64,000 nucleotides of DNA from Stenotrophomonas lacuserhaii (lineage in GTDB: Bacteria; Pseudomonadota; Gammaproteobacteria; Xanthomonadales; Xanthomonadaceae). The stretch covers positions 109,091 through 173,090 of the forward strand of contig NZ_JACSQS010000003.1 in NCBI RefSeq assembly GCF_014836545.1, written 5' to 3'. Positions 1 to 64,000 of the stretch are shown in pieces. Positions within the stretch are counted from its first letter, which is position 1, and each line of letters begins with the position of its first letter. A program made the translations under genes and the position numbers. The notes beneath the pieces are model-generated. The model saw nothing but the letters and a program-made list of their open reading frames with translations, made no database searches and had not been told where the DNA came from.

Positions 1-105
1 GGTTTTGGCCGCCCCCCCACCCCCCCCCCCCGCCCGGCCCCACCCCAGCTGTAGCTCTGAACGAGCCACCCGCGAGGAGGTCTCTTTCCGTCCCGCCTCC
101 GGGAT

Positions 106-1944
106 TTACTCGACGGTCACGCTCTTGGCCAGGTTGCGTGGCTTGTCCACGTCGGTGCCGCGCGCCAGGGCGGTGTGGTAAGCGAGCAGCTGCACCGGAA
201 TGGTGTGCACGATCGGGCTCAGTACACCGGCATGGCGCGGCGTGCGGATAACGTGCACGCCTTCGGATTCGACGAAGTGGCTGTCCTGGTCGGCGAACAC
301 GAACAGCTCGCCACCCCGCGCGCGCACTTCCTGCATGTTGGATTTCACCTTCTCCAGCAGGCTGTCGTTGGGCGCGATCACCACCACCGGCATGTCTTCG
401 TCCACCAGCGCCAGCGGGCCGTGCTTGAGTTCGCCGGCCGGGTAGGCCTCGGCGTGGATATAGGTGATTTCCTTCAGCTTGAGCGCGCCTTCCAGCGCGA
501 TCGGGTAATGCAGGCCGCGCCCCAGGAACAGCGCGCTGCTCTTGCGTGCGAAGCGCTCGGCCCACGCGGCGATCTGCGGCTCCATGTTCAGCGCATGCTG
601 CACGCTGCCCGGCAGGAAACGCAGCTGCTCCAGGTAGTCCGCTTCCTGTGCGGCATCGATGCGACCCTGCAGCTTGCCCAGCACCACGGTCAGCTGGAAC
701 AGCGCCGCCAGCTGGGTGGTGAACGCCTTGGTCGAGGCCACGCCGATTTCGGCACCGGCGCGGGTGTAGCAGACCAGCTCGCTGGCACGCGGGATCGCGC
801 TTTGCGGCACGTTGCAGATCGACAGCGTGTGCAGGTGTCCCAGTGACTTGGCGTACTTGAGCGCTTCCATCGTATCCAGCGTTTCGCCGGACTGGGACAG
901 GGTGACCACCAGATGCTTCGGATCCGCGTACGCAGCGCGGTAGCGGTATTCGCTGGCGATCTCCACGTTGCACGGCAGGCCGGCGATCGATTCGATCCAG
1001 TAACGCGCGGTCATGCCGGCGTAGTAGCTGGTGCCACAGGCCAGGATCTGCACTCCGGTGATGCCCGACAGCACCGCTTCGGCGTTCTTGCCGAACAGTT
1101 CGGCCGGGAATCCACCCGCGTCGATCGCCGCTTCGATGGTATCGCCCAGCGCGCGCGGCTGCTCATGCACTTCCTTCTGCATGAAATGGCGATACGGACC
1201 GAGTTCCAGCGAGGCCAGCGAGACATCGGACAGGTGCTCGCCACGATCGATCGGCTGGTCATGCGCGTCATACACCTGCACGCCATCGCGGCGCACGTCG
1301 GCGGTGTCGCCCTCTTCAAGGAAGATCACCCGGCGCGTGGAGGAAATGATCGCCGATACATCGGAGGCGACGAAATTCTCGCCTTCGCCCAGGCCAACCA
1401 GCAGCGGGCAGCCCATGCGGGCGCAGACGAAGTGCTCCGGCTCGGCCCGGCTCATCACCGCCAGCGCATAGGCGCCGGTCAGTTCCTTTACCGTGCGCTG
1501 CAGCGCGGACAACAGGCTTCCGCCGTCCTTGAGGTGATGGTGCATCAGGTGGGCGATGACTTCGGTATCGGTCTGCGATTCGAACACGTAGCCCAGCGCG
1601 CGCAGTTTCTCGCGCTGCGCTTCGTGGTTTTCAATGATGCCGTTGTGCACCAGCGCCACGCCATCGCTGATGTGCGGGTGGGCGTTGGCCTCGGTGACGC
1701 CGCCATGGGTTGCCCAGCGCGTATGCCCGATGCCGAGCACGCTGTTGAAGCCTTCGGCACCGGCGGCAGAGGCCATCTCCGAGACGCGGCCGGTGCGGCG
1801 TACGCGGCGGATCTCCGCTTGCTCTCCAGGCTCAAGCACGGCGATGCCCGACGAATCGTAGCCGCGGTACTCCAGCCGCTTCAGGCCTTCGATGAGCACC
1901 GGCACCACATCGCGATCAGCGATCGCACCCACGATTCCGCACAT
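106..1944 (-). CDS. glmS: Glutamine-fructose-6-phosphate aminotransferase (isomerizing)
   Basis: GlmS makes glucosamine-6-phosphate from fructose-6-phosphate and glutamine, the first step towards UDP-GlcNAc for peptidoglycan and LPS. The 612-residue protein begins MCGIVGA, so after Met removal Cys2 is the N-terminal nucleophile of the glutaminase domain (about 1-220). GHTRWATHG and HNGIIEN are glutaminase motifs. Two SIS sugar-isomerase domains follow (about 290-600), with CGTSYYAG and SQSGET. The end [13 protein letters not shown] is the usual GlmS C-terminus. Length is normal for the family. The gene is cytoplasmic and monocistronic here; glmU, which acts later in the same pathway, lies 7.6 kb away. 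Confidence 0.98.
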
Positions 1945-2020
1945 AGTCCCGCATCCCTTGGTGTTGATCCGTACATTCTAGCGTGGCTGTCCGCCCTGGC
2001 CGCCTGGCCGCTTAACGAAA

Positions 2021-2054
2021 GTGTCCGTGCGCCTGTCCGCGGACACACGGACAC
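2021..2054. promoter_or_regulatory. Nested inverted repeat, candidate enhancer for the sigma-54 regulator
   Basis: GTGTCCGTG at 2021-2029 pairs perfectly with CACGGACAC at 2046-2054. Between them sits the palindrome TGTCCGCGGACA (2034-2045). The four half-sites share TGTCC/GGACA, as expected for two dimers of an NtrC-type activator. The centre is about 85 bases upstream of the start predicted from the sigma-54 promoter at 2099, a usual enhancer distance. Binding by the regulator encoded at 6834-8177 is an inference. Confidence 0.6.
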
Positions 2055-2098
2055 CCGCGCGAAGATCGCAACTGCTTGATCGTAAAGGGGTGAAAAGT

Positions 2099-2115
2099 TG
2101 GCACGCTCCCTGCTT
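2099..2115 (+). promoter_or_regulatory. Sigma-54 (-24/-12) promoter of the ABC exporter operon
   Basis: The sequence TGGCACGCTCCCTGCTT matches the sigma-54 consensus TGGCACG-N4-TTGCW with one mismatch (CTGC for TTGC). The invariant GG (2100-2101) and GC (2112-2113) are separated by exactly 10 bases. Transcription would start near 2125, just before the ATG at 2149. It fits an operon that encodes its own sigma-54-dependent response regulator. Confidence 0.7.
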
Positions 2116-2148
2116 CCGTACAGGCAGTCCGACCACCCAGGCCCTTCG

Positions 2149-3426
2149 ATGATCCGTGACACTTCCGCCCAGGACCAGATCGTTTCCACCGCCACGCCCG
2201 GTTCGGCCGCCAGCACCTGGCGCCGTTACCGCTGGCCGGCGCTCGCCGCGCTGCTGGTGCTGGCTGGCATTGCCTTTGCCGTGCATGGCTGGCTCAACGC
2301 CAGCCGCTCGTTCGACAGCAGCCGGGTGCGCATCGCGCAGGTGGAACGCGGCGACCTGGTGCGCGACATCGCCGCCGACGGCCGGGTGATCGCGGCCAAC
2401 AGCCCGGTGCTGTACGCGATCTCCGCCGGCACGGTCACGCTGAAGGTGGTGGCCGGTGACGTGGTCAAGAAGGGCCAGGAACTGGCCTTGATCGACAGTC
2501 CGGAACTGCGCAGCAAGCTGGCACAGGAAGAGGCCACCCTGGCCGGGCTGGAAGCCGAATCCAGCCGTGCCGCACTGGATGCCACCCTGACCCGCGCTAA
2601 ATCGCGCAAGGACACCGACCAGGCCGGCATCGAGAAAGTCGCCGCCGAGCGCGACCTGCAGCGCTACCAGCGTGGTTTCGACGGCGGCGCGGTGCCGCAG
2701 ATCGACCTGGCACGCGCGCAGGACGCCTTGAAGAAAGCCGACATCAACCTGGTGAACGCCCAGGCCGACACCCGTCTGCAGGGCCAGGGCGCCGACCTGG
2801 ACGCGCGCAACAAGCGCCTGCTGGCCGACCGCCAGCGCGCGGTGGTGGCCGAGGTCAAGCGCCAGGTGGACGCGCTGACCCTGCGCGCCCCGTTCGACGG
2901 CCAGGTCGGCCAGGTGCAGGCGGTGCAGCACACCAACCTGGTCGCCAATGCGCCGGTGCTGGGCGTGGTCGACCTGTCCAATTTTGAAATCGAGATCAAG
3001 GTGCCGGAAAGCTTCGCCCGCGACCTGGCGATCGGCATGCCGGCGCAGCTGACCAGCGGCAGCGGCCAGCCGTTCGCCGGAGAGATCAGCGCGGTGTCGC
3101 CGGAGGTGGTCAACGGCGAGGTCAATGCCCGCGTGCGCTTCGCCGACAAGCAGCCGGCCGGCCTGCGCCAGAGCCAGCGCATGTCCGTGCGCGTGCTGCT
3201 GGATACGCGCAAGGACGTGCTGAAGGTGGAGCGTGGCCCGTTCGTCGAACAGGGCACCGGCAATGCTTACGTCATGGACGGCAGCACCGCCGTGCGCCGC
3301 CCCGTGCAGCTGGGCGTGAGCAGCCTGGGTGAAGTGGAGATCCTGTCCGGCGTGCAGCCGGGAGATCGCATCGTGGTCGCCGGCAGCGACCTGTTCAAGG
3401 ACGCCGAGCGCGTTTCCATCAACTGA
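2149..3426 (+). CDS. Periplasmic adaptor (HlyD/MacA-like) of an ABC exporter
   Basis: This is a membrane-fusion protein that should link the inner-membrane ABC transporter encoded next to it to an outer-membrane channel. From the ATG at 2149 it has 425 residues: a short cytoplasmic N-terminus, one membrane segment (about 29-47), a split biotinyl-lipoyl-like domain, a helical hairpin rich in Ala, Glu, Lys and Arg (about 120-230) and a beta-barrel/membrane-proximal part. I chose 2149 because an in-frame start further upstream (2098) would lie inside the sigma-54 promoter. The ATPase gene starts 30 bases after the stop. The substrate is unknown; relatives export peptides or macrolides. Confidence 0.85.
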   Translation: MIRDTSAQDQIVSTATPGSAASTWRRYRWPALAALLVLAGIAFAVHGWLNASRSFDSSRVRIAQVERGDLVRDIAADGRVIAANSPVLYAISAGTVTLKVVAGDVVKKGQELALIDSPELRSKLAQEEATLAGLEAESSRAALDATLTRAKSRKDTDQAGIEKVAAERDLQRYQRGFDGGAVPQIDLARAQDALKKADINLVNAQADTRLQGQGADLDARNKRLLADRQRAVVAEVKRQVDALTLRAPFDGQVGQVQAVQHTNLVANAPVLGVVDLSNFEIEIKVPESFARDLAIGMPAQLTSGSGQPFAGEISAVSPEVVNGEVNARVRFADKQPAGLRQSQRMSVRVLLDTRKDVLKVERGPFVEQGTGNAYVMDGSTAVRRPVQLGVSSLGEVEILSGVQPGDRIVVAGSDLFKDAERVSIN

Positions 3427-3456
3427 CACCACCCCTTACCGAATCTGGAGAGAACC

Positions 3457-4173
3457 ATGCTTGAGATGCGCGCTGTCGCCAAAGTGTTCCGCACCGAACA
3501 GGTGGAAACCCATGCCCTGCGTTCGCTTGACCTGCTGGTCAACGAGGGCGAGTTCGTTGCCGTGACCGGTCCGTCCGGCTCGGGCAAGACCACGTTCCTC
3601 AACATCGCCGGCCTTCTGGAAACCTTCACCAGCGGCACCTACCTGCTCGATGGCCAGGATGTCAGCAAGCTCGGCGACGATGCGCGCAGCCGCCTGCGCA
3701 ACCAGAAGATCGGCTTCATCTTCCAGGGCTTCAACCTGATCCCCGACCTCAACCTGTTCGACAACGTCGATGTGCCACTGCGCTACCGCGGCATGTCCGC
3801 GGCCGAACGCCGCGAGCGCATTGAAAAGGCGTTGAGCCAGGTCGGCCTGGGCTCGCGCATGAAGCACTATCCCAGTGAGCTGTCCGGCGGCCAGCAGCAG
3901 CGCGCGGCGATCGCCCGCGCACTGGCCGGCAGCCCGCGCCTGCTGCTGGCCGATGAGCCGACCGGCAACCTGGACAGCACCATGGCGCGCGGGGTGATGG
4001 AGCTGCTGGAGGAAATCAATGCCGCCGGCACCACGATCGTGATGGTCACCCACGATCCGGAACTGGCCGCGCGTGCGCAGCGCAACGTGCACATCGTCGA
4101 TGGCCAGGTGACCGACCTGCTGCGCGAGCCGGTGCTGGCAACCGCGCGGCGCATCGCCGCCGTCAACGAGTGA
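3457..4173 (+). CDS. ABC transporter ATP-binding protein (MacB/LolD type)
   Basis: The 238-residue ATPase energises the exporter. Walker A is GPSGSGKTTF, the signature is LSGGQQQRAAIARAL and Walker B is LLLADEPTGNLD, followed by the switch histidine in VMVTHDPELA. The sequence FIFQGFNLIPDLN is the Q-loop typical of the LolD/MacB group. It is a stand-alone ATPase, unlike MacB, where ATPase and permease are fused. The ribosome site GGAGAG precedes the ATG. The stop overlaps the start region of the first permease, so translation is probably coupled. Confidence 0.92.
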   Translation: MLEMRAVAKVFRTEQVETHALRSLDLLVNEGEFVAVTGPSGSGKTTFLNIAGLLETFTSGTYLLDGQDVSKLGDDARSRLRNQKIGFIFQGFNLIPDLNLFDNVDVPLRYRGMSAAERRERIEKALSQVGLGSRMKHYPSELSGGQQQRAAIARALAGSPRLLLADEPTGNLDSTMARGVMELLEEINAAGTTIVMVTHDPELAARAQRNVHIVDGQVTDLLREPVLATARRIAAVNE

Positions 4174-4181
4174 GGTCCGCC

Positions 4182-5486
4182 ATGTTCGCTTACTACGTCC
4201 GCCTGGCCGTGCGCAGCTTCCGCCGCAACAAGGTACTGACCGCGTTGATGGTGGTGGCCATCGCACTGGGCATCGGCGCCTCGATGACCACCCTGACGGT
4301 CTTCCACGTACTGTCCGGCGATCCGATCCCGGGCAAGAGCGACCGCCTGTTCTACGTGCAGCTGGATCCGCGCCCGAAGTCAGGGTACGTCCCCGGTGAA
4401 GAACCCGAAGAGCAGATGACCCGCTTCGATGCGGAAACGCTGCTGCGTGACAAACGCGCGCAGCGCCAGGCCGTGATGACCGCCGGCGGCGCCACGATCG
4501 TGCCGGAGAGCAGCACGCTGAAGCCGTTCTCGGTGGATTCGCGCTACACCTCGGCCGACTTCTTCCCGATGTTCGAGGTGCCGTTCCAGTACGGCAATCC
4601 CTGGACCGCCGCCGACGACGAGGGACGCGGTCGGGTGGTGGTGCTGTCCAAGGCGCTCAACGACAAGGTGTTCAACGGTGCCAACAGCGTGGGCCGCAAC
4701 CTGACCGTCAGTGGCCATTCGCTGCGCGTGGTCGGCGTGCTGAAGGCCTGGCAGCCCCAGCCGCGCTTCTTCGACCTGTCCTTCAGCGCCTACGGCCAGG
4801 AGGAAGACGTGCTGATGCCGTTTTCCACGTCGATCGACCTGAAGATGGGCAGCTCGGGCAATATGAACTGCTTCGGCGACGGCTCCCCGGACGGCTCCAG
4901 CTACGACCTCAACGCCCCCTGCACCTGGTTGCAGTACTGGGTCGAACTGGATCCGGCCAAGGCCGATGACTTCCGCCAGTACCTGGTCAATTATTCGGAC
5001 CAGCAGCGGGCAGCGGGTCGATTCCAGCGCCCGGCCAACACCCGTCTTTCCAGCGTGATGGAATGGCTGGACTACAAGAAGGCCGTTCCCAGTGACGTGC
5101 GCCTGCAGGTCTGGCTGGCCCTCGGCTTCCTGGTGGTATGCCTGATCAACACCGTCGGCCTGCTGCTGGCCAAGTTCCTGCGCCGCAGCGGCGAGATCGG
5201 CGTGCGCCGCGCCCTCGGTGCCAGCCGTGGCCAGATCTTCCTGCAGTGCGTGGTGGAAGCGGGCGCGGTCGGCGTGGCCGGCGGATTGCTGGGTATCGGA
5301 CTGGCGTTGATCGGCCTGTATGCCGTGCGCCAGCAGCCGGTGGAATACGCAAAGCTCGCCCATCTGGACGGCAGCATGCTGGTGCTGGCCATCGGCCTGA
5401 CCCTGTTTGCCAGCCTGGCCGCCGGCATGCTGCCTGCGTGGCGCGCCATGCAGGTCACCCCGGCCATCCAGCTCAAGTCGCAGTAA
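4182..5486 (+). CDS. ABC transporter permease, MacB/FtsX family (first of two)
   Basis: The protein has 434 residues: an N-terminal membrane segment (about 12-34), a large periplasmic MacB_PCD-type domain (about 40-300) and three C-terminal membrane segments with the FtsX motif EIGVRRALGASRGQIF. I prefer the ATG at 4182, preceded by TGAGG, over a GTG at 4170 that overlaps the stop of the ATPase gene. It probably pairs with the second permease, encoded 21 bases downstream, to make a heterodimeric MacB-like exporter. Substrate unknown. Confidence 0.88.
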   Translation: MFAYYVRLAVRSFRRNKVLTALMVVAIALGIGASMTTLTVFHVLSGDPIPGKSDRLFYVQLDPRPKSGYVPGEEPEEQMTRFDAETLLRDKRAQRQAVMTAGGATIVPESSTLKPFSVDSRYTSADFFPMFEVPFQYGNPWTAADDEGRGRVVVLSKALNDKVFNGANSVGRNLTVSGHSLRVVGVLKAWQPQPRFFDLSFSAYGQEEDVLMPFSTSIDLKMGSSGNMNCFGDGSPDGSSYDLNAPCTWLQYWVELDPAKADDFRQYLVNYSDQQRAAGRFQRPANTRLSSVMEWLDYKKAVPSDVRLQVWLALGFLVVCLINTVGLLLAKFLRRSGEIGVRRALGASRGQIFLQCVVEAGAVGVAGGLLGIGLALIGLYAVRQQPVEYAKLAHLDGSMLVLAIGLTLFASLAAGMLPAWRAMQVTPAIQLKSQ

Positions 5487-5507
5487 GCACGTCAACGAGG
5501 AATCACC

Positions 5508-6722
5508 ATGGACATCCGCCCCATCCTCAGCACGCTGCGCCGGCACAAGACCGCCGCCTCGCTGATCGTGCTTGAAGTCGCACTGACCTGCGCCATCGTC
5601 TGCAACGCGCTGTTCCTGGTCAGCCAGCGCATCGAGAAAATCAGCCAGCCCAGCGGCCTGGCCGAAAAAGAACTGGTGGTGGTGCGGGTCAGTGGCATCG
5701 GCAAGCAGACCGATGCCATGGCGCGCACCCGCGAAGACCTGGCATCGCTGCGCGCGATCCCCGGGGTCACCAGCGTGACCCGGGCCAGCCAGCTGCCGTT
5801 CCGCACCAGTTCGTCCAACAGCGGTATCTCGCTCACGCCCGAACAGGAAAAGCCGACCATCCATTCCACCATGTACTACGTCAACGAGAACGCGCTGCCT
5901 ACGCTGGGGTTGAACCTGGTGGCCGGACGTGACTTCCAGCCCGGCGAATTCGTCGATCGCGAAGAAGCCATGAAGGCCTTCCCGAACGACAAGGCCGTGG
6001 CGGGCATCTTCAGCAAGGCCGCTGCCGACCGGCTCTCGCCGGGCACGTCCGCTGTCGGCAAGACCTTCTACATCGGCACCCAGCCGGTGCATGTGGTGGG
6101 CGTGGTGGAGTATCTGGCGACGCCTACCGGTTGGGACGACAACACCGACATGTCCTTGCTGCTGCCGATGCGTACCACGTTCACTGAGGGGCTGTACCTG
6201 CTGCGTACCGATCCGCAGCGCCGGCAGGAAGTGCTGACCGCTGCGTTGGCGGCGCTGGAACGCAACGATCCGAACCGGCTGGTGCGCGAGAAGCTCACCT
6301 ACGAGGAGCAGCGCGACAGCTACTTCAAGAATGACCGGGCGATGGTCGGCCTGCTGATCACCGTGTGCGTGGCCCTGCTGGTGGTGACCGCGCTGGGCAT
6401 CGTCGGGCTGGCCAGCTTCTGGGTGCAGCAGCGCAGCAAGCAGATCGGCATCCGCCGCGCACTGGGTGCGACGCGGGGACAGATCCTGCGCTACTTCCAG
6501 ACCGAGAACTTCCTGCTGGCCACGGTGGGTATCGTGCTGGGCATGCTGGCCGCCTACGCGATCAACCTGGCGCTGATGAACACCTACGAGCTGCCGCGCA
6601 TGCCGCTGGTCTACCTGCCGGTGGGCGCGGTGCTGCTGTGGCTGCTGGGCCAGGTGGCGGTGTTCGGGCCGGCCCGGCGCGCCGCCGCAGTACCGCCGGC
6701 GGTGGCCACCCGCGGCAGCTGA
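5508..6722 (+). CDS. ABC transporter permease, MacB/FtsX family (second of two)
   Basis: This 404-residue protein has the same plan as its neighbour: one N-terminal membrane segment, a periplasmic domain and three C-terminal segments with QIGIRRALGATRGQIL. The two permeases are clearly related in the FtsX region but differ in the periplasmic domain, so the exporter is probably a heterodimer. The ribosome site AACGAGGAATCACC precedes the ATG. It is followed by about 110 bases containing GTAG-type repeats before the regulator gene. Confidence 0.88.
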   Translation: MDIRPILSTLRRHKTAASLIVLEVALTCAIVCNALFLVSQRIEKISQPSGLAEKELVVVRVSGIGKQTDAMARTREDLASLRAIPGVTSVTRASQLPFRTSSSNSGISLTPEQEKPTIHSTMYYVNENALPTLGLNLVAGRDFQPGEFVDREEAMKAFPNDKAVAGIFSKAAADRLSPGTSAVGKTFYIGTQPVHVVGVVEYLATPTGWDDNTDMSLLLPMRTTFTEGLYLLRTDPQRRQEVLTAALAALERNDPNRLVREKLTYEEQRDSYFKNDRAMVGLLITVCVALLVVTALGIVGLASFWVQQRSKQIGIRRALGATRGQILRYFQTENFLLATVGIVLGMLAAYAINLALMNTYELPRMPLVYLPVGAVLLWLLGQVAVFGPARRAAAVPPAVATRGS

Positions 6723-6765
6723 GGCATACCCGCCCCGGCTTGTATATCCTGCTGCCATGATGTCC

Positions 6766-6818
6766 GTAGCGCCGTGCCCTGCCCGGCGCCTGCATTCGGC
6801 CGAGCACGGCTCGGCGCC
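6766..6818. repeat. GTAG-type palindromic repeats between permease and regulator genes
   Basis: An imperfect copy starting GTAGCGCCG (6766-6790) is followed by the hairpin GCCGAGCACGGCTCGGC (6799-6815). They resemble the REP hairpins found elsewhere in the window. They may dampen read-through from the transporter genes into the regulator genes. Confidence 0.5.
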
Positions 6819-6833
6819 AACTGAAGCTGCCGC

Positions 6834-8177
6834 ATGCCCGCGATCCTGATCATCGACGACAACACCAGCGTGGCCACCGCGCTGGACGTGCTGTTCTCGC
6901 TGCACGACATCGATACCCTGCAGGCGACGTCGCCGGAACAGGGGCTCGCGCTGCTGCGCGAACATCCGGTGGACCTGGTGATCCAGGACATGAACTTCAC
7001 CGAGGACACCACCTCCGGCGAAGAAGGTGAGGCATTGTTCGCCCGCATCCGCCAAGCCCACCCGGACCTGCCGGTGATCCTGCTGACCGCGTGGACCCAC
7101 CTCGGCACGGCGGTGGAGCTGGTGAAGGCCGGCGCGGCCGACTACCTGCCCAAGCCGTGGGATGACCGCAAGCTGCTGACCACGGTCAACAACCTGCTGG
7201 AGCTCTCCGAGGCGCGCAGCGAGCTGGATCGTCGGCGTCAACGCGAGCAGCGCCAGCGCAGCGCACTGGAGCAACGCTACGATCTGTGCGGTGCGGTGTT
7301 CGCCGATCCTGCCAGCGAGCGCGTGATCGCGCTGGCCTGCCAGGTCGCGCGGTCGGCGCTGCCCGTGCTCATCACCGGCCCGAACGGCGCCGGCAAGGAA
7401 AAGATCGCGCAGATCATCCAGGCCAACTCCGCGGCGGCGAAGGGCCCGTTCGTGACGGTCAACTGTGGCGCATTGCCGGCCGAGCTGATCGAAGCGGAAC
7501 TGTTCGGTGCCGAGGCAGGTGCCTACACCGGAGCCAACAAGGCACGCGAGGGAAAATTCGAGGCCGCCGACGGTGGCACGCTGTTCCTGGACGAGATCGG
7601 CAACCTGCCGCTGGGCGGCCAGATGAAGCTGCTGCGCGTTCTGGAAACCGGCCGCTTCGAACGGCTCGGCTCCAACCGCGAACGCCAGGTCAAGGTGCGC
7701 GTGGTCAGCGCCACCAATGCCGACCTGGGCGCGATGATCCGCGAGGGCAGCTTCCGCGAAGACCTGTATTACCGGCTCAACACGGTCGAGCTGACGCTGC
7801 CTCCACTGGCCGAGCGGCCCGGCGATATCGTGCCGCTGGCCGAGCACTTCCTGGCAGCTGACAAACCACTGTCCGCCGCCGCGCGCACGGCATTGCAGCG
7901 CCACCCCTGGCCAGGCAACGTACGCGAACTGCGCAACGTGATCCAGCGCGCCGAACTGCTGGCCATCGGCAACCGCATCGAAGTGGCCGACCTCAACCTG
8001 CCGCGCGCGCCCGCCGCCCCGCGTGGCGCCGGCGCGATGATCGACCCCGACCGCCAGCGCATCGAAGGCGCGTTGGCCAGCAACCACGGCATCATCGCCC
8101 AGGCCGCTGCCGAGCTGGGGCTGAGCCGGCAGGCCCTGTACCGGCGCATGGACCGCTTCGGCATTCCGCGCGAATGA
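6834..8177 (+). CDS. Sigma-54-dependent response regulator (NtrC family)
   Basis: The 447-residue protein has a receiver domain (1-120, phospho-acceptor Asp52 in VIQDMNF), an AAA+ sigma-54 activation domain (about 155-385) and a C-terminal Fis-type helix-turn-helix (AAAELGLSRQALYRRM). The Walker B region is GGTLFLDEIGNL. Two motifs depart from consensus: the sigma-54 contact loop is GAYTGA (229-234) instead of GAFTGA, and Walker A is GPNGAGKE (182-189) instead of GESGTGKE. Key Lys188 is kept, so ATP use is plausible. The ATGA overlap with the kinase gene shows coupling. It probably activates the promoter at 2099. Confidence 0.93.
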   Translation: MPAILIIDDNTSVATALDVLFSLHDIDTLQATSPEQGLALLREHPVDLVIQDMNFTEDTTSGEEGEALFARIRQAHPDLPVILLTAWTHLGTAVELVKAGAADYLPKPWDDRKLLTTVNNLLELSEARSELDRRRQREQRQRSALEQRYDLCGAVFADPASERVIALACQVARSALPVLITGPNGAGKEKIAQIIQANSAAAKGPFVTVNCGALPAELIEAELFGAEAGAYTGANKAREGKFEAADGGTLFLDEIGNLPLGGQMKLLRVLETGRFERLGSNRERQVKVRVVSATNADLGAMIREGSFREDLYYRLNTVELTLPPLAERPGDIVPLAEHFLAADKPLSAAARTALQRHPWPGNVRELRNVIQRAELLAIGNRIEVADLNLPRAPAAPRGAGAMIDPDRQRIEGALASNHGIIAQAAAELGLSRQALYRRMDRFGIPRE

Positions 8178-9520
8178 AGCAACGCTCCTTCACCTTCCAG
8201 CTGTTCCTGCGCCTGCTGCCGGTATTGGGCCTTGCGGCCGCACTGCCGTGGCTGCTGGCGTACTGGATGGACCACGGTTGGGGCGTGGCGATCCTGTCGG
8301 GAATCGTGCTGCTGGCGCTGATGTGGTTCAGCCTGAACCGCGCCATCGCACCGGTCCGCTCGCTGATGCGCGCGCTGTCCGGCGTGGTCAGCAGCTACAA
8401 GGACGGCGAGTTCAACTTCAGCGTGCACTGGTCGGGGCAGGACGAGCTGGGCCACCTGGTGGAGGCGCACCGCGAACTGGGTGACGTGCTGCGCGAGCAG
8501 CGGCAATCGCTGGTGCAGCGCGAACTGCTGCTGGACACGATGGTGCAGAACACCCCGGTGGCGATGCTGCTGCTGGCCGCCGGTGGCGATGGCCTGCAGC
8601 GCGTGGTGTTCTCCAACCTGGCCGCGCGCAAGCTGCTGCACGGCGGGTTCAAGCTCGAAGGACAGCGTTTGGCCGAACTGCTGGAACAGATGCCCATCGC
8701 CCTGCGCGATGCCATCTCGCGCGGCGGCGACAGCCTGTTCGCGGTGCGCGAAGAGGACAGCGAGGACGAGGAAGACGAGCAGATCTACCATCTCTCGCGC
8801 CGCGCCTTCCATCTGAATGGACGACCGCACGACCTGCTGCTGATCCGCCTGCTCACCGCCGAACTGCGCCGGCAGGAAGTACAGACCTGGAAAAAAGTCA
8901 TCCGCGTGATCAGCCACGAGCTCAATAATTCATTGGCTCCCATTGCGTCCCTGGCGCACTCCGGCGGTGAACTGGTCAAGCGTGAACGCTTCGACCGCCT
9001 GCCGGAGATCTTCTCTACCATCGAAGACCGTGCTCGCCATCTGGAGGGCTTCATCCGCGGCTACGCGCGGTTTGCCAAGTTGCCGCAGCCGCAGCTGCAG
9101 ACGGTGCACTGGGCACCTTTCCTGGCCAGCCTGCAGCAGCAGATTCCGTTCCAGATGGACGCGCTGGATGAAGACCTGCACAGCCGGGTCGACATCGCCC
9201 AGCTGGGCCAGGCGCTGCTGAACCTGGTCAAGAATGCGCACGAAGCCTGCGCCGACGCCGACCCGCCCAACGACGACGTGCGGGTCAAGGTCACCCGCCT
9301 GCCGCAGTGGCTGCGGCTGGATGTACTGGATCGCGGCAAGGGCATGAACGAGGCCGTGCTGCAGAACGCACTGACGCCCTTCTATTCCACCAAGCGCAAC
9401 GGCACCGGCCTGGGGCTGGCGTTGACCCGCGAGATCGTGGAAGCGCACGGCGGTCGCATCGCGCTGCAGAACCGCACCGAAGGCGGCCTGTGCGTGTCGT
9501 TGTTGTTGCCGCAGAACTGA
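8174..9520 (+). CDS. Sensor histidine kinase (NtrY-like), partner of the upstream regulator
   Basis: The 448-residue protein has two adjacent N-terminal membrane segments (about 12-52) with almost no periplasmic loop, then a HAMP-like linker, a PAS-like region (about 115-220), the H-box VISHELNNSLAPIASL with His248, and a HATPase domain with NLVKNAHEA, DRGKGM and NGTGLGLALTREIV. The missing sensor loop suggests it senses something in the membrane or cytoplasm, perhaps envelope stress or the exporter itself. Its ATG overlaps the regulator stop by four bases. Confidence 0.92.
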   Translation: MKQRSFTFQLFLRLLPVLGLAAALPWLLAYWMDHGWGVAILSGIVLLALMWFSLNRAIAPVRSLMRALSGVVSSYKDGEFNFSVHWSGQDELGHLVEAHRELGDVLREQRQSLVQRELLLDTMVQNTPVAMLLLAAGGDGLQRVVFSNLAARKLLHGGFKLEGQRLAELLEQMPIALRDAISRGGDSLFAVREEDSEDEEDEQIYHLSRRAFHLNGRPHDLLLIRLLTAELRRQEVQTWKKVIRVISHELNNSLAPIASLAHSGGELVKRERFDRLPEIFSTIEDRARHLEGFIRGYARFAKLPQPQLQTVHWAPFLASLQQQIPFQMDALDEDLHSRVDIAQLGQALLNLVKNAHEACADADPPNDDVRVKVTRLPQWLRLDVLDRGKGMNEAVLQNALTPFYSTKRNGTGLGLALTREIVEAHGGRIALQNRTEGGLCVSLLLPQN

Positions 9521-9569
9521 CCCGCGACGCCGAGCATGGCCCGGCGTTGCCGGGCGTGCCGGGAACCGC

Positions 9570-10937
9570 TCAGGATTTCTTCTGCGGCCGCTGCCAGCCT
9601 TCAACCACCTGCTGGCGTGCCCGCGCCACGGTCAGCTGGCCATCCGGCGCGGTGCGGGTGATCACCGATCCGGCGGCGATGGTCGCGCCCTCGCCCACCA
9701 GCACCGGTGCCACCAACGAACTGTTGGAGCCGATGAAGGCGTTGTCGCCGATCGTGGTCTGCGACTTGTTCACGCCGTCGTAGTTGCAGGTGATGGTGCC
9801 GGCGCCGATGTTGACCTTGCTGCCGATGACCGCATCGCCCAGGTAGCTCAGATGGTTGGCCTTGCTGCCCACGCCCATGCGGATCTTCTTGGTTTCCACG
9901 AAGTTGCCCACGTGCACGCCGTCGGCCAGCACGGTGCCAGGGCGCAGCCGCGCGAACGGCCCGACGTGCGCGGCGCCTTCAGACACCACGCCCTCCACGT
10001 CGCAGTGGGCCAGCACCGTGGTGCCCGGGCCCAGGGTGACGTCCTTGAGCCGCGTGAAGGGCCCGATGCTGACCCCGTCGCCCAGTTCCACGCGACCTTC
10101 CAGGATCACGTTGACATCGATCTGCACGTCGCGGCCGACGATCACCTCGCCCCGGATATCAACCCGGGCGGGGTCCAGCACGCGCGCGCCCTGCACGCAC
10201 AGCGCACGCACCGCGCGCTGTTGCCAGGCCCGTTCCAGCTGCGCCAGCTGCCACGGATCATTGGCCCCTTCGGCGTCCTGCGGATCGGCGACCAGGGTCA
10301 TGTCCGCAGCGGTGTACTCGTTGGCGGCAAAGGCGAACACATCGGTCAGGTAGTACTCGCCCTGCGCGTTGGCATTGGACAGCTGCGACAGCCAGCGACG
10401 CAGCGCGGTGGACTCGGCGGTGATGATGCCGGTATTGATGGTGCGGATCCGGCGCTGTTCCTCGCTGGCGTCCTTCTGCTCCACGATCGAGCCGACCTTG
10501 CCCTCGGCATCGCGCACGATGCGTCCGTAGCCGGTCGGGTTGTCCATTTCCGCCGCCAGCACCGCCAGCCGGCCCGGCTGGTCCAGCAGCTCGCGCAGGG
10601 TCTGCGCACGGATCAGCGGCACATCGCCGTACAGCACCAGCACCTGCGCGGCGTCCGGCACCTCCGGCATCGCCTGCGCCACGGCATGTCCGGTGCCCAG
10701 CTGCTGCGACTGCTCGGCCCACAGCAGGTCGGGCTGGCTGGAAAAATGCGCGCGCACGGCATCACCGCCATGGCCGTACACGATGTGGATCGCATCCGGC
10801 TTCAGCTCGCGTGCGGTGGCGATCACGTGGGCCAGCATGGGTTGTCCAGCCACCGGCTGCAGCACCTTCGGCAATACGGACTTCATGCGCTTGCCGGCGC
10901 CAGCGGCGAGGATGATGACGTGCAGGGCTTGGGTCAT
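9570..10937 (-). CDS. glmU: Bifunctional N-acetylglucosamine-1-P uridyltransferase / glucosamine-1-P acetyltransferase
   Basis: GlmU acetylates glucosamine-1-phosphate and then couples it to UTP, giving UDP-GlcNAc. The N-terminal pyrophosphorylase domain (1-230) starts with [13 protein letters not shown], and [11 protein letters not shown] is a nucleotide-site motif. The C-terminal left-handed beta-helix (about 250-450) shows hexapeptide repeats and the acetyltransferase segment [20 protein letters not shown]. The length of 455 residues is normal. The gene ends 49 bases from the kinase gene, convergent with it, and is divergent from the GtrA-like gene. Confidence 0.98.
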
Positions 10938-11019
10938 GGAAAAAGGGGTCCGCGATGGTTTCGCGACATTCTAGAACGGCCGCCGTTAACATGACTCACG
11001 CATCCTGCATCTTCCGTCC

Positions 11020-11403
11020 ATGACCCTGCTCCGCCAAGGTGGCTCCTACCTCATCGTCGGCCTGCTCCAGCTGCTGCTGGACTGGTGCGTATTCGTCGCC
11101 GTGACCGCGTTGGGCGTGCCGGTGGTGCCGGGCAACGTGATCGCACGCGCCTGCGGGATGCTGTTGGGCTTCTGGCTCAACGGACGCTACACCTTTGCCG
11201 ATGCCGGCAAGCAACGGCTGGGATGGAAGCGCTTTGGCCGTTTCATCGCACTGTGGGCCGTGCTCACCGTGCTCAGCACCGTACTGGTCAATGCAGCAGA
11301 TCAAGCATTGGGGCTGAAGTACGCATGGCTGGCCAAGCCGCTGGTGGAAGGTGGGCTGGCCGGGCTGTCGTTCCTGCTGATGCGGCGCCTGGTGTTCCGC
11401 TGA
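11020..11403 (+). CDS. GtrA-like membrane protein
   Basis: The protein is a 127-residue, very hydrophobic protein with four predicted membrane segments. FWLNGRYTF resembles the GtrA motif FxxNRxWTF. GtrA proteins are thought to flip polyprenyl-phosphate-linked sugars across the inner membrane for glucosylation of surface polysaccharides. The next large gene (minus strand) encodes a polytopic membrane protein of the kind that uses such carriers, but the two are convergent and a link is only suggestive. Confidence 0.75.
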   Translation: MTLLRQGGSYLIVGLLQLLLDWCVFVAVTALGVPVVPGNVIARACGMLLGFWLNGRYTFADAGKQRLGWKRFGRFIALWAVLTVLSTVLVNAADQALGLKYAWLAKPLVEGGLAGLSFLLMRRLVFR

Positions 11404-11424
11404 CCTGCCCCGCCCGCTGCGCTC

Positions 11425-11495
11425 GCCGACCATGGGTCGGCGCTACCACTCCGTTACAGGGTCTCGCCCCGGTAGCGCCGATCCATGGTCGGCGG
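11425..11495. repeat. Inverted pair of GTAG-type REP hairpins
   Basis: GCCGACCATGGGTCGGCGCTACC (11425-11447, read inverted) faces GGTAGCGCCGATCCATGGTCGGCGG (11471-11495). Each copy is a hairpin and the two face each other between convergent genes. They are a likely stop or stability element for both transcripts. Confidence 0.75.
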
Positions 11496-11512
11496 CATCG
11501 GTCAGGCGACGC

Positions 11513-13714
11513 TCAGCGGCCGAGGCGCTGCCCCAGTCCATCGCGCCATAACTGCAGCGGACTGAAACGGAACGCCACCTGGTGGCGACCGGCCGGTACG
11601 CAGACCGCACGGAACAGCCCGTTGGCGCGCATCAGCGGGATTACCGCCCCATCCACGCTGGCCTGCCAGCCCGGAGCGGACACCTCATTGACCACCAGCC
11701 ACGCCGGCGCGGCCGCATCCACCTGCACGCTCAGCCCGCTGGCCCGGTAGACCGTCGCGCCCACCTGCAGCGTGCCCGCACCGGCATCGGCACACGCCGC
11801 CTGCGTAGCGCCGGGCAGCCAGACCGTGCTGTTGAAGTCGGTCCGGTTGAAGGCCGCGGCAGGCGGCAGGTCTTCATCATGACGATGCACTGCCGTGGGA
11901 TTGAGCATCCGCGGCAGCACGCTGTCACGCTGCATTACCTGCAGTTCGGCGTCGTAGGCATGCGAACCCGGGAACGCGGTCGGTGCCAGCACCCAGCGCA
12001 CGCCGATCAGATCGTAGAGCGGTGCATCGAAGTCGGGCGTCCATGGCGTTTCCGGTTTCTGCTGCACGCTGTCGAGCGGATCGCCGGGCATGCCGAGCAT
12101 CTGCAGGGCACGGCGGTCGAGCAGCGGATTGTAGCCATTGGCCAATGCCAGCCCATGCACGGCCGCGCCATTGGTCAACGGCCCGACGCCGAAGGCCAGT
12201 GCGCGTTCCGGCGGGCCTTCGCTGCGCTGGGCGGACAACAGCTGGTACGCACTCTGCGCCGGGCCGGGCCGCGTTGCGGTCAGCACCGGACGGGTGGCGC
12301 TGCGCGCGTTGAACGACGTGCTGACGTTGAAGATCAGCAGGTCCAGCAGCATCAATCCCAGCAGCCAGCGCGAGGGCGACCGGTGGCGTATCAACTGACG
12401 CACCGCGACCGCCCCGATGGCGACGCTGATTGCCAGCCACGCCGCCCCCTGCAGGCGTCCACTGCCCAGGACCAGCCACGCACCGGCGATGGCCAGCACG
12501 GCCACCACCAGCAGCGAGGGCAGGTGCGGGCGCAACGGATCGCGCTGCAGGGCCGACTGCAGCGCATGCGCGGACAGCCATGCCGCCGCCGGGACGGCGA
12601 GGAACAATCCATCCGACGGGCGACGGAACAGGTCCAGCCCCGGCAGCCAGCCGAACAGCCACGGGAACAGGGGCGTGGCACCGCCCAGCGCGAACAGCAC
12701 AGCCAGCACGAAGACCGCCAGCGCGATGCGCGCCCCGCGCGGATCGCTGCGCACCACCGCGCCACCCCATGCAAGCCACACCGCCAACGGCACCGCGCCC
12801 ATGTACAGATAGTCGGTTGTGATATCCCCGAAGGCCCAGCTGTCGCCGCGCCCTTGTTCGAACACGTTGCCGGACAGCAGCGTGACCAGGGATTGCCAGT
12901 GGATGGCGCCCGGCAGGGCGGCCTGCAGTGACACCCCATCACGGTTGGTATGGGCCAGCCACGCGAACGTGGACAGCCATTGCGGGGCACTGATCGCCGC
13001 GGCAATCGCGCCTACCGCCGCAAGCTGCAGGCACAGTCGGGTGCGCCGTGCGCGCGCCATCGCGATAGCCGCCATCGTATACACCGCACACGCCAGCACG
13101 ATCAGGTAGGTGACCTGGGTCAGCTGCAGCGCACTCAGTCCGCCGACAACGCCGGCCAGCACGGCATGGCGCCAGTGCAGATGACGGCGCAGCTGGTCCA
13201 GCGCCAGCCACAGCCAAGGCAGCAGGCAGTAACTGACGATCATCGGGGTGTGCTGCAGGCGCGCCGCCGCGACCCCGCCGAACAGGAACACCAGTGCGAA
13301 CATCAGCTGCGGCAACCGCTGCAGGCCTTGGGTTGCCGCAAGTTTCAACGCCCCCATCCCCGCCACCAGCACATGCAGCAGGATCACCACCGTGAACCAG
13401 TGCAGCGAGGCCGGCGCCAGCAGCATCGGCAGCACCACGGTCGGCTGCAGTGTCATCATCTGCGGGTCAGCCAGCTGCGGATAGCCGCCATGCAGGTAGG
13501 GATTCCACCAGGGGACGTCCCCCAGCAGCAGCTGCTGGGCAGTGAAGCTCACCGCAGGGAAAAACTGCTGGACCGCATCGAAGGGAATCGTCCAGACGCC
13601 GAGCAGCCACGGCAGGCACAGCACCAGCCACAGGACGCACCAGGCGAAACCCGGCTTGGCGGTTGCACGGGTCCAGCGGTCGTTGACCGAAACCGCGCCG
13701 ATAGTCTGCTGCAC
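11513..13714 (-). CDS. Large polytopic membrane protein, YfhO/glycosyltransferase-like
   Basis: From the GTG at 13714 the protein has 733 residues, with roughly a dozen membrane segments in the first 480 and a soluble periplasmic-looking tail. The first loop has a conserved-looking WTIPFDAVQQFFP and later WWNPYLHGGYPQLADPQ, an arrangement typical of the YfhO-like group of putative GT-C glycosyltransferases (an acidic residue in the first loop, then WNPxxxGGxP). YfhO proteins are linked to glycosylation of surface polymers. I chose GTG 13714 because AAGGAGA lies just upstream; an ATG at 13762 would overlap the chorismate mutase gene by 31 bases. Substrate unknown. Confidence 0.7.
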   Translation of the reverse strand: MQQTIGAVSVNDRWTRATAKPGFAWCVLWLVLCLPWLLGVWTIPFDAVQQFFPAVSFTAQQLLLGDVPWWNPYLHGGYPQLADPQMMTLQPTVVLPMLLAPASLHWFTVVILLHVLVAGMGALKLAATQGLQRLPQLMFALVFLFGGVAAARLQHTPMIVSYCLLPWLWLALDQLRRHLHWRHAVLAGVVGGLSALQLTQVTYLIVLACAVYTMAAIAMARARRTRLCLQLAAVGAIAAAISAPQWLSTFAWLAHTNRDGVSLQAALPGAIHWQSLVTLLSGNVFEQGRGDSWAFGDITTDYLYMGAVPLAVWLAWGGAVVRSDPRGARIALAVFVLAVLFALGGATPLFPWLFGWLPGLDLFRRPSDGLFLAVPAAAWLSAHALQSALQRDPLRPHLPSLLVVAVLAIAGAWLVLGSGRLQGAAWLAISVAIGAVAVRQLIRHRSPSRWLLGLMLLDLLIFNVSTSFNARSATRPVLTATRPGPAQSAYQLLSAQRSEGPPERALAFGVGPLTNGAAVHGLALANGYNPLLDRRALQMLGMPGDPLDSVQQKPETPWTPDFDAPLYDLIGVRWVLAPTAFPGSHAYDAELQVMQRDSVLPRMLNPTAVHRHDEDLPPAAAFNRTDFNSTVWLPGATQAACADAGAGTLQVGATVYRASGLSVQVDAAAPAWLVVNEVSAPGWQASVDGAVIPLMRANGLFRAVCVPAGRHQVAFRFSPLQLWRDGLGQRLGR

Positions 13715-13731
13715 CCTGCTCTCCTTGCTTA

Positions 13732-14277
13732 TCAGCGCCTGCCGCCAGCCTCGGGGCGGCAAAGATCAATCATAGCCCGCACCAGCGCGACATGCCCGAC
13801 CGCCTCCTGCGTGCTGTGATCCACCGCCTCGGCGACCGTCTTCGTACAGCCCGGCCGGCCGCGCTGCGGGGCGATGCCGGGCCAAAGCGCGAGCAGCTTT
13901 TCGTCTACCACGTCGATCATGCCGCGCAGTTCCTCCAGCGAAGGCGCCGGCGCCGGCACCTCGCCTGCCGCATAGCGATGGAACACCACATGCTGGATCA
14001 GCTTGTTGGCCTCGATCAGCTGGCGGTAGAAGTCCACGACCGCCTCCGCGTCCAGGCCGAGCTGAGTCGCCCGGACACGCTTGTCCTGAAGCACCTGTGC
14101 TTCGCGGACGGGATCTTCCACCGGGCGCGCGGCCGGGTACTTGAACGCCGCCACCTGATGCGCGATGGCATTGCGCTCGGCGGCCACAGCAACGAAGCGA
14201 TCCATCGGGGTGGCCTGCACGGCGGCAGGCAGCAACGTGGCGAGAAGCATTGCGCGGCAGTAGTTGAGAACAGGCAT
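13732..14277 (-). CDS. Secreted (periplasmic) chorismate mutase, AroQ-gamma class
   Basis: Chorismate mutase converts chorismate to prephenate on the way to Phe and Tyr. This 181-residue protein begins with a signal peptide (about 1-22, ending VQATP) and so should act in the periplasm, unlike the usual cytoplasmic fusion PheA. The mature part reads FVAVAAERNAIAHQVAAFKY then PVEDPVREAQVL, the AroQ helix-1 pattern with the catalytic Arg/Lys set, and has two cysteines near the end that could form the disulfide seen in the class. I chose the ATG at 14277. The next gene downstream starts 17 bases after it, suggesting co-transcription. The function of exported chorismate mutases is not settled. Confidence 0.82.
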   Translation of the reverse strand: MPVLNYCRAMLLATLLPAAVQATPMDRFVAVAAERNAIAHQVAAFKYPAARPVEDPVREAQVLQDKRVRATQLGLDAEAVVDFYRQLIEANKLIQHVVFHRYAAGEVPAPAPSLEELRGMIDVVDEKLLALWPGIAPQRGRPGCTKTVAEAVDHSTQEAVGHVALVRAMIDLCRPEAGGRR

Positions 14278-14377
14278 GGCGCAGCTTCCGGAAGAAAGAA
14301 GCACACAGGGTGAACACCTTGGGTCGCCAGCACGAGGAACCGGCGCACAGTTCGGCCGGCATCATGGGCAATGCGCG

Positions 14378-14407
14378 GAAAATACAAACGCCGGCACAGG
14401 GCCGGCG
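14378..14407 (-). terminator. Terminator of the atp operon
   Basis: On the minus strand CGCCGGC and GCCGGCG form a perfect 7-bp stem with a 5-base loop (14389-14407). It is followed by TTTGTATTTT (14378-14387). It lies 68 bases after the atpC stop. Confidence 0.7.
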
Positions 14408-14432
14408 TCGGAACAACCAACGGAGATGGAGC

Positions 14433-14453
14433 GTGACGACCAACGGTCGTCAC
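14433..14453. repeat. Short palindrome of the GTGACGACC type
   Basis: GTGACGACC and GGTCGTCAC form a perfect hairpin between the atpC stop and the atp terminator. The same arms occur at 22011-22053, so it is a repeat family and not a unique site. Confidence 0.6.
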
Positions 14454-14474
14454 CCACCGGACCCATCCAAGGGT

Positions 14475-14897
14475 TCAGTGCTTCAGGTTCTTGCGCAGGC
14501 GCTCCAGCGCCTGCAGCTGGGCAGTCACTTCGGCCAGCTTCTGCTGGGCCTCGGCGATCTCCATGCCTTCACCGCGGTTGGCCAGCATGCGCTCGGCTTC
14601 TTCCTTGGCCTTGCGCACCGATGCTTCATCGATATCCTGCGCGCGGATCGCGGTGTCAGCCAGCACGGTAACCACCTGCGGCTGCACTTCCAGGATGCCG
14701 CCGGAGATGAAGAAGTCCAGCTGCTCGCCATTGGCCTGGGTCACCACGATCTTGCCCGGCTTGAGGCGGGTGATCAGCGGTGCGTGCTTGGGCGCGATGC
14801 CCAGTTCGCCCAGCTCACCGGTGGCCACGACCAGGGTCGCTTCACCCCGGAAGATTTCCTGCTCGGCGCTGACGATGTCGCAACGGATCGTGCTCAT
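14475..14897 (-). CDS. atpC: ATP synthase F1 epsilon subunit
   Basis: Epsilon is part of the central stalk and inhibits ATP hydrolysis. From MSTIRCD at 14897 it has 140 residues: an N-terminal beta-sandwich (about 1-85, with [16 protein letters not shown]) and a C-terminal helical hairpin. A start further upstream at 14948 would add 17 residues outside the family's normal N-terminus. It is the last gene of the atp operon. Confidence 0.96.
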
Positions 14898-15010
14898 GCA
14901 AATCTCTTCACTGTTCGCGGCGGCACGATGCCACCGGGGAGGAGCCACGGCGCGGACGGGTGTCCAGCGCCGGTGTCAGCTCGGGCAGGATCGCTCCCGC
15001 CCGATCCGGA

Positions 15011-17318
<2,308 letters not shown>

Positions 17319-17341
17319 CTCTTATTCCCGTATGTTCAACG

Positions 17342-17369
17342 GTAGAGCGGGGACCTGCCCCGCTCCACG
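17342..17369. repeat. GTAG-type hairpin inside the atp operon
   Basis: GTAG is followed by the perfect arms GAGCGGGG (17345-17352) and CCCCGCTC (17358-17365). It lies between atpA and atpG. As a stable hairpin in the middle of the message it may protect the upstream alpha transcript from 3' exonucleases, one way to set different subunit levels. Confidence 0.7.
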
Positions 17370-17376
17370 TGCGCTG

Positions 17377-18924
17377 TTACCAGCTGCCGGTGGTCTTGAA
17401 CTCGGTGATGCCCTTCTTGAAGGCACCTTCGATGTCATTGTCCCAACCGCCGGTGGCGTTGACCTTGCCGATCAGCTCGCCCTGGGTGTTGGCGAAGTGC
17501 GCGTGCAGGCCTTCTTCGAACGCCAGCAGCTTGTTGACCGGCACGTCGTCGAGGTAACCCTCGTTGACGGCGTAGATCGACAGCGCCTGGTTGGCGATCG
17601 ACATCGGGGCGTACTGCTTCTGCTTCATCAGTTCGGTGACGCGCTGGCCACGCTCGAGCTGCTTGCGGGTCGCTTCGTCCAGGTCCGAGGCAAACTGCGC
17701 GAACGCAGCCAGCTCGCGGTACTGCGCCAGCGAGATACGGATGCCGCCGGAGAGCTTCTTGATGATCTTGGTCTGGGCCGAACCACCCACGCGCGACACC
17801 GAGATACCGGCGTTGACGGCCGGACGGATACCGGCGTTGAACAGATCGGTTTCCAGGAAGATCTGGCCGTCGGTGATCGAGATCACGTTGGTCGGCACGA
17901 ACGCGGACACGTCGCCGGCCTGCGTTTCGATGATCGGCAGCGCGGTCAGCGAGCCGGTCTTGCCGGTCACCGCACCGTTGGTGAACTTCTCCACATACTC
18001 TTCGGACACGCGGGCAGCGCGCTCGAGCAGGCGGGAGTGCAGGTAGAACACGTCACCCGGGTAGGCTTCACGGCCCGGCGGGCGCTTCAGCAGCAGCGAG
18101 ATCTGGCGGTAGGCAACAGCCTGCTTGGACAGATCGTCGTACACGATCAGCGCGTCTTCGCCGCGGTCCATGAAGTACTCACCCATGGTGCAGCCGGAGT
18201 AGGCGCTGATGTACTGCATCGCGGCCGATTCGGACGCGGTGGCGGCCACGACCACGGTGTGGGCCAGGGCGCCGTTTTCTTCCAGCTTGCGCACGATGTT
18301 GGCCACGGTCGATGCCTTCTGGCCGATCGCGACGTACACGCACTTGATGCCGGTGTCCTTCTGGTTGATCACCGCATCGATGGCCAGAGCGGTCTTGCCG
18401 GTCTGGCGGTCACCGATGACCAGCTCGCGCTGGCCGCGGCCGATCGGGATCATCGAGTCGACCGACTTGTAACCGGTCTGCACCGGCTGGTCGACGGACT
18501 TGCGCCAGATCACGCCCGGGGCCACACGCTCCACCGGAGCGGTCAGCTGGGTGCCCAGCGGGCCCTTGCCGTCGATCGGCTCGCCCAGCGCGTTCACCAC
18601 GCGGCCAAGCAGTTCCGGACCGACCGGCACTTCCAGGATGCGGCCGGTGGTCTTGGCCACGTCGCCTTCGCGCAGGTTCTGGTACTCGCCCAGCACCACG
18701 GCGCCGACCGAATCGCGCTCCAGGTTCAGGGCCAGGGCGAAGGTGTTGTTCGGCAGTTCGATCATTTCGCCCTGCATCACGTCGGCCAGGCCGAAGATGC
18801 GCACGATGCCGTCGGACACGCTGGTCACGGTGCCTTCGTTGCGCGATTCCGCGGCCAGCTTGACCTTCTCGATGCGGTTCTTGATCAGTTCGCTGATTTC
18901 GGAGGGGTTGAGCGTGGTTGCCAT
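17377..18924 (-). CDS. atpA: ATP synthase F1 alpha subunit
   Basis: Alpha binds nucleotide at the non-catalytic sites and shapes the catalytic ones. The 515-residue protein has the P-loop [14 protein letters not shown], the arginine-finger region [12 protein letters not shown] and the N-terminal delta-binding helix ([13 protein letters not shown]). Length is normal. Confidence 0.98.
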
Positions 18925-18968
18925 CGTCGAGTCCTAGTGCCGGCGTTGAGGCCGGACGGTAATTGAAT

Positions 18969-19496
18969 TCAGTTAGCGAGCGCGGTCTGCAGGCGGGCAA
19001 GCTTGCCCTTCAGCGAACCGTCGATGACCACGTCACCGGCGTCGATCACGGCGCCGCCGATCAGCGAGGCATCCACCGCGGTGGACACTTCCACATCGCG
19101 GCCGAAGCGCTTGCGCAGGGCAGCCTTGATCGCATCCAGTTCAGCGGCGGCCAGTTCGTTGGCCGAGGTCACGGTGGCCTTGACCACGTGTTCGGCTTCG
19201 GCACGCAGCTGGTCGTACATCCCAGCGATTTCCGGCAGCAGCGGCAGGCGGTGGGCATCGGCCAGGATGGACAGGAAACGCGAGAAGGTCTCGCTGCGCT
19301 GTTCCGGTGCCAGCAGGGCGACGGCATCGTCGCGACCCAGCTCCGGGTTGGCGAGCAGGGCCGACACGCGCGGGTCGGCAGCGACGTGGGCGGAGAACGC
19401 AAGCGCGTCCGACCACGGCGCGAACGCACCTTCGTCGCGCGCGGTCGCAAAAGCGGCGCGGGCGTAGGGACGGGCAAGCGTGAGGGCCTGGCTCAT
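18969..19496 (-). CDS. atpH: ATP synthase F1 delta subunit
   Basis: Delta joins F1 to the peripheral stalk. From MSQALTLARP at 19496 it has 175 residues, with the family's start ARPYARAAFATA and C-terminal GGAVIDAGDVVIDGSLKGKL. An upstream in-frame start at 19547 would run into atpF and is not used. It begins 1 base after the atpF stop. Confidence 0.95.
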   Translation of the reverse strand: MSQALTLARPYARAAFATARDEGAFAPWSDALAFSAHVAADPRVSALLANPELGRDDAVALLAPEQRSETFSRFLSILADAHRLPLLPEIAGMYDQLRAEAEHVVKATVTSANELAAAELDAIKAALRKRFGRDVEVSTAVDASLIGGAVIDAGDVVIDGSLKGKLARLQTALAN

Positions 19497-19497
19497 G

Positions 19498-19968
19498 TCA
19501 GATCTCCGAAGCCAGCTCGTCGAGCAGCGCCTTGTGGGCGTTGGCATCGATTTCGCGCTTGAGCAGCTTCTCTGCGCCGCTTACGGCCAGCGCGGAAACC
19601 TGCTTGCGCAGCTCTTCGCGGGCACGGTTGGCAGCCAGGTCAATCTCAGCCTGGGCCAGTTCTTTCTGGCGGTTGGCTTCGGTGATCGCTTCATTCTTGG
19701 CGGCTTCAACGATCTGGTTGGCGCGCGCGTGGGCCTGGTCAATGATTTCATTGGCCTTGCCGCGGGCTTCCTTCAGCGCCTCGTTGACCTTGTCCTGTGC
19801 CTGGGCGAGGTCCTTCTGGCTGCGATCGGCAGCGGCGAGACCTTCAGCGATCTTCTGCTGGCGCTCTTCGATCGCGTTCATCAGGGGCGGCCAGATCTTG
19901 GTCGCGATGATCCAGATCAGGGCAGCAAAGGCCAGGGCCTGGGCGATGAGGGTAAAACCGATATCCAT
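19498..19968 (-). CDS. atpF: ATP synthase F0 b subunit
   Basis: The b subunit dimer is the peripheral stalk. Its 156 residues are one N-terminal membrane segment (about 5-25) and a long charged helix rich in Ala, Glu and Lys. [20 protein letters not shown] resembles the usual MNxNxTLxGQxxxFxxFV start. Confidence 0.96.
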
Positions 19969-20082
19969 TGTTTTCGCTCAGTCAGTGGTGACGGGGTGGA
20001 CGTGCCGCCTTGCCGGCGGCACCTCCGAACCTTCATCCGCAACCAGGCGCCGAAGCGCCCGGTCGTTTCACTTGGGGCTGGA

Positions 20083-20424
<342 letters not shown>

Positions 20425-20450
20425 CTAACGGATGAAGGGTGCAGCGAAAC

Positions 20451-21239
20451 TCAGTGAGCGTCTTCCGACAGGCTCAGGTACACGATGGACAGCATCATGA
20501 AGATGAAAGCCTGCAGCGGGATCACCAGCAGGTGGAACAGCATCCAGCCGAAGCCGGCGAACGCGCCTGCGAAGATGCCGGCGATACCTGCACCGCCCAG
20601 CACCCAGATCAGCAGGAACACGATTTCACCGCCGAACATGTTGCCGAACAGTCGCATCGCCAGCGAAATCGGCTTGCTCAGCCACTCCACGATGTTCAGG
20701 ATCAGGTTGAACGGCAGCATCCACTTGCCGAACGGGGCGGTCAGGAATTCCTTGGTGAAGCCGCCGATGCCCTTGGCGCGCAGCGCGAAGAACAGCATCA
20801 GGAAGAACACGCTGATCGACATGCCGAGGGTGGCGTTGACGTCGGCGGTCGGCACCGGCTTCCAGTACGGCACGCCCAGCAGTTCGAGCGGGATGGCGAT
20901 GAAGTCGGCCGGGATCATCTTGATGAGGTTCATCAGGAGGATCCAGAAGAAGATCGTGATCGCGATCGGGGTCACCAGCTTGCTGGTGCCGTGGTAGGTG
21001 TCCTTGGCCTGGCGGTCAACGAACTCCAGGCAGATCTCCACGAAGGCCTGCCACTTGCCCGGCACGCCGGCCGTGGCATTGCGGGTCGCCATCCAGAAGG
21101 CGAAAACCATCACCAGACCCATCAGGACCGACGTGGCGATGGTATCCAGGTGCAGCGCCCACGGGCTGCCATGCCCAACGGTGAGGTTGTGCAGGTGATG
21201 CTGGATATAGGAGGTGGGTGTCAGCGCCTCGCCTGCCAT
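20451..21239 (-). CDS. atpB: ATP synthase F0 a subunit
   Basis: Subunit a forms the proton half-channels. The 262-residue protein has five or six membrane segments and the essential Arg in PISLAMRLFGNMFGGE. It is followed by atpE after 65 bases. Confidence 0.97.
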   Translation of the reverse strand: MAGEALTPTSYIQHHLHNLTVGHGSPWALHLDTIATSVLMGLVMVFAFWMATRNATAGVPGKWQAFVEICLEFVDRQAKDTYHGTSKLVTPIAITIFFWILLMNLIKMIPADFIAIPLELLGVPYWKPVPTADVNATLGMSISVFFLMLFFALRAKGIGGFTKEFLTAPFGKWMLPFNLILNIVEWLSKPISLAMRLFGNMFGGEIVFLLIWVLGGAGIAGIFAGAFAGFGWMLFHLLVIPLQAFIFMMLSIVYLSLSEDAH

Positions 21240-21271
21240 GTGTCCGGAACCTTAGTTATTAAGAAATTCGA

Positions 21272-21670
21272 TCAACGCCTGGCCAGAGCCAGGACCTGGA
21301 ACATCAAGCCGACCGCGATACCGGCCAGCAGTGCCACCGCCGGCAGCCTGAACACCAGGATGCCTGCGATCAACACGCCAAATACCACGGCCCACTTGGC
21401 AACGACGGCGATGATCAGCCTTGCCATTGCCGAGCCAGCTGCCTGTACCCCACCGCCCAGTGCCATCCGTGCCGCCACCCAGCCACCGGCCGAAACCGCG
21501 AGCCCGGAAAGCAGTGCGCCAAGCGCATGTTTCGGACTCACCAGCAGGAAGCCAAGGGCCAGGACAATCACCGCGGCCAGCGGGTAGACCGCGGCGCGCA
21601 GCATCAGTCGCCGACCCGGATCAACGGAATTCAGCACAGAGACGTCCCGCACATTTGGAGTGATAGGCAT
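21272..21670 (-). CDS. atpI: ATP synthase subunit I (AtpI-like)
   Basis: The 132-residue protein has four predicted membrane segments, and its position as first gene of the operon is that of atpI, which helps assemble the c ring. Sequence conservation in this family is low, so the call rests mainly on position, size and topology. It starts 32 bases upstream of atpB on the same strand. Confidence 0.82.
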   Translation of the reverse strand: MPITPNVRDVSVLNSVDPGRRLMLRAAVYPLAAVIVLALGFLLVSPKHALGALLSGLAVSAGGWVAARMALGGGVQAAGSAMARLIIAVVAKWAVVFGVLIAGILVFRLPAVALLAGIAVGLMFQVLALARR

Positions 21671-21867
21671 GAGGCAGCTGCGTGGTGCCTCGTCGAGCCG
21701 CCAAATTATAGCAATGGGACAATTTGCGAGACAACCGCCGCGTGTTCATCCCGGATCGATGCAAGTTGCGGGATGACCGGGATTTTTCCGGCCGGGGGCG
21801 GGACAATCAGGCCCAGCGGGGCTCCCGCCCCTGCGGCGATGCAGCATTGAACTTTCGTCGCGGCGGT

Positions 21868-21962
21868 GTGTCCAACCCCTCGACCTGCGCTCTCTCATCC
21901 TCGTCGGCGCAGTTGCGCAGGTCTGCACGGGGTCCCGCCGCTGCCCGGCGGGACTTTTTTTT
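21868..21962 (+). ncRNA. Candidate structured small RNA with intrinsic terminator
   Basis: GACCTGCGC (21882-21890) pairs perfectly with GCGCAGGTC (21915-21923); flanking ACCCC and GGGGT can extend the stem. Nine bases later comes an intrinsic terminator: GTCCCGCC/GGCGGGAC with eight T. No plus-strand gene lies upstream that would need a terminator, since atpI points the other way. The loop CTCTCATCCTCGTCG is single-stranded and pyrimidine-rich. The 5' end and promoter are guesses; I do not recognise a known RNA family. Confidence 0.4.
21932..21962 (+). terminator. Strong intrinsic terminator without an upstream gene
   Basis: An 8-bp GC-rich stem (21932-21939 with 21947-21954), a 7-base loop and eight T follow. 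It terminates plus-strand transcripts just before the repeat cluster and supports the small RNA call. Confidence 0.8.
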
Positions 21963-21976
21963 GTGCCGCTGCGCTC

Positions 21977-22053
21977 GCCGAGCGTGCCTCGGCACTACCG
22001 CGCTGTGGTGGGTGACGACCGTGCTGCGGTGGGTGACGACCGTTGGTCGTCAC
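21977..22053. repeat. GTAG-type REP and a duplicated GTGACGACC element
   Basis: An inverted GTAG repeat (GCCGAGCGTGCCTCGGCACTACC, 21977-21999) is followed by two copies of GGTGGGTGACGACCGT (near 22007 and 22029). The second closes into a hairpin with GGTCGTCAC (ending at 22053). Confidence 0.65.
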
Positions 22054-22165
22054 ACTTGATAGCGACCTGTGAAGACGCCGCCTACACAATACGCTCACGA
22101 ATGGTGGACGCGGAGATAGCGATAGTGGCGCAACTTTCGTTGAACCACTGCAAGGATTCCTGCCG

Positions 22166-22984
22166 ATGCGCCCCGTTACCACCCTGCTTGCTCTTTCGCT
22201 GGCCGCCGTCGGCGCCGGCTTTGCCTCCAACGCGCATGCTGCCGAAGGCGATGACCGCTTCACGCTGCGCTTGGGTGCGATGAACATCGATACCGACAAC
22301 ACGATCCGCGGCAGCACCACCGTTGCCGGCCAGGACGTGAATCTCAATGAAGATTTCAGCATGGGCGGCAAGGAATGGGAGCCGCGCGTGGATGGCGTGT
22401 TCCGCTTCAGCGACCGCCAGCGCCTGATCTTCGATTACTTCAAGTGGGACAAGGACCGCCGTGAGACGCTGAACGACGGCATCGCCTTCGGCGAGATCAA
22501 CGTTCCGGAAGGCAGCTTCGTCAAGGCCGAGCTGAAGTACCAGGTCGCTACCCTGGTCTATGACTACTCGGTCGTGGACACCGACCGCTTCGACCTCGGC
22601 CTGCAGATCGGTGCCGAATGGGCGCAGATCAGCGCCAAGGGCTATGCCGACCTCGGCAACGTCTACAACGGCCGCTTCCTGGATGAGAAGGAAAACGGCG
22701 TGGCGCCGGTGGTCGGTGCACGCTTGACCTTCAACCCGGCTGATCGCTGGATGATCAACCTGCAGGGCCAGTACCTCAACACCAGCTGGGGCAGCTTCGA
22801 TGACTACGAAGGCGACCTGAGCCGCGCCAACGCGATCGTCGAGTACCGCCTGACCGACAACTTCGGCCTCTTCGCCGGCTACGACTGGTTCAAGCTGGAC
22901 GTCGACCAGAAGGGCAGCGACGGCGTGATCGGCCTGAAGCAGGAGTTCAAGGGTCCGGTGGCCGGCGTCAGCCTGTCGTTCTGA
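22166..22984 (+). CDS. Outer-membrane beta-barrel protein
   Basis: The 272-residue protein has a signal peptide (about 1-27, ending AHA) and alternating amphipathic strands. It ends in Phe (GPVAGVSLSF), the C-terminal aromatic that the BAM complex recognises. AAGGATT is a ribosome site before the ATG. It resembles small porin-like or OmpA-barrel-like proteins of Xanthomonadaceae; no function can be assigned. It is followed by a bidirectional terminator shared with lpdA. Confidence 0.78.
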   Translation: MRPVTTLLALSLAAVGAGFASNAHAAEGDDRFTLRLGAMNIDTDNTIRGSTTVAGQDVNLNEDFSMGGKEWEPRVDGVFRFSDRQRLIFDYFKWDKDRRETLNDGIAFGEINVPEGSFVKAELKYQVATLVYDYSVVDTDRFDLGLQIGAEWAQISAKGYADLGNVYNGRFLDEKENGVAPVVGARLTFNPADRWMINLQGQYLNTSWGSFDDYEGDLSRANAIVEYRLTDNFGLFAGYDWFKLDVDQKGSDGVIGLKQEFKGPVAGVSLSF

Positions 22985-23004
22985 TCCCCACTGCGCAGAC
23001 GAAA

Positions 23005-23031
23005 AACCCCAGGCATGCCTGGGGTTTTTTT
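23005..23031. terminator. Bidirectional terminator between the barrel gene and lpdA
   Basis: AACCCCAGGC and GCCTGGGGTT form a long stem around a central CATG region, flanked by AAAAA on one side and TTTTTTT on the other, so it can stop transcription from both convergent genes. Confidence 0.9.
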
Positions 23032-23074
23032 GTGCCGGGAAACATCACCCGGGCTGCGCGCGGCGCCTGGCGGC

Positions 23075-24889
23075 TTACTTCTTCTTCGGCATGTACAGGT
23101 CGGTGATCGTGCCGTCGTAGATTTCCGATGCCATCGCCACCGATTCGCTCAGCGTTGGATGGGCATGGATGGTGTGGCCGATATCCTCGGCTTCGGCGCC
23201 CATCTCGATGGCCAGGCCGATTTCCGCGAGCAGGTCGCCGGCGTGCACACCGACGATGGCGCCACCGATGATGCGATGGGTCTCTTCGTCGAAGATCAGC
23301 TTGGTGAAGCCTTCGGTACGGCCGATGCCGATGGCACGGCCACTGGCCGCCCACGGGAACTTGGCCACGCCGACCTTCAGGCCCTTGGCCTTCGCTTCGG
23401 TTTCGGTCACGCCGACCCAGGCGATTTCCGGATTGGTGTAGGCCACCGACGGAATCACCCGTGCGACCCATTCCTTCTTGTGCCCGGCAGCCACTTCGGC
23501 AGCCAGCTTGCCTTCATGGGTCGCCTTGTGCGCCAGCATCGGGTTGCCGACGATGTCACCGATGGCGAAGATGTGCGGCACGTTGGTGCGCATCTGGCGG
23601 TCCACCGGGATGAAGCCGCGATCGGACACCTGCACGCCGGCATTTTCCGCACCGATCTTGCCACCGTTCGGCGAGCGGCCCACGGCCACCAGTACGCGGT
23701 CGAAGGTGCCCTGCTGCAACGCGGGCGTCTCGCCTTCTGCGGCGGCTTCGAAGGTGACCGTCACGCCCTTGGCCTCGGCACTGACGCCGGATGCCTTGGT
23801 CTTCAGGTGCACTTCGACGCCCTGCTTTTTCAGGCGGTCGGCCAGCGGCTTGACCAGGTCCTTGTCGGCACCCGGCATCAGCTGGTCCATGAACTCCACC
23901 ACGGTGACCTTGCTGCCCAGTGCGGCATACACGGTGGCCATTTCCAGGCCGATGATGCCGCCACCGACCACCAGCAGCGAACCCGGCACATCGGCCAGTT
24001 CCAGCGCATCGGTGGAGTCCATCACGCGCGGGTCGTCCCACGGGAAGTTCGGCAACTTCACCGCCTGCGAACCCGCTGCGATGATGCACTGCTGGAAGCG
24101 CAGCAGCTGGGTACTGCCGTCTTCAGCGGTGATTTCAAGCTCATTGGCCGATACGAAGCGGCCCACGCCCTGCACGCTGCGCACCTTGCGCTGCTTGGCC
24201 ATGCCGGCCAGGCCCTTGGTCAGCTGGCCGACCACCTTTTCCTTGTACTGGCGCAGCTTGCCCAGGGTGATCTTCGGCGCACCGAAATCCACGCCGAAAT
24301 CGCCGGCATGGGCGACTTCATCGATCACCGCCGCGGCATGCAGCAGGGCCTTGGACGGAATGCAGCCGACGTTGAGGCAGACGCCGCCCAGGCTCGCGTA
24401 ACGTTCCACGATGACGGTATCCAGGCCGACGTCGGCGGCACGGAACGCGGCGGTGTAGCCGCCCGGCCCGGAGCCCAGCACGACCATCGCGCATTCGATG
24501 TCGGCGGCCTTGCCCGAAGACAGCGCAGGCTTCGGCGCGACCGGCTCGGCCGGGGCGCGGTGCGACGGGGTCACCGGCGGCTTGCTGTTGGGGGCGGCAG
24601 CCGCCGAGGGTGCGGCCGCCTTGGCCGGCGCGGTCGGTGCGGCGCCCTCGCCTTCGGCTTCCAGCAGCACCACGACAGCGCCTTCGGACAGCGTGTCGCC
24701 GAGCTTGACCTTCAGCTCCTTGACCACGCCGGCGGCCGAGGACGGCACTTCCAGCGTTGCCTTGTCCGATTCCAGGGTCAGCAGACCCTGGTCTTTCTTC
24801 ACCGTGTCGCCGACGGCGACCAGTATTTCAATCACCGGCACATCGCTGTAATCACCGATGTCGGGAACCTTGACTTCAATCGTGGCCAT
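23075..24889 (-). CDS. lpdA: Dihydrolipoyl dehydrogenase (E3) with N-terminal lipoyl domain
   Basis: E3 re-oxidises dihydrolipoamide in the pyruvate dehydrogenase complex, passing electrons through FAD to NAD+. From MATIEVKVPDIGD at 24889 the protein has 604 residues: a lipoyl domain (1-78, lipoyl Lys43 in LESDKATLEV), an Ala/Pro linker, then the FAD/NAD oxidoreductase with the redox pair CLNVGC and GPGGYTAA. Ordinary E3 proteins have about 470 residues; the extra lipoyl domain is known in some PDH-specific E3s. A start 15 bases upstream (24904) would place the AAGGAA ribosome site inside the coding region. It follows aceF after 107 bases. Confidence 0.95.
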   Translation of the reverse strand: MATIEVKVPDIGDYSDVPVIEILVAVGDTVKKDQGLLTLESDKATLEVPSSAAGVVKELKVKLGDTLSEGAVVVLLEAEGEGAAPTAPAKAAAPSAAAAPNSKPPVTPSHRAPAEPVAPKPALSSGKAADIECAMVVLGSGPGGYTAAFRAADVGLDTVIVERYASLGGVCLNVGCIPSKALLHAAAVIDEVAHAGDFGVDFGAPKITLGKLRQYKEKVVGQLTKGLAGMAKQRKVRSVQGVGRFVSANELEITAEDGSTQLLRFQQCIIAAGSQAVKLPNFPWDDPRVMDSTDALELADVPGSLLVVGGGIIGLEMATVYAALGSKVTVVEFMDQLMPGADKDLVKPLADRLKKQGVEVHLKTKASGVSAEAKGVTVTFEAAAEGETPALQQGTFDRVLVAVGRSPNGGKIGAENAGVQVSDRGFIPVDRQMRTNVPHIFAIGDIVGNPMLAHKATHEGKLAAEVAAGHKKEWVARVIPSVAYTNPEIAWVGVTETEAKAKGLKVGVAKFPWAASGRAIGIGRTEGFTKLIFDEETHRIIGGAIVGVHAGDLLAEIGLAIEMGAEAEDIGHTIHAHPTLSESVAMASEIYDGTITDLYMPKKK

Positions 24890-24996
24890 GGTGGTTTCCT
24901 TCATGCCCGCGCGGGATGGCCGGCGGGCGTCTGCTGCAGTTCGTCACGCGGCCGCGCGCAGGGCGGCGGCCACACGGAGGGGGCTTGCCGGCTCGA

Positions 24997-26730
24997 TCAG
25001 AGCAGTACGCGGCGCATGTCCGCCAGTACCTGCGACAGGTAGGTGGTGAAGCGTGCGGCCAGTGCACCGTCGATGACGCGGTGGTCGTAGCTCAGCGACA
25101 GCGGCAGCATCAGCTTCGGCGCGAACTCCTTGCCATTCCAGACCGGCTGGATGGATGACTTGGACACACCGAGGATCGCCACCTCCGGCGCGTTGACGAT
25201 CGGGGTGAACGCGGTGCCACCGATGCCGCCCAGCGAGCTGATCGAGAAGCAGCCACCGCTCATGTCGGCCGGACCCAGCTTGCCGTCACGTGCCTTCCTG
25301 GCCAGCTCGCCACTTTCCTGCGCGATCTGCACCACGCCCTTCTTGTCGACATCGCGCACCACCGGAACGACCAGGCCGTTCGGGGTGTCGGCGGCGAAGC
25401 CGATGTTGAAGTACTTCTTCAGGGTCAGGTTCTCGCCGCTGGCATCCAGGGAGGCGTTGAATTCGGGGAACTTCTTCAGCGCCGCGGCACTGGCCTTGAC
25501 CAGGAAGGCGAGCATGGTCAGCTTGATGCCGGCCTTCTCGTTCTCCTTGTTCAGCGCCACGCGCAGGGCTTCCAGCTCAGTGATGTCGGCCTGTTCGAAC
25601 TGGGTGACGTGCGGGATCATGGCCCAGTTGCGCGCCAGGTTCGCACCGGAAATCTTCTTGATGCGCGACAGCGGCTGGACCTCGACCTCACCGAACTTGC
25701 TGAAGTCGACCTTCGGCCACGGCAGCAGGTTCAGGCCACCGCCGGCAGCAGCCGGTGCGGACGTGCCAGCAGCGCCGCCGCCGGTGAGTGCGGCCTTGAC
25801 GAACTTCTGCACGTCGCCCTTGGTGATGCGGCCGCCCTTTTCCGTACCGCTGATCTGCAGCAGGTCCACGCCCAGTTCGCGGGCGAACACGCGCACCGCC
25901 GGGGTCGCATAGGGCACCTTGGCCGGCAGCACGCTGTCGGCATTGAACTGCACCGGCGGGCTGCTCGGCGCCCCAGCGGACGGGGCGCTGGCGATCTCAC
26001 GGGCAGCCAGCTTGTCCGGCTGTGCCGGCACGGCGACCGGCTCGACCTTGGTGGCGGTTTCGGCTGCTTCGTTGGCCGCGGCATTGGCCTTGGTCGGCGC
26101 CGGAGCGGCATTGGCCGCGCCTTCGGCTTCGATGATCGCCACGACCTTGCCCTGCGACAGGGTGTCACCGACCTTGACCTTGATTTCCTTGACCACGCCG
26201 GCAACCGACGAGGGTACTTCCATCGTGGCCTTGTCGCTTTCCAGCGTGACCAGGCCCTGGTCCTTCTTCACCGTGTCGCCCACGGCGACCAGGATCTCGA
26301 TGACCGGGATATCCGAGTAATCGCCGATGTCCGGAACCAGCGCTTCCACCGCGCCACCACCGGCGGCGGGCGCCGGGGCGGCAGCGGCCGGGGCGCTCTG
26401 CTGGGCGGCCGGCGCCGGGGCAGCGGCAGCCTTGGCCGGCGCAGGTGCGGCAGCGGCGGCGGCCGGCTTGGCGGCCGGTGCGTCACCTTCAGCGACCTCG
26501 ATCAGCGCCACGACCTTGCCTTCAGACAGGTTGTCGCCGACCTTTACCTTGATCTCCTTGACCACGCCTGCGACCGACGACGGTACTTCCATCGTCGCCT
26601 TGTCGCTTTCCAGCGTGACCAGCCCCTGGTCCTTCTTGACCGTGTCGCCGACGGCGACCAGCACCTCGATTACCGGGATATCGCTGTAGTCACCGATATC
26701 GGGGACGAGGGCTTCCTTGATTTCGGCCAT
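24997..26730 (-). CDS. aceF: Dihydrolipoyl acetyltransferase (E2) of pyruvate dehydrogenase, two lipoyl domains
   Basis: E2 is the core of the complex and transfers acetyl groups to CoA. From MAEIKEALVPDIGD at 26730 it has 577 residues: two nearly identical lipoyl domains (about 3-78 and 126-200, each with ESDKATMEVPSS), linkers rich in Ala and Pro, an E3/E1-binding domain (YATPAVRVFARELGVDL) and the catalytic domain with the DHR active site in SYDHRVIDG. The E1 gene aceE is not in this window. It probably shares its promoter with lpdA. Confidence 0.95.
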   Translation of the reverse strand: MAEIKEALVPDIGDYSDIPVIEVLVAVGDTVKKDQGLVTLESDKATMEVPSSVAGVVKEIKVKVGDNLSEGKVVALIEVAEGDAPAAKPAAAAAAPAPAKAAAAPAPAAQQSAPAAAAPAPAAGGGAVEALVPDIGDYSDIPVIEILVAVGDTVKKDQGLVTLESDKATMEVPSSVAGVVKEIKVKVGDTLSQGKVVAIIEAEGAANAAPAPTKANAAANEAAETATKVEPVAVPAQPDKLAAREIASAPSAGAPSSPPVQFNADSVLPAKVPYATPAVRVFARELGVDLLQISGTEKGGRITKGDVQKFVKAALTGGGAAGTSAPAAAGGGLNLLPWPKVDFSKFGEVEVQPLSRIKKISGANLARNWAMIPHVTQFEQADITELEALRVALNKENEKAGIKLTMLAFLVKASAAALKKFPEFNASLDASGENLTLKKYFNIGFAADTPNGLVVPVVRDVDKKGVVQIAQESGELARKARDGKLGPADMSGGCFSISSLGGIGGTAFTPIVNAPEVAILGVSKSSIQPVWNGKEFAPKLMLPLSLSYDHRVIDGALAARFTTYLSQVLADMRRVLL

Positions 26731-26842
26731 GGGGATAACTCCGGCAATCTGGTGTAGGGAATCCTCTATTGTGCGGCCAGCATGGCCCCCTCGCCAACCG
26801 TTGATGGCGTTTTCAGTCCGCACTGTCCCGGGACACGCTGTT

Positions 26843-26865
26843 GTAGCAGCGCGCTTGCGCTGCGA
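26843..26865. repeat. GTAG-type hairpin
   Basis: GTAG is followed by GCAGCGC and GCGCTGC arms around a 4-base loop. It lies between aceF and the glycosylase gene, so it could separate the two minus-strand transcripts. Confidence 0.55.
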
Positions 26866-26911
26866 GGGCATGGCGCCAGCCGCTTCCAGTCGGTGGCGTA
26901 TTGTCCCTTCA

Positions 26912-27466
26912 TTACAGGCGCGCCAGTGACTCACCGACCGCCCGCCAGGCGTGCTGCAGCGCCGGCAGCGAGGCGGCCGCATTGGCAGGACTGGTCGAGG
27001 GCAGTGCCAGAACCGGCACCTCCAGCGGCCGCTGCAGGCCGGGAACGATGAAGCGCTGGAACGCGCGGTGTGCGGCGGCACCATTGCACGCCACCAACTG
27101 CAGTGCCGGCAGCGTCGCCAGTACCGCCGCGATCGGATTGGGCACCTCGCTGCCGCGCACGATGTCCGCATCCAGGCTGCCGCGCCGGCGGCATCGCCCG
27201 ATCACATCCCAAAGGCCGATACCGGCGTCGTTCAGCGCAGCCACCCGCGCCGCGTACGGCAGTCCCGCATCAATCCCCGCCAACAGGGACATCAACGGCC
27301 AGAAGCGGTTGCATGGATGGGCGTAGTAACGGGCCTCGCGCAGCGACGCCACACCCGGCATCGAACCCAGCACCAGCACCCGCGCCTGCGCACCGAGCTG
27401 CGCAGGCAACCCGATGCATATGTCGTTTCCAGTCACATCCTGACGATCTGCATGAACATCTTTCAT
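26912..27466 (-). CDS. Uracil/hypoxanthine-DNA glycosylase, family 6 (HDG-like)
   Basis: The 184-residue protein has the UDG-fold motif LGSMPGVASLREARYYAHP followed by CNRFW, typical of hypoxanthine-DNA glycosylases (UDG family 6). The second motif is SPANA in ALPSTSPANAA. The enzyme should excise deaminated adenine (hypoxanthine) from DNA. I chose the ATG at 27466; the conserved part starts near residue 20, so a slightly later start is possible. It is divergent from the OmpW-like gene. Confidence 0.82.
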   Translation of the reverse strand: MKDVHADRQDVTGNDICIGLPAQLGAQARVLVLGSMPGVASLREARYYAHPCNRFWPLMSLLAGIDAGLPYAARVAALNDAGIGLWDVIGRCRRRGSLDADIVRGSEVPNPIAAVLATLPALQLVACNGAAAHRAFQRFIVPGLQRPLEVPVLALPSTSPANAAASLPALQHAWRAVGESLARL

Positions 27467-27621
27467 TGACGCAACTCTACATCGCAGTAGGCATTTCCCG
27501 CGTTTTGCTGAACACATCCAACTAATTTTTAACGCGCGTCGGACTCGATTCATGTTCACGGGAATACGTTGGCTGCGCCCCGACAGGGGACCCATAACAA
27601 GAACCCCGAGGAGATTCCCCC

Positions 27622-28275
27622 ATGCGCTCCATCCGTATCCTGAGCCTTTCCCTGCTGACCGCCGCCGCGTTTGCTCCGAGCGCCTTCGCGCAGGACTATT
27701 CGGCCACTGACAGCAGCACCGACACGGCTTCGGGCAAGCACTTCGCCGTCGTCGGCGGTGTGGCCCTGCTGCAGCCGAAGAACGATCCGGTTGAAGGCAT
27801 CCGCAAGTTCGATGGCGGCCCGGCACCGACCCTGAGCCTGAGCTACTACATCAACGACAACTGGGCCGTTGAACTGTGGGGCGCAGCCGACAAGTTCAAC
27901 CACCGCGTGCGCGGCGTCGGTAACGAGCGCCTGGGCACGGTGGAACAGCAGCCGATCGCACTGAGCGGCCAGTACCACTTCGGTCAGGCGGACAATGTGT
28001 TCCGTCCGTTCGTCGGCGTCGGTTACTACGAGTCGAACTTCAGCAATGAAGACCTGACCGCTCCGGGCGTCACCGAGCACATCGGCCTGGAAACCGCCAA
28101 GGGCGCCATCGGCACCGTCGGCGTGGACATGAACATCAACTCCACCTGGTTCGCCCGCGCCGATGCGCGCTACATGCACGCACGTCCGGAAGTGAAGGTC
28201 GGCGGCGACGGCACCGGCGCAGACGCCAAGCTGGATCCGTGGACTGTCGGCTTCGGTATCGGCGCGCGCTTCTAA
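27622..28275 (+). CDS. OmpW-family outer-membrane protein
   Basis: The 217-residue protein has a signal peptide (about 1-23, ending AFAQD). GPAPTLSLSYYINDNWAVEL, VFRPFVGVGYY and the end DPWTVGFGIGARF are the OmpW pattern: an eight-stranded barrel with a C-terminal Phe. OmpW proteins pass small hydrophobic compounds. GAGGAG is a good ribosome site. A terminator follows. Confidence 0.9.
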   Translation: MRSIRILSLSLLTAAAFAPSAFAQDYSATDSSTDTASGKHFAVVGGVALLQPKNDPVEGIRKFDGGPAPTLSLSYYINDNWAVELWGAADKFNHRVRGVGNERLGTVEQQPIALSGQYHFGQADNVFRPFVGVGYYESNFSNEDLTAPGVTEHIGLETAKGAIGTVGVDMNINSTWFARADARYMHARPEVKVGGDGTGADAKLDPWTVGFGIGARF

Positions 28276-28304
28276 GCACGTCGCAAGCAACATCGTTTCA
28301 CTGC

Positions 28305-28331
28305 AGCGGGCCCTTCGGGGCCCGTTGTCAT
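28305..28331 (+). terminator. Terminator after the OmpW-like gene
   Basis: CGGGCCC, a TTCG tetraloop and GGGCCCG form a very stable hairpin followed by TTGTCATTT. It lies 29 bases after the stop. Confidence 0.75.
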
Positions 28332-28434
28332 TTCACCGCGCACGCGCAACCGTGCGCATGCCACATTTCCGCCAGCCGCAGTGCGCTAGGCTCGGGCCCA
28401 TACATGGCAGATGCCTGCCGGAGGGCGACCGCAG

Positions 28435-29940
28435 ATGCTCGACATGCTGGTGGTGGGCGGTGGGATCAACGGAACCGGGATCGCCCGCGACGCGGCGGGA
28501 CGCGGGCTGGAGGTCGCCCTGTGCGAACAACACGACCTGGCTTCGCACACGTCCAGCGCGAGCTCCAAGCTCATCCATGGCGGGCTGCGCTACCTGGAAC
28601 ACCGCCAGTTCGGCATGGTCCGCAAGTCGTTGAAAGAACGCGACGTCCTGCTGCGGATCGCGCCGCACCTGGTGCAGCCGCTGCCCTTCGTGCTGCCGCA
28701 TGAGCCCCACCTTCGGCCCGCGTGGCTGATCGGCCTGGGGTTGTGGCTTTACGACCACCTGGGTGGACGATCGTCGCCGCTGCCTCGATCGCGTTCGCTG
28801 CGGCTGTCCAATCATCCGCTTGGCGCACCGCTGCACGATGGCCTGCGCCGTGGATTCACCTACACCGACGCGCAGGCGCCGGACGCCCGGCTGGTGGTGG
28901 CCAATGCCATCGATGCCGCCGAGCGTGGTGCCCGCATATGGACGCGCACACGCTGCGAGCAGGCGTGGCGGGAGGCGGATGGCTGGTCGGTCGACCTGCG
29001 CGATCCGGATGGCAGCCAGCGCAGCGTGCGCACGCGGATGCTGGTCAATGCCACCGGTCCGTGGGCGCCCGGATTCGTCGACGACATCAGCCTGACCCGG
29101 CGCGTCCCGCTGCGCCTGGTACAGGGCAGCCACATCGTGGTGCCGGCGCTGTACGCGCATGACCATGCCTACCTGCTGCAGCAACCCGATGGCCGCATCG
29201 TGTTCGCCATTCCCTTCGAAGACCACTACACCCTCATCGGCACGACCGACGTGGACTTCGATGGCGATCCCGGCGCTGCGCGCGTGGACGATGCCCAGCG
29301 CGACTATCTGTGCGCGGCGGCCAATCGCAGTTTCCGCCAGCAGACCAGCCCGCGCGACATCGTGTGGGAGTTCAGCGGGGTGCGCGCGTTGCTGGATGAC
29401 GCGGACGCGGAGGCCAGCACGGTGAGCCGTGATTACCGGCTGGAGCTGGATGCCGAGGGCGCGCCGCTGCTGAACGTACTCGGGGGCAAACTGACCACGT
29501 ATCGGCGCCTGGCCGAAGAGGCGGTTGACCTGCTGGCGCGCCATGGCGGCAATGCAGCGCCTGCATGGACAGCCACCGGCGCGCTGCTGCCCGGGGCCGA
29601 ACGCGGTACGCCGGCGCAGGGCGCGGCCTGGCTGGCAACGCAGTGGCCATGGCTGCCGCCGGCGCTTGGGGCGCGCTGGGCCCGCACCTATGGCGCGCGG
29701 GCCGCGTTGATCCTCGGCCAGGCCGATTCGATGGACGCGCTCGGCACGCACTTCGGCGCCGATCTGTATGAAGCCGAGGTGCGCTACCTGTGTGCGCACG
29801 AATGGGTTCGCCAGGCAGATGACGTCCTGTGGCGACGGACCCGACTCGGCCTGGCGCTGGACGCTGCGCAGCAGGATCGGCTGGCCCGCTGGCTGGACAC
29901 CCACGCACCCACCGGCCGACGTGCCGTGGGCTCTCCCTGA
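28435..29940 (+). CDS. glpD: Glycerol-3-phosphate dehydrogenase, aerobic
   Basis: GlpD oxidises glycerol-3-phosphate to dihydroxyacetone phosphate at the inner membrane and passes electrons to quinone. From ATG 28435 it has 501 residues. The FAD-binding motif is VVGGGINGTGIARDAAGRG; SSKLIHGGLRYLE is the GlpD signature. I prefer 28435 to the upstream ATG 28411 because CCGGAGGG lies between the two. It is followed by glpF and glpK on the same strand. Confidence 0.97.
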   Translation: MLDMLVVGGGINGTGIARDAAGRGLEVALCEQHDLASHTSSASSKLIHGGLRYLEHRQFGMVRKSLKERDVLLRIAPHLVQPLPFVLPHEPHLRPAWLIGLGLWLYDHLGGRSSPLPRSRSLRLSNHPLGAPLHDGLRRGFTYTDAQAPDARLVVANAIDAAERGARIWTRTRCEQAWREADGWSVDLRDPDGSQRSVRTRMLVNATGPWAPGFVDDISLTRRVPLRLVQGSHIVVPALYAHDHAYLLQQPDGRIVFAIPFEDHYTLIGTTDVDFDGDPGAARVDDAQRDYLCAAANRSFRQQTSPRDIVWEFSGVRALLDDADAEASTVSRDYRLELDAEGAPLLNVLGGKLTTYRRLAEEAVDLLARHGGNAAPAWTATGALLPGAERGTPAQGAAWLATQWPWLPPALGARWARTYGARAALILGQADSMDALGTHFGADLYEAEVRYLCAHEWVRQADDVLWRRTRLGLALDAAQQDRLARWLDTHAPTGRRAVGSP

Positions 29941-29961
29941 TTGCACGATGAGGAACACCGC

Positions 29962-30795
29962 ATGTCACGACGGCAGCTTGCAGGCGAACTGATTTCCGAG
30001 GCGGTCGCGGTGGCGATCATCATCAGCATCGGCTGCTCTGCAGCCGCCATGTACCTGCTGTACGACCCCAGTCCCTACCAGCATGCCTACTGGGGGTTGT
30101 GCATCACCTGGGGACTGGCGGTCACCGTTGCGATATACGCCACGGCGTCGGTATCGGGCACCCACGCCAATCCGGCGGTGACCCTGGCCCTTGCGCTGTA
30201 TCGCGGTTTTCCGTGGCCGCGCGTGCTGCCGTACTGGACCGCGCAGGTGCTGGGTGGTTTCGTCGGCGCGGCGATCGTGCTGCTGCTGTATGGCCCCGTC
30301 CTCGACCATTACAACGACCTGCACGGGATGACCCGCGCTGAAGGGGGGGCGGCCGGGGTGTTCTTCACTGCGCCGGGACTGGCGGTCACGCCGCTGCATG
30401 CGCTGCGCAATGAGGTCATCCTGACCGCGTTCCTGGTGTTCGGCATCTTCGCCATCACCGAGCGTTACAACGAAGCCGCACCGGGGGCGAACGGCGGCGC
30501 GCTGATGATCGGCCTGCTGGTGGCCTGCATCGGCGCATCGATGGGCTATCTGGAGGGCTGGGCGATCAATCCCGCCCGCGATTTCGGTCCGCGCGTGTTC
30601 GCCTGGCTCGCCGGCTGGGACCGCGCCGCGTTGCCGGCCGAACACCATTACTGGTGGATCCCCATCGTCGGCCCGCTGATCGGCGGCGCGCTCGGCGGGG
30701 CCGCCTACCGCTGGCTCATCCTGCCGTTCCTTCCGGCGCGCCAGCGTGCGCTGGCAGATTCCACGGTCGTTGCGAGCGACTGCGGCGCACAATGA
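29962..30795 (+). CDS. glpF: Glycerol uptake facilitator (aquaglyceroporin)
   Basis: The MIP-family channel admits glycerol. From MSRRQLAGEL at 29962 it has 277 residues and six membrane helices, with the two half-helix motifs HANPAVTL and NPARDFGPR; the Asp after NPAR is typical of glycerol facilitators. GATGAGGAA precedes the ATG. It lies 21 bases after glpD and 57 before glpK. Confidence 0.95.
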   Translation: MSRRQLAGELISEAVAVAIIISIGCSAAAMYLLYDPSPYQHAYWGLCITWGLAVTVAIYATASVSGTHANPAVTLALALYRGFPWPRVLPYWTAQVLGGFVGAAIVLLLYGPVLDHYNDLHGMTRAEGGAAGVFFTAPGLAVTPLHALRNEVILTAFLVFGIFAITERYNEAAPGANGGALMIGLLVACIGASMGYLEGWAINPARDFGPRVFAWLAGWDRAALPAEHHYWWIPIVGPLIGGALGGAAYRWLILPFLPARQRALADSTVVASDCGAQ

Positions 30796-32343
<1,548 letters not shown>

Positions 32344-32388
32344 TGCGGGGTTCTGTCAGCGCCGGGTCATGCCCGACGGACCGATGGA

Positions 32389-33183
32389 TCAGAACGCCGG
32401 CAGCACCGCGCCCTTGTACTTCTGCGCGATGAATTCCTTCACCTGCGGGCTGGTCAACGCCTTGGCCAGCTTCTGCACGCGCGGGTCGTCCTTGTTGTCC
32501 GGACGCGCCACCAGGAAGTTCACGTAGGGCGAATCCTTGCTCTCGATCGCCAGCGCATCCTGGGTGGGATTGAGGCCGGCATCCAGCGCGTAGTTGGTGT
32601 TGATCAGTGCAAGGTCGACCTGGTCCAGCACGCGCGGCAGCATGGCCGAGTCCAGCTCGCGGAACTTCAGGTTCTTCGGGTTGGCGATGATGTCACGCTG
32701 GGTGGCCAGGGCGTTCTTCGGGTCCTGCAGCTGGATGACCCCGGCGTTGTGCAGCAGGATCAGCGCGCGGCTGTTGTTGCTGGGATCGTTGGGGATCACC
32801 ACGTCGGCGCCTTCGCGCAGTTCATCCAGCGACTTGACCTTGCGCGAATACGCACCGAAGGGCTCGATGTGCACGCCGGCCACGGTCACCAGCCCGGACT
32901 TGCGATCCCGGTTGTACGCGTCCAGGTAGGGCTCGGTCTGGAAGTAATTGACGTCCACCTGCTTCTGCACCAGCTGGTCGTTGGGCTGCACGTAGTCGTT
33001 GAACACGCGCACATCCAGGTCCACACCCTGCTCCTTCAGCATCGGCTTGACCACCTCGAGGATCTCCGCGTGTGGCACCGCCGTGGCGGCCACGATCAGC
33101 TTCTGCGAGGGTTCGCCGGATTTGCCACAGGCGGCCAGGGCCACGGCAGCGAACAGGGACAACAACAGGGACTTCTTCATCAT
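32389..33183 (-). CDS. metQ: MetQ/NlpA-family substrate-binding lipoprotein
   Basis: The 264-residue protein starts with a lipoprotein signal peptide and lipobox LAAC (Cys19), so it should be anchored to the periplasmic membrane. PHAEILEVVKPML, DYVQPNDQL and VDVNYFQTEPYLDAY are MetQ signatures; MetQ binds methionine for the MetNI importer. No metN or metI gene is adjacent, so its ABC partner must be elsewhere. The WYL-regulator gene ends 22 bases upstream on the same strand, suggesting one transcript. Confidence 0.9.
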   Translation of the reverse strand: MMKKSLLLSLFAAVALAACGKSGEPSQKLIVAATAVPHAEILEVVKPMLKEQGVDLDVRVFNDYVQPNDQLVQKQVDVNYFQTEPYLDAYNRDRKSGLVTVAGVHIEPFGAYSRKVKSLDELREGADVVIPNDPSNNSRALILLHNAGVIQLQDPKNALATQRDIIANPKNLKFRELDSAMLPRVLDQVDLALINTNYALDAGLNPTQDALAIESKDSPYVNFLVARPDNKDDPRVQKLAKALTSPQVKEFIAQKYKGAVLPAF

Positions 33184-33205
33184 GGGAGGGTCTCGGGGGA
33201 GAGGG

Positions 33206-34171
33206 TCATTCGTAATTGCTGAGGGCCAGGGCGAGCAGGCTCTTGGCCTGTTCGCGCAGCATCACCGGTTCGATGATCTCGGCATCGGAACCGTAATGCA
33301 GCACATCCATCAGCAATTCGCGGGAAACACTGTAGGGCACCTTCAGTTCATAGCGCCCATCGGCCAGGTAGCGGCCCTGCTGGTTGGCGTGCCAGTGCTC
33401 GTCGGCCACCCATCGGGCGGCCTTGGCGCTGAACAGGATCGTCGCCCAGCCTTTCGGGGCGCCGGAGAAGATGCCATAGCTGGCACCCAGCTGGGCGTCC
33501 AGCACGGTGTCATCGACATCGGTGGCCGGCGCATCGATCACCCGTGCCTTGTTGATGCGGTCCACGGCGAAACTGCGCAGGGCATCGCGGTCGTGGTCCC
33601 AGGCATCCAGGTACCAGTTGTCGCGGTAGTGGGTCAGGCGCTGGGGGGATACCGTGCGGCGGGTGGCCTCGTCGGTGGAACGCGCGCGATATTCGAACGC
33701 CAGTTGGCGCCGTTCCAGCACCGCCGACGCCACGCTGCGGAAGCTGCCTTCGTCGAACTTGCGTACCCGGTGCGGAATCACCCGGACCCGGTCCACCGGC
33801 CAGCTGGAAACGCCGGCCTGGGCCGCCAACAGCCCTTCGATGCGCTGCTGCAGCGGGGCCAGCACCGAGGACAGCACCCCACCACCGGTGCGTGCGAGCA
33901 GATGCTGGGAGGCCAGCAACGCGTGCAGTTCCTCCGAACTCAGCCACAGCCCGGGCAGCTCGAAGCGGTCGCTTTCATCGGCCATGTAGCGGAAGCCCGC
34001 CTCGCCGTCGCCTTCGATCGGTGCCATCAGCGCATCCCGCAGGAAGGCCAGGTCGCGGTAGACCGTGGCACGGGAACAGCCAAGCTTGTCCTGCAGCGTC
34101 GCCACCGTGACCGGATAGCGGGCAGACTTGAGCAGACGATGCAGGGCAGTGATGCGTTCGTATCGGTCCAT
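33206..34171 (-). CDS. WYL-domain transcriptional regulator
   Basis: From MDRYERITALHRLL at 34171 the protein has 321 residues. An N-terminal HTH_11-type winged helix (VATLQDKLGCSRATVYRDLAFL, read across residues 18-40) is followed by a WYL ligand-binding domain (about 140-230, with HYRDNWYLDAWDHDRDALRS) and a WCX-type C-terminus. WYL regulators often bind nucleic acids or nucleotides and respond to DNA damage or metabolites. It probably controls its own transcript including metQ, or the divergent lipoprotein gene 83 bases away. Confidence 0.88.
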   Translation of the reverse strand: MDRYERITALHRLLKSARYPVTVATLQDKLGCSRATVYRDLAFLRDALMAPIEGDGEAGFRYMADESDRFELPGLWLSSEELHALLASQHLLARTGGGVLSSVLAPLQQRIEGLLAAQAGVSSWPVDRVRVIPHRVRKFDEGSFRSVASAVLERRQLAFEYRARSTDEATRRTVSPQRLTHYRDNWYLDAWDHDRDALRSFAVDRINKARVIDAPATDVDDTVLDAQLGASYGIFSGAPKGWATILFSAKAARWVADEHWHANQQGRYLADGRYELKVPYSVSRELLMDVLHYGSDAEIIEPVMLREQAKSLLALALSNYE

Positions 34172-34254
34172 GACCCCGATTATGTCCGACTCGCGGCCAT
34201 TGTGGCGGCCATGATCGGCTATCGTGTCGATCCCCACGCCTCGGCCTGCCCCGC

Positions 34255-34929
34255 ATGCGCCTGCTTCCCCTGTGTTCCCTGATCCTGGCGACCGCGTTGC
34301 TGGCGGGTTGCGAACAACCCACCCCACCGCCGGCCAACGTGCCATTGGCTGATGCCGCGCACCCGGCGGCACCGCCGGCGGCGGACCCGGCGTCGGCCGT
34401 GCTGGAGGCCAGCCGACGTTTCGCCAGCCTGCGCAGCTTCCATGCCGAGATGACACTGCATGGTGCACAGGCAGGCCAGGTGGTCCGCAGCGGGATGGAC
34501 TTCGTGGCCCCGGACCGCTATCGGCTGGAGACACCGGCCGGCGTGCAGACGATCATCGGCGACACCTTCTTCCTGCAGGCGGCGGGCCGCATGCAGCAGG
34601 TGCCGCTGCCGGCTGGCACCCTGGAACAATGGCGCAGCCCGCTGCCCTCTGAAGCGCGCCTGCAGGACCTGCGGGTGGAAGACGGTGGGCCGGCCGACAT
34701 CGATGGCACGGCCACGCGCGTGTACCGGATCGACGGCCCGGCCGGCAGTGGCGAAACGCTGCAGTACTGGATCGGCGGCGACGGTCTTCCGCGGCAGATC
34801 CAGCGCGATGGCTTCAACAAGCAGCAGCCCTACCGGATCACCCTGCGCTATTCCCGCTTGAATGATCCAACGCTGCAGGTCCCGCCGCCCGGAGATGCAG
34901 CTTCGCCTGTCCTGAATGGGGATTTGTAG
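34255..34929 (+). CDS. Periplasmic lipoprotein, LolA-like fold possible
   Basis: The 224-residue protein has a signal peptide with lipobox LLAGC (Cys20). The mature part (about 45-215) is a single beta-rich domain, with FVAPDRYRLETPAGVQTIIG resembling the DUF2092/LolA-type antiparallel sheet of envelope lipid-carrier proteins. Function unknown. It is divergent from the WYL regulator gene. Confidence 0.7.
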   Translation: MRLLPLCSLILATALLAGCEQPTPPPANVPLADAAHPAAPPAADPASAVLEASRRFASLRSFHAEMTLHGAQAGQVVRSGMDFVAPDRYRLETPAGVQTIIGDTFFLQAAGRMQQVPLPAGTLEQWRSPLPSEARLQDLRVEDGGPADIDGTATRVYRIDGPAGSGETLQYWIGGDGLPRQIQRDGFNKQQPYRITLRYSRLNDPTLQVPPPGDAASPVLNGDL

Positions 34930-35029
34930 AAACGCCGACTGAAGCGCGGCGTCGTCTGCGGTCGAGGCAGCGAGGGGTTAACGCTATCATCACGCACTGC
35001 GTTCGATCCCCGCCCCCGGAGAATTCCTG

Positions 35030-35806
35030 ATGTCCCTGCGTGTTTCCCTGCTGGTTCCGTTGTTGCTGGCCGCTCCTGCGGCATTCGCCCAGGACCCCGC
35101 CGAACTGGCGGCGATGACCTCTCCCTGGAGCGGCAGCGGCGGTGAACTTGGCTTCGCTTCGGCACGCGGCAACAGCACCACCGAGAGCGCCAACGGTCGC
35201 CTGCGCCTGCGCTACACCGATGACGACTGGGTGCACAGCATGGACCTGTTCGGCCTGCGTTCGCGTTCGGAATCGATCCAGACCAACGACGACGGCACCG
35301 AAAGCAAGGTCAGCAACACCACCGCCAACCGCTACACCGGCAGTGCCGGCAGCGCGTTGCAGCTGGGCGAGCACCGCCAGATCACCGCCACGGTCCGTTA
35401 CGAGCGCGACGATTTCGCCACCTATGATCGGCAGAGCTCGTTCGGTCTGGGTTACGGCACCCGGTTGTGGGGCAATGACCGCTTCTCGCTGGACGCCCAG
35501 GTCGGCCCCGGTGTGCGCCGCACCCACAGCACCGAAGACGATCAGACCCGCACCGGGCTGATCGGTCGTGGCTTCTTCGACATCAAGTATTCGCTGACCC
35601 CCAACACCGACCTGGTCAACACGCTGCTGGTCGAATCCGGTTCGTACAACACCTTCGCGCAGAACGATTTCGGCGTGTCGGTGAGCATGAACGAACATCT
35701 CGCGCTGAAGGCCGCCTGGCAGGCGCGCCACAACAGCGACGTGGCCGACGACAAGCAGAAGACCGACACGCTGACCACCATGAACGTGGTCTACAAGTTC
35801 AAGTAA
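35030..35806 (+). CDS. DUF481-family outer-membrane protein (YdiY-like)
   Basis: The 258-residue protein has a signal peptide (about 1-21, ending AFAQDP). GELGFASARGNSTTES is the DUF481 start, and amphipathic strands follow to a C-terminal YKFK. YdiY-type proteins are barrels of unknown role, some induced by acid. CCGGAGAATTCCTG is a good ribosome site. A cluster of GTAG repeats follows. Confidence 0.85.
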   Translation: MSLRVSLLVPLLLAAPAAFAQDPAELAAMTSPWSGSGGELGFASARGNSTTESANGRLRLRYTDDDWVHSMDLFGLRSRSESIQTNDDGTESKVSNTTANRYTGSAGSALQLGEHRQITATVRYERDDFATYDRQSSFGLGYGTRLWGNDRFSLDAQVGPGVRRTHSTEDDQTRTGLIGRGFFDIKYSLTPNTDLVNTLLVESGSYNTFAQNDFGVSVSMNEHLALKAAWQARHNSDVADDKQKTDTLTTMNVVYKFK

Positions 35807-35815
35807 GGCGACGTC

Positions 35816-35914
35816 GTGCCGACCTTGGTCGGCAGCGTGATGCTTCTGTAGTGCCGACCTTGGTCGGCACCAACAATCTCCGGTAGTGCCGACTTCAGTC
35901 GGCAGCGTGATGCA
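35816..35914. repeat. Three tandem GTAG-type REP hairpins
   Basis: Three copies share GTGCCGACYTNRGTCGGCA arms: GTGCCGACCTTGGTCGGCA near 35816, GTAGTGCCGACCTTGGTCGG near 35849 and GTAGTGCCGACTTCAGTCGG near 35883. Copies one and three share a longer tail (GCGTGATG). They lie between convergent genes (DUF481 gene and hemC). Confidence 0.85.
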
Positions 35915-35927
35915 CGCCGGCCCAGCC

Positions 35928-36839
35928 TCACACCGCCAGCAGTTCGCCTGCCCCGCCATCCAGCAGCAACTGCGCCACGGTCCTGCCCAGCGCCTCGGGG
36001 TCATTGCCGGGGCCCACGGCTTCGGCACGCACCGCAGTGCCATCGGCCACGCCACCGACCAGCCCCTGCAGGTGCAGGTCCTCGCCCTGCCACAGCGCGA
36101 TCGCCGCCACCGGCACATGGCAGCTGCCATGCAACGTGCGATTCATTGCGCGCTCGGCCTCCACGCAGCTGCGGGTGCGTGCGTCGTCCAGCGCCGCGAA
36201 CAAGCGCAGCAGCTCGGCATTGCCGCCATCGCATTCCACGGCCACCGCCCCCTGCGCCGGTGCCGGCAGCCAGTGCGGCGGCTGCAGGCGTGCCACGATA
36301 CGCTGCCCCAGTCCCAGCCGCTCCAGTCCCGCCACGGCCAGTACGATGGCGTCGTAGCCGCCGTTGTCCAGCTTGGCCAGGCGGGTATTGACGTTGCCGC
36401 GCAGGTCCAGCAGTTCCAGGTCCGGGCGCAGCGCGCGCAGCTGGGCCTGCCGACGCAGCGAGGAGGTGCCCACGCGCGCGCCCAGCGGCAGCGCATCCAG
36501 CGAGGCATACAGATTGGAAACGAAGCCGTCGGCCGGGTCATGCCGCGGCAGGATCGCCGGCAACACGAACGGCGCGTCGAGTTCCATCGGCACGTCCTTC
36601 AGCGAATGCACCGCGCAGTCCGCTTCGTCACGCAGCATCGCCAGCTCCAGCTCCTTCAGGAACAGGCCCTTGCCGCCGATGGCAGCCAGTGAGCGGTCCA
36701 GCACTTCGTCGCCGCGGGTGCTCATCGGGATCAGTTCGACATGCAGGCCGGGGTGGGCGTGGCGAAGCCGGTCAGCGACGTATTCGCTCTGCCAGAGGGC
36801 GAGCGGGCTCTTGCGGGTGGCGATGCGCAGGGTATCCAT
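35928..36839 (-). CDS. hemC: Porphobilinogen deaminase (hydroxymethylbilane synthase)
   Basis: HemC joins four porphobilinogen units to hydroxymethylbilane in heme synthesis. From [17 protein letters not shown] at 36839 it has 303 residues. The dipyrromethane cofactor Cys is in [29 protein letters not shown] is the substrate-site signature. Length is standard. In Pseudomonas hemC follows algR; here the same neighbours are present but 585 bases apart. Confidence 0.97.
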
Positions 36840-36927
36840 GCGGTCATTATCGCGCATCGGAATGGGTGGCGAACGGGTGGAACCCCCTCGTGGCGGGCGG
36901 CTGTTTCAAGCTGCAGCTGGGGTTGGG

Positions 36928-37116
36928 CCGGTCGGGTGGGGCTGGTCGGGGGACGGCAAAAACTGCCCCTCCGGGGTCCGGCCCAGCCGCTGGGCGGCTG
37001 TGCGTTCGGGCGCTTGCGAAGCGGTGCTTCGCAAGCAAAGCGCCCTCACCCATGCGGGCCTCGTTTCGCGCCATCCATGGCGCTCAACGCCCCCGCCCAG
37101 CCCCACCACCCGGCAC
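36928..37116. repeat. Large inverted repeat with an inner perfect hairpin
   Basis: Outer arms such as GGTGGGGCTGG (about 36944) and CCAGCCCCACC (about 37099) pair with short breaks. In the centre GCTTGCGAAGC (37012-37022) pairs perfectly with GCTTCGCAAGC (37026-37036). It codes for nothing obvious and looks like a non-autonomous repeat element. Confidence 0.6.
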
Positions 37117-37168
37117 CGTGACAGGTTGCGGTAGCCGCCGGCCACGTAATGAAAGAAGGAAAAGCGGT

Positions 37169-37241
37169 AGCGCCGAGCCATGCTCGGCGGCCCTTTATCC
37201 GTTCACGTGACACATTCCGCCGACCATGGGTCGGCGCGACC
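37169..37241. repeat. Inverted pair of GTAG-type hairpins
   Basis: GTAGCGCCGAGCCATGCTCGG (from about 37165) faces CCGCCGACCATGGGTCGGCG (to about 37241). Same arrangement as the pair at 11425. Confidence 0.7.
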
Positions 37242-37279
37242 AGGGCCGCATGTCCAAGGCCGCCATGGACCTGTCGAAG

Positions 37280-37386
37280 GTGGGGCGGGGTGGCTGTGCA
37301 GGACCGTCTTTTCGCATGGATGCGAAAAGCGAGCCTACAGGGACGTACTTGCGGCGTGTCCTGCACAGCTACCCCGCCCCGCCAAC
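37280..37386. repeat. Second large inverted repeat
   Basis: GGGGCGGGGTGGCTGTGCAG starts the left arm and CTGCACAGCTACCCCGCCCC the right, about 25 bases of nearly perfect pairing. The interior holds the hairpin CTTTTCGCAT/ATGCGAAAAG. Such elements are typically repeated in Stenotrophomonas genomes. Confidence 0.7.
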
Positions 37387-37424
37387 ACACAGCCCTGCAG
37401 CTTTTGACGTTGACGTTGACGTTC

Positions 37425-38153
37425 TTAAAGGTGACGCAGATCCTGCCGCAGCGTCGCCACGCAGCGGCGACTTACCTCCAACGGCTGCTTGCCGTGCCGC
37501 AGTACCGCCTGCACCTGCCCGGCCGTGCCGCGGCGCAGTTCGATCAGCTCGTGCCGCGCCACCAGGCAATTGCGGTGGATGCGCACGAAACGCGCAGCGA
37601 ACTCTTCTTCCAGCGACTTCAGCGATTCCTCGATCAGGTCTTCGCCGCGTGCATGGTGTACCACCACGTACTTTTCCTCGGCCTGCAGATAGTGGATGTC
37701 TTCCACCGGAATCAGACGCAGGCCGCCGCGCAGGCGCGCGCACAACACGGTGCGTGCACGGCCGTCGCCATTGCCCTGCGCGTCGCCGCGCCCGGCCAGG
37801 AAAACGCGTGCGCGCTCGATCGCTGCCGCCAGTCGTTCCGGCCGCACCGGCTTCATCAGGTAGTCGATCGCCGCCGCTTCAAAGGCCGACAACGCATGCG
37901 CATCGTAGGCGGTGCAGAACACCACCGCCGGGCGCGGTTCGAAGGTCGCAAGATGCCGCGCGGTCTCCAGCCCATCCAGCCCGGGCATGGCGATATCCAG
38001 CAGCACCAGGTCCGGCTGCAGCTCCGCACAGGCGTGCAGCGCCTGCTCGCCATTGGCCGCTTCAGCCACCACGGAAACATCGGGAAGATCGGCCAGCAGC
38101 GACTGCAGGCGCTCACGCGCCAGCGGTTCGTCATCTGCGATCACTACCCTCAC
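37425..38153 (-). CDS. LytTR-family response regulator, AlgR-like
   Basis: The 242-residue protein has a receiver domain (1-120, Asp53 in LVLLDIAMPG, Lys in DYLMKPV) and a C-terminal LytTR DNA-binding domain (about 140-240, with IPVEDIHYLQAEEKYVVVH and RIHRNCLV). In Pseudomonas AlgR controls alginate and type IV pili together with the kinase AlgZ/FimS and lies next to hemC, as here. It starts 12 bases after the kinase gene. Confidence 0.9.
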   Translation of the reverse strand: MRVVIADDEPLARERLQSLLADLPDVSVVAEAANGEQALHACAELQPDLVLLDIAMPGLDGLETARHLATFEPRPAVVFCTAYDAHALSAFEAAAIDYLMKPVRPERLAAAIERARVFLAGRGDAQGNGDGRARTVLCARLRGGLRLIPVEDIHYLQAEEKYVVVHHARGEDLIEESLKSLEEEFAARFVRIHRNCLVARHELIELRRGTAGQVQAVLRHGKQPLEVSRRCVATLRQDLRHL

Positions 38154-38165
38154 GGCGCGCTCCCC

Positions 38166-39209
38166 TCATCGAACCGGTATGGCGATGCGGCATTCATAGT
38201 AGCCCCCGCTCCAGCCTGCCGTCATCCGCGCGGCCGGACCGAAGCGCCAGGCCAGCCGGTGGGCGATGTTGTGCAGGGCGTGTCCGGTGCCGCGTGACAG
38301 CGACAAGGCCGGTGCGCTGGGGTCCGGTGCCGGATTGCGGATCAGGATCTGCAGCACGGCATCCACGCAGGCCAGCTCCAGTTCGATCAGGCCCCCTTCG
38401 GGCAATCGCGATATGCCGTGCAGCACCGCGTTTTCGACCAGCGGCTGCAACACCAGGCGCGGCATCGGCTGCTGCCAGGGCAGTTCGGCAGGTCGCTGCC
38501 AGCGCACCTGCAGACGTTCGCCCAGTCGCAGCGATTCGATGGACAGGTAGCGCTCGGCCAGTTCGCATTCTTCATGCAACGTCGAATCGCCCTCGCCCGC
38601 ACCCAACGCGGCGCGGAACAGGTCGGACAGGTCGAGCACCGCGCGTTCGGCCACCACGGCATCGCGCCGTACCAGGCTGGCGATGAGGTTCATGCTGTTG
38701 AACAGGAAATGCGGGCGGATGCGTGCCTGCAGCGCATCGGCCTCGGCACGGGCCTGCGCCTGCACCTGCGCCGCCCAGCGGTCACTGACGTAGAAGTAGC
38801 GCAGCGCCACCGCGCTGATCAGTGCGGTGGTGGCCGCACTGCCCAGGGTGAACCGCCAGAAGCCGATGCCGTTGGCGAAGTCATCACCGAGTGCCGCATA
38901 CAGGGCATGGATGATGCCCGCGCCGATGACCGCGATCACCGCCGTCAGCGCGATGGCTGCCACCGATCCCGGTAGCGCAGGCAGGGTCGAAAGCAGCTTG
39001 CGCAGTCCACACAGTGCCACGGTGACCGCCAGCGCCAGCCACAGCGCAAAACCACTCGCCGACAGCAGCCGGCCCACGCTCCAGTGGCGCCCATCGTCCG
39101 GCGCCAGCGCCAGCACCACCACCACCAGCAATGCCAGCCCGCACATCGCGGCAAGCCGCGGCAGGCGGCACAGTTCGGGCATCCAGGGCGTGGCGGCAGG
39201 CGTGCTCAT
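38166..39209 (-). CDS. LytS/AlgZ-type sensor histidine kinase
   Basis: The 347-residue protein has about four membrane segments in the first 150 residues and a cytoplasmic His_kinase domain. The H-box is RIRPHFLFNSMNLIASLV; the ATP-site N-box is LVLQPLVENAVLHGI, and SRGTGHALHNIAHRL is the G-box. No extracellular sensor domain is apparent. Its partner is the response regulator immediately downstream. The esterase gene ends three bases upstream, so the three genes form one operon. Confidence 0.88.
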   Translation of the reverse strand: MSTPAATPWMPELCRLPRLAAMCGLALLVVVVLALAPDDGRHWSVGRLLSASGFALWLALAVTVALCGLRKLLSTLPALPGSVAAIALTAVIAVIGAGIIHALYAALGDDFANGIGFWRFTLGSAATTALISAVALRYFYVSDRWAAQVQAQARAEADALQARIRPHFLFNSMNLIASLVRRDAVVAERAVLDLSDLFRAALGAGEGDSTLHEECELAERYLSIESLRLGERLQVRWQRPAELPWQQPMPRLVLQPLVENAVLHGISRLPEGGLIELELACVDAVLQILIRNPAPDPSAPALSLSRGTGHALHNIAHRLAWRFGPAARMTAGWSGGYYECRIAIPVR

Positions 39210-39212
39210 GGG

Positions 39213-39872
39213 TCAGCCAGCCTGCAGGCGGGTATGCAGCCAGTCAGCGAGTGCGCTGATCTCTTCGCCACACACCTGGTGGGCCATCGGATAGGACTGC
39301 CACTGCACCTCCAAGCCCAGCGTGCGCAGCGTGGCGGCGGTGTGTTCGGCCACCTGCAGCGGAATCACCGGATCCTGCGTGCCGTGCGCCATGAACACCG
39401 GCACCTGCACCGCGCCATCGATGCGCGCGGCGGTCTCGGCTTCGGGCAGGTAGGTGGACAGGGCGATCAGCCCGGCCAGCGGTGCGGTACGTTGCAGGGC
39501 AGCGGTCAGGATCACCGCCCCGCCCTGCGAGAAGCCCGCCAGGAAGATGCGCTCGGCCGCAATGCCACGGTCGATCTCGCGCTGGATCAGCGCATCCAGC
39601 TCAACCACCGAGGCACGCACGCCGTCCATGTCCGCACGCGAACGGAAGTCCATGCCGACGATGTCGTACCAGCCGCGCATCGGCACGCCGTTGTTGATGG
39701 TGATCGGACGTACCGGCGCATGCGGGAACACGAAGCGCAGCGCCGGCCAGCCCGGACGCACCAGCTCGGGCACGATCGGGGCGAAGTCGTTGCCGTCCGC
39801 ACCCAGTCCATGCAGCCAGATGACTGCCCATTGCGGCGATGCGCCGGTTTCCTGTTCCACCGTCTGCAGCAT
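39213..39872 (-). CDS. Carboxylesterase, alpha/beta hydrolase (phospholipase/carboxylesterase family)
   Basis: The 219-residue cytoplasmic hydrolase has the Ser nucleophile in LAGFSQGGAVIL, the oxyanion region WLHGLGADGNDFAP, the Asp in HGTQDPVIPL and the His in YPMAHQVC. It resembles Pseudomonas EstB-type esterases and acyl-protein thioesterases. Substrate unknown. First gene of the esterase-kinase-regulator operon. Confidence 0.9.
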   Translation of the reverse strand: MLQTVEQETGASPQWAVIWLHGLGADGNDFAPIVPELVRPGWPALRFVFPHAPVRPITINNGVPMRGWYDIVGMDFRSRADMDGVRASVVELDALIQREIDRGIAAERIFLAGFSQGGAVILTAALQRTAPLAGLIALSTYLPEAETAARIDGAVQVPVFMAHGTQDPVIPLQVAEHTAATLRTLGLEVQWQSYPMAHQVCGEEISALADWLHTRLQAG

Positions 39873-39911
39873 GTTGCGGCTCCTCTGTATCGAAGCCGCA
39901 TTATGCGCGAC

Positions 39912-41822
39912 TCAGTACAGCGGCGGCTTCGACAGCGCTTCGCGGCGCAGCTGCGCGGCACGCACCAGCACGTCCGGCGGGTCGCGTTCTTCCGGGATGT
40001 CCATCAGCTTCAACCGGCGCAGCCAGCTGCCCGGACCGCGCGAAGAGGTCAGCGCCACCACCGGGATGGACAGCATCATGCCGATCACCACCGGGGCCAT
40101 CCAGGCCGCCAGCGCGGGCGAAACCGCCCAGGCCAGCACGCCCATGAAGGCGCCGAACAGGCTCAGCCCACCGTAGGCCTTGACCAGTGCGAACCAGTCC
40201 ACGCGGCCATCGTCGCGCTGCTGGGCATCCCAGCCCGAATCCTTGCCCGCCAGCACTTCGGCCACGCCACGCGACTGCACGTACATCACCACCGGGGCCA
40301 TCAGCGCGGCCAGCACGGTTTCCAGCAGCATGGCGATGAACATCCGCACCGCCCCGCCACAGCCGCGACGGCAGGCCGGTTCCAGCAGGGTGGCCAGGTA
40401 GCCGAGGATCTTCGGCATCAGCAGCACGCCCATGGTCACCGCGAACAGCCGCACCACGTGGGTTTCGTCCTGGGTGCGCCAGTAGACGCTGGGCGAAAGG
40501 TGCAGCACGCCGTTGAGATCGATACCCTCCTGGAACAGCGGGATGGCGATGCCGATCAGCATCAGCATGGCCCACATCGGGGCGGTGAAATAGTGGCCGA
40601 TGCCGATCAGCATGTGCACCCGGCTGATCCAGTGCAGGCCGCGGCTGCCGACGATCTTGCCGTGCTGCAGGTTGCCCTGGCACCAGCGGCGGTCGCGTAC
40701 CATCATGTCGGTCAGCGTCGGCGGGCCTTCTTCGTAGCTGCCTTTCAGGTAGGGCACCATGTGCGCGGCCCAGCCACCGCGACGCATCAGCGCCGCTTCC
40801 ACGAAGTCGTGGCTGAGCACGTGGCCACCGAACGGCTCATGCCCGGGCAGCGCGGGCAGGCCGGCGTTCTCGGCGAAGGCCACGGTGCGGATGATCGCGT
40901 TGTGGCCCCAGTAATTGCTCTCCGCGCCGTGCCACCAGGCCACGCCGCGGGCGATCACCGGGCCGTACACGCGGCCGCCGAACTGCTGCATGCGCGAGAA
41001 CAGCGTGCGGCCGCCGACCACCACCGGCAGAGTCTGGATGATGCCCACGTCCGGATTGTGTTCCATGCCCGCGGCGAGGCGGACGATGGTGTCGCCGGTC
41101 ATCAGGCTGTCGGCGTCCAGGATCAGCATCTGCGGATAGTCGCCACCGAAACGGCGCACCCAGTCGGCGATGTTGCCGGCCTTGCGCCCGCCGTTGTCGG
41201 CGCGCCGGCGATAGAACAGATGGTCGTGCGCATCCAGCGTTTCGCGCAGTTCGGCGAATACCTGCTCTTCGGCATGCGAGATGTCTTCGCGGCGCGTATC
41301 GCTGAGCACGTAGAAATCAAAGTTGGCCAGCTGGCCGGTGGCCGCCACCGATTCGTAGATCGCCTGCAGGCCGGCCAGCAGCCGCCGCGGGTCTTCGTTG
41401 TAGGTGGGCATCAGCAACGCGGTACGCGTATGCAGCTGTGGCAGCGGCTCGTCCGGGTCGATGCCCAGCCGGTAGCCGCGATCGAACACCGCGGTCAGGA
41501 AGCCGGCCACGGCACTGGCGAAGGCCAGCGCGATCCAGCCGAACAGGCCCACGAACAGCACCAGCAGGCAGGCCTCCAGCACGCTGACCCCGTTCGGCGA
41601 CAGCACCCTCCACATCATCACGGTGGCCGCAGCGGTCATCAGTGCGGTGCCGCCGAACAGGTAGGCACGGCGCAGCCCGATCAGGCGCGGCGAGGTACGG
41701 TGGCGGCGGATCTTCAGCTCGCCCCGGTGCAGTTCCTGTTCGGGCATGGGCAGCGGCGAGCCGCCATCGGGCAGCATCGCCAAGCCTGCATCAAGCCGGA
41801 CGCGGGTGGGGGTCTCAGTCAT
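39912..41822 (-). CDS. opgH: Periplasmic glucan glucosyltransferase
   Basis: OpgH (MdoH) builds the beta-1,2-glucan backbone of osmoregulated periplasmic glucans from UDP-glucose. The 636-residue protein has membrane segments near 45-95, a GT2 domain (about 130-340, [29 protein letters not shown] as the QxxRW-type motif) and further membrane helices. The usual partner gene opgG is not adjacent. Length is somewhat shorter than the 847-residue E. coli MdoH, mainly at both ends, which is normal in Xanthomonadaceae. Confidence 0.95.
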
Positions 41823-42211
41823 CCAGGTTACCTCGCGTCAACGCGCAGGCCTGCCGTGCTGCCTGCGCAACACGATCCATCCCACGCTTCCCCGTTCCGC
41901 ACATCGCGCTTCAGGGCCCGCAACCGATCTCTCTCATTACAGGAGCCCACGAATCGCTCACCCGGTAGATTCAAAAAATTGCGCCTCAGTCTAGGTCGCT
42001 GTGTGTAAGCCGAGCGCGAAAGGGTCTCGCCGGGGTTTTCCCCCATTCAGGATAAACCGCGACAGGCGACGACGCACTCCCCCGAAGATGGATGATAATG
42101 ATAACAGTTACCATTTGAGAGAGTGGGGCAGGCCGTGCCATGGCGGCCACGGCATGACGACTCGATCAGAGGGTGACGACCGTTGCCGTCATCGCCTCCA
42201 TCACGCGCAGG
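41823..42211. other. Gap between opgH and the small gene at 42212
   Basis: The 389 bases contain the opgH leader, the GC-rich hairpin-like stretch GGGGTTTTCCCCC near 42032, a good Fur-like box at 42093-42111 and a GTGACGACC fragment near 42173. I see no coding frame with a ribosome site. Confidence 0.6.
42093..42111. promoter_or_regulatory. Fur-box-like sequence
   Basis: GATAATGATAACAGTTACC matches the 19-base Fur consensus GATAATGATAATCATTATC at about 14 positions, including the whole left half. It is 271 bases upstream of opgH on one side; on the other side only the antisense end of a 57-residue gene is found. The target is unclear. Confidence 0.55.
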
Positions 42212-42385
42212 TCAGCGCGACAGTACGGCCTGGCGTTCGGCGATATCGGCGTCGGCCGCGCGCCGGGCGCGCTCCATCGCCACCGCGATCTGCTGGCGGG
42301 CGAGCAGGTGCTGCGCCTGCTGTACTTCCGGGGTCGGCAGCAGCACCGGACCGGGGGTGGTTTCCACTGAAGCGGACTTGCTCAT
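42212..42385 (-). CDS. Small hypothetical protein (57 residues)
   Basis: The start ATG at 42385 has an excellent ribosome site (CTTGGAGGATGC). The protein is soluble; residues 20-57 form one charged amphipathic helix (EVQQAQHLLARQQIAVAMER then ARRAADADIAERQA). It has no cysteines, signal or known motif. It lies downstream of dnaE2 on the same strand, separated by about 160 bases with a large repeat hairpin. I do not recognise it. Confidence 0.65.
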   Translation of the reverse strand: MSKSASVETTPGPVLLPTPEVQQAQHLLARQQIAVAMERARRAADADIAERQAVLSR

Positions 42386-42492
42386 GCATCCTCCAAGGAC
42401 AATCCGGCGGGCCCGGGCAGCGGGGCGCAGGGCCGACGGATTGCGCACCCTACCCTAAAACCGTGACTGTTGCGTGTAGGGTGCAACCCCGC

Positions 42493-42554
42493 CCGGTAGT
42501 GACGGCCGCTGGCCGTCAACCGCCTTGCTGACGGCCAGCGGCCGTCACTACCGG
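42493..42554. repeat. Paired GTAG-type repeats forming one long hairpin at the dnaE2 stop
   Basis: CCGGTAGTGACGGCCGCTGG begins the left copy; the right copy is its exact complement ending CGGCCGTCACTACCGG. A 10-base spacer lies between. The conserved TAG of the right copy is the stop codon of dnaE2. The long hairpin should act as terminator or mRNA cap for the SOS operon. Confidence 0.85.
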
Positions 42555-45500
42555 AAGTCGCGCGATGGGGCGTTCAGGCCGGCCAGCAGGTGGCTGTAGT
42601 CGTGCAGATCGCCGGCGATCAGGTGGCGCACCCCGTCCACGCACTCCCAGCGCCCGCGTACTCCCAGCAGCCGCGACCCCAGCAGCGCCTTGCGCCGGCG
42701 CAGCGCCAGGTGCGACCAGACCACCACGTTGACCATGCCGTGCTCGTCTTCCAGGGTGACGAACACTGCGCCGTTGGCCGTGCCGGGCTTCTGCCGCTGG
42801 GTCACCAGCCCGATGGTGTGCACGCCGCGCCCATGCGCGGTGGCGCGCAGCTGGCGCGAATCCAGCGCGCGCTCCTGCTGCAGCCGCGTGCGCAACAGCG
42901 CCAGTGGATGCTCACCCAGGGTCAGCCCGCTGGCACGGTAGTCGGACAGCATTTCCTCGGCCACGTTGGGCGCCGGCAGCACGATGTCCTGCTCGTCCGG
43001 ACTGTCCTGCAGCAGCGGCATCGCGCGTTCGATGCCGGCCACCGCCCAGCGCGCGGCATTGCGGTTGCCGGCCAGCGCGGCCAGTGCCCCGCCATCGGCC
43101 AGTACCTGGCGGGCCTTTGCATCCAGCCGCGCACGGCGGCACAGGTCGGCCACATCGGCGAAGGGAGCCTGCGCACGGGCCGCCATCACCGCCCGCGCGG
43201 CCGCTTCGCTGCAGCCGGCCAGCTGCCGCAGCCCCAGCCGTATGGCCGGCTGGGTGCGGGCATCGCCGCCTTCCAGGGTATTGTCCCAATCACTGATGCA
43301 TACATCCACCGGCAGCACGGCCACGCCGCCCCGCTCGGCGCTGCCACGGCGCGCGTCCTGCACGATCTGGCTGGCCGAATAGAAGCCCATCGGCTGCGCA
43401 TTGAGCAGCGCGCAGGCAAACGCGGCCGGCTCATGCCGCTTCAGGAAACAGCTGATGTACACCAGCTTGGCGAACGAGGCGGCATGGCTCTGCGGGAAAC
43501 CATAGGCACCAAAGCCCTTGATCTGTTCGAAGATCTGATCGATGAACTCCGAGCTGTAGTTCTTTTTCTCCATCAATCCGCGGATGCGCTCGCGATGCGG
43601 GTTCATGTCACCCCCGCTGCGCCAAGCCGCCATCGAGCGGCGCAGGTGGTCGGCCTCGTGCGGCTCGTAACCGGCATGGATCACCAGCTCCATCACCTGC
43701 TCCTGGAACAACGGAATGCCCAAGGTACTTCCGAGGATGTCCTGGATGCCCTCGGACGGGTACGTCACCGCTTCATGGCCCTGGCGGCGGCGCAGGAACG
43801 GATGCACCATGCCGCCCTGGATCGGCCCGGGCCGCACGATCGCCACCTGGATCACAAGATCGTAGAACGTGGTGGGCTTCAGGCGCGGGAGCATGCTCAT
43901 CTGCGCACGCGATTCAATCTGGAACACGCCGACGGTGTCGGCCGCCCGGATCATCGCGAAGGTGGGGGGATCATCGATCGGCAGGCGAGCCAGGTCGATG
44001 CGATGGCCGCGATGCTTTTCTATCAGCGCCACTGCCTTGCGGATGCAGGTCAACATGCCCAGCGCCAGGCAATCGACCTTGAGCATCTTCATGGTTTCCA
44101 GATCGTCCTTGTCCCACTGGATGATGGTGCGGTCGGCCATCGCGGCGTTCTCCACCGGCACCAACGTGCTCAACGGTGCATCGTTGATCACGAAGCCGCC
44201 CACATGCTGGGACAGATGCCGCGGATGATCGCGCAACTGCTCGGTCACCGCCATCACCTGCTGCAGCAGTGGATTTTCCGCATCGAAACCGGCCTCGGCC
44301 AGTCGCTGCTGCATCGGGGTTTCGCCGTTGCCCCAACCGAAGCATTCGGCCAGCAGCGCCACCTGGTCCGACGGCAGCCCGAACGCCTTGGCCACGTCGC
44401 GCACTGCACTTTTCCCCCGGTAACGGATCACCGTGGCGGCCAGCGCCGCGCGTTCGCGCCCGTATTTTCCATACACGTACTGCAGCACTTCCTCGCGTCG
44501 TTCGTGTTCGAAGTCCACGTCGATGTCCGGCGGCTCGTCGCGTTCCTTGGACAGGAAGCGCGCCATCAACAAGCGGCTTTCGGCCGGGTTGACCACGGTG
44601 ATGCCCAATGCGAAGCACACCGCCGAGTTCGCCGATGACCCCCGTCCCTGGCACAGGATGTCGCGCGAACGCGCGAAGCGCACGATGTCTTCCACGGTGA
44701 GGAAGAAGGCTTCGTACTTCATGTCGGCGATCAGCGCCAGCTCACTGTCGATCTGCATGGCCACCGCGTCCGGCACGCCTTCCGGCCAGCGCTCGCGCAT
44801 GCCGCGCAGGGTCAGCTCGCGCAGCCAGCTACTGGGCGTATGTCCATCGGGCACCAGCTCGGCCGGATACTGGTAGCGCACTTCGTCAAGCCGGAACCGG
44901 CAGCGTCGGGCAAGCACCACGGCGGTGTGCAGCAGCGCATGCGGATGGATGTTGCCCAGTGCACGCCGGGTGCGCAGGTGATGTTCGCCATTGCGGAACA
45001 GGAACGCGCCGCATTCTGCCAGCGGCAGCCCGTGGCGGATCGCGGTCATGGTGTCCTGCAGGACGCGGCGGCGGCGCACGTCCATGTGTACGTCGCCGCA
45101 GGCCAGTGCGTCGATGCCCAGCTGCGTGGCCAGCGCCAGCAGCTGGGCCAGGCGTGCGGCATCGTCGCGTTCGCGGTGCAGGTGCACGGCCAGCCAGGTG
45201 CGCTGCACGAATACCTGCTGCATCCAGACTGCCTGCGAGGCATCAGGCTGTGCACCCGGCACCCACAGCGCAAACAGGCCAAGCCCCTCACCGGATGCAT
45301 CGCCCAGCACCCGTTCCACGTCCTGCCGGGCCAGCCGGTAACTGCCCTTGCCTGCCGCACGCCGCCCGGTGGTGATCAGTTCGCACAGGCGCACGTAGCC
45401 GCTTTGGTTCTCCACCAGCAGCACCAGCTTCAGCCCGCACTCCAGCACGAACTCGCTGCCGACGATCAGCGGCACCCCGGTGGCCCGCGAGGCTTCCAGC

Positions 45501-45763
45501 GCGCGCACGATCCCGGCCAGCGAGCACTCATCGGTGATCGCCAGGGCTTCGTAGCCGCACTGGTGCGCACGTGTGAACAGTTCCTCGGCACTGGCCGCGC
45601 CGCGCAGGAACGAGAAATCAGACAGGCAGTGCAACTCGGCATACGCCGGCAGCGTGTCTTCATGCTGTACATCGTCGTTGGCCGCGGCCAGTCGCTCGCG
45701 GGTTTCCCACGCACGCGGCATGCGCTTGCACGGGGCATCATCACGTTCTTCGATACGACTCAT
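42548..45763 (-). CDS. dnaE2: Error-prone DNA polymerase III alpha subunit (DnaE2/ImuC)
   Basis: DnaE2 copies damaged DNA together with ImuA and ImuB and causes SOS mutagenesis. The 1071-residue protein has a PHP domain (about 40-330, [16 protein letters not shown]), the polymerase palm with [13 protein letters not shown], and a C-terminal OB domain ([20 protein letters not shown]), without the tau-binding end of replicative DnaE. Its start overlaps the imuB stop by four bases. Last gene of the LexA2-controlled cassette; its stop lies in a repeat. Confidence 0.97.
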
Positions 45764-47178
45764 GCGAACCAGCCGTGGAGCATCCAGTCGCCCTGCTGGC
45801 CCGGCATGGCGAAGGCCCAGGCCTGCTGGCCCTGCGAAGTCTCCAGGACGTAATAGTCACGGCGCGCTTCCTGGCCATCCCACCAACCGCTTTCCAGCCG
45901 CTCCGGACCGGACACGATGCGCGCGCGCGGATCGCGCAACGGCACCGGCGTGGGCAGCAGCCAACACGGACGCGGCGGACGCAGCGGGGCTTCGGCAATG
46001 GCCATGCCATCGCCTTCCACGCGCTGCCACGCACGCTCCGGGCGCGGGTCGCCGGCCGGCCCCACGCGATAGACCGAGCCATCACCGAGCCGCGCACGCA
46101 GCCGTTCGCGCAGCTGCGGCCAGGGCAGCTGCTGCTGGTTGCGGGTATCGAACAGATCGCGACTGGCCGGCACGAAGGTCGGCAGTTCGCGTGCCAGCAG
46201 GCGCACGGCGACCACCGGCTGGTCGATGCTGGCGCGCTCCAACCGGTTGCGGGTGAGCTCGAACAGCAGCGTGGCATCGCGTTCGGCGGCCAGCAGGCCC
46301 ACCTCCACGTCGGTATGGCCTTCTTCGTGTTCCAACCGCAGCACGAAGCGCTGCACGCCGCCATCGCGGATCGACAGGCAGGTACACAGATCGCCGATCA
46401 GACGGCGCAACGGGAACAGCAGGGCCATGTGGTTTTCCACCTCATAGCCCAGCTCCACCCGCGAATCGAAATGGTCCGGCGGCGCGTACCAGGCCAACGG
46501 CTCATCGGCCTGGCCGTACAGCCGGTCCAGGTGTTCCAGCAGCGGCAATCCGAAGCGCCGGCGCAGGCCATCGCGCGGCAGCGCACGCAGCGCCTGCAGG
46601 CTGCCGATGCCCATCTGCTGCAGCCGCGTGCCGCCGTCATCGGGCAGCCGCGCACGGCGCACCGGAACGCGGTCCAGCAGCGCCTGCATCGCCGCGATGT
46701 CCTGCACATCCAGGCCATCGCGGATGCCGGCCAGCACCATCGCCGCACGCGGCGTCGGCGCCAGCGCGATGCGGTGCTGGAAACCCAGTGCCTGCAGTTC
46801 CTCGCGCAGGCGTGCCTGCAGCACCGGCCACGGGCCCAGCAGCTGGAAGCTGGCGCGCACTTCCAGCACGATGCAGCCCGGCCACTGCGCGCTCACCAGC
46901 GAGCTGTGCCGGTATGCCCAGGCAGCCAGGAAGCGCTGCCAGCGCGCATCGGACTGGGCATCGTGTTCCACCATCTGGAAGTCCGGCAGCAGTGCCAGCG
47001 CAGCCGTCAGCCGCATGCCGGCCTGCAGCCCCGCCTGCGCGGCGGCGGCATTCACCGCATGCAGGGTGCGCAGCTGCACCGCCCCGCCGACCAACGCCAG
47101 CGGCGTATCCGGATCAGGGTGGCGGCGAAGGACGGCATCCAGCGCCAGCTGCGGCAGCAGTACACAGGCCCAGAGCAT
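45760..47178 (-). CDS. imuB: Y-family polymerase-like protein ImuB
   Basis: ImuB is the hub of the mutasome and links DnaE2 to the sliding clamp. The 472-residue protein has the Y-family fold, but the N-terminal catalytic Asp motif (DxD/SVE type) is not recognisable in [17 protein letters not shown], in line with ImuB being inactive as a polymerase. QQLPWPQL (about 330) looks like the beta-clamp-binding motif. It starts nine bases after imuA and overlaps dnaE2. Confidence 0.95.
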
Positions 47179-47187
47179 CGGCGTATC

Positions 47188-47814
47188 TCACCCTGCCCTC
47201 AACGCGAATGCCTGCGACGGCGCAGGGCCGCCACGGCACTTGCGCACCTGCCACTGGGTGGCCTGGCCGTTACGCACCGCCTCCAGGCGCAGCGCAGCCG
47301 GCGATGGATTGGCCGCATGCTTGCGGTCACGCAGGGCAAAGCCGAGGCACTGGCCGGTATCTGCGGCCACCTGCAGCCGGCGCAGCGCCTGGGCATCGGC
47401 CTGTTTCGGCCAGCCCAGCACTGCCGCGCAGGCCCCACTGCGCAGGCACTGTTCGAACGCCCACAGCGCATCGCGCGGGGCCGCGTCGATCAACTGCAGA
47501 TGCTGCAGCGACACCCCGGCCGCCTGCCACGCCGGCGCATACGGCAGGTAGGGCGGGGCGATCACCGCCACCGCCGCACCGGCCTGGCTGAGCCGCGCCA
47601 GCGTGGGCAGCAGCAGCTGCAGTTCGCCCACGCCATCGGCCGGCAGCAGCAGCTCGGTCAGCGCGCGACGCGGCCAGCCGCGCTGCGGCAGCAATCCATC
47701 CAGTGCCGGATGCCCGGTGGACTGACCTTCCACGCCCTCCTTCGCACTGCCCCGCCCCGCATGCCAGAGCGTCTGGGCGGACAGCAGCTGCTGCAGTTCG
47801 GGCGCGGTGTTCAT
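47188..47814 (-). CDS. imuA: Translesion synthesis-associated protein ImuA
   Basis: ImuA is RecA-like and needed for DnaE2-dependent mutagenesis. From MNTAPELQQLLSAQ at 47814 it has 208 residues. HPALDGLLPQRGWPRRALTE matches the start of the RecA-fold core; the P-loop is degenerate (LLPADGVGELQL). The ATG lies one base after the lexA2 stop, showing coupled translation. Confidence 0.92.
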   Translation of the reverse strand: MNTAPELQQLLSAQTLWHAGRGSAKEGVEGQSTGHPALDGLLPQRGWPRRALTELLLPADGVGELQLLLPTLARLSQAGAAVAVIAPPYLPYAPAWQAAGVSLQHLQLIDAAPRDALWAFEQCLRSGACAAVLGWPKQADAQALRRLQVAADTGQCLGFALRDRKHAANPSPAALRLEAVRNGQATQWQVRKCRGGPAPSQAFALRAG

Positions 47815-47815
47815 C

Positions 47816-48430
47816 TCAGCCCTGCCGGACCAGGCCGCAGTAAACGCCTTCCACGGCGAAGTCCTGGCCGGCCTCGACCACGATCGGCGCATGCGCCGGA
47901 TTGCGCGGCAGCAGGCGCACGCCATCGGTGGTCTGCTGCAGGCGTTTGATGGTGAGCTCGCCATCGATGCGCGCCACCACGGTCTGGCCGTCGCGGGCGC
48001 TGGGGGTACGGTGCACGCCGACCAGGTCACCATCGAGGATGCCGTCGTCGATCATCGAATCGCCCTGCACTTTCAGCAGGTAATCCGGGCGCGGGGAGAA
48101 CATCCGCCGGTCCAGCCACAGCTGCTGGTCCAGGCCGATATCCGCACCGATCGGCTGGCCGGCCGCCACCCGGCCCAGCACCGCCAGCGGCAGCAGCTCG
48201 GTCGGGCCACCGGGCAGGGCCAGCCCGCGCTTGCGGCCCGGCGCCTGGTCCAGCAGGCCGGCTTCGACCAGCGCCTGCACGTGTTTCTGCGCGGCATTGC
48301 GCGAGGCAAAGCCGAAGGCTTCGGCGATGTCGGCCAGGCTGGGCGACTGGCCCGAAGCCAGTGACTGGCGCAGCCAGGCCAGCACGGCCGCACGTTGGGG
48401 AGGGAGGTCGATGGGATCCATGGTGTACAT
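47816..48430 (-). CDS. lexA2: LexA-type SOS repressor (LexA2) of the mutagenesis cassette
   Basis: The 204-residue protein has an N-terminal winged helix (about 5-70), a self-cleavage site Ala90-Gly91 in GRVAAGQP, and the catalytic pair Ser125 (GDSM) and Lys162 (TIKRL). It should repress the lexA2-imuA-imuB-dnaE2 operon until RecA stimulates its cleavage. Two ATG codons are possible: 48430 (MYTMDP), which lies inside the operator and has GCGGGGG upstream, and 48421 (MDPIDL), which would have no ribosome site outside the operator. I give the longer form. Confidence 0.94.
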   Translation of the reverse strand: MYTMDPIDLPPQRAAVLAWLRQSLASGQSPSLADIAEAFGFASRNAAQKHVQALVEAGLLDQAPGRKRGLALPGGPTELLPLAVLGRVAAGQPIGADIGLDQQLWLDRRMFSPRPDYLLKVQGDSMIDDGILDGDLVGVHRTPSARDGQTVVARIDGELTIKRLQQTTDGVRLLPRNPAHAPIVVEAGQDFAVEGVYCGLVRQG

Positions 48431-48439
48431 TTGTACACC
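48422..48439. promoter_or_regulatory. LexA2 operator
   Basis: GGTGTACATTTGTACACC is a perfect inverted repeat (8-base arms, TT spacer). The TGTACA-N2-TGTACA form differs from the E. coli SOS box, as expected for LexA2 of the imuA-imuB-dnaE2 cassette. It overlaps the lexA2 start codon region. Confidence 0.88.
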
Positions 48440-48487
48440 CCCGCTTTCAGAAAAGCGACATCGGCCATGTTCAGCGAGAACGGCTTT

Positions 48488-49678
48488 TTACCGCCTCACC
48501 CACAGCGCCAGTGCACTGGTCGCGCAGGCCAGCAGCACCACCGCATGCCAGCCACCCTGGGCCAGCGCCATGGCGCCCAAGCCACCGCCTGCGGCCATGC
48601 CCACGAACACGCCGGTGAACAGCAGGGCATTCAGGCGGCTGCGCGCCTCCGGCTGCAAGCCATAGACCAAGGTCTGGTGGGACACCAGCGCGGCCTGGAA
48701 ACCGAAGTCGAAGATCACCGCACTCACCGCCAGCAGTACCAGCTGCAGCGACACCGGCAGCAGGCCATCCAGCAGCAGGCTGGCAAAGCCCAGCAGGGCG
48801 ATGCCAATGGCCAGCCGGGCCACCCGCTGGGTACCGATGCGGTCGGAAAAACGCCCGGCCAGCGGTGCGGCCAGTGCACCGGCCGCGCCGGCGATTCCGA
48901 ACGCCCCGGCGCCCGCACTGCCGATGCCGAAGCGGGCATGCAGCATCAACGCCAGCGTCGACCAGAACGCACTGAAGCCCATTGCCAGCAGTGCCTGGGC
49001 CAGTACCGCACGGCGCAGCGGCGGCAACTGCATCCACAACCCGCCCATTGAACGCAGCAGCGCGCCATAGCCCAGCGTGGTGGTGGGCGCAAAGCGCGGC
49101 AGCGTGGCACGCAGCAGCAGCCCCATCAGCACCACCGATACCGCGGCGGCGATGAACATCGCGCGCCAGCCGAACTGTTCGGCCACCACGCCACTGACCA
49201 CGCGTGACAGCAGGATGCCCAGCAGCAGGCCGGTCATTACCTTGCCAACCAGCGCACCGCGGTGTTCCGGCGGTGCCAGGGTGGCGGCGGCGGGCACCAC
49301 GTCCTGCGCCACGGTGGCCATCAGGCCGACCAGCAGGCTGGCCAGCAGCACCCCGGGCAGGTGCCCAGCCAGGCCGGCGGCCAGCAGCGCTGCGCCCAGC
49401 AGCAAGGATTTGACCAGGATGATGCGCCGGCGTTCGAAGCGGTCACCGAGCGGGGCCAGCAACGCAATGCCCGCCGCATAGCCGAGCTGGGTCAGGGTCG
49501 GCACCAGGCCGATGGACGCGTCGCTGGCCCCCAGCGAAGCCCCCATCGCGCCCAGCATCGGCTGGGCGTAGTACAGCGAGGCCACGCTGAAGCCAGCGCC
49601 GGCGGCCATGACCGGAACCAACAGGCCGGGCAAGGCGGGCGGCGGTAGTGGCAGGGTTGCGTCATGCGCAGTAGACAT
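48488..49678 (-). CDS. MFS transporter, probable drug/metabolite exporter
   Basis: The 396-residue protein from ATG 49678 has 12 predicted membrane helices. LGDRFERRR between helices 2 and 3 is the MFS loop motif, and VAQDVVPAAATLAPPEHRG follows helix 4. It resembles the YgaY/AraJ group. The divergent LysR regulator gene starts 95 bases away and probably controls it. Substrate unknown. Confidence 0.88.
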   Translation of the reverse strand: MSTAHDATLPLPPPALPGLLVPVMAAGAGFSVASLYYAQPMLGAMGASLGASDASIGLVPTLTQLGYAAGIALLAPLGDRFERRRIILVKSLLLGAALLAAGLAGHLPGVLLASLLVGLMATVAQDVVPAAATLAPPEHRGALVGKVMTGLLLGILLSRVVSGVVAEQFGWRAMFIAAAVSVVLMGLLLRATLPRFAPTTTLGYGALLRSMGGLWMQLPPLRRAVLAQALLAMGFSAFWSTLALMLHARFGIGSAGAGAFGIAGAAGALAAPLAGRFSDRIGTQRVARLAIGIALLGFASLLLDGLLPVSLQLVLLAVSAVIFDFGFQAALVSHQTLVYGLQPEARSRLNALLFTGVFVGMAAGGGLGAMALAQGGWHAVVLLACATSALALWVRR

Positions 49679-49773
49679 GGGATGAGCCTTGTTGGTGTGA
49701 TGGCGCGCAGTTTCCTCCTGCCAGGATGGCCGGTGTAGTAGGCTCGGCCGCATCAGCCCCATACGCACTACGC

Positions 49774-50718
49774 ATGAGCCATTCTTCCGCCCCCGCCAAT
49801 GCCGACCGCATCGACCTGCTGCGCACCTTCGTGCGCATCGTGGATGCCGGCAGCCTGTCTGCCGCAGCCGTACAACTGGGCACCACCCAGCCGACCATCA
49901 GCCGCCGCCTGCAGTCATTGGAAAAGCATTTCGGCCTGCGCCTGCTGCAGCGCTCCACCCATGGCATGCAGCTCACCCACGATGGCGAACGCTGCCTGCA
50001 GCATGCGCGTGAGCTGCTGGACAGCTGGGAAGGCATCGAACAGGACCTGCGCGGTGCCGCCCAGCAGCCCAGTGGACGCCTGCGCGTGCTGGTGCCGCAT
50101 GCCTTCGGGCAAGGCCAGCTGATGGCGCCGATGCTGGCCTTCCTGCGCCGCTACCCGCAGATCAGCCTGGAATGGCGCCTGCACGATGGCCTGTCCGACC
50201 TGGTCGCCGAAGGCATCGACTGCGCCATCCGCGTAGGCCCGCTGGAACAGCAGGACGTGGTGGCCGTGCAGGTAGCCGAGGTGCCCCGGATCGTGGTGTG
50301 CGCCGCGTCGAGCGCGCCCGATCCGCTGCCCACCACGCCCGCCGCGCTGGCAACGCTGCCGTGGGTGTCCCTGACCAATTTCTATCGTGAAAGCGTACAA
50401 CTGCAGCGCTGCCAGGGCGCCGGCATCGGCAAGACGCAGGAGCGCATCGCGATCCAGCCCCGCCTGCTCACCGACAACCTGTTCGTGCTGCACCAGGCGG
50501 TCTGCAATGGAATCGGCGTGGGCATCGGATCGGCCTGGATGATGACCGAAGAGCTGCGCAGCGGTCGGCTGGTGCAGCTGCTGCCCGGCTGGGAAGCCGC
50601 GCCATTGCCGGTACACCTGGTGTTCCCGGCCGGACGCCACCGGCCCGCACGCCTGCAGCTGTTCCTGGATGCGATACGCGAAAGCATCCCGGGCATTGAA
50701 GGGATGCGGGTGCGCTGA
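49774..50718 (+). CDS. LysR-family transcriptional regulator
   Basis: The 314-residue protein has an N-terminal HTH (DLLRTFVRIVDAGSLSAAAV, then TQPTISRRLQSLEKHFG) and a LysR substrate-binding domain (about 100-305), closest in pattern to the CrgA/YafC group. It is divergent from the MFS gene, the classical layout for a LysR regulator and its target. I chose ATG 49774, which places the helix-turn-helix about 20 residues in. Confidence 0.92.
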   Translation: MSHSSAPANADRIDLLRTFVRIVDAGSLSAAAVQLGTTQPTISRRLQSLEKHFGLRLLQRSTHGMQLTHDGERCLQHARELLDSWEGIEQDLRGAAQQPSGRLRVLVPHAFGQGQLMAPMLAFLRRYPQISLEWRLHDGLSDLVAEGIDCAIRVGPLEQQDVVAVQVAEVPRIVVCAASSAPDPLPTTPAALATLPWVSLTNFYRESVQLQRCQGAGIGKTQERIAIQPRLLTDNLFVLHQAVCNGIGVGIGSAWMMTEELRSGRLVQLLPGWEAAPLPVHLVFPAGRHRPARLQLFLDAIRESIPGIEGMRVR

Positions 50719-50799
50719 CTTGTTCAACGTGTGAACCCGGCCTCGACCGCGAAGTGCGGCATGGGCTCCCGGTAACCCCGCGCCATGCTCGGCGGAACC

Positions 50800-51702
50800 T
50801 CAGCTCTCCAGCAGACCGCGCATCTTCTTCACTGCCTGCTCAAGCTGATGCGCCTCGCCGTCCTCTTCAACGTTGTGCCACAACAACGCAGGAAAATCGG
50901 CAAACGTGCATTGCATTCCCGTCAGGCAGATGTCATCCAGCATCGCCGATCCTTCGCCGCACGCCAGACCGCGCTGGCAGGCAATCATCTGCATCGCGTA
51001 GAAATCGAATACGTCGAATGCCATCCCTTCATATCCCGGCAATGACTGCCCGCCCCTGCCCACCTGGAACAACAGCGCACCCATCTCGGCGATCGCCTGC
51101 GTATCGCCACTGACAATGACGCGGTCCAACAGTTCTGTCACAACCTGTGGATCGCGTTGCGCGTCATACAGCGTGTTGCGGATGATCGCCGTCAGATCTC
51201 CCGCCTCCGTGGCACGATCACGCCAGAGTCGCGCGAAGGCACGCAGGCCACTGCTCCAGGTGCCCAGTACTTCACACTGCACTTCCAGCCTCTGCCCAGC
51301 GCTGCGATACGCTGCCGCTGCTTCGGGGCTGTGCATTTCCAGATTGGCCGATGCTCCATCCAGAGTCTGCTGGATCCCCTGCCTGCCGTGTCCCATGCCC
51401 GCGCAGCGTGCACTGGTGAAGGCTATCTCGCGCATGGCGGCGGCATCCCCGCCATTGGCAGCGGATTTCACCGCCCATAGGCGTTGGACTTCCGACAGCC
51501 CGCAGGTCACCTGCGGCGGCTGCGTTCCAGGCAGCGCGGCACGTTGCCCGGCAGAACCGGGAGTTGCAGATATCCCGGCGAAATCCTGTATCGGTGCGGC
51601 CTCATCACCGCTACGTGACAACGACCCTCCAACTGTTGCCAGCAGCGCCACCGCAGCGACAAGCGCCGCCCTTGATCGTGATCCTGCCCCGCGTTCCACC
51701 AC
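50800..51702 (-). CDS. Hypothetical exported protein with six conserved cysteines (paralog 1)
   Basis: The 300-residue protein starts (GTG 51702, with GGGAGG upstream) with one hydrophobic segment (about 10-30), an uncleaved anchor or signal. The rest is helical and Sel1-like in parts (NGGDAAAMREIAFTSARCAG). Near the end it has C-x5-C-x10-C-x5-C (ACQRGLAC ... DDICLTGMQC). The gene at 51971 has the same plan, with AAMR..A....RC, a central Cys and the same four-Cys block, so the two are paralogs. Function unknown. Confidence 0.72.
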   Translation of the reverse strand: MVERGAGSRSRAALVAAVALLATVGGSLSRSGDEAAPIQDFAGISATPGSAGQRAALPGTQPPQVTCGLSEVQRLWAVKSAANGGDAAAMREIAFTSARCAGMGHGRQGIQQTLDGASANLEMHSPEAAAAYRSAGQRLEVQCEVLGTWSSGLRAFARLWRDRATEAGDLTAIIRNTLYDAQRDPQVVTELLDRVIVSGDTQAIAEMGALLFQVGRGGQSLPGYEGMAFDVFDFYAMQMIACQRGLACGEGSAMLDDICLTGMQCTFADFPALLWHNVEEDGEAHQLEQAVKKMRGLLES

Positions 51703-51775
51703 GCCTGCGCGCCTCCCTGCGTCCTCTTAGGTGACCGATGCTAGCATCGGTGCACCATCATCAAGGCAGAACCAA

Positions 51776-51925
51776 ATGGGAAGCTTCAGCATCTGGCACT
51801 GGTTGATCCTGCTGGTCCTTTTCTGCATACCGGCAGGCATCGCGCTGCTGGTGTGGCTGATCGTGCGTTACTCACAGAAGCGCGCATCTGCCAGGCAGCT
51901 GCCACCACACGATCAGCAACCATGA
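51776..51925 (+). CDS. Small membrane protein with a TatA-like N-terminus (49 residues)
   Basis: The protein begins MGSFSIWHW, nearly identical to the start of TatA proteins (MGSFSIWHWLIVL). After that it differs: a longer hydrophobic stretch (to about residue 30) and a short basic tail, without the FG hinge and amphipathic helix that TatA needs. AAGGCAG lies upstream of the ATG. It sits between, and on the opposite strand to, the two cysteine-rich paralogs. It may be an unrelated small membrane protein or a decayed TatA copy. Confidence 0.6.
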   Translation: MGSFSIWHWLILLVLFCIPAGIALLVWLIVRYSQKRASARQLPPHDQQP

Positions 51926-51930
51926 TCCCC

Positions 51931-51955
51931 GGTAGCGCCGAGCCACGCTCGGCGG
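51931..51955. repeat. GTAG-type REP hairpin
   Basis: GGTAGCGCCGAGCCACGCTC and the following GGCGG close into a hairpin between the convergent small membrane protein gene and paralog 2. Confidence 0.7.
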
Positions 51956-51970
51956 CTTGACCCACGCAGT

Positions 51971-52876
51971 TCAGCGCGCGCGATCCACTTCATCAAGCAT
52001 CGTGCGCATCCATTGCATGCGTGCCTGGACCTCCTCCGTCCTGCCCTCGGCAGCAGCGGCGTTCAACACCACTGTATCGAGATCCTCCGTGCACATTGCA
52101 CTGGCAATGCACAGATCATCGCCGAATTCAGAGCTCGCGCTACAGTCCAGGCCGCGCTCGCAAGCCACCAGGACCAAGGCAGCGCCATCGCTGCGGGTGG
52201 TACGCATGCCGGCCTTGGCCAGCAGTTCCGGTGACGTGTTATGCAGGCTAGCCAGCTCGAACAGCGCGCGCGGATCGCTGGACATCAAGGCTTCGTCGAT
52301 CAGCGCATCGGCATCATCCGGCAACCCCGCCTTGGCCTGCTGGGTAAACGCACGGGTGCGCTGGCGCAGCCGTGCCAACAGGTCGCCTTTGCCCGCGGCA
52401 TCCTGCAACAGCTGCCGCTGCTGCTGAACCTGCTCGTCAAAGGTGCCCGGGATGGTTTCGCACAGCGCCTGCCGCCGCGCCGCAGCGGCACGCAGCAGGT
52501 GCACCTGGTCAGGCCTCATCTGCGCCGCCATCTCGTCCACATGTTTTTCGAACAGCGGGCCGTGCAGCTTGCCGAATCCGCAGCGCTGCATCACATCGGC
52601 GAGATCGCGCATCGCCGCCGGGATCCCGGCGGCGGCGTCCCGGCGCAGCGCCAGCATGCGTGCCTGCGCGGATTGACCCACCGCAGGTGGCGTGTCGGAC
52701 GGGGTGGCGGCGGCTGGCGGCGGCTCGTTCGGTGGCACCGCGTCGAAGCTGGCCGCGCCAGCTGCTTCAGGCGCATGCGGACGCTCAGGCCACAGCAGCG
52801 CGGCGATGGCCGCAAGTACCACCACGATGGCCCCGATCAGCAGGCGACGGGCGTTCCGGGGCGTTGTGCGGTCCAT
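51971..52876 (-). CDS. Hypothetical exported protein with six conserved cysteines (paralog 2)
   Basis: From MDRTTPRNARRLLIG at 52876 (GAGGAAGCAGG upstream) the protein has 301 residues: one membrane segment (about 11-32), a low-complexity Pro/Ala linker (about 35-70) and a helical domain. It shares with the gene at 50800 the motifs AAMRDLADVMQRC, a central ALCETIPGTF and C-x5-C-x10-C-x5-C (ACERGLDC ... DDLCIASAMC). The cysteines probably form disulfides in the periplasm. Function unknown. Confidence 0.72.
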   Translation of the reverse strand: MDRTTPRNARRLLIGAIVVVLAAIAALLWPERPHAPEAAGAASFDAVPPNEPPPAAATPSDTPPAVGQSAQARMLALRRDAAAGIPAAMRDLADVMQRCGFGKLHGPLFEKHVDEMAAQMRPDQVHLLRAAAARRQALCETIPGTFDEQVQQQRQLLQDAAGKGDLLARLRQRTRAFTQQAKAGLPDDADALIDEALMSSDPRALFELASLHNTSPELLAKAGMRTTRSDGAALVLVACERGLDCSASSEFGDDLCIASAMCTEDLDTVVLNAAAAEGRTEEVQARMQWMRTMLDEVDRAR

Positions 52877-53009
52877 GGCCAACCTGCTTCCTCGAGGGGT
52901 TCCCTGTGATGGACTGTACAGACAAAGACAATCACGACCAATGGCCATCACCTGCCCGACGCGCGTCGCTGTACTAGAGTTGAGGCCACGCTCATTCCAA
53001 GGCTCTCAC

Positions 53010-54629
53010 ATGCGCGCACGCAACTGCCTGGCCACTCTGCTGCTGGTCCCGATGGTGTGGAGTACGGCGCTACACGCCGCAGGCCCCACGCCACCGGACC
53101 AACTCCTGCAGCCGCTGTTCCAGCAGGTGCAGGGTGCGCACCTGTTCGCGGACCAGAAGACCTTCGTCGATGCGCTACCACGCCGCGCACCCGAGGCGAT
53201 CGTGCAGGCCTGGCAGCGCGAGCACACCCAGTCCGGTTTTTCGCTGCACGCCTTCGTCAATGACAACTTCGATATCCCCAGCGACTCAGTCCCCTACGTG
53301 CCACCCGCCGGTGAAACCCTGCGCGCGCATATCGAAAGCCTGTGGCCGGTACTGACCCGCCAGACCGGCACGGTTGATCCGAAGGGTTCCCTGCTGCCGC
53401 TGCCGAAACCCTACGTGGTGCCCGGCGGGCGCTTCCGCGAAGTGTATTACTGGGACAGTTACTTCACCCTGCTGGGGCTGGCGGCCAGCGACCAGTGGCA
53501 GCGGGTGCGCGACATGGTGGACAACTTCGCCTACCAGATCGACACCCACGGCCACATTCCCAATGGCAACCGCAGCTATTACCTGAGCCGTTCGCAGCCG
53601 CCGTTCTTCAGCCTGATGGTGGACCTGCTGGCCACCCACGAAGGCGATGAGGCGTATCGGCGCTACCTGCCCCAGCTGCGCGCGGAACATGCATTCTGGA
53701 TGAGCGGCGCCGACGGGCTGGCGCCGGGGCAGGCGCATGCACGCGTGGTGCGGCTGGCCGATGGCAGCGTGCTGAACCGCTATTACGATGCCCGCGCAGT
53801 GCCACGCACCGAATCCTGGACCGATGACCTGGCCACGGCGGCGCAGGCACCGCAGCGCGCACCGTCGCAGGTTTACCGCGACCTGCGTGCGGGCGCGGAG
53901 TCCGGCTGGGATTTCAGCTCGCGCTGGCTGGATGACCCGGCCGCGCTGTCCAGCATCCGCACCACCGACATCCTGCCGGTGGATCTGAACAGCCTGCTGT
54001 TCCACCTGGAACGCACGCTTGCCCACGCCAGCGACGTGGCCAGGGACACGCAGGCACGCCGTGACTTCAAGCGGCGGGCACAGGCACGCCAACGCGCCAT
54101 CAATACCCATCTGTGGGACCAGGCGCAGGGCTGGTACGTGGACCGCGACCTGCAGACCGGCCACACCCGCCCTGCCCTCACCGCCGCCGCACTGTTCCCG
54201 CTGTGGCTGGACATCGCCAGCAAGCCGCAGGCACGACGCACCGCCGATGCCGTGGAAACTCAATTGGTAAAAGAAGGCGGCTTGCTGACCACCACGCTCC
54301 GTACCGGCCAGCAGTGGGACGCGCCCAACGGTTGGGCACCGCTGCAGTGGGTGGCAGTGGATGGCCTGCAGCGCTACGGCCAGGACAGGCTGGCACGGCA
54401 GGTGGGCACACGCTTCCTGCGCACCGTGCAATCGGTGTATGACCGCGAGCAGAAGCTGGTGGAGAAGTACGTGGTGGATGGATCGGCCGGCGGTGGCGGC
54501 GGTGGCGAGTACCCGCTGCAGGATGGCTTCGGCTGGAGCAACGGGGTCACGCTGGCGCTGTTGGATCGGCTGTGTGCGCCGAAGAAGCAGAAATGCGAAA
54601 GCGCGTCAGACGTCGAGGCGGATGACTGA
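53010..54629 (+). CDS. treA: Periplasmic trehalase
   Basis: TreA splits trehalose into two glucoses in the periplasm. From ATG 53010 the protein has 539 residues and a signal peptide (about 1-24, ending LHA). Both family signatures are present: PGGRFREVYYWDSYFTLLGL and QWDAPNGWAPLQW; the glycine-rich GGGGGGEYPLQDGFGWSNG is near the C-terminus. A longer in-frame start upstream would overlap the neighbouring gene and remove the signal peptide from the N-terminus. Confidence 0.96.
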   Translation: MRARNCLATLLLVPMVWSTALHAAGPTPPDQLLQPLFQQVQGAHLFADQKTFVDALPRRAPEAIVQAWQREHTQSGFSLHAFVNDNFDIPSDSVPYVPPAGETLRAHIESLWPVLTRQTGTVDPKGSLLPLPKPYVVPGGRFREVYYWDSYFTLLGLAASDQWQRVRDMVDNFAYQIDTHGHIPNGNRSYYLSRSQPPFFSLMVDLLATHEGDEAYRRYLPQLRAEHAFWMSGADGLAPGQAHARVVRLADGSVLNRYYDARAVPRTESWTDDLATAAQAPQRAPSQVYRDLRAGAESGWDFSSRWLDDPAALSSIRTTDILPVDLNSLLFHLERTLAHASDVARDTQARRDFKRRAQARQRAINTHLWDQAQGWYVDRDLQTGHTRPALTAAALFPLWLDIASKPQARRTADAVETQLVKEGGLLTTTLRTGQQWDAPNGWAPLQWVAVDGLQRYGQDRLARQVGTRFLRTVQSVYDREQKLVEKYVVDGSAGGGGGGEYPLQDGFGWSNGVTLALLDRLCAPKKQKCESASDVEADD

Positions 54630-54650
54630 AGCGCCCGATCTCGGATCGCT

Positions 54651-55085
54651 TCAGCCCGGAGTGCGCATCTGCTGCCGGTGCCGGGCCACGATACCGTCCA
54701 GATGGTCGACCGCTGTGGGCCGTACCGCGGTTCCCCGGCGTACGAAGCTGTTCCAGTCGGCCGTCGCCACCTTCCCCAGGTCCCGCCGCTCCGTGTCCAC
54801 CCGCGTCATGGACCAGAAGGGGCATAGCCGGGTCCCGACGAGCCCCCGCGCGAGCTGCAGGATGTCGACATGGCTCGATGCAGCGAGCACCCGCCCGTAG
54901 GCTGCATGCACGCCCTGCTCCGGGCCCTCCAGGTACTGCAGAAAGCGCTCACCATCGAACAGCAGCAGCCCGGTCACTCCTGCCAACTGATTGAACCTCG
55001 CCGCATCCTGGACGAGCCCTTCGAGTCGTCCGGCCGGAAGGTCGGCGGCCATCTGGCTTGCATAGACAAGAGCATGGAGCGGCAC
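54651..55085 (-). CDS. BLUF-domain blue-light sensor protein
   Basis: The 144-residue protein is a complete BLUF domain plus a short helical tail. It has all flavin-switch residues: Tyr8 (LVYAS), Asn32 (RFNQLAGVTG), Gln50 (FLQYLEG), and Trp91/Met93 (FWSMT). BLUF domains bind FAD and change on blue light. There is no output domain in this protein. A stand-alone EAL gene lies 0.9 kb away, while in E. coli BluF these two domains are fused. Start is GTG 55085 with GGAGAA upstream. Confidence 0.92.
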   Translation of the reverse strand: MPLHALVYASQMAADLPAGRLEGLVQDAARFNQLAGVTGLLLFDGERFLQYLEGPEQGVHAAYGRVLAASSHVDILQLARGLVGTRLCPFWSMTRVDTERRDLGKVATADWNSFVRRGTAVRPTAVDHLDGIVARHRQQMRTPG

Positions 55086-55140
55086 GGCGTTCTCCGGAGG
55101 CGGAGACTGAGCTTAGCCCGGAGGCGAATAAAGAATCGTG

Positions 55141-55917
55141 ATGATGGCGTCGACACGCGCATGCTGCCCCGGCCCTGCTGGTGGATGCTTCACAGGATGC
55201 GGGCTGTTCAAGGGCGATGATGCGCGTCAGCGCGCTGGCGTGCGTCGACTCGACTGGATCAATTTCACCGTGCTTCAGAAGCTTCTCCATTTCGCCCCCC
55301 TGATAACCGCAGCCATGACCTGCGTGACGGCGTTGATCTGGGTCGTCTACCTGAGTTTCTTCCTGCGCAGCTATCGTCGCCAGCAGCGCCCTTCCATCCT
55401 GATCACGTCCGGCGCCGGGAAGGACCTGGATGCGCACTGCTTCGTGACCAACCTGGGGCTGGAACCGGTCTACCTGCTCGATGTGGTCATCGACCTGATC
55501 GAGCCCACTGGCAGGGTCGTCCGTGCTGTCATTCCCGAACGCACGGAGCGCTGGCGCCAGGCTGCTCCCGGCGATGACGATGACGTACGCCGCGCAACCA
55601 CCGTGGGGGCGCTCATCAGCGGCGGCGAACGCGACCTGGGACGATTCCGCACGCTTATCGAGCGCGCCAGCCTGGAGAATCCGGACATCGCCACCGAGGC
55701 AGCTTTCTCCAGCCTGGAGGTCACGGTGATCCTGGTCACCGCCAGCCAGGCCGAGTTGTGTGGGGCATCGCGGTGCTACCGGGTGGAGCATCGGCCGGAC
55801 GCCCACCCCCGGCTGAAAGCGATGACCATCAAGGCACGCCAGCTGCAGGGCTACTTTGCCCGCCGCAACCTGACCCGCCTGCTGACCGCGCAGATCAGGT
55901 CAAGCAGCGCAGGGTGA
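55141..55917 (+). CDS. Hypothetical single-span membrane protein
   Basis: The reading frame gives 258 residues; one membrane segment (about 52-74, PLITAAMTCVTALIWVVYLS) is followed by a cytoplasmic or periplasmic beta-rich domain (RPSILITSGAGKDLDAHCFV ...). The start is uncertain: the first 40 residues have no good ribosome site and look non-conserved, and GTG 55240 or 55270 are options. It is divergent from the BLUF gene and followed by the EAL gene after 80 bases. I do not recognise its family. Confidence 0.65.
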   Translation: MMASTRACCPGPAGGCFTGCGLFKGDDARQRAGVRRLDWINFTVLQKLLHFAPLITAAMTCVTALIWVVYLSFFLRSYRRQQRPSILITSGAGKDLDAHCFVTNLGLEPVYLLDVVIDLIEPTGRVVRAVIPERTERWRQAAPGDDDDVRRATTVGALISGGERDLGRFRTLIERASLENPDIATEAAFSSLEVTVILVTASQAELCGASRCYRVEHRPDAHPRLKAMTIKARQLQGYFARRNLTRLLTAQIRSSSAG

Positions 55918-55997
55918 CTGAATGACATCGGCGTCCACATGACCGTTATTGGCGTCGGCTATTCTCATTGCCTCGACCCGAGCACGGATTCAACCGC

Positions 55998-56771
55998 ATG
56001 CCCCCCACCGATCTGCGCGCTGGATGCAGCCTATGCCGCGATGCGGATCCGCTGCAGTTCGACTTCAGTTACGCATTTCAGCCGATCGTCGATGTGCAGG
56101 CTCGCCGGGTGTTCGCCCACGAAGCGCTGGTGCGTGGTCCTGCTGGCGAGCCGGCAAGCTCGGTACTGTCACGTGTCACGGCGGACAACCGCTACTCGTT
56201 CGACCAGGCCTGCCGCGAGAAAGCCATCCGGATCGCGGCGTCGTTGAATCTGGAGTCACACCTTTCAATCAACTTCCTGCCCAACGCGATCTACCGGCCG
56301 GAGGTATGCATACGCTCTACGCTCCAGGCCGCGGCCCGGCATGGCTTTCCGGTCGAACGGATCATCTTTGAAACCGTCGAGGGCGAGCAGGTCAGCGATG
56401 GCAAGTGGCTGGCCGAGATCCTGAGCGAGTACAAACGAATCGGCTTCAAGACGGCAATCGATGATTTCGGTGCCGGGTTTGCGGGGTTGAACCTGTTGGC
56501 CGACTTCCAGCCGGACATGGTCAAGCTGGACATGGCGCTGATCCGGGGGATCGACCACAGCCCTGCACGACGCGCGATCGTGGCGGGCGTGGTATCCATG
56601 TGCGGGCAGTTGGCTATTGAGGTCATTGCCGAAGGCATAGAAACCCGCGATGAGGCGCAGTGTCTGTCGGATCTCGGCATCCGCCTGATGCAGGGCTATT
56701 GGTTCGGTCGGCCGCAGTTCGAGCGCGCCGTGCGCGAGGCCGACATTGCCCTGCCAGACATGGGTCGATAA
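55998..56771 (+). CDS. Stand-alone EAL-domain protein (probable c-di-GMP phosphodiesterase)
   Basis: The 257-residue protein is one EAL domain. Motifs for metal and substrate binding are kept: HEALVRG (Glu42), NFLPNA, FETVEGE, AIDDFGAGFAG, VKLDM, EVIAEGIET and QGYWFGRP, so hydrolysis of c-di-GMP is likely. A CxxC (CSLC, 10-13) near the N-terminus is unusual. It lacks an own sensor domain; the BLUF protein encoded nearby could supply one in trans. Confidence 0.9.
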   Translation: MPPTDLRAGCSLCRDADPLQFDFSYAFQPIVDVQARRVFAHEALVRGPAGEPASSVLSRVTADNRYSFDQACREKAIRIAASLNLESHLSINFLPNAIYRPEVCIRSTLQAAARHGFPVERIIFETVEGEQVSDGKWLAEILSEYKRIGFKTAIDDFGAGFAGLNLLADFQPDMVKLDMALIRGIDHSPARRAIVAGVVSMCGQLAIEVIAEGIETRDEAQCLSDLGIRLMQGYWFGRPQFERAVREADIALPDMGR

Positions 56772-56866
56772 CCCCAACGAAGAACTGGCGATCACACCCG
56801 CCAAGAGCGCGTGTTTGCATGGCCGCACCTGACAGTGATGCCAGTTCACTTTCCTCTGCACGCCCA

Positions 56867-57328
56867 TCACCTGCTTGGCGGCTGCATGAACTCGATTGTG
56901 ATGTGATCGGGGCCGGAGACGTAGGCCGCTAGTGTCCCCTTGCGTGGACCGCCTGGAATGGGTTGTGGACTGCCCTTCGCCTTCCATCCCGCAGCCTCTA
57001 CACGGGCGATGGCGGAGTGAATATCCTCCACGGTCAAAGCCAGGTGTGCAGCTCCGATCGCACCGGCACTTTCCGGCGCGGCTCCATGCTGGCGACCTCC
57101 AGAGTACTGCAGCAGCTCAACCATGAACCCATTCGGCGCCGAGACGATTGCCGTGCGCACGTTCGGATCATCAACGCCTGTAACCTGATACAGGAAATCG
57201 CCTCCCATCTCCGATTGGCGTTGCAGTTCGAAACCCAGCGCCTGGGTCCAAAAGTGGATGGATTCGTCCAAGGAGGAAACCGTAAAGCCGGCGTGATCAA
57301 CGCCAACGAGGTGCGTCGTCTTGGTCAT
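56867..57328 (-). CDS. VOC-family protein (glyoxalase/bleomycin-resistance fold)
   Basis: The 153-residue protein has two beta-alpha-beta-beta-beta modules. Metal ligands typical of the fold are visible: His in GVDHAGFTV, Glu in MVELLQY, His in AAHLALTVED and Glu in ITIEFMQPP. The reaction cannot be told; lactoylglutathione lyase or dioxygenase-like activity is possible. Confidence 0.85.
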   Translation of the reverse strand: MTKTTHLVGVDHAGFTVSSLDESIHFWTQALGFELQRQSEMGGDFLYQVTGVDDPNVRTAIVSAPNGFMVELLQYSGGRQHGAAPESAGAIGAAHLALTVEDIHSAIARVEAAGWKAKGSPQPIPGGPRKGTLAAYVSGPDHITIEFMQPPSR

Positions 57329-57383
57329 GGCTGCATGATCATAGGGGCCGACTCGGCATGTTGGCCGTCTTTGGGGTCACGGC

Positions 57384-57584
57384 GTGATAGTGGGTTTCAT
57401 CAGGAAATCTAGGTGGCGCGGCTTGTTCGGTCAAGCGAATGCGCACGGTGGCCTCTGCACCTTCACCATCATCACCGGCGGCAGCAGCGGCGTGTCAGCC
57501 GATATCCACGACAGGATGCCGGTGTGGCTGCAGCCTGGTCAGGTCGATAACTGGATGGCCGCCGAGCGGCGACATGGGGCATGA
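57384..57584 (+). pseudogene. Remnant of a SRAP/YedK gene
   Basis: The frame reads CTFTIITGGSSGVSADIHDR then MPVWLQPGQVDNWM, the C-terminal part of SRAP proteins (TFTIIT..A......IHDRMPVIL). SRAP proteins shield abasic sites in DNA and start with a catalytic Cys2 and need an HxDRMP His; the His is present but the whole N-terminal half with Cys2 is missing, and the frame stops soon after. It is probably a dead fragment. Confidence 0.7.
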
Positions 57585-57629
57585 CCTCCTTTGGTTCTCA
57601 ACGGTGGCAAGCCCAGCCCGGCACCGGGA

Positions 57630-58049
57630 TCACGGCATCGAGCTGCCGGCGTGCCCGGTCACCAACTCTCCATCTTCCTTTCGGAACGGTCCGGGCAGCG
57701 GCGGCAGGATGTCCAGCACCACTTCCGAAGGCCGGCACAGACGAGTACCCCTGTCGGTTTGTACGAAAGGACGATTGATGAGTATCGGGTGCGCCAGCAT
57801 CGCATCAAGCAGCGCGTCGTCGCTCAGTGCTGCGTCGCCCAGCCCGAGTTCGTCATACGGGGTTCCCTTCTGCCGGATGGCATCGCGCACGCTCAACCCC
57901 GCCGCCGTAATGAGCGCGACCAGGCGCGCACGGCTGGGCGGGTGTGCCAGGTAGTCGATCACTTCCGGTTCGATCCCGGCGAAGCGGATCAGCGCGAGTG
58001 TATTGCGCGAGGTGCCACACTTGGGGTTGTGATAGATGACAGCGTTCAC
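57630..58049 (-). CDS. arsC: Arsenate reductase, glutaredoxin-coupled
   Basis: ArsC reduces arsenate to arsenite so it can be exported. The 139-residue protein has Cys11 in [12 protein letters not shown], and [16 protein letters not shown] carries the second conserved Arg. This is the glutaredoxin-dependent class. Its ATG overlaps the arsH stop by four bases. Confidence 0.95.
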
Positions 58050-58786
58050 GCACTTTCCTCCTGATTCAAAACGGTCTCGACCACGTCTGCAGCGGCCGCC
58101 AGCGCCGCCGCTTCAACGGCGCCCTTGCGCTCGCTGTAGCGGTCGATCAGGTAGTCACTGCGCCCGCGCACCAGCAGGGTGAACTTGACCAGTTCCTCCA
58201 TCACGTCCACCACGCGATCGTAGTACGCCGAAGGCTTCATTCGACCTTCGTCGTCAAACTCCTGCCACGCTTTGGCGACCGACGACTGGTTGGGGATCGT
58301 CACCATCCGCATCCATCGGCCGAGCACGCGCAGCGCGTTGACCACGTTGAACGACTGCGAGCCGCCGCAGACCTGCATCACGGCCAGCGTACGGCCCTGG
58401 GTGGGGCGCACGCTGCCCTCTTCGAGCGGCAGCCAATCGATCTGGTTCTTGAATACCGCGGTAAGGGTGCCGTGGCGTTCCGGGCTGACCCATACGTGGC
58501 CCTCCGACCACAGCGAGGCCTGCCGAAGCTCCTGCACCTTGGGGTGGGTAGCCGGCACCGAGTCAAGCATTGGCAGCTCGTGTGGATCGAACAGGCGGGT
58601 TTCCGCCCCGAGCTGTTCCAACAGCCGCTGAGCCTCCAGCGCCAGCTTGCGGCTGAACGACTGAGGTCGCAGCGAGCCGTACAGGATAAGGATGCGCGGG
58701 CGATGGGGCTGCGCAGCGGGGTCGTTGAGCTTGGCGGCCGTGGGGATGTCCAAGGCACTTGGGACCACGTTGGGGATCTGCTGCAC
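58046..58786 (-). CDS. arsH: ArsH NADPH-dependent FMN reductase
   Basis: ArsH is a flavoprotein that oxidises trivalent organoarsenicals. The 246-residue protein has the flavodoxin-type motif [18 protein letters not shown] and [20 protein letters not shown]. First gene of the minus-strand ars transcript, divergent from arsR, with 39 bases between the starts. Confidence 0.95.
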
Positions 58787-58807
58787 GGGGTTGTCCTGCG
58801 ATATCTA

Positions 58808-58831
58808 TTCCATTATTCTAGAATCATGGAA
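58808..58831. promoter_or_regulatory. Near-perfect palindrome, candidate ArsR operator
   Basis: TTCCATTATTCTAGAATCATGGAA (24 bases at 58808-58831, given here as arms TTCCAT...ATTCTAGAAT...ATGGAA) is a palindrome with a single mismatched pair, centred on CTAG. It covers the arsR start codon (58826) and lies in the short divergent gap with arsH, so one ArsR dimer could block both transcripts. Confidence 0.65.
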
Positions 58832-59140
58832 CATACAAACGCAACCCACGCCTTGGCAGCCCTGGGTCATGCTACCCGCCTGTCGATCTTCCGCCTTCTG
58901 GTTCAGGCTGGCAGTGTCGGCAAGCTGGCCGGCGACATTGCCCAGGCGCTCTGCTTGCCTGGCGCCACACTCTCCTTCCACCTGAAGGAACTGCTGAGTG
59001 CGGGACTGATCAGCGCCGAGCAGCGTGGCCGGACCATCTGCTACCGGGCCGAGTTCGTGGTGATGAACGAGCTGGTGGCCTACCTGACTGAAAACTGCTG
59101 CGCCGACGAACAGGCCTGTGAACGGCCGGCAGGCTGCTGA
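58826..59140 (+). CDS. arsR: ArsR-family arsenite-responsive repressor
   Basis: The 104-residue winged-helix repressor (LPGATLSFHLKELLSAGLIS as recognition region) has the C-terminal triad Cys91-Cys92-Cys98 (NCCADEQACE). The same spacing is the arsenite site of the Acidithiobacillus ferrooxidans ArsR, unlike the helix-3 site of plasmid ArsR. Arsenite binding should release the ars promoters. Its ATG lies within the palindrome. Confidence 0.93.
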   Translation: MEHTNATHALAALGHATRLSIFRLLVQAGSVGKLAGDIAQALCLPGATLSFHLKELLSAGLISAEQRGRTICYRAEFVVMNELVAYLTENCCADEQACERPAGC

Positions 59141-59160
59141 CTCCTTACCCCAGAGAGCGC

Positions 59161-59340
59161 CAGAATGATCCGTCGTGTTCTGCTTGCCCGGTGGTGTTTG
59201 GCGATTTCGTGCAGATGCACTGGGGCCTGTTCGATCCGACCGGTGTGGAAGGCTCGGATGCAAAAAAGGCTGAAACATTCGACCGGGCACATCAGATCAT
59301 CCTCAAGGCCCAGCTCGATCCGATTGCGCAGATCCACTGA
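59161..59340 (+). pseudogene. Remnant of a low-molecular-weight-phosphatase-type arsC
   Basis: The frame reads CPVVFGDFVQMHWGLFDPTG then [20 protein letters not shown], the C-terminal third of thioredoxin-coupled ArsC (CPV..G....HWG..DP). The P-loop CxxNxxRS with the catalytic Cys is missing. An ATG (59165) with a start MIRRVL, in another frame, could be what is left of the N-terminus after an internal deletion. It lies between arsR and acr3, the normal place of this gene. Confidence 0.75.
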
Positions 59341-59360
59341 CCGTCCTCCCGGAAAATTCC

Positions 59361-60419
59361 ATGACCACTGACACCTCCCGCTTGTCCTTTCTGGACCGGT
59401 ACCTGACGCTGTGGATCTTCGCCGCCATGGCGCTCGGCGTCGGCCTGGGCGCTTTGTTCGAGGGCGTGCCCAGCGCGCTCAACAGCCTGTCAATTGGATC
59501 AACGAACATCCCGATTGCGATCGGTTTGATTCTGATGATGTACCCGCCGCTGGCGAAGGTGAAGTACGAGGAACTGCCCGCGGTCTTCGCGGACAAGCGG
59601 GTGCTGATGCTCTCGTTGCTGCAGAACTGGATCGTCGGTCCGTTCCTGATGTTCGGCCTGGCCGTGCTGTTCCTGCGCGACTACCCCGAGTACATGACCG
59701 GCCTGATCCTGATCGGGCTGGCGCGCTGCATTGCCATGGTCCTGGTGTGGAACCAGCTGGCACGCGGCGACAGCCAGTACGTGGCCGGCCTGGTGGCATT
59801 CAACTCGATCTTCCAGATCGCGCTGTTCAGCGTCTGCGCGTGGTTCTTCCTGTCCTGGTTGCCGCCCGTGTTCGGCCTGCAGGGCAGCGTGATCGACGTC
59901 AGCTTCTGGACCATTGCCGAGGCGGTGCTGATCTACCTGGGCATTCCGTTCCTGGCCGGCTTCCTCACCAGCCGCTGGCTCAAGGCGCGTAATGGGTTGC
60001 GCTGGTATGAAGAGAAATTCCTGCCTGCAATCAGTCCGATCACCCTGGCTGCGCTGCTGTTCACCATCGTAGCGATGTTCAGCTTGAAGGGCGGCGACGT
60101 GCTGCGGATTCCGATGGACGCGGTACGCATCGCGATCCCGCTGACCCTGTACTTCATCATCCAGTTCGTCATCAGCTTCTTCATGGGCAAGCTGATCGCC
60201 AAAGACTATCCCCGCACCACCGCGATCGCGTTCACCGCAGCAGGCAACAACTTCGAACTGGCAATCGCCGTGGCCATCGCGGCGTTCGGGCTGGCTTCCC
60301 CGGTAGCCTTCGCGGCAGTGATCGGCCCGCTGGTGGAAGTACCGGTGCTGATCCTGCTGGTCCACGTCGCCTTGCGGCTGGGCAAACGCTACTTTCCTGC
60401 CGATGCAGGGAGCCGCTGA
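59361..60419 (+). CDS. acr3: Arsenite efflux permease, ACR3 family
   Basis: Acr3 exports arsenite using the proton gradient. The 352-residue protein has ten predicted membrane helices; the essential Cys in [13 protein letters not shown] and [14 protein letters not shown] are family motifs. Twenty bases separate it from the arsC remnant, so it is transcribed from the arsR promoter. Confidence 0.95.
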
Positions 60420-60737
60420 GCCTGGGTGACGGCCGGACAGGAAGCGAGCACCCTCCGGTGCCCGCTTCGCTCATGCGTTCAATGAGCCGACGACAACGCG
60501 GCGCCTGACCTACGGTGCTTTCCATCTTGAATGGTCTGAAGCACCGAGGTGTTACGGATACCGTTGGCAACCGTGGCGACAAGCAGGATGCAGCGGGTCA
60601 TCAGTCGCCGACCACGCCAGGGCGCTACGACCATGCTCTGCCCGTCGTGAAACCTCCACGACGCCGCTGATTTTTCCGGCAATTGTTCCGTTAGCTCTTA
60701 TCAGGCACTTCGGGGAAACCTGAGTGCCTGATCTATC
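60420..60737. other. Gap between acr3 and tRNA-Ile
   Basis: The 318 bases hold a weak hairpin (GCACC-CTCC-GGTGC, about 60444) that may end acr3 transcription. Nothing else is recognisable: short open frames on both strands lack ribosome sites and motifs. Confidence 0.5.
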
Positions 60738-60813
60738 TGGTGGGCCCACCAGGATTCGAACCTGGAACCAAAGGATTATGAGTCCTCTGCTCTAACCGTT
60801 GAGCTATAGGCCC
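60738..60813 (-). tRNA. tRNA-Ile (anticodon CAU)
   Basis: The 76-base gene folds into a cloverleaf: acceptor GGGCCTA with TGGGCCC, anticodon stem GAGGA/TCCTT with loop CTCATAA, T-arm CCAGG-TTCGAAT-CCTGG, and an encoded CCA end. CAU could mean Met, but the ACTCATAAT anticodon arm and body resemble the tRNA-Ile whose C34 is changed to lysidine by TilS and reads AUA. Confidence 0.92.
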
Positions 60814-60890
60814 GCTTGCGGCCGCCCAGTCTAATGCAAGCCCGTGGCCGTACTCCAGACACCGGTGCGTCATCGCGCAATACCCACAAC

Positions 60891-60914
60891 GTGCCGACCT
60901 GTGACGGTCGGCAC
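60891..60914. repeat. REP-like hairpin
   Basis: GTGCCGACC and GGTCGGCAC form a perfect hairpin just after the stop of the cNMP-binding/TIR-like gene. Arms match those of the repeats at 35816-35914. Confidence 0.65.
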
Positions 60915-60925
60915 CTCACCCCCCA

Positions 60926-61837
60926 TTACGCCACCGCGAAGGGCCCCTGCCGCTCGAAGTAACGTCGCAGGCGGGTACAGGCCGGGGCGAGCACGGCCTC
61001 CAGCTCATCGCTGGGGTCCGGCTGCCACGTCACGTTGACCACACCCGGCAGGTCTTCCACGCCGGCATGTTCACCACGTGCCTCAAGCAGCACGGTACGG
61101 TCGCAGCCGAGCACGCCCAGCAGCACGCCGGTCTCCAGCAGCAGCGCGTCCCGCGTGGCCGGCCATGCATCGGCCGTTGCCGGTGCGTTGTCGTCACCGG
61201 AGATCACCACCGCGAAATCAACGCCCGCCGCCAGCTCCTGCAGACGCTGCACGGACAGCCCTCCACTGCGGGCCAGGCCATCCTGCCACTGGCGCACGGT
61301 GAAGCCTTCGCAGGCCAACGTTTCCTGCACCACCTGCGCCGCCGCAGCCGCCTGCGGCGACGCCAGCACCAGCACCTTGGTGCGGTCGCGGGCACTGCCG
61401 ATGTGGTCGTTGCGCTGGTACAGCCTGCGCGCCAGTTCCTGCGCCACGTAGCGGTGGATCTGCGGGAACTGCTCGGCAAGGTCCTCCAGGCGGGCCGCAC
61501 TGACACGTGCGACGACACTGGGTTCGGCAGCTACCACGGTCGCCGAGCGGATCTGCGTCGGCTGCACGGCGGCCATCTCGCCCACATGCTCGCCGGCTTG
61601 GCGTCGTGCGACGCGCTTGCCATTGACGAACACGTCGAAGGATCCGGTCACGATGAAGTAGACGTCATTGTCCACTCCACCCTGGTGAATGACGGCGGCA
61701 CCGGTCTGTGCCTCCAACAAGGTCACGCTGCTGGCGAGTGCTTCGGCGAGCGCCTTGTCGCCGCGTACCAGTTTCTGCTCGGACAGCGTGTACAGCAGAT
61801 TGCGGCGACCTTCGTCACCGGTAAAGCGAGCCAACAT
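60926..61837 (-). CDS. Cyclic-nucleotide-binding domain fused to a TIR-like nucleotide-binding domain
   Basis: From ATG 61837 (AGGGGGA upstream) the protein has 303 residues. Residues 20-140 are a CRP-type cNMP-binding domain with an intact phosphate-binding cassette (G82-E-H-V-G86-E87 ... R97-S98-A99). Residues 154-275 match the TIR-like CAP12/Pycsar type (PF10137): KVLVLAS, DFAVVISGDDN, RDALLLETGVLLGVLG with Glu235 at the NADase Glu position, and VEDLPGVVNV. Pycsar PycTIR effectors have this architecture and destroy NAD+ when cUMP or cCMP binds. No cyclase gene is adjacent, so it could instead be a cAMP/c-di-GMP-responsive signalling protein. Confidence 0.82.
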   Translation of the reverse strand: MLARFTGDEGRRNLLYTLSEQKLVRGDKALAEALASSVTLLEAQTGAAVIHQGGVDNDVYFIVTGSFDVFVNGKRVARRQAGEHVGEMAAVQPTQIRSATVVAAEPSVVARVSAARLEDLAEQFPQIHRYVAQELARRLYQRNDHIGSARDRTKVLVLASPQAAAAAQVVQETLACEGFTVRQWQDGLARSGGLSVQRLQELAAGVDFAVVISGDDNAPATADAWPATRDALLLETGVLLGVLGCDRTVLLEARGEHAGVEDLPGVVNVTWQPDPSDELEAVLAPACTRLRRYFERQGPFAVA

Positions 61838-62115
61838 TGAAGTCCCCCTGTGGACTGCATCCGTCATGGATGGCATGTGCAGATTAACCCCTGATCTGTG
61901 ACGTAGAGCACACGTTTTTGGCAAATTAATGTGGAGCAGCTGAACAACCTGAATACGGTCATACACATCAAGGATCCGCTGGAACCCAGGGGCCTGATAC
62001 GGCAGTCCATGTTACGGAACATGTTACGAAAAATTCGAAATTGTTTCGGATGATTCTTTTAAAAACAGTGCCTTATCAACGTTACTGTTACGTAAAAAAC
62101 TTCTTCATGACCAAC
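61838..62115. promoter_or_regulatory. AT-rich upstream region of the cNMP-binding/TIR-like gene
   Basis: TGTGACGTAGAGCACA (61897-61912) resembles a CRP/Clp site (TGTGA-N6-TCACA, one mismatch). CATGTTACG occurs twice (62008-62016 and 62020-62028), and GTTACG again near 62087. The stretch is clearly richer in A and T than the neighbouring genes. Which protein binds is unknown. Confidence 0.45.
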
Positions 62116-62139
62116 GAAAAACCCCGCCGGAGCGGGGTT
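62116..62139 (-). terminator. rpoD terminator
   Basis: On the minus strand AACCCCGC and GCGGGGTT pair around a 4-base loop and are followed by TTTTCG. It lies 31 bases after the rpoD stop. Confidence 0.85.
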
Positions 62140-62169
62140 CTTCAAAAACACTTCAGGCACCGACAGGGA

Positions 62170-64000
<1,831 letters not shown>

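What the first reader, a model, noticed from the sequence alone, without database searches (positions are those of the whole stretch)
60926..61837. Cyclic-nucleotide-sensing TIR-like protein without a cyclase, next to rpoD
The domain order (intact cNMP phosphate-binding cassette, then a PF10137-type TIR-like domain with the Glu kept) is that of Pycsar PycTIR effectors, which kill phage-infected cells by degrading NAD+. Here no uridylate or cytidylate cyclase is adjacent and the neighbours are core genes (rpoD, tRNA-Ile). It may be a chromosomally fixed effector that listens to a cyclase in trans, or a TIR-like domain used for signalling. Known: the Pycsar architecture. Inference: function here.
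Basis: partly seen in the sequence, partly recalled or inferred. Interest (0 to 1): 0.72.

Follow-up and report, generated by a model that had tools for sequence, protein, structure and literature searches.

The report
Disarmed orphan Pycsar cUMP receptor
A protein built like a bacterial anti-phage suicide switch keeps the residues that grip the alarm molecule cUMP in a studied relative but lacks a detectable partner enzyme and key residues of the killing part, so it likely catches the alarm signal without killing the cell.

Summary
In detail: window 60926-61837 (-) encodes 303 aa, a cyclic-nucleotide-binding domain (CNBD) plus a PF10137 TIR domain; PADLOC's PycTIR model matches at 2e-86. No PycC cyclase is detected in its genome or in two of the three other carriers. 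Orthologues occur in 4 of 91 genus genomes, the four nearest by RpoD, always downstream of rpoD; a HipA-like yjjJ lies between in the other three and is absent from the window. All 17 other full-length PycTIR loci found in the family have PycC beside them.

The clade keeps 27 of 27 CNBD consensus positions, including the cUMP-reading Arg138 and Asn143, but only 22-26 of 49 TIR consensus positions. The BB-loop Phe thought to hold nicotinamide is Ala/Val/Thr in 11 of 11 (Phe in 74 of 76 others); the oligomerisation Glu114 is Ala in 11 of 11. Other PycTIRs mostly conserve TIR more than CNBD; here that is reversed. Best reading: a receptor that binds cUMP but likely no longer kills, perhaps a cUMP sink. 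Activity is untested.

The parts
60926..61837 (-). orphan PycTIR-like protein, 303 aa (CNBD + TIR)
61388..61837 (-). residues 1-150: N-terminal extension and CNBD; keeps 27 of 27 consensus positions and the PsPycTIR cUMP residues G86, E87, A89, R97, S98, R138, N143
   Evidence: residue roles from PMC11224242
60929..61387 (-). residues 151-303: TIR domain (PF10137), 25 of 49 consensus positions kept; Ala at 189 (Phe in relatives), Leu at 194 (Tyr), Ala at 231 (Asn), Trp at 271 (Tyr); E235 and W184 kept
61897..61912 (-). possible CRP/Clp-type site upstream of the ATG (9 of 10 half-site letters; the only match of 9 or more in the 64 kb window); function inferred only
   Evidence: 9, 9, 8, 7 of 10 in the four carriers
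61838..62169 (-). rpoD-pycTIR spacer; in the three other carriers a HipA-like yjjJ gene lies here
62170..63912 (-). rpoD (sigma 70), anchor of the rpoD-tRNA interval
60738..60813 (-). tRNA with anticodon CAT, other anchor of the interval

Best explanation
This is a relative of the Pycsar effector PycTIR with no detectable cyclase, in which the cUMP-binding residues are kept while many conserved TIR residues are replaced, and it likely binds cUMP without degrading NAD+, so that it would act as a sink or brake for cUMP rather than as a killer. Shown here: architecture, place, no detectable PycC in three of four carrier genomes, complete retention of the CNBD consensus, erosion of the TIR consensus, and the reversal of which half evolves faster. 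Inferred: cUMP binding (from retained residues); loss or strong weakening of NADase activity (BB-loop Phe, Glu114 of the filament salt bridge, Asn231 and Tyr194 absent in all members); and the sink role. The cUMP would come from a Pycsar system outside this gene: one acquired on a plasmid, a neighbouring cell's, or, in G089 (S. tumulicola), the cell's own second locus. Predicted steps: cUMP made by a foreign or second PycC is captured by this protein; its TIR does not complete an NADase filament; free cUMP falls, and the cell is spared. My estimates: cUMP binding retained about 0.85, NADase lost or strongly weakened about 0.6, sink/brake role given both about 0.5-0.6.
Against: Three of four carriers have no known cUMP source, so a brake would have nothing to brake most of the time. 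The TIR is still under constraint (dN/dS 0.11-0.34), keeps E235, W184, R229, D230 in 11 of 11, folds confidently outside residues around 214-228, and has clade-wide residues of its own (L156, E177, Q200, L239, W271 in 11 of 11): more than a bare sponge needs. Glu114 is absent in 19 of 76 other PycTIR-like proteins, so its loss alone is not disabling evidence. Two of the 76, P0067 and P0051, keep nearly as few TIR positions (27 and 30 of 49), so the clade is not wholly separate on that count. Expression is unknown, and a sink must be abundant.
Confidence: 0.42

Rival explanations
1. A cUMP-gated signalling protein: the TIR kept its fold but changed output, acting as an adaptor or making a different NAD-derived product at low rate.
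For: TIR dN/dS 0.11-0.34, below 1; clade-wide TIR residues and kept E235/W184; confident TIR fold with a TIR-STING match (9lmq, Foldseek 2.7e-9).
Against: No partner gene is seen to travel with it: of the genes near it only rpoD, yjjJ (3 of 4) and the tRNA recur among carriers. The TIR is the faster-evolving half.
Confidence: 0.25
2. A working PycTIR NADase that listens in trans to a cyclase elsewhere.
For: CNBD residues and catalytic Glu kept. The genome holds an XC_0250-like protein beside a CNBD-GGDEF protein. G089 (S. tumulicola) has PycC beside a second PycTIR.
Against: BB-loop Phe, Asn231, Tyr194 and Glu114 absent in 11 of 11. No PycC in G000, G011, G069. XC_0250 of Xanthomonas makes cGMP, and the CNBD of XC_0249 binds cGMP, while 10 uM cGMP did not activate PsPycTIR.
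Confidence: 0.18
3. A decaying remnant of a Pycsar locus that lost its cyclase, seen before the reading frame breaks.
For: No cyclase; TIR relaxed relative to cyclase-linked PycTIRs (TIR dN/dS 0.015-0.038 in the three usable pairs there, all sharing L012).
Against: Open frame in 4 of 4 genomes; CNBD dN/dS 0.03-0.12 while its dS is not reduced; 27 of 27 CNBD positions kept; still present at 77-78% identity in S. tumulicola.
Confidence: 0.1
4. The CNBD now reads another nucleotide (for example cGMP from the resident cyclase).
For: The XC_0250-like gene is the only class III cyclase-like gene that I saw in the genome, and no class I adenylate cyclase was found.
Against: Arg138 and Asn143, which contact uracil in PsPycTIR, are kept in 11 of 11; R138A, N143A and N143S made PsPycTIR insensitive to cUMP.
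Confidence: 0.05

Closest known systems
PycTIR of Pycsar (PsPycTIR, NpPycTIR; PMC11224242, PDB 8jsk, 8jsj)
   Same: Length, CNBD-TIR order, N-terminal extension with Arg4 and Arg12, all named cUMP residues, catalytic Glu.
   Different: No PycC beside it; Glu114, BB-loop Phe189, Tyr194 and Asn231 absent; about half of the TIR consensus gone.
Cyclase-linked PycTIRs of Xanthomonadaceae (11 in the genus, 7 in other genera)
   Same: 33-39% identity to the window protein; same CNBD signature.
   Different: Each of the 17 loci has PycC alongside; all 18 proteins keep Phe189, Asn231 and Glu114 (with L106 read).
Cap12 TIR-STING (ElSTING; PMC12421889; PDB 9lmq)
   Same: TIR family PF10137 with counterparts of Trp34 and Glu86.
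   Different: Sensor is a CNBD, not STING; the Phe39 counterpart is missing here.
Second-messenger sponges of phages (Tad1, Tad2, Acb2; PMC12043709, abstract and passages seen)
   Same: Proposed way of working only: capture of an immune second messenger.
   Different: Bacterial chromosomal gene of the effector's own family; the ligand would be cUMP; capture untested.

Membership tests
Pycsar effector PycTIR | CNBD followed by PF10137 TIR in one chain | tested here: met
Pycsar effector PycTIR | cUMP-recognition residues (G86, E87, A89, R97, S98, R138, N143) | tested here: met
   roles
Pycsar effector PycTIR | PycC pyrimidine cyclase in the same locus | tested here: not met
   none beside 4 of 4 clade loci; beside 17 of 17 other loci
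Pycsar effector PycTIR | PycC anywhere in the genome | tested here: not met
   none detected in G000, G011 (drafts) or G069 (one contig); present in G089
Pycsar effector PycTIR | TIR catalytic Glu | tested here: met
   11 of 11
Pycsar effector PycTIR | NAD-binding BB-loop aromatic (F39 of ElSTING) | tested here: not met
   A/V/T in 11 of 11; F in 74 of 76 others
Pycsar effector PycTIR | R12-E114 filament salt bridge | tested here: not met
   R12 kept, residue 114 is Ala in 11 of 11 (Glu in 57 of 76 others, so not universal)
Pycsar effector PycTIR | cUMP-activated NAD+ cleavage | not testable with these tools
   needs enzyme assay
CRP/FNR transcription factor | C-terminal HTH (PF00325 or PF13545) | tested here: not met
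   no HTH match at E <= 1; contrast the two CRP-like proteins of the genome
Cyclic-nucleotide sponge | binds messenger without effector output | not testable with these tools
   residue pattern suggests it; no assay

The most novel reading that the evidence does not exclude
A bacterium has turned a Pycsar suicide effector into a chromosomal cUMP-capturing immunity protein: the sensor half is frozen by selection, the killer half is disarmed, and the host is thereby shielded from cUMP made by plasmid-borne or neighbouring Pycsar systems. As far as my searches show, it would be the first cellular, effector-derived cUMP sponge.
Probability: 0.28. Interest if true: 0.8.

Novelty: new variant of a known kind. 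Interest (0 to 1): 0.62.

Why it matters
Pycsar receptors are known as suicide effectors wired to a neighbouring cyclase. Here the receptor persists without a detectable cyclase in most members of a clade, with the stronger selection on the signal-binding half rather than the killing half. If the reading is right, cUMP has a non-lethal use in bacteria, immune effectors can be domesticated into regulators or antidotes, and automatic defence annotation (PADLOC models match it as PycTIR or TIR effector) overstates the number of working effectors. It also suggests that a kept TIR glutamate is not enough to infer NADase activity.

Tried and rejected
PF00211 as a cyclase detector: rejected, because it missed PycC in genomes with PycC beside PycTIR (no match at E <= 1 in G086, G062, G007); its negative is not used on its own. 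PycC models PDLC00766 and PDLC00762 were used instead; they ring in every Pycsar control genome given (6 of 6 plus G089; 2 of 2 plus G089). PDLC00734 gave two matches in the own genome, both over the CNBD part of the model.

yjjJ as a hidden cyclase: rejected; it is a HipA-like protein (NF007297; PF07804).

Mobile island at the tRNA: not supported. The tRNA follows rpoD in 55 of the 57 non-carrier genomes whose stretch I fetched (of 86 non-carriers with an rpoD match; three stretches, L056, L078, L089, were cut short by contig ends) and in 4 of 4 carriers; only gene content varies. A yjjJ match is there in 26 of the 57, two of them partial or broken.

Domain swap with a foreign TIR: not supported; TIR residues 151-303 alone find six proteins, all of this clade, and PycTIR 8jsj is the best PDB match.

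Phage-borne relatives: three weak matches over the CNBD in 50,697 records. Plasmids: 24 records match, 20 of them over at least 80% of the query; their TIR residues were not examined.

The CRP/Clp-like site is weakly conserved (9, 9, 8, 7 of 10; the 7 is reached by 583 of 2000 shuffles) and is left as a lead. The VIA-align table is dominated by CNBDs and says little about the TIR half. The first tree dropped seven sequences, six of them the others with fewest TIR consensus positions; one search repeats it with all 87, where the clade's TIR stem is the second longest branch (P0067 is longer), not the longest.

Literature, held library only: PycTIR (6 papers), Pycsar with orphan (5), Pycsar with Stenotrophomonas (7), cUMP with sponge, phage and cyclic nucleotide (4), Pycsar with sequester and cUMP (3): no listing showed a disarmed or cyclase-less PycTIR; one search returned unrelated papers in the rows shown. 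I did not look for or open the original Pycsar paper; what is said of it comes through PMC11224242.

Full report
What is there. The minus-strand gene at 60926-61837 encodes 303 residues with a cyclic-nucleotide-binding domain (PF00027, residues 43-123) and a CAP12/Pycsar TIR domain (PF10137, residues 154-269), both over Pfam's cut-offs. In PADLOC a TIR 'Effector' model is best (1.2e-89) and the PycTIR model second (2e-86, residues 1-299); the nearest solved relatives are PycTIR chains 8jsj and 8jsk. AlphaFold2 on a 65-sequence alignment gives mean pLDDT 88, pTM 0.53, with residues 220-226 under 50; Foldseek's best match is the cUMP complex 8jsk, and TIR-STING 9lmq is also listed (2.7e-9).

Where it sits. 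Of 91 genus genomes, 19 match the protein at E <= 0.001: four carry orthologues (100, 96, 82, 78% identity), eleven carry a PycTIR at 35-39% identity (one genome, G089, has both kinds), and five match only over the CNBD. The four orthologue carriers, G000 (window), G011 (contig length as in S. chelatiphaga DSM 21508), G069 and G089 (likewise S. tumulicola JCM 30961), have the four closest RpoD proteins (98-100%; the next is 95%), so the gene follows one clade. In all four it lies downstream of rpoD and upstream of a tRNA with anticodon CAT, in one orientation. In three of the four a HipA-like yjjJ gene lies between rpoD and pycTIR; the window lacks it, which by parsimony is a loss. Among 57 non-carriers whose stretch I fetched (of 86 with an rpoD match), none has pycTIR there, 26 have a yjjJ match, and 55 show the tRNA.

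No cyclase. In the other 11 genus loci, and in the 6 loci (7 PycTIRs) found in other genera among 395 family genomes (E <= 1e-20), a PycC lies next to pycTIR: 17 of 17. At the four orphan loci there is none. Genome-wide, PycC models PDLC00766 and PDLC00762 find nothing at E <= 1 in G000, G011 and G069 but do find PycC in G089 and in all Pycsar control genomes given. G069 is one contig; G000 and G011 are drafts (36 and about 150 contigs; completeness 100 and 99). The one class III cyclase-like gene that I saw in G000 (L098:351-2888, minus) adjoins a CNBD-GGDEF gene. Its cyclase domain is my reading of the sequence, with a weak PF00211 match (E 0.45); Pfam at E <= 0.01 named only TPRs. By make-up and adjacency the pair corresponds to XC_0250/XC_0249 of Xanthomonas, which make and bind cGMP and have homologues in S. 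maltophilia (PMC3770947, abstract and passages). No class I adenylate cyclase was found.

Sensor kept, killer eroded. I compared 11 clade sequences (4 genomic, 7 from the protein search; 10 distinct) with 76 other PycTIR-like proteins (65 and 11 genus loci; 71 distinct). P0069 and P0074-P0076 were left out. Of columns at least 85% conserved in the 76, the clade keeps 27 of 27 in the CNBD but 22-26 of 49 in the TIR; the 76 keep 25.6 and 46.8 on average, the lowest in the TIR being P0067 (27) and P0051 (30). All seven cUMP-contacting residues named for PsPycTIR are kept in 11 of 11, including R138 and N143, whose change made PsPycTIR insensitive to cUMP (counts). Absent in 11 of 11: F189 (Phe in 74 of 76 others), N231 (74 of 76), Y194 (71 of 76), Y271 (75 of 76) and E114 (57 of 76). 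Kept in 11 of 11: E235, W184, R229, D230. The alignment to 9lmq puts W184 on W34 and F189 on F39; in ElSTING W34 and F39 are believed to bind ribose and nicotinamide, and E86 is the catalytic residue (PMC12421889, passages; that 9lmq is numbered as in that paper is my inference from matching residues). E114 forms the filament salt bridge with R12 in PsPycTIR, and E114R prevented NADase activation and weakened phage defence (sections 8 and 9 of PMC11224242 read, the rest as passages).

Rates. Within the clade CNBD identity exceeds TIR identity in 55 of 55 pairs; among the others TIR exceeds CNBD in 2532 of 2850. dN/dS (Nei-Gojobori, my script) over the six genomic pairs is 0.03-0.12 for the CNBD and 0.11-0.34 for the TIR, with broadly similar dS in both halves. 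The TIR/CNBD dN ratio is 2.8-5.9 in the clade. In cyclase-linked PycTIRs it is 0.11-0.21, but only 4 of 55 pairs among the 11 sequences given passed the dS filter, one of those had no replacements, and the other three share L012. In domain trees of all 87 sequences the clade is monophyletic with support 1.0; its stem and crown lengths are 0.41 and 0.51 for the CNBD and 1.47 and 2.52 for the TIR, against 28.8 and 19.9 for the rest. The TIR stem is the second longest branch after that of P0067. The TIR alone finds only its own clade at the tool's word-based sensitivity (six proteins).

Interpretation. Signal binding appears to have stayed under strict selection while features that turn binding into NAD+ loss have been given up. 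The most economical mechanism is a non-lethal cUMP receptor, most likely a sink or brake. The remaining TIR constraint leaves room for a changed signalling output, and a kept glutamate leaves a weak NADase possible. Precedent for 'Glu kept, not toxic' in this TIR family: TirB and TirD of Dictyostelium expressed in E. coli (PMC13142454, preprint, passages); TirD was nevertheless toxic in yeast, independently of the Glu. The known anti-Pycsar route is enzymatic, Apyc1 (PMC9117128, passages); the sponge review names Tad1, Tad2 and Acb2, and the passages I saw name no cUMP sponge. A survey of S. maltophilia defence islands places most Pycsar systems in an island between rpoE and metR and does not mention rpoD (PMC11680222, passages).

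Limits. Function is inferred from residues; nothing is assayed. Absence of PycC rests on models that found all tested controls, in drafts for two of three genomes. Genomic contexts of the clade members known only from the protein search were not seen. The 76 comparison sequences were gathered by similarity to the window protein.

Noticed in passing
window 61897-61912 and upstream of cyclase-linked pycTIRs (L006, L009-L012, L014, L020): CRP/Clp-like palindromes: 9 of 10 half-site letters in the window, and 9-10 of 10 about 30-40 bases upstream of the match start in seven of eight cyclase-linked loci scanned (L005 has 7), hinting at CRP-family control of PycTIR in the genus.
   Followed up: partly
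L024 (G060) 5499-10258; L107 (G360): PycC plus an E1-E2 protein (PDLC00855) and, in G060, a JAB protein beside PycTIR: CBASS type II-like ancillary genes in a Pycsar locus.
   Followed up: no
L102/L107 (G360): Two PycTIR genes in tandem next to a PycC.
   Followed up: no
L108 (X. euvesicatoria plasmid pLMG930.1) 3989-4908: Pycsar locus in which CNBD and TIR are annotated as two adjacent genes flanked by two cyclase genes.
   Followed up: no
L028, L032 (G089, G008) and G007:C44; L036 (G063): The small PycC ends early in L028 and L032 (209 aa against 250 aa elsewhere), and its model match is equally short in G007; the large PycC of L036 appears in separate pieces.
   Followed up: no
L098 351-4022 (own genome): XC_0250/XC_0249-like pair: cyclase-like TPR protein next to a CNBD-GGDEF protein, as in the xanthomonad cGMP pathway.
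   Followed up: partly
window 57630-60419: Genes that look by sight like an arsenic cluster (ArsC-, ArsH-, ArsR- and Acr3-like) just beyond the tRNA; the genes seen beyond pycTIR differ between the four carriers.
   Followed up: no
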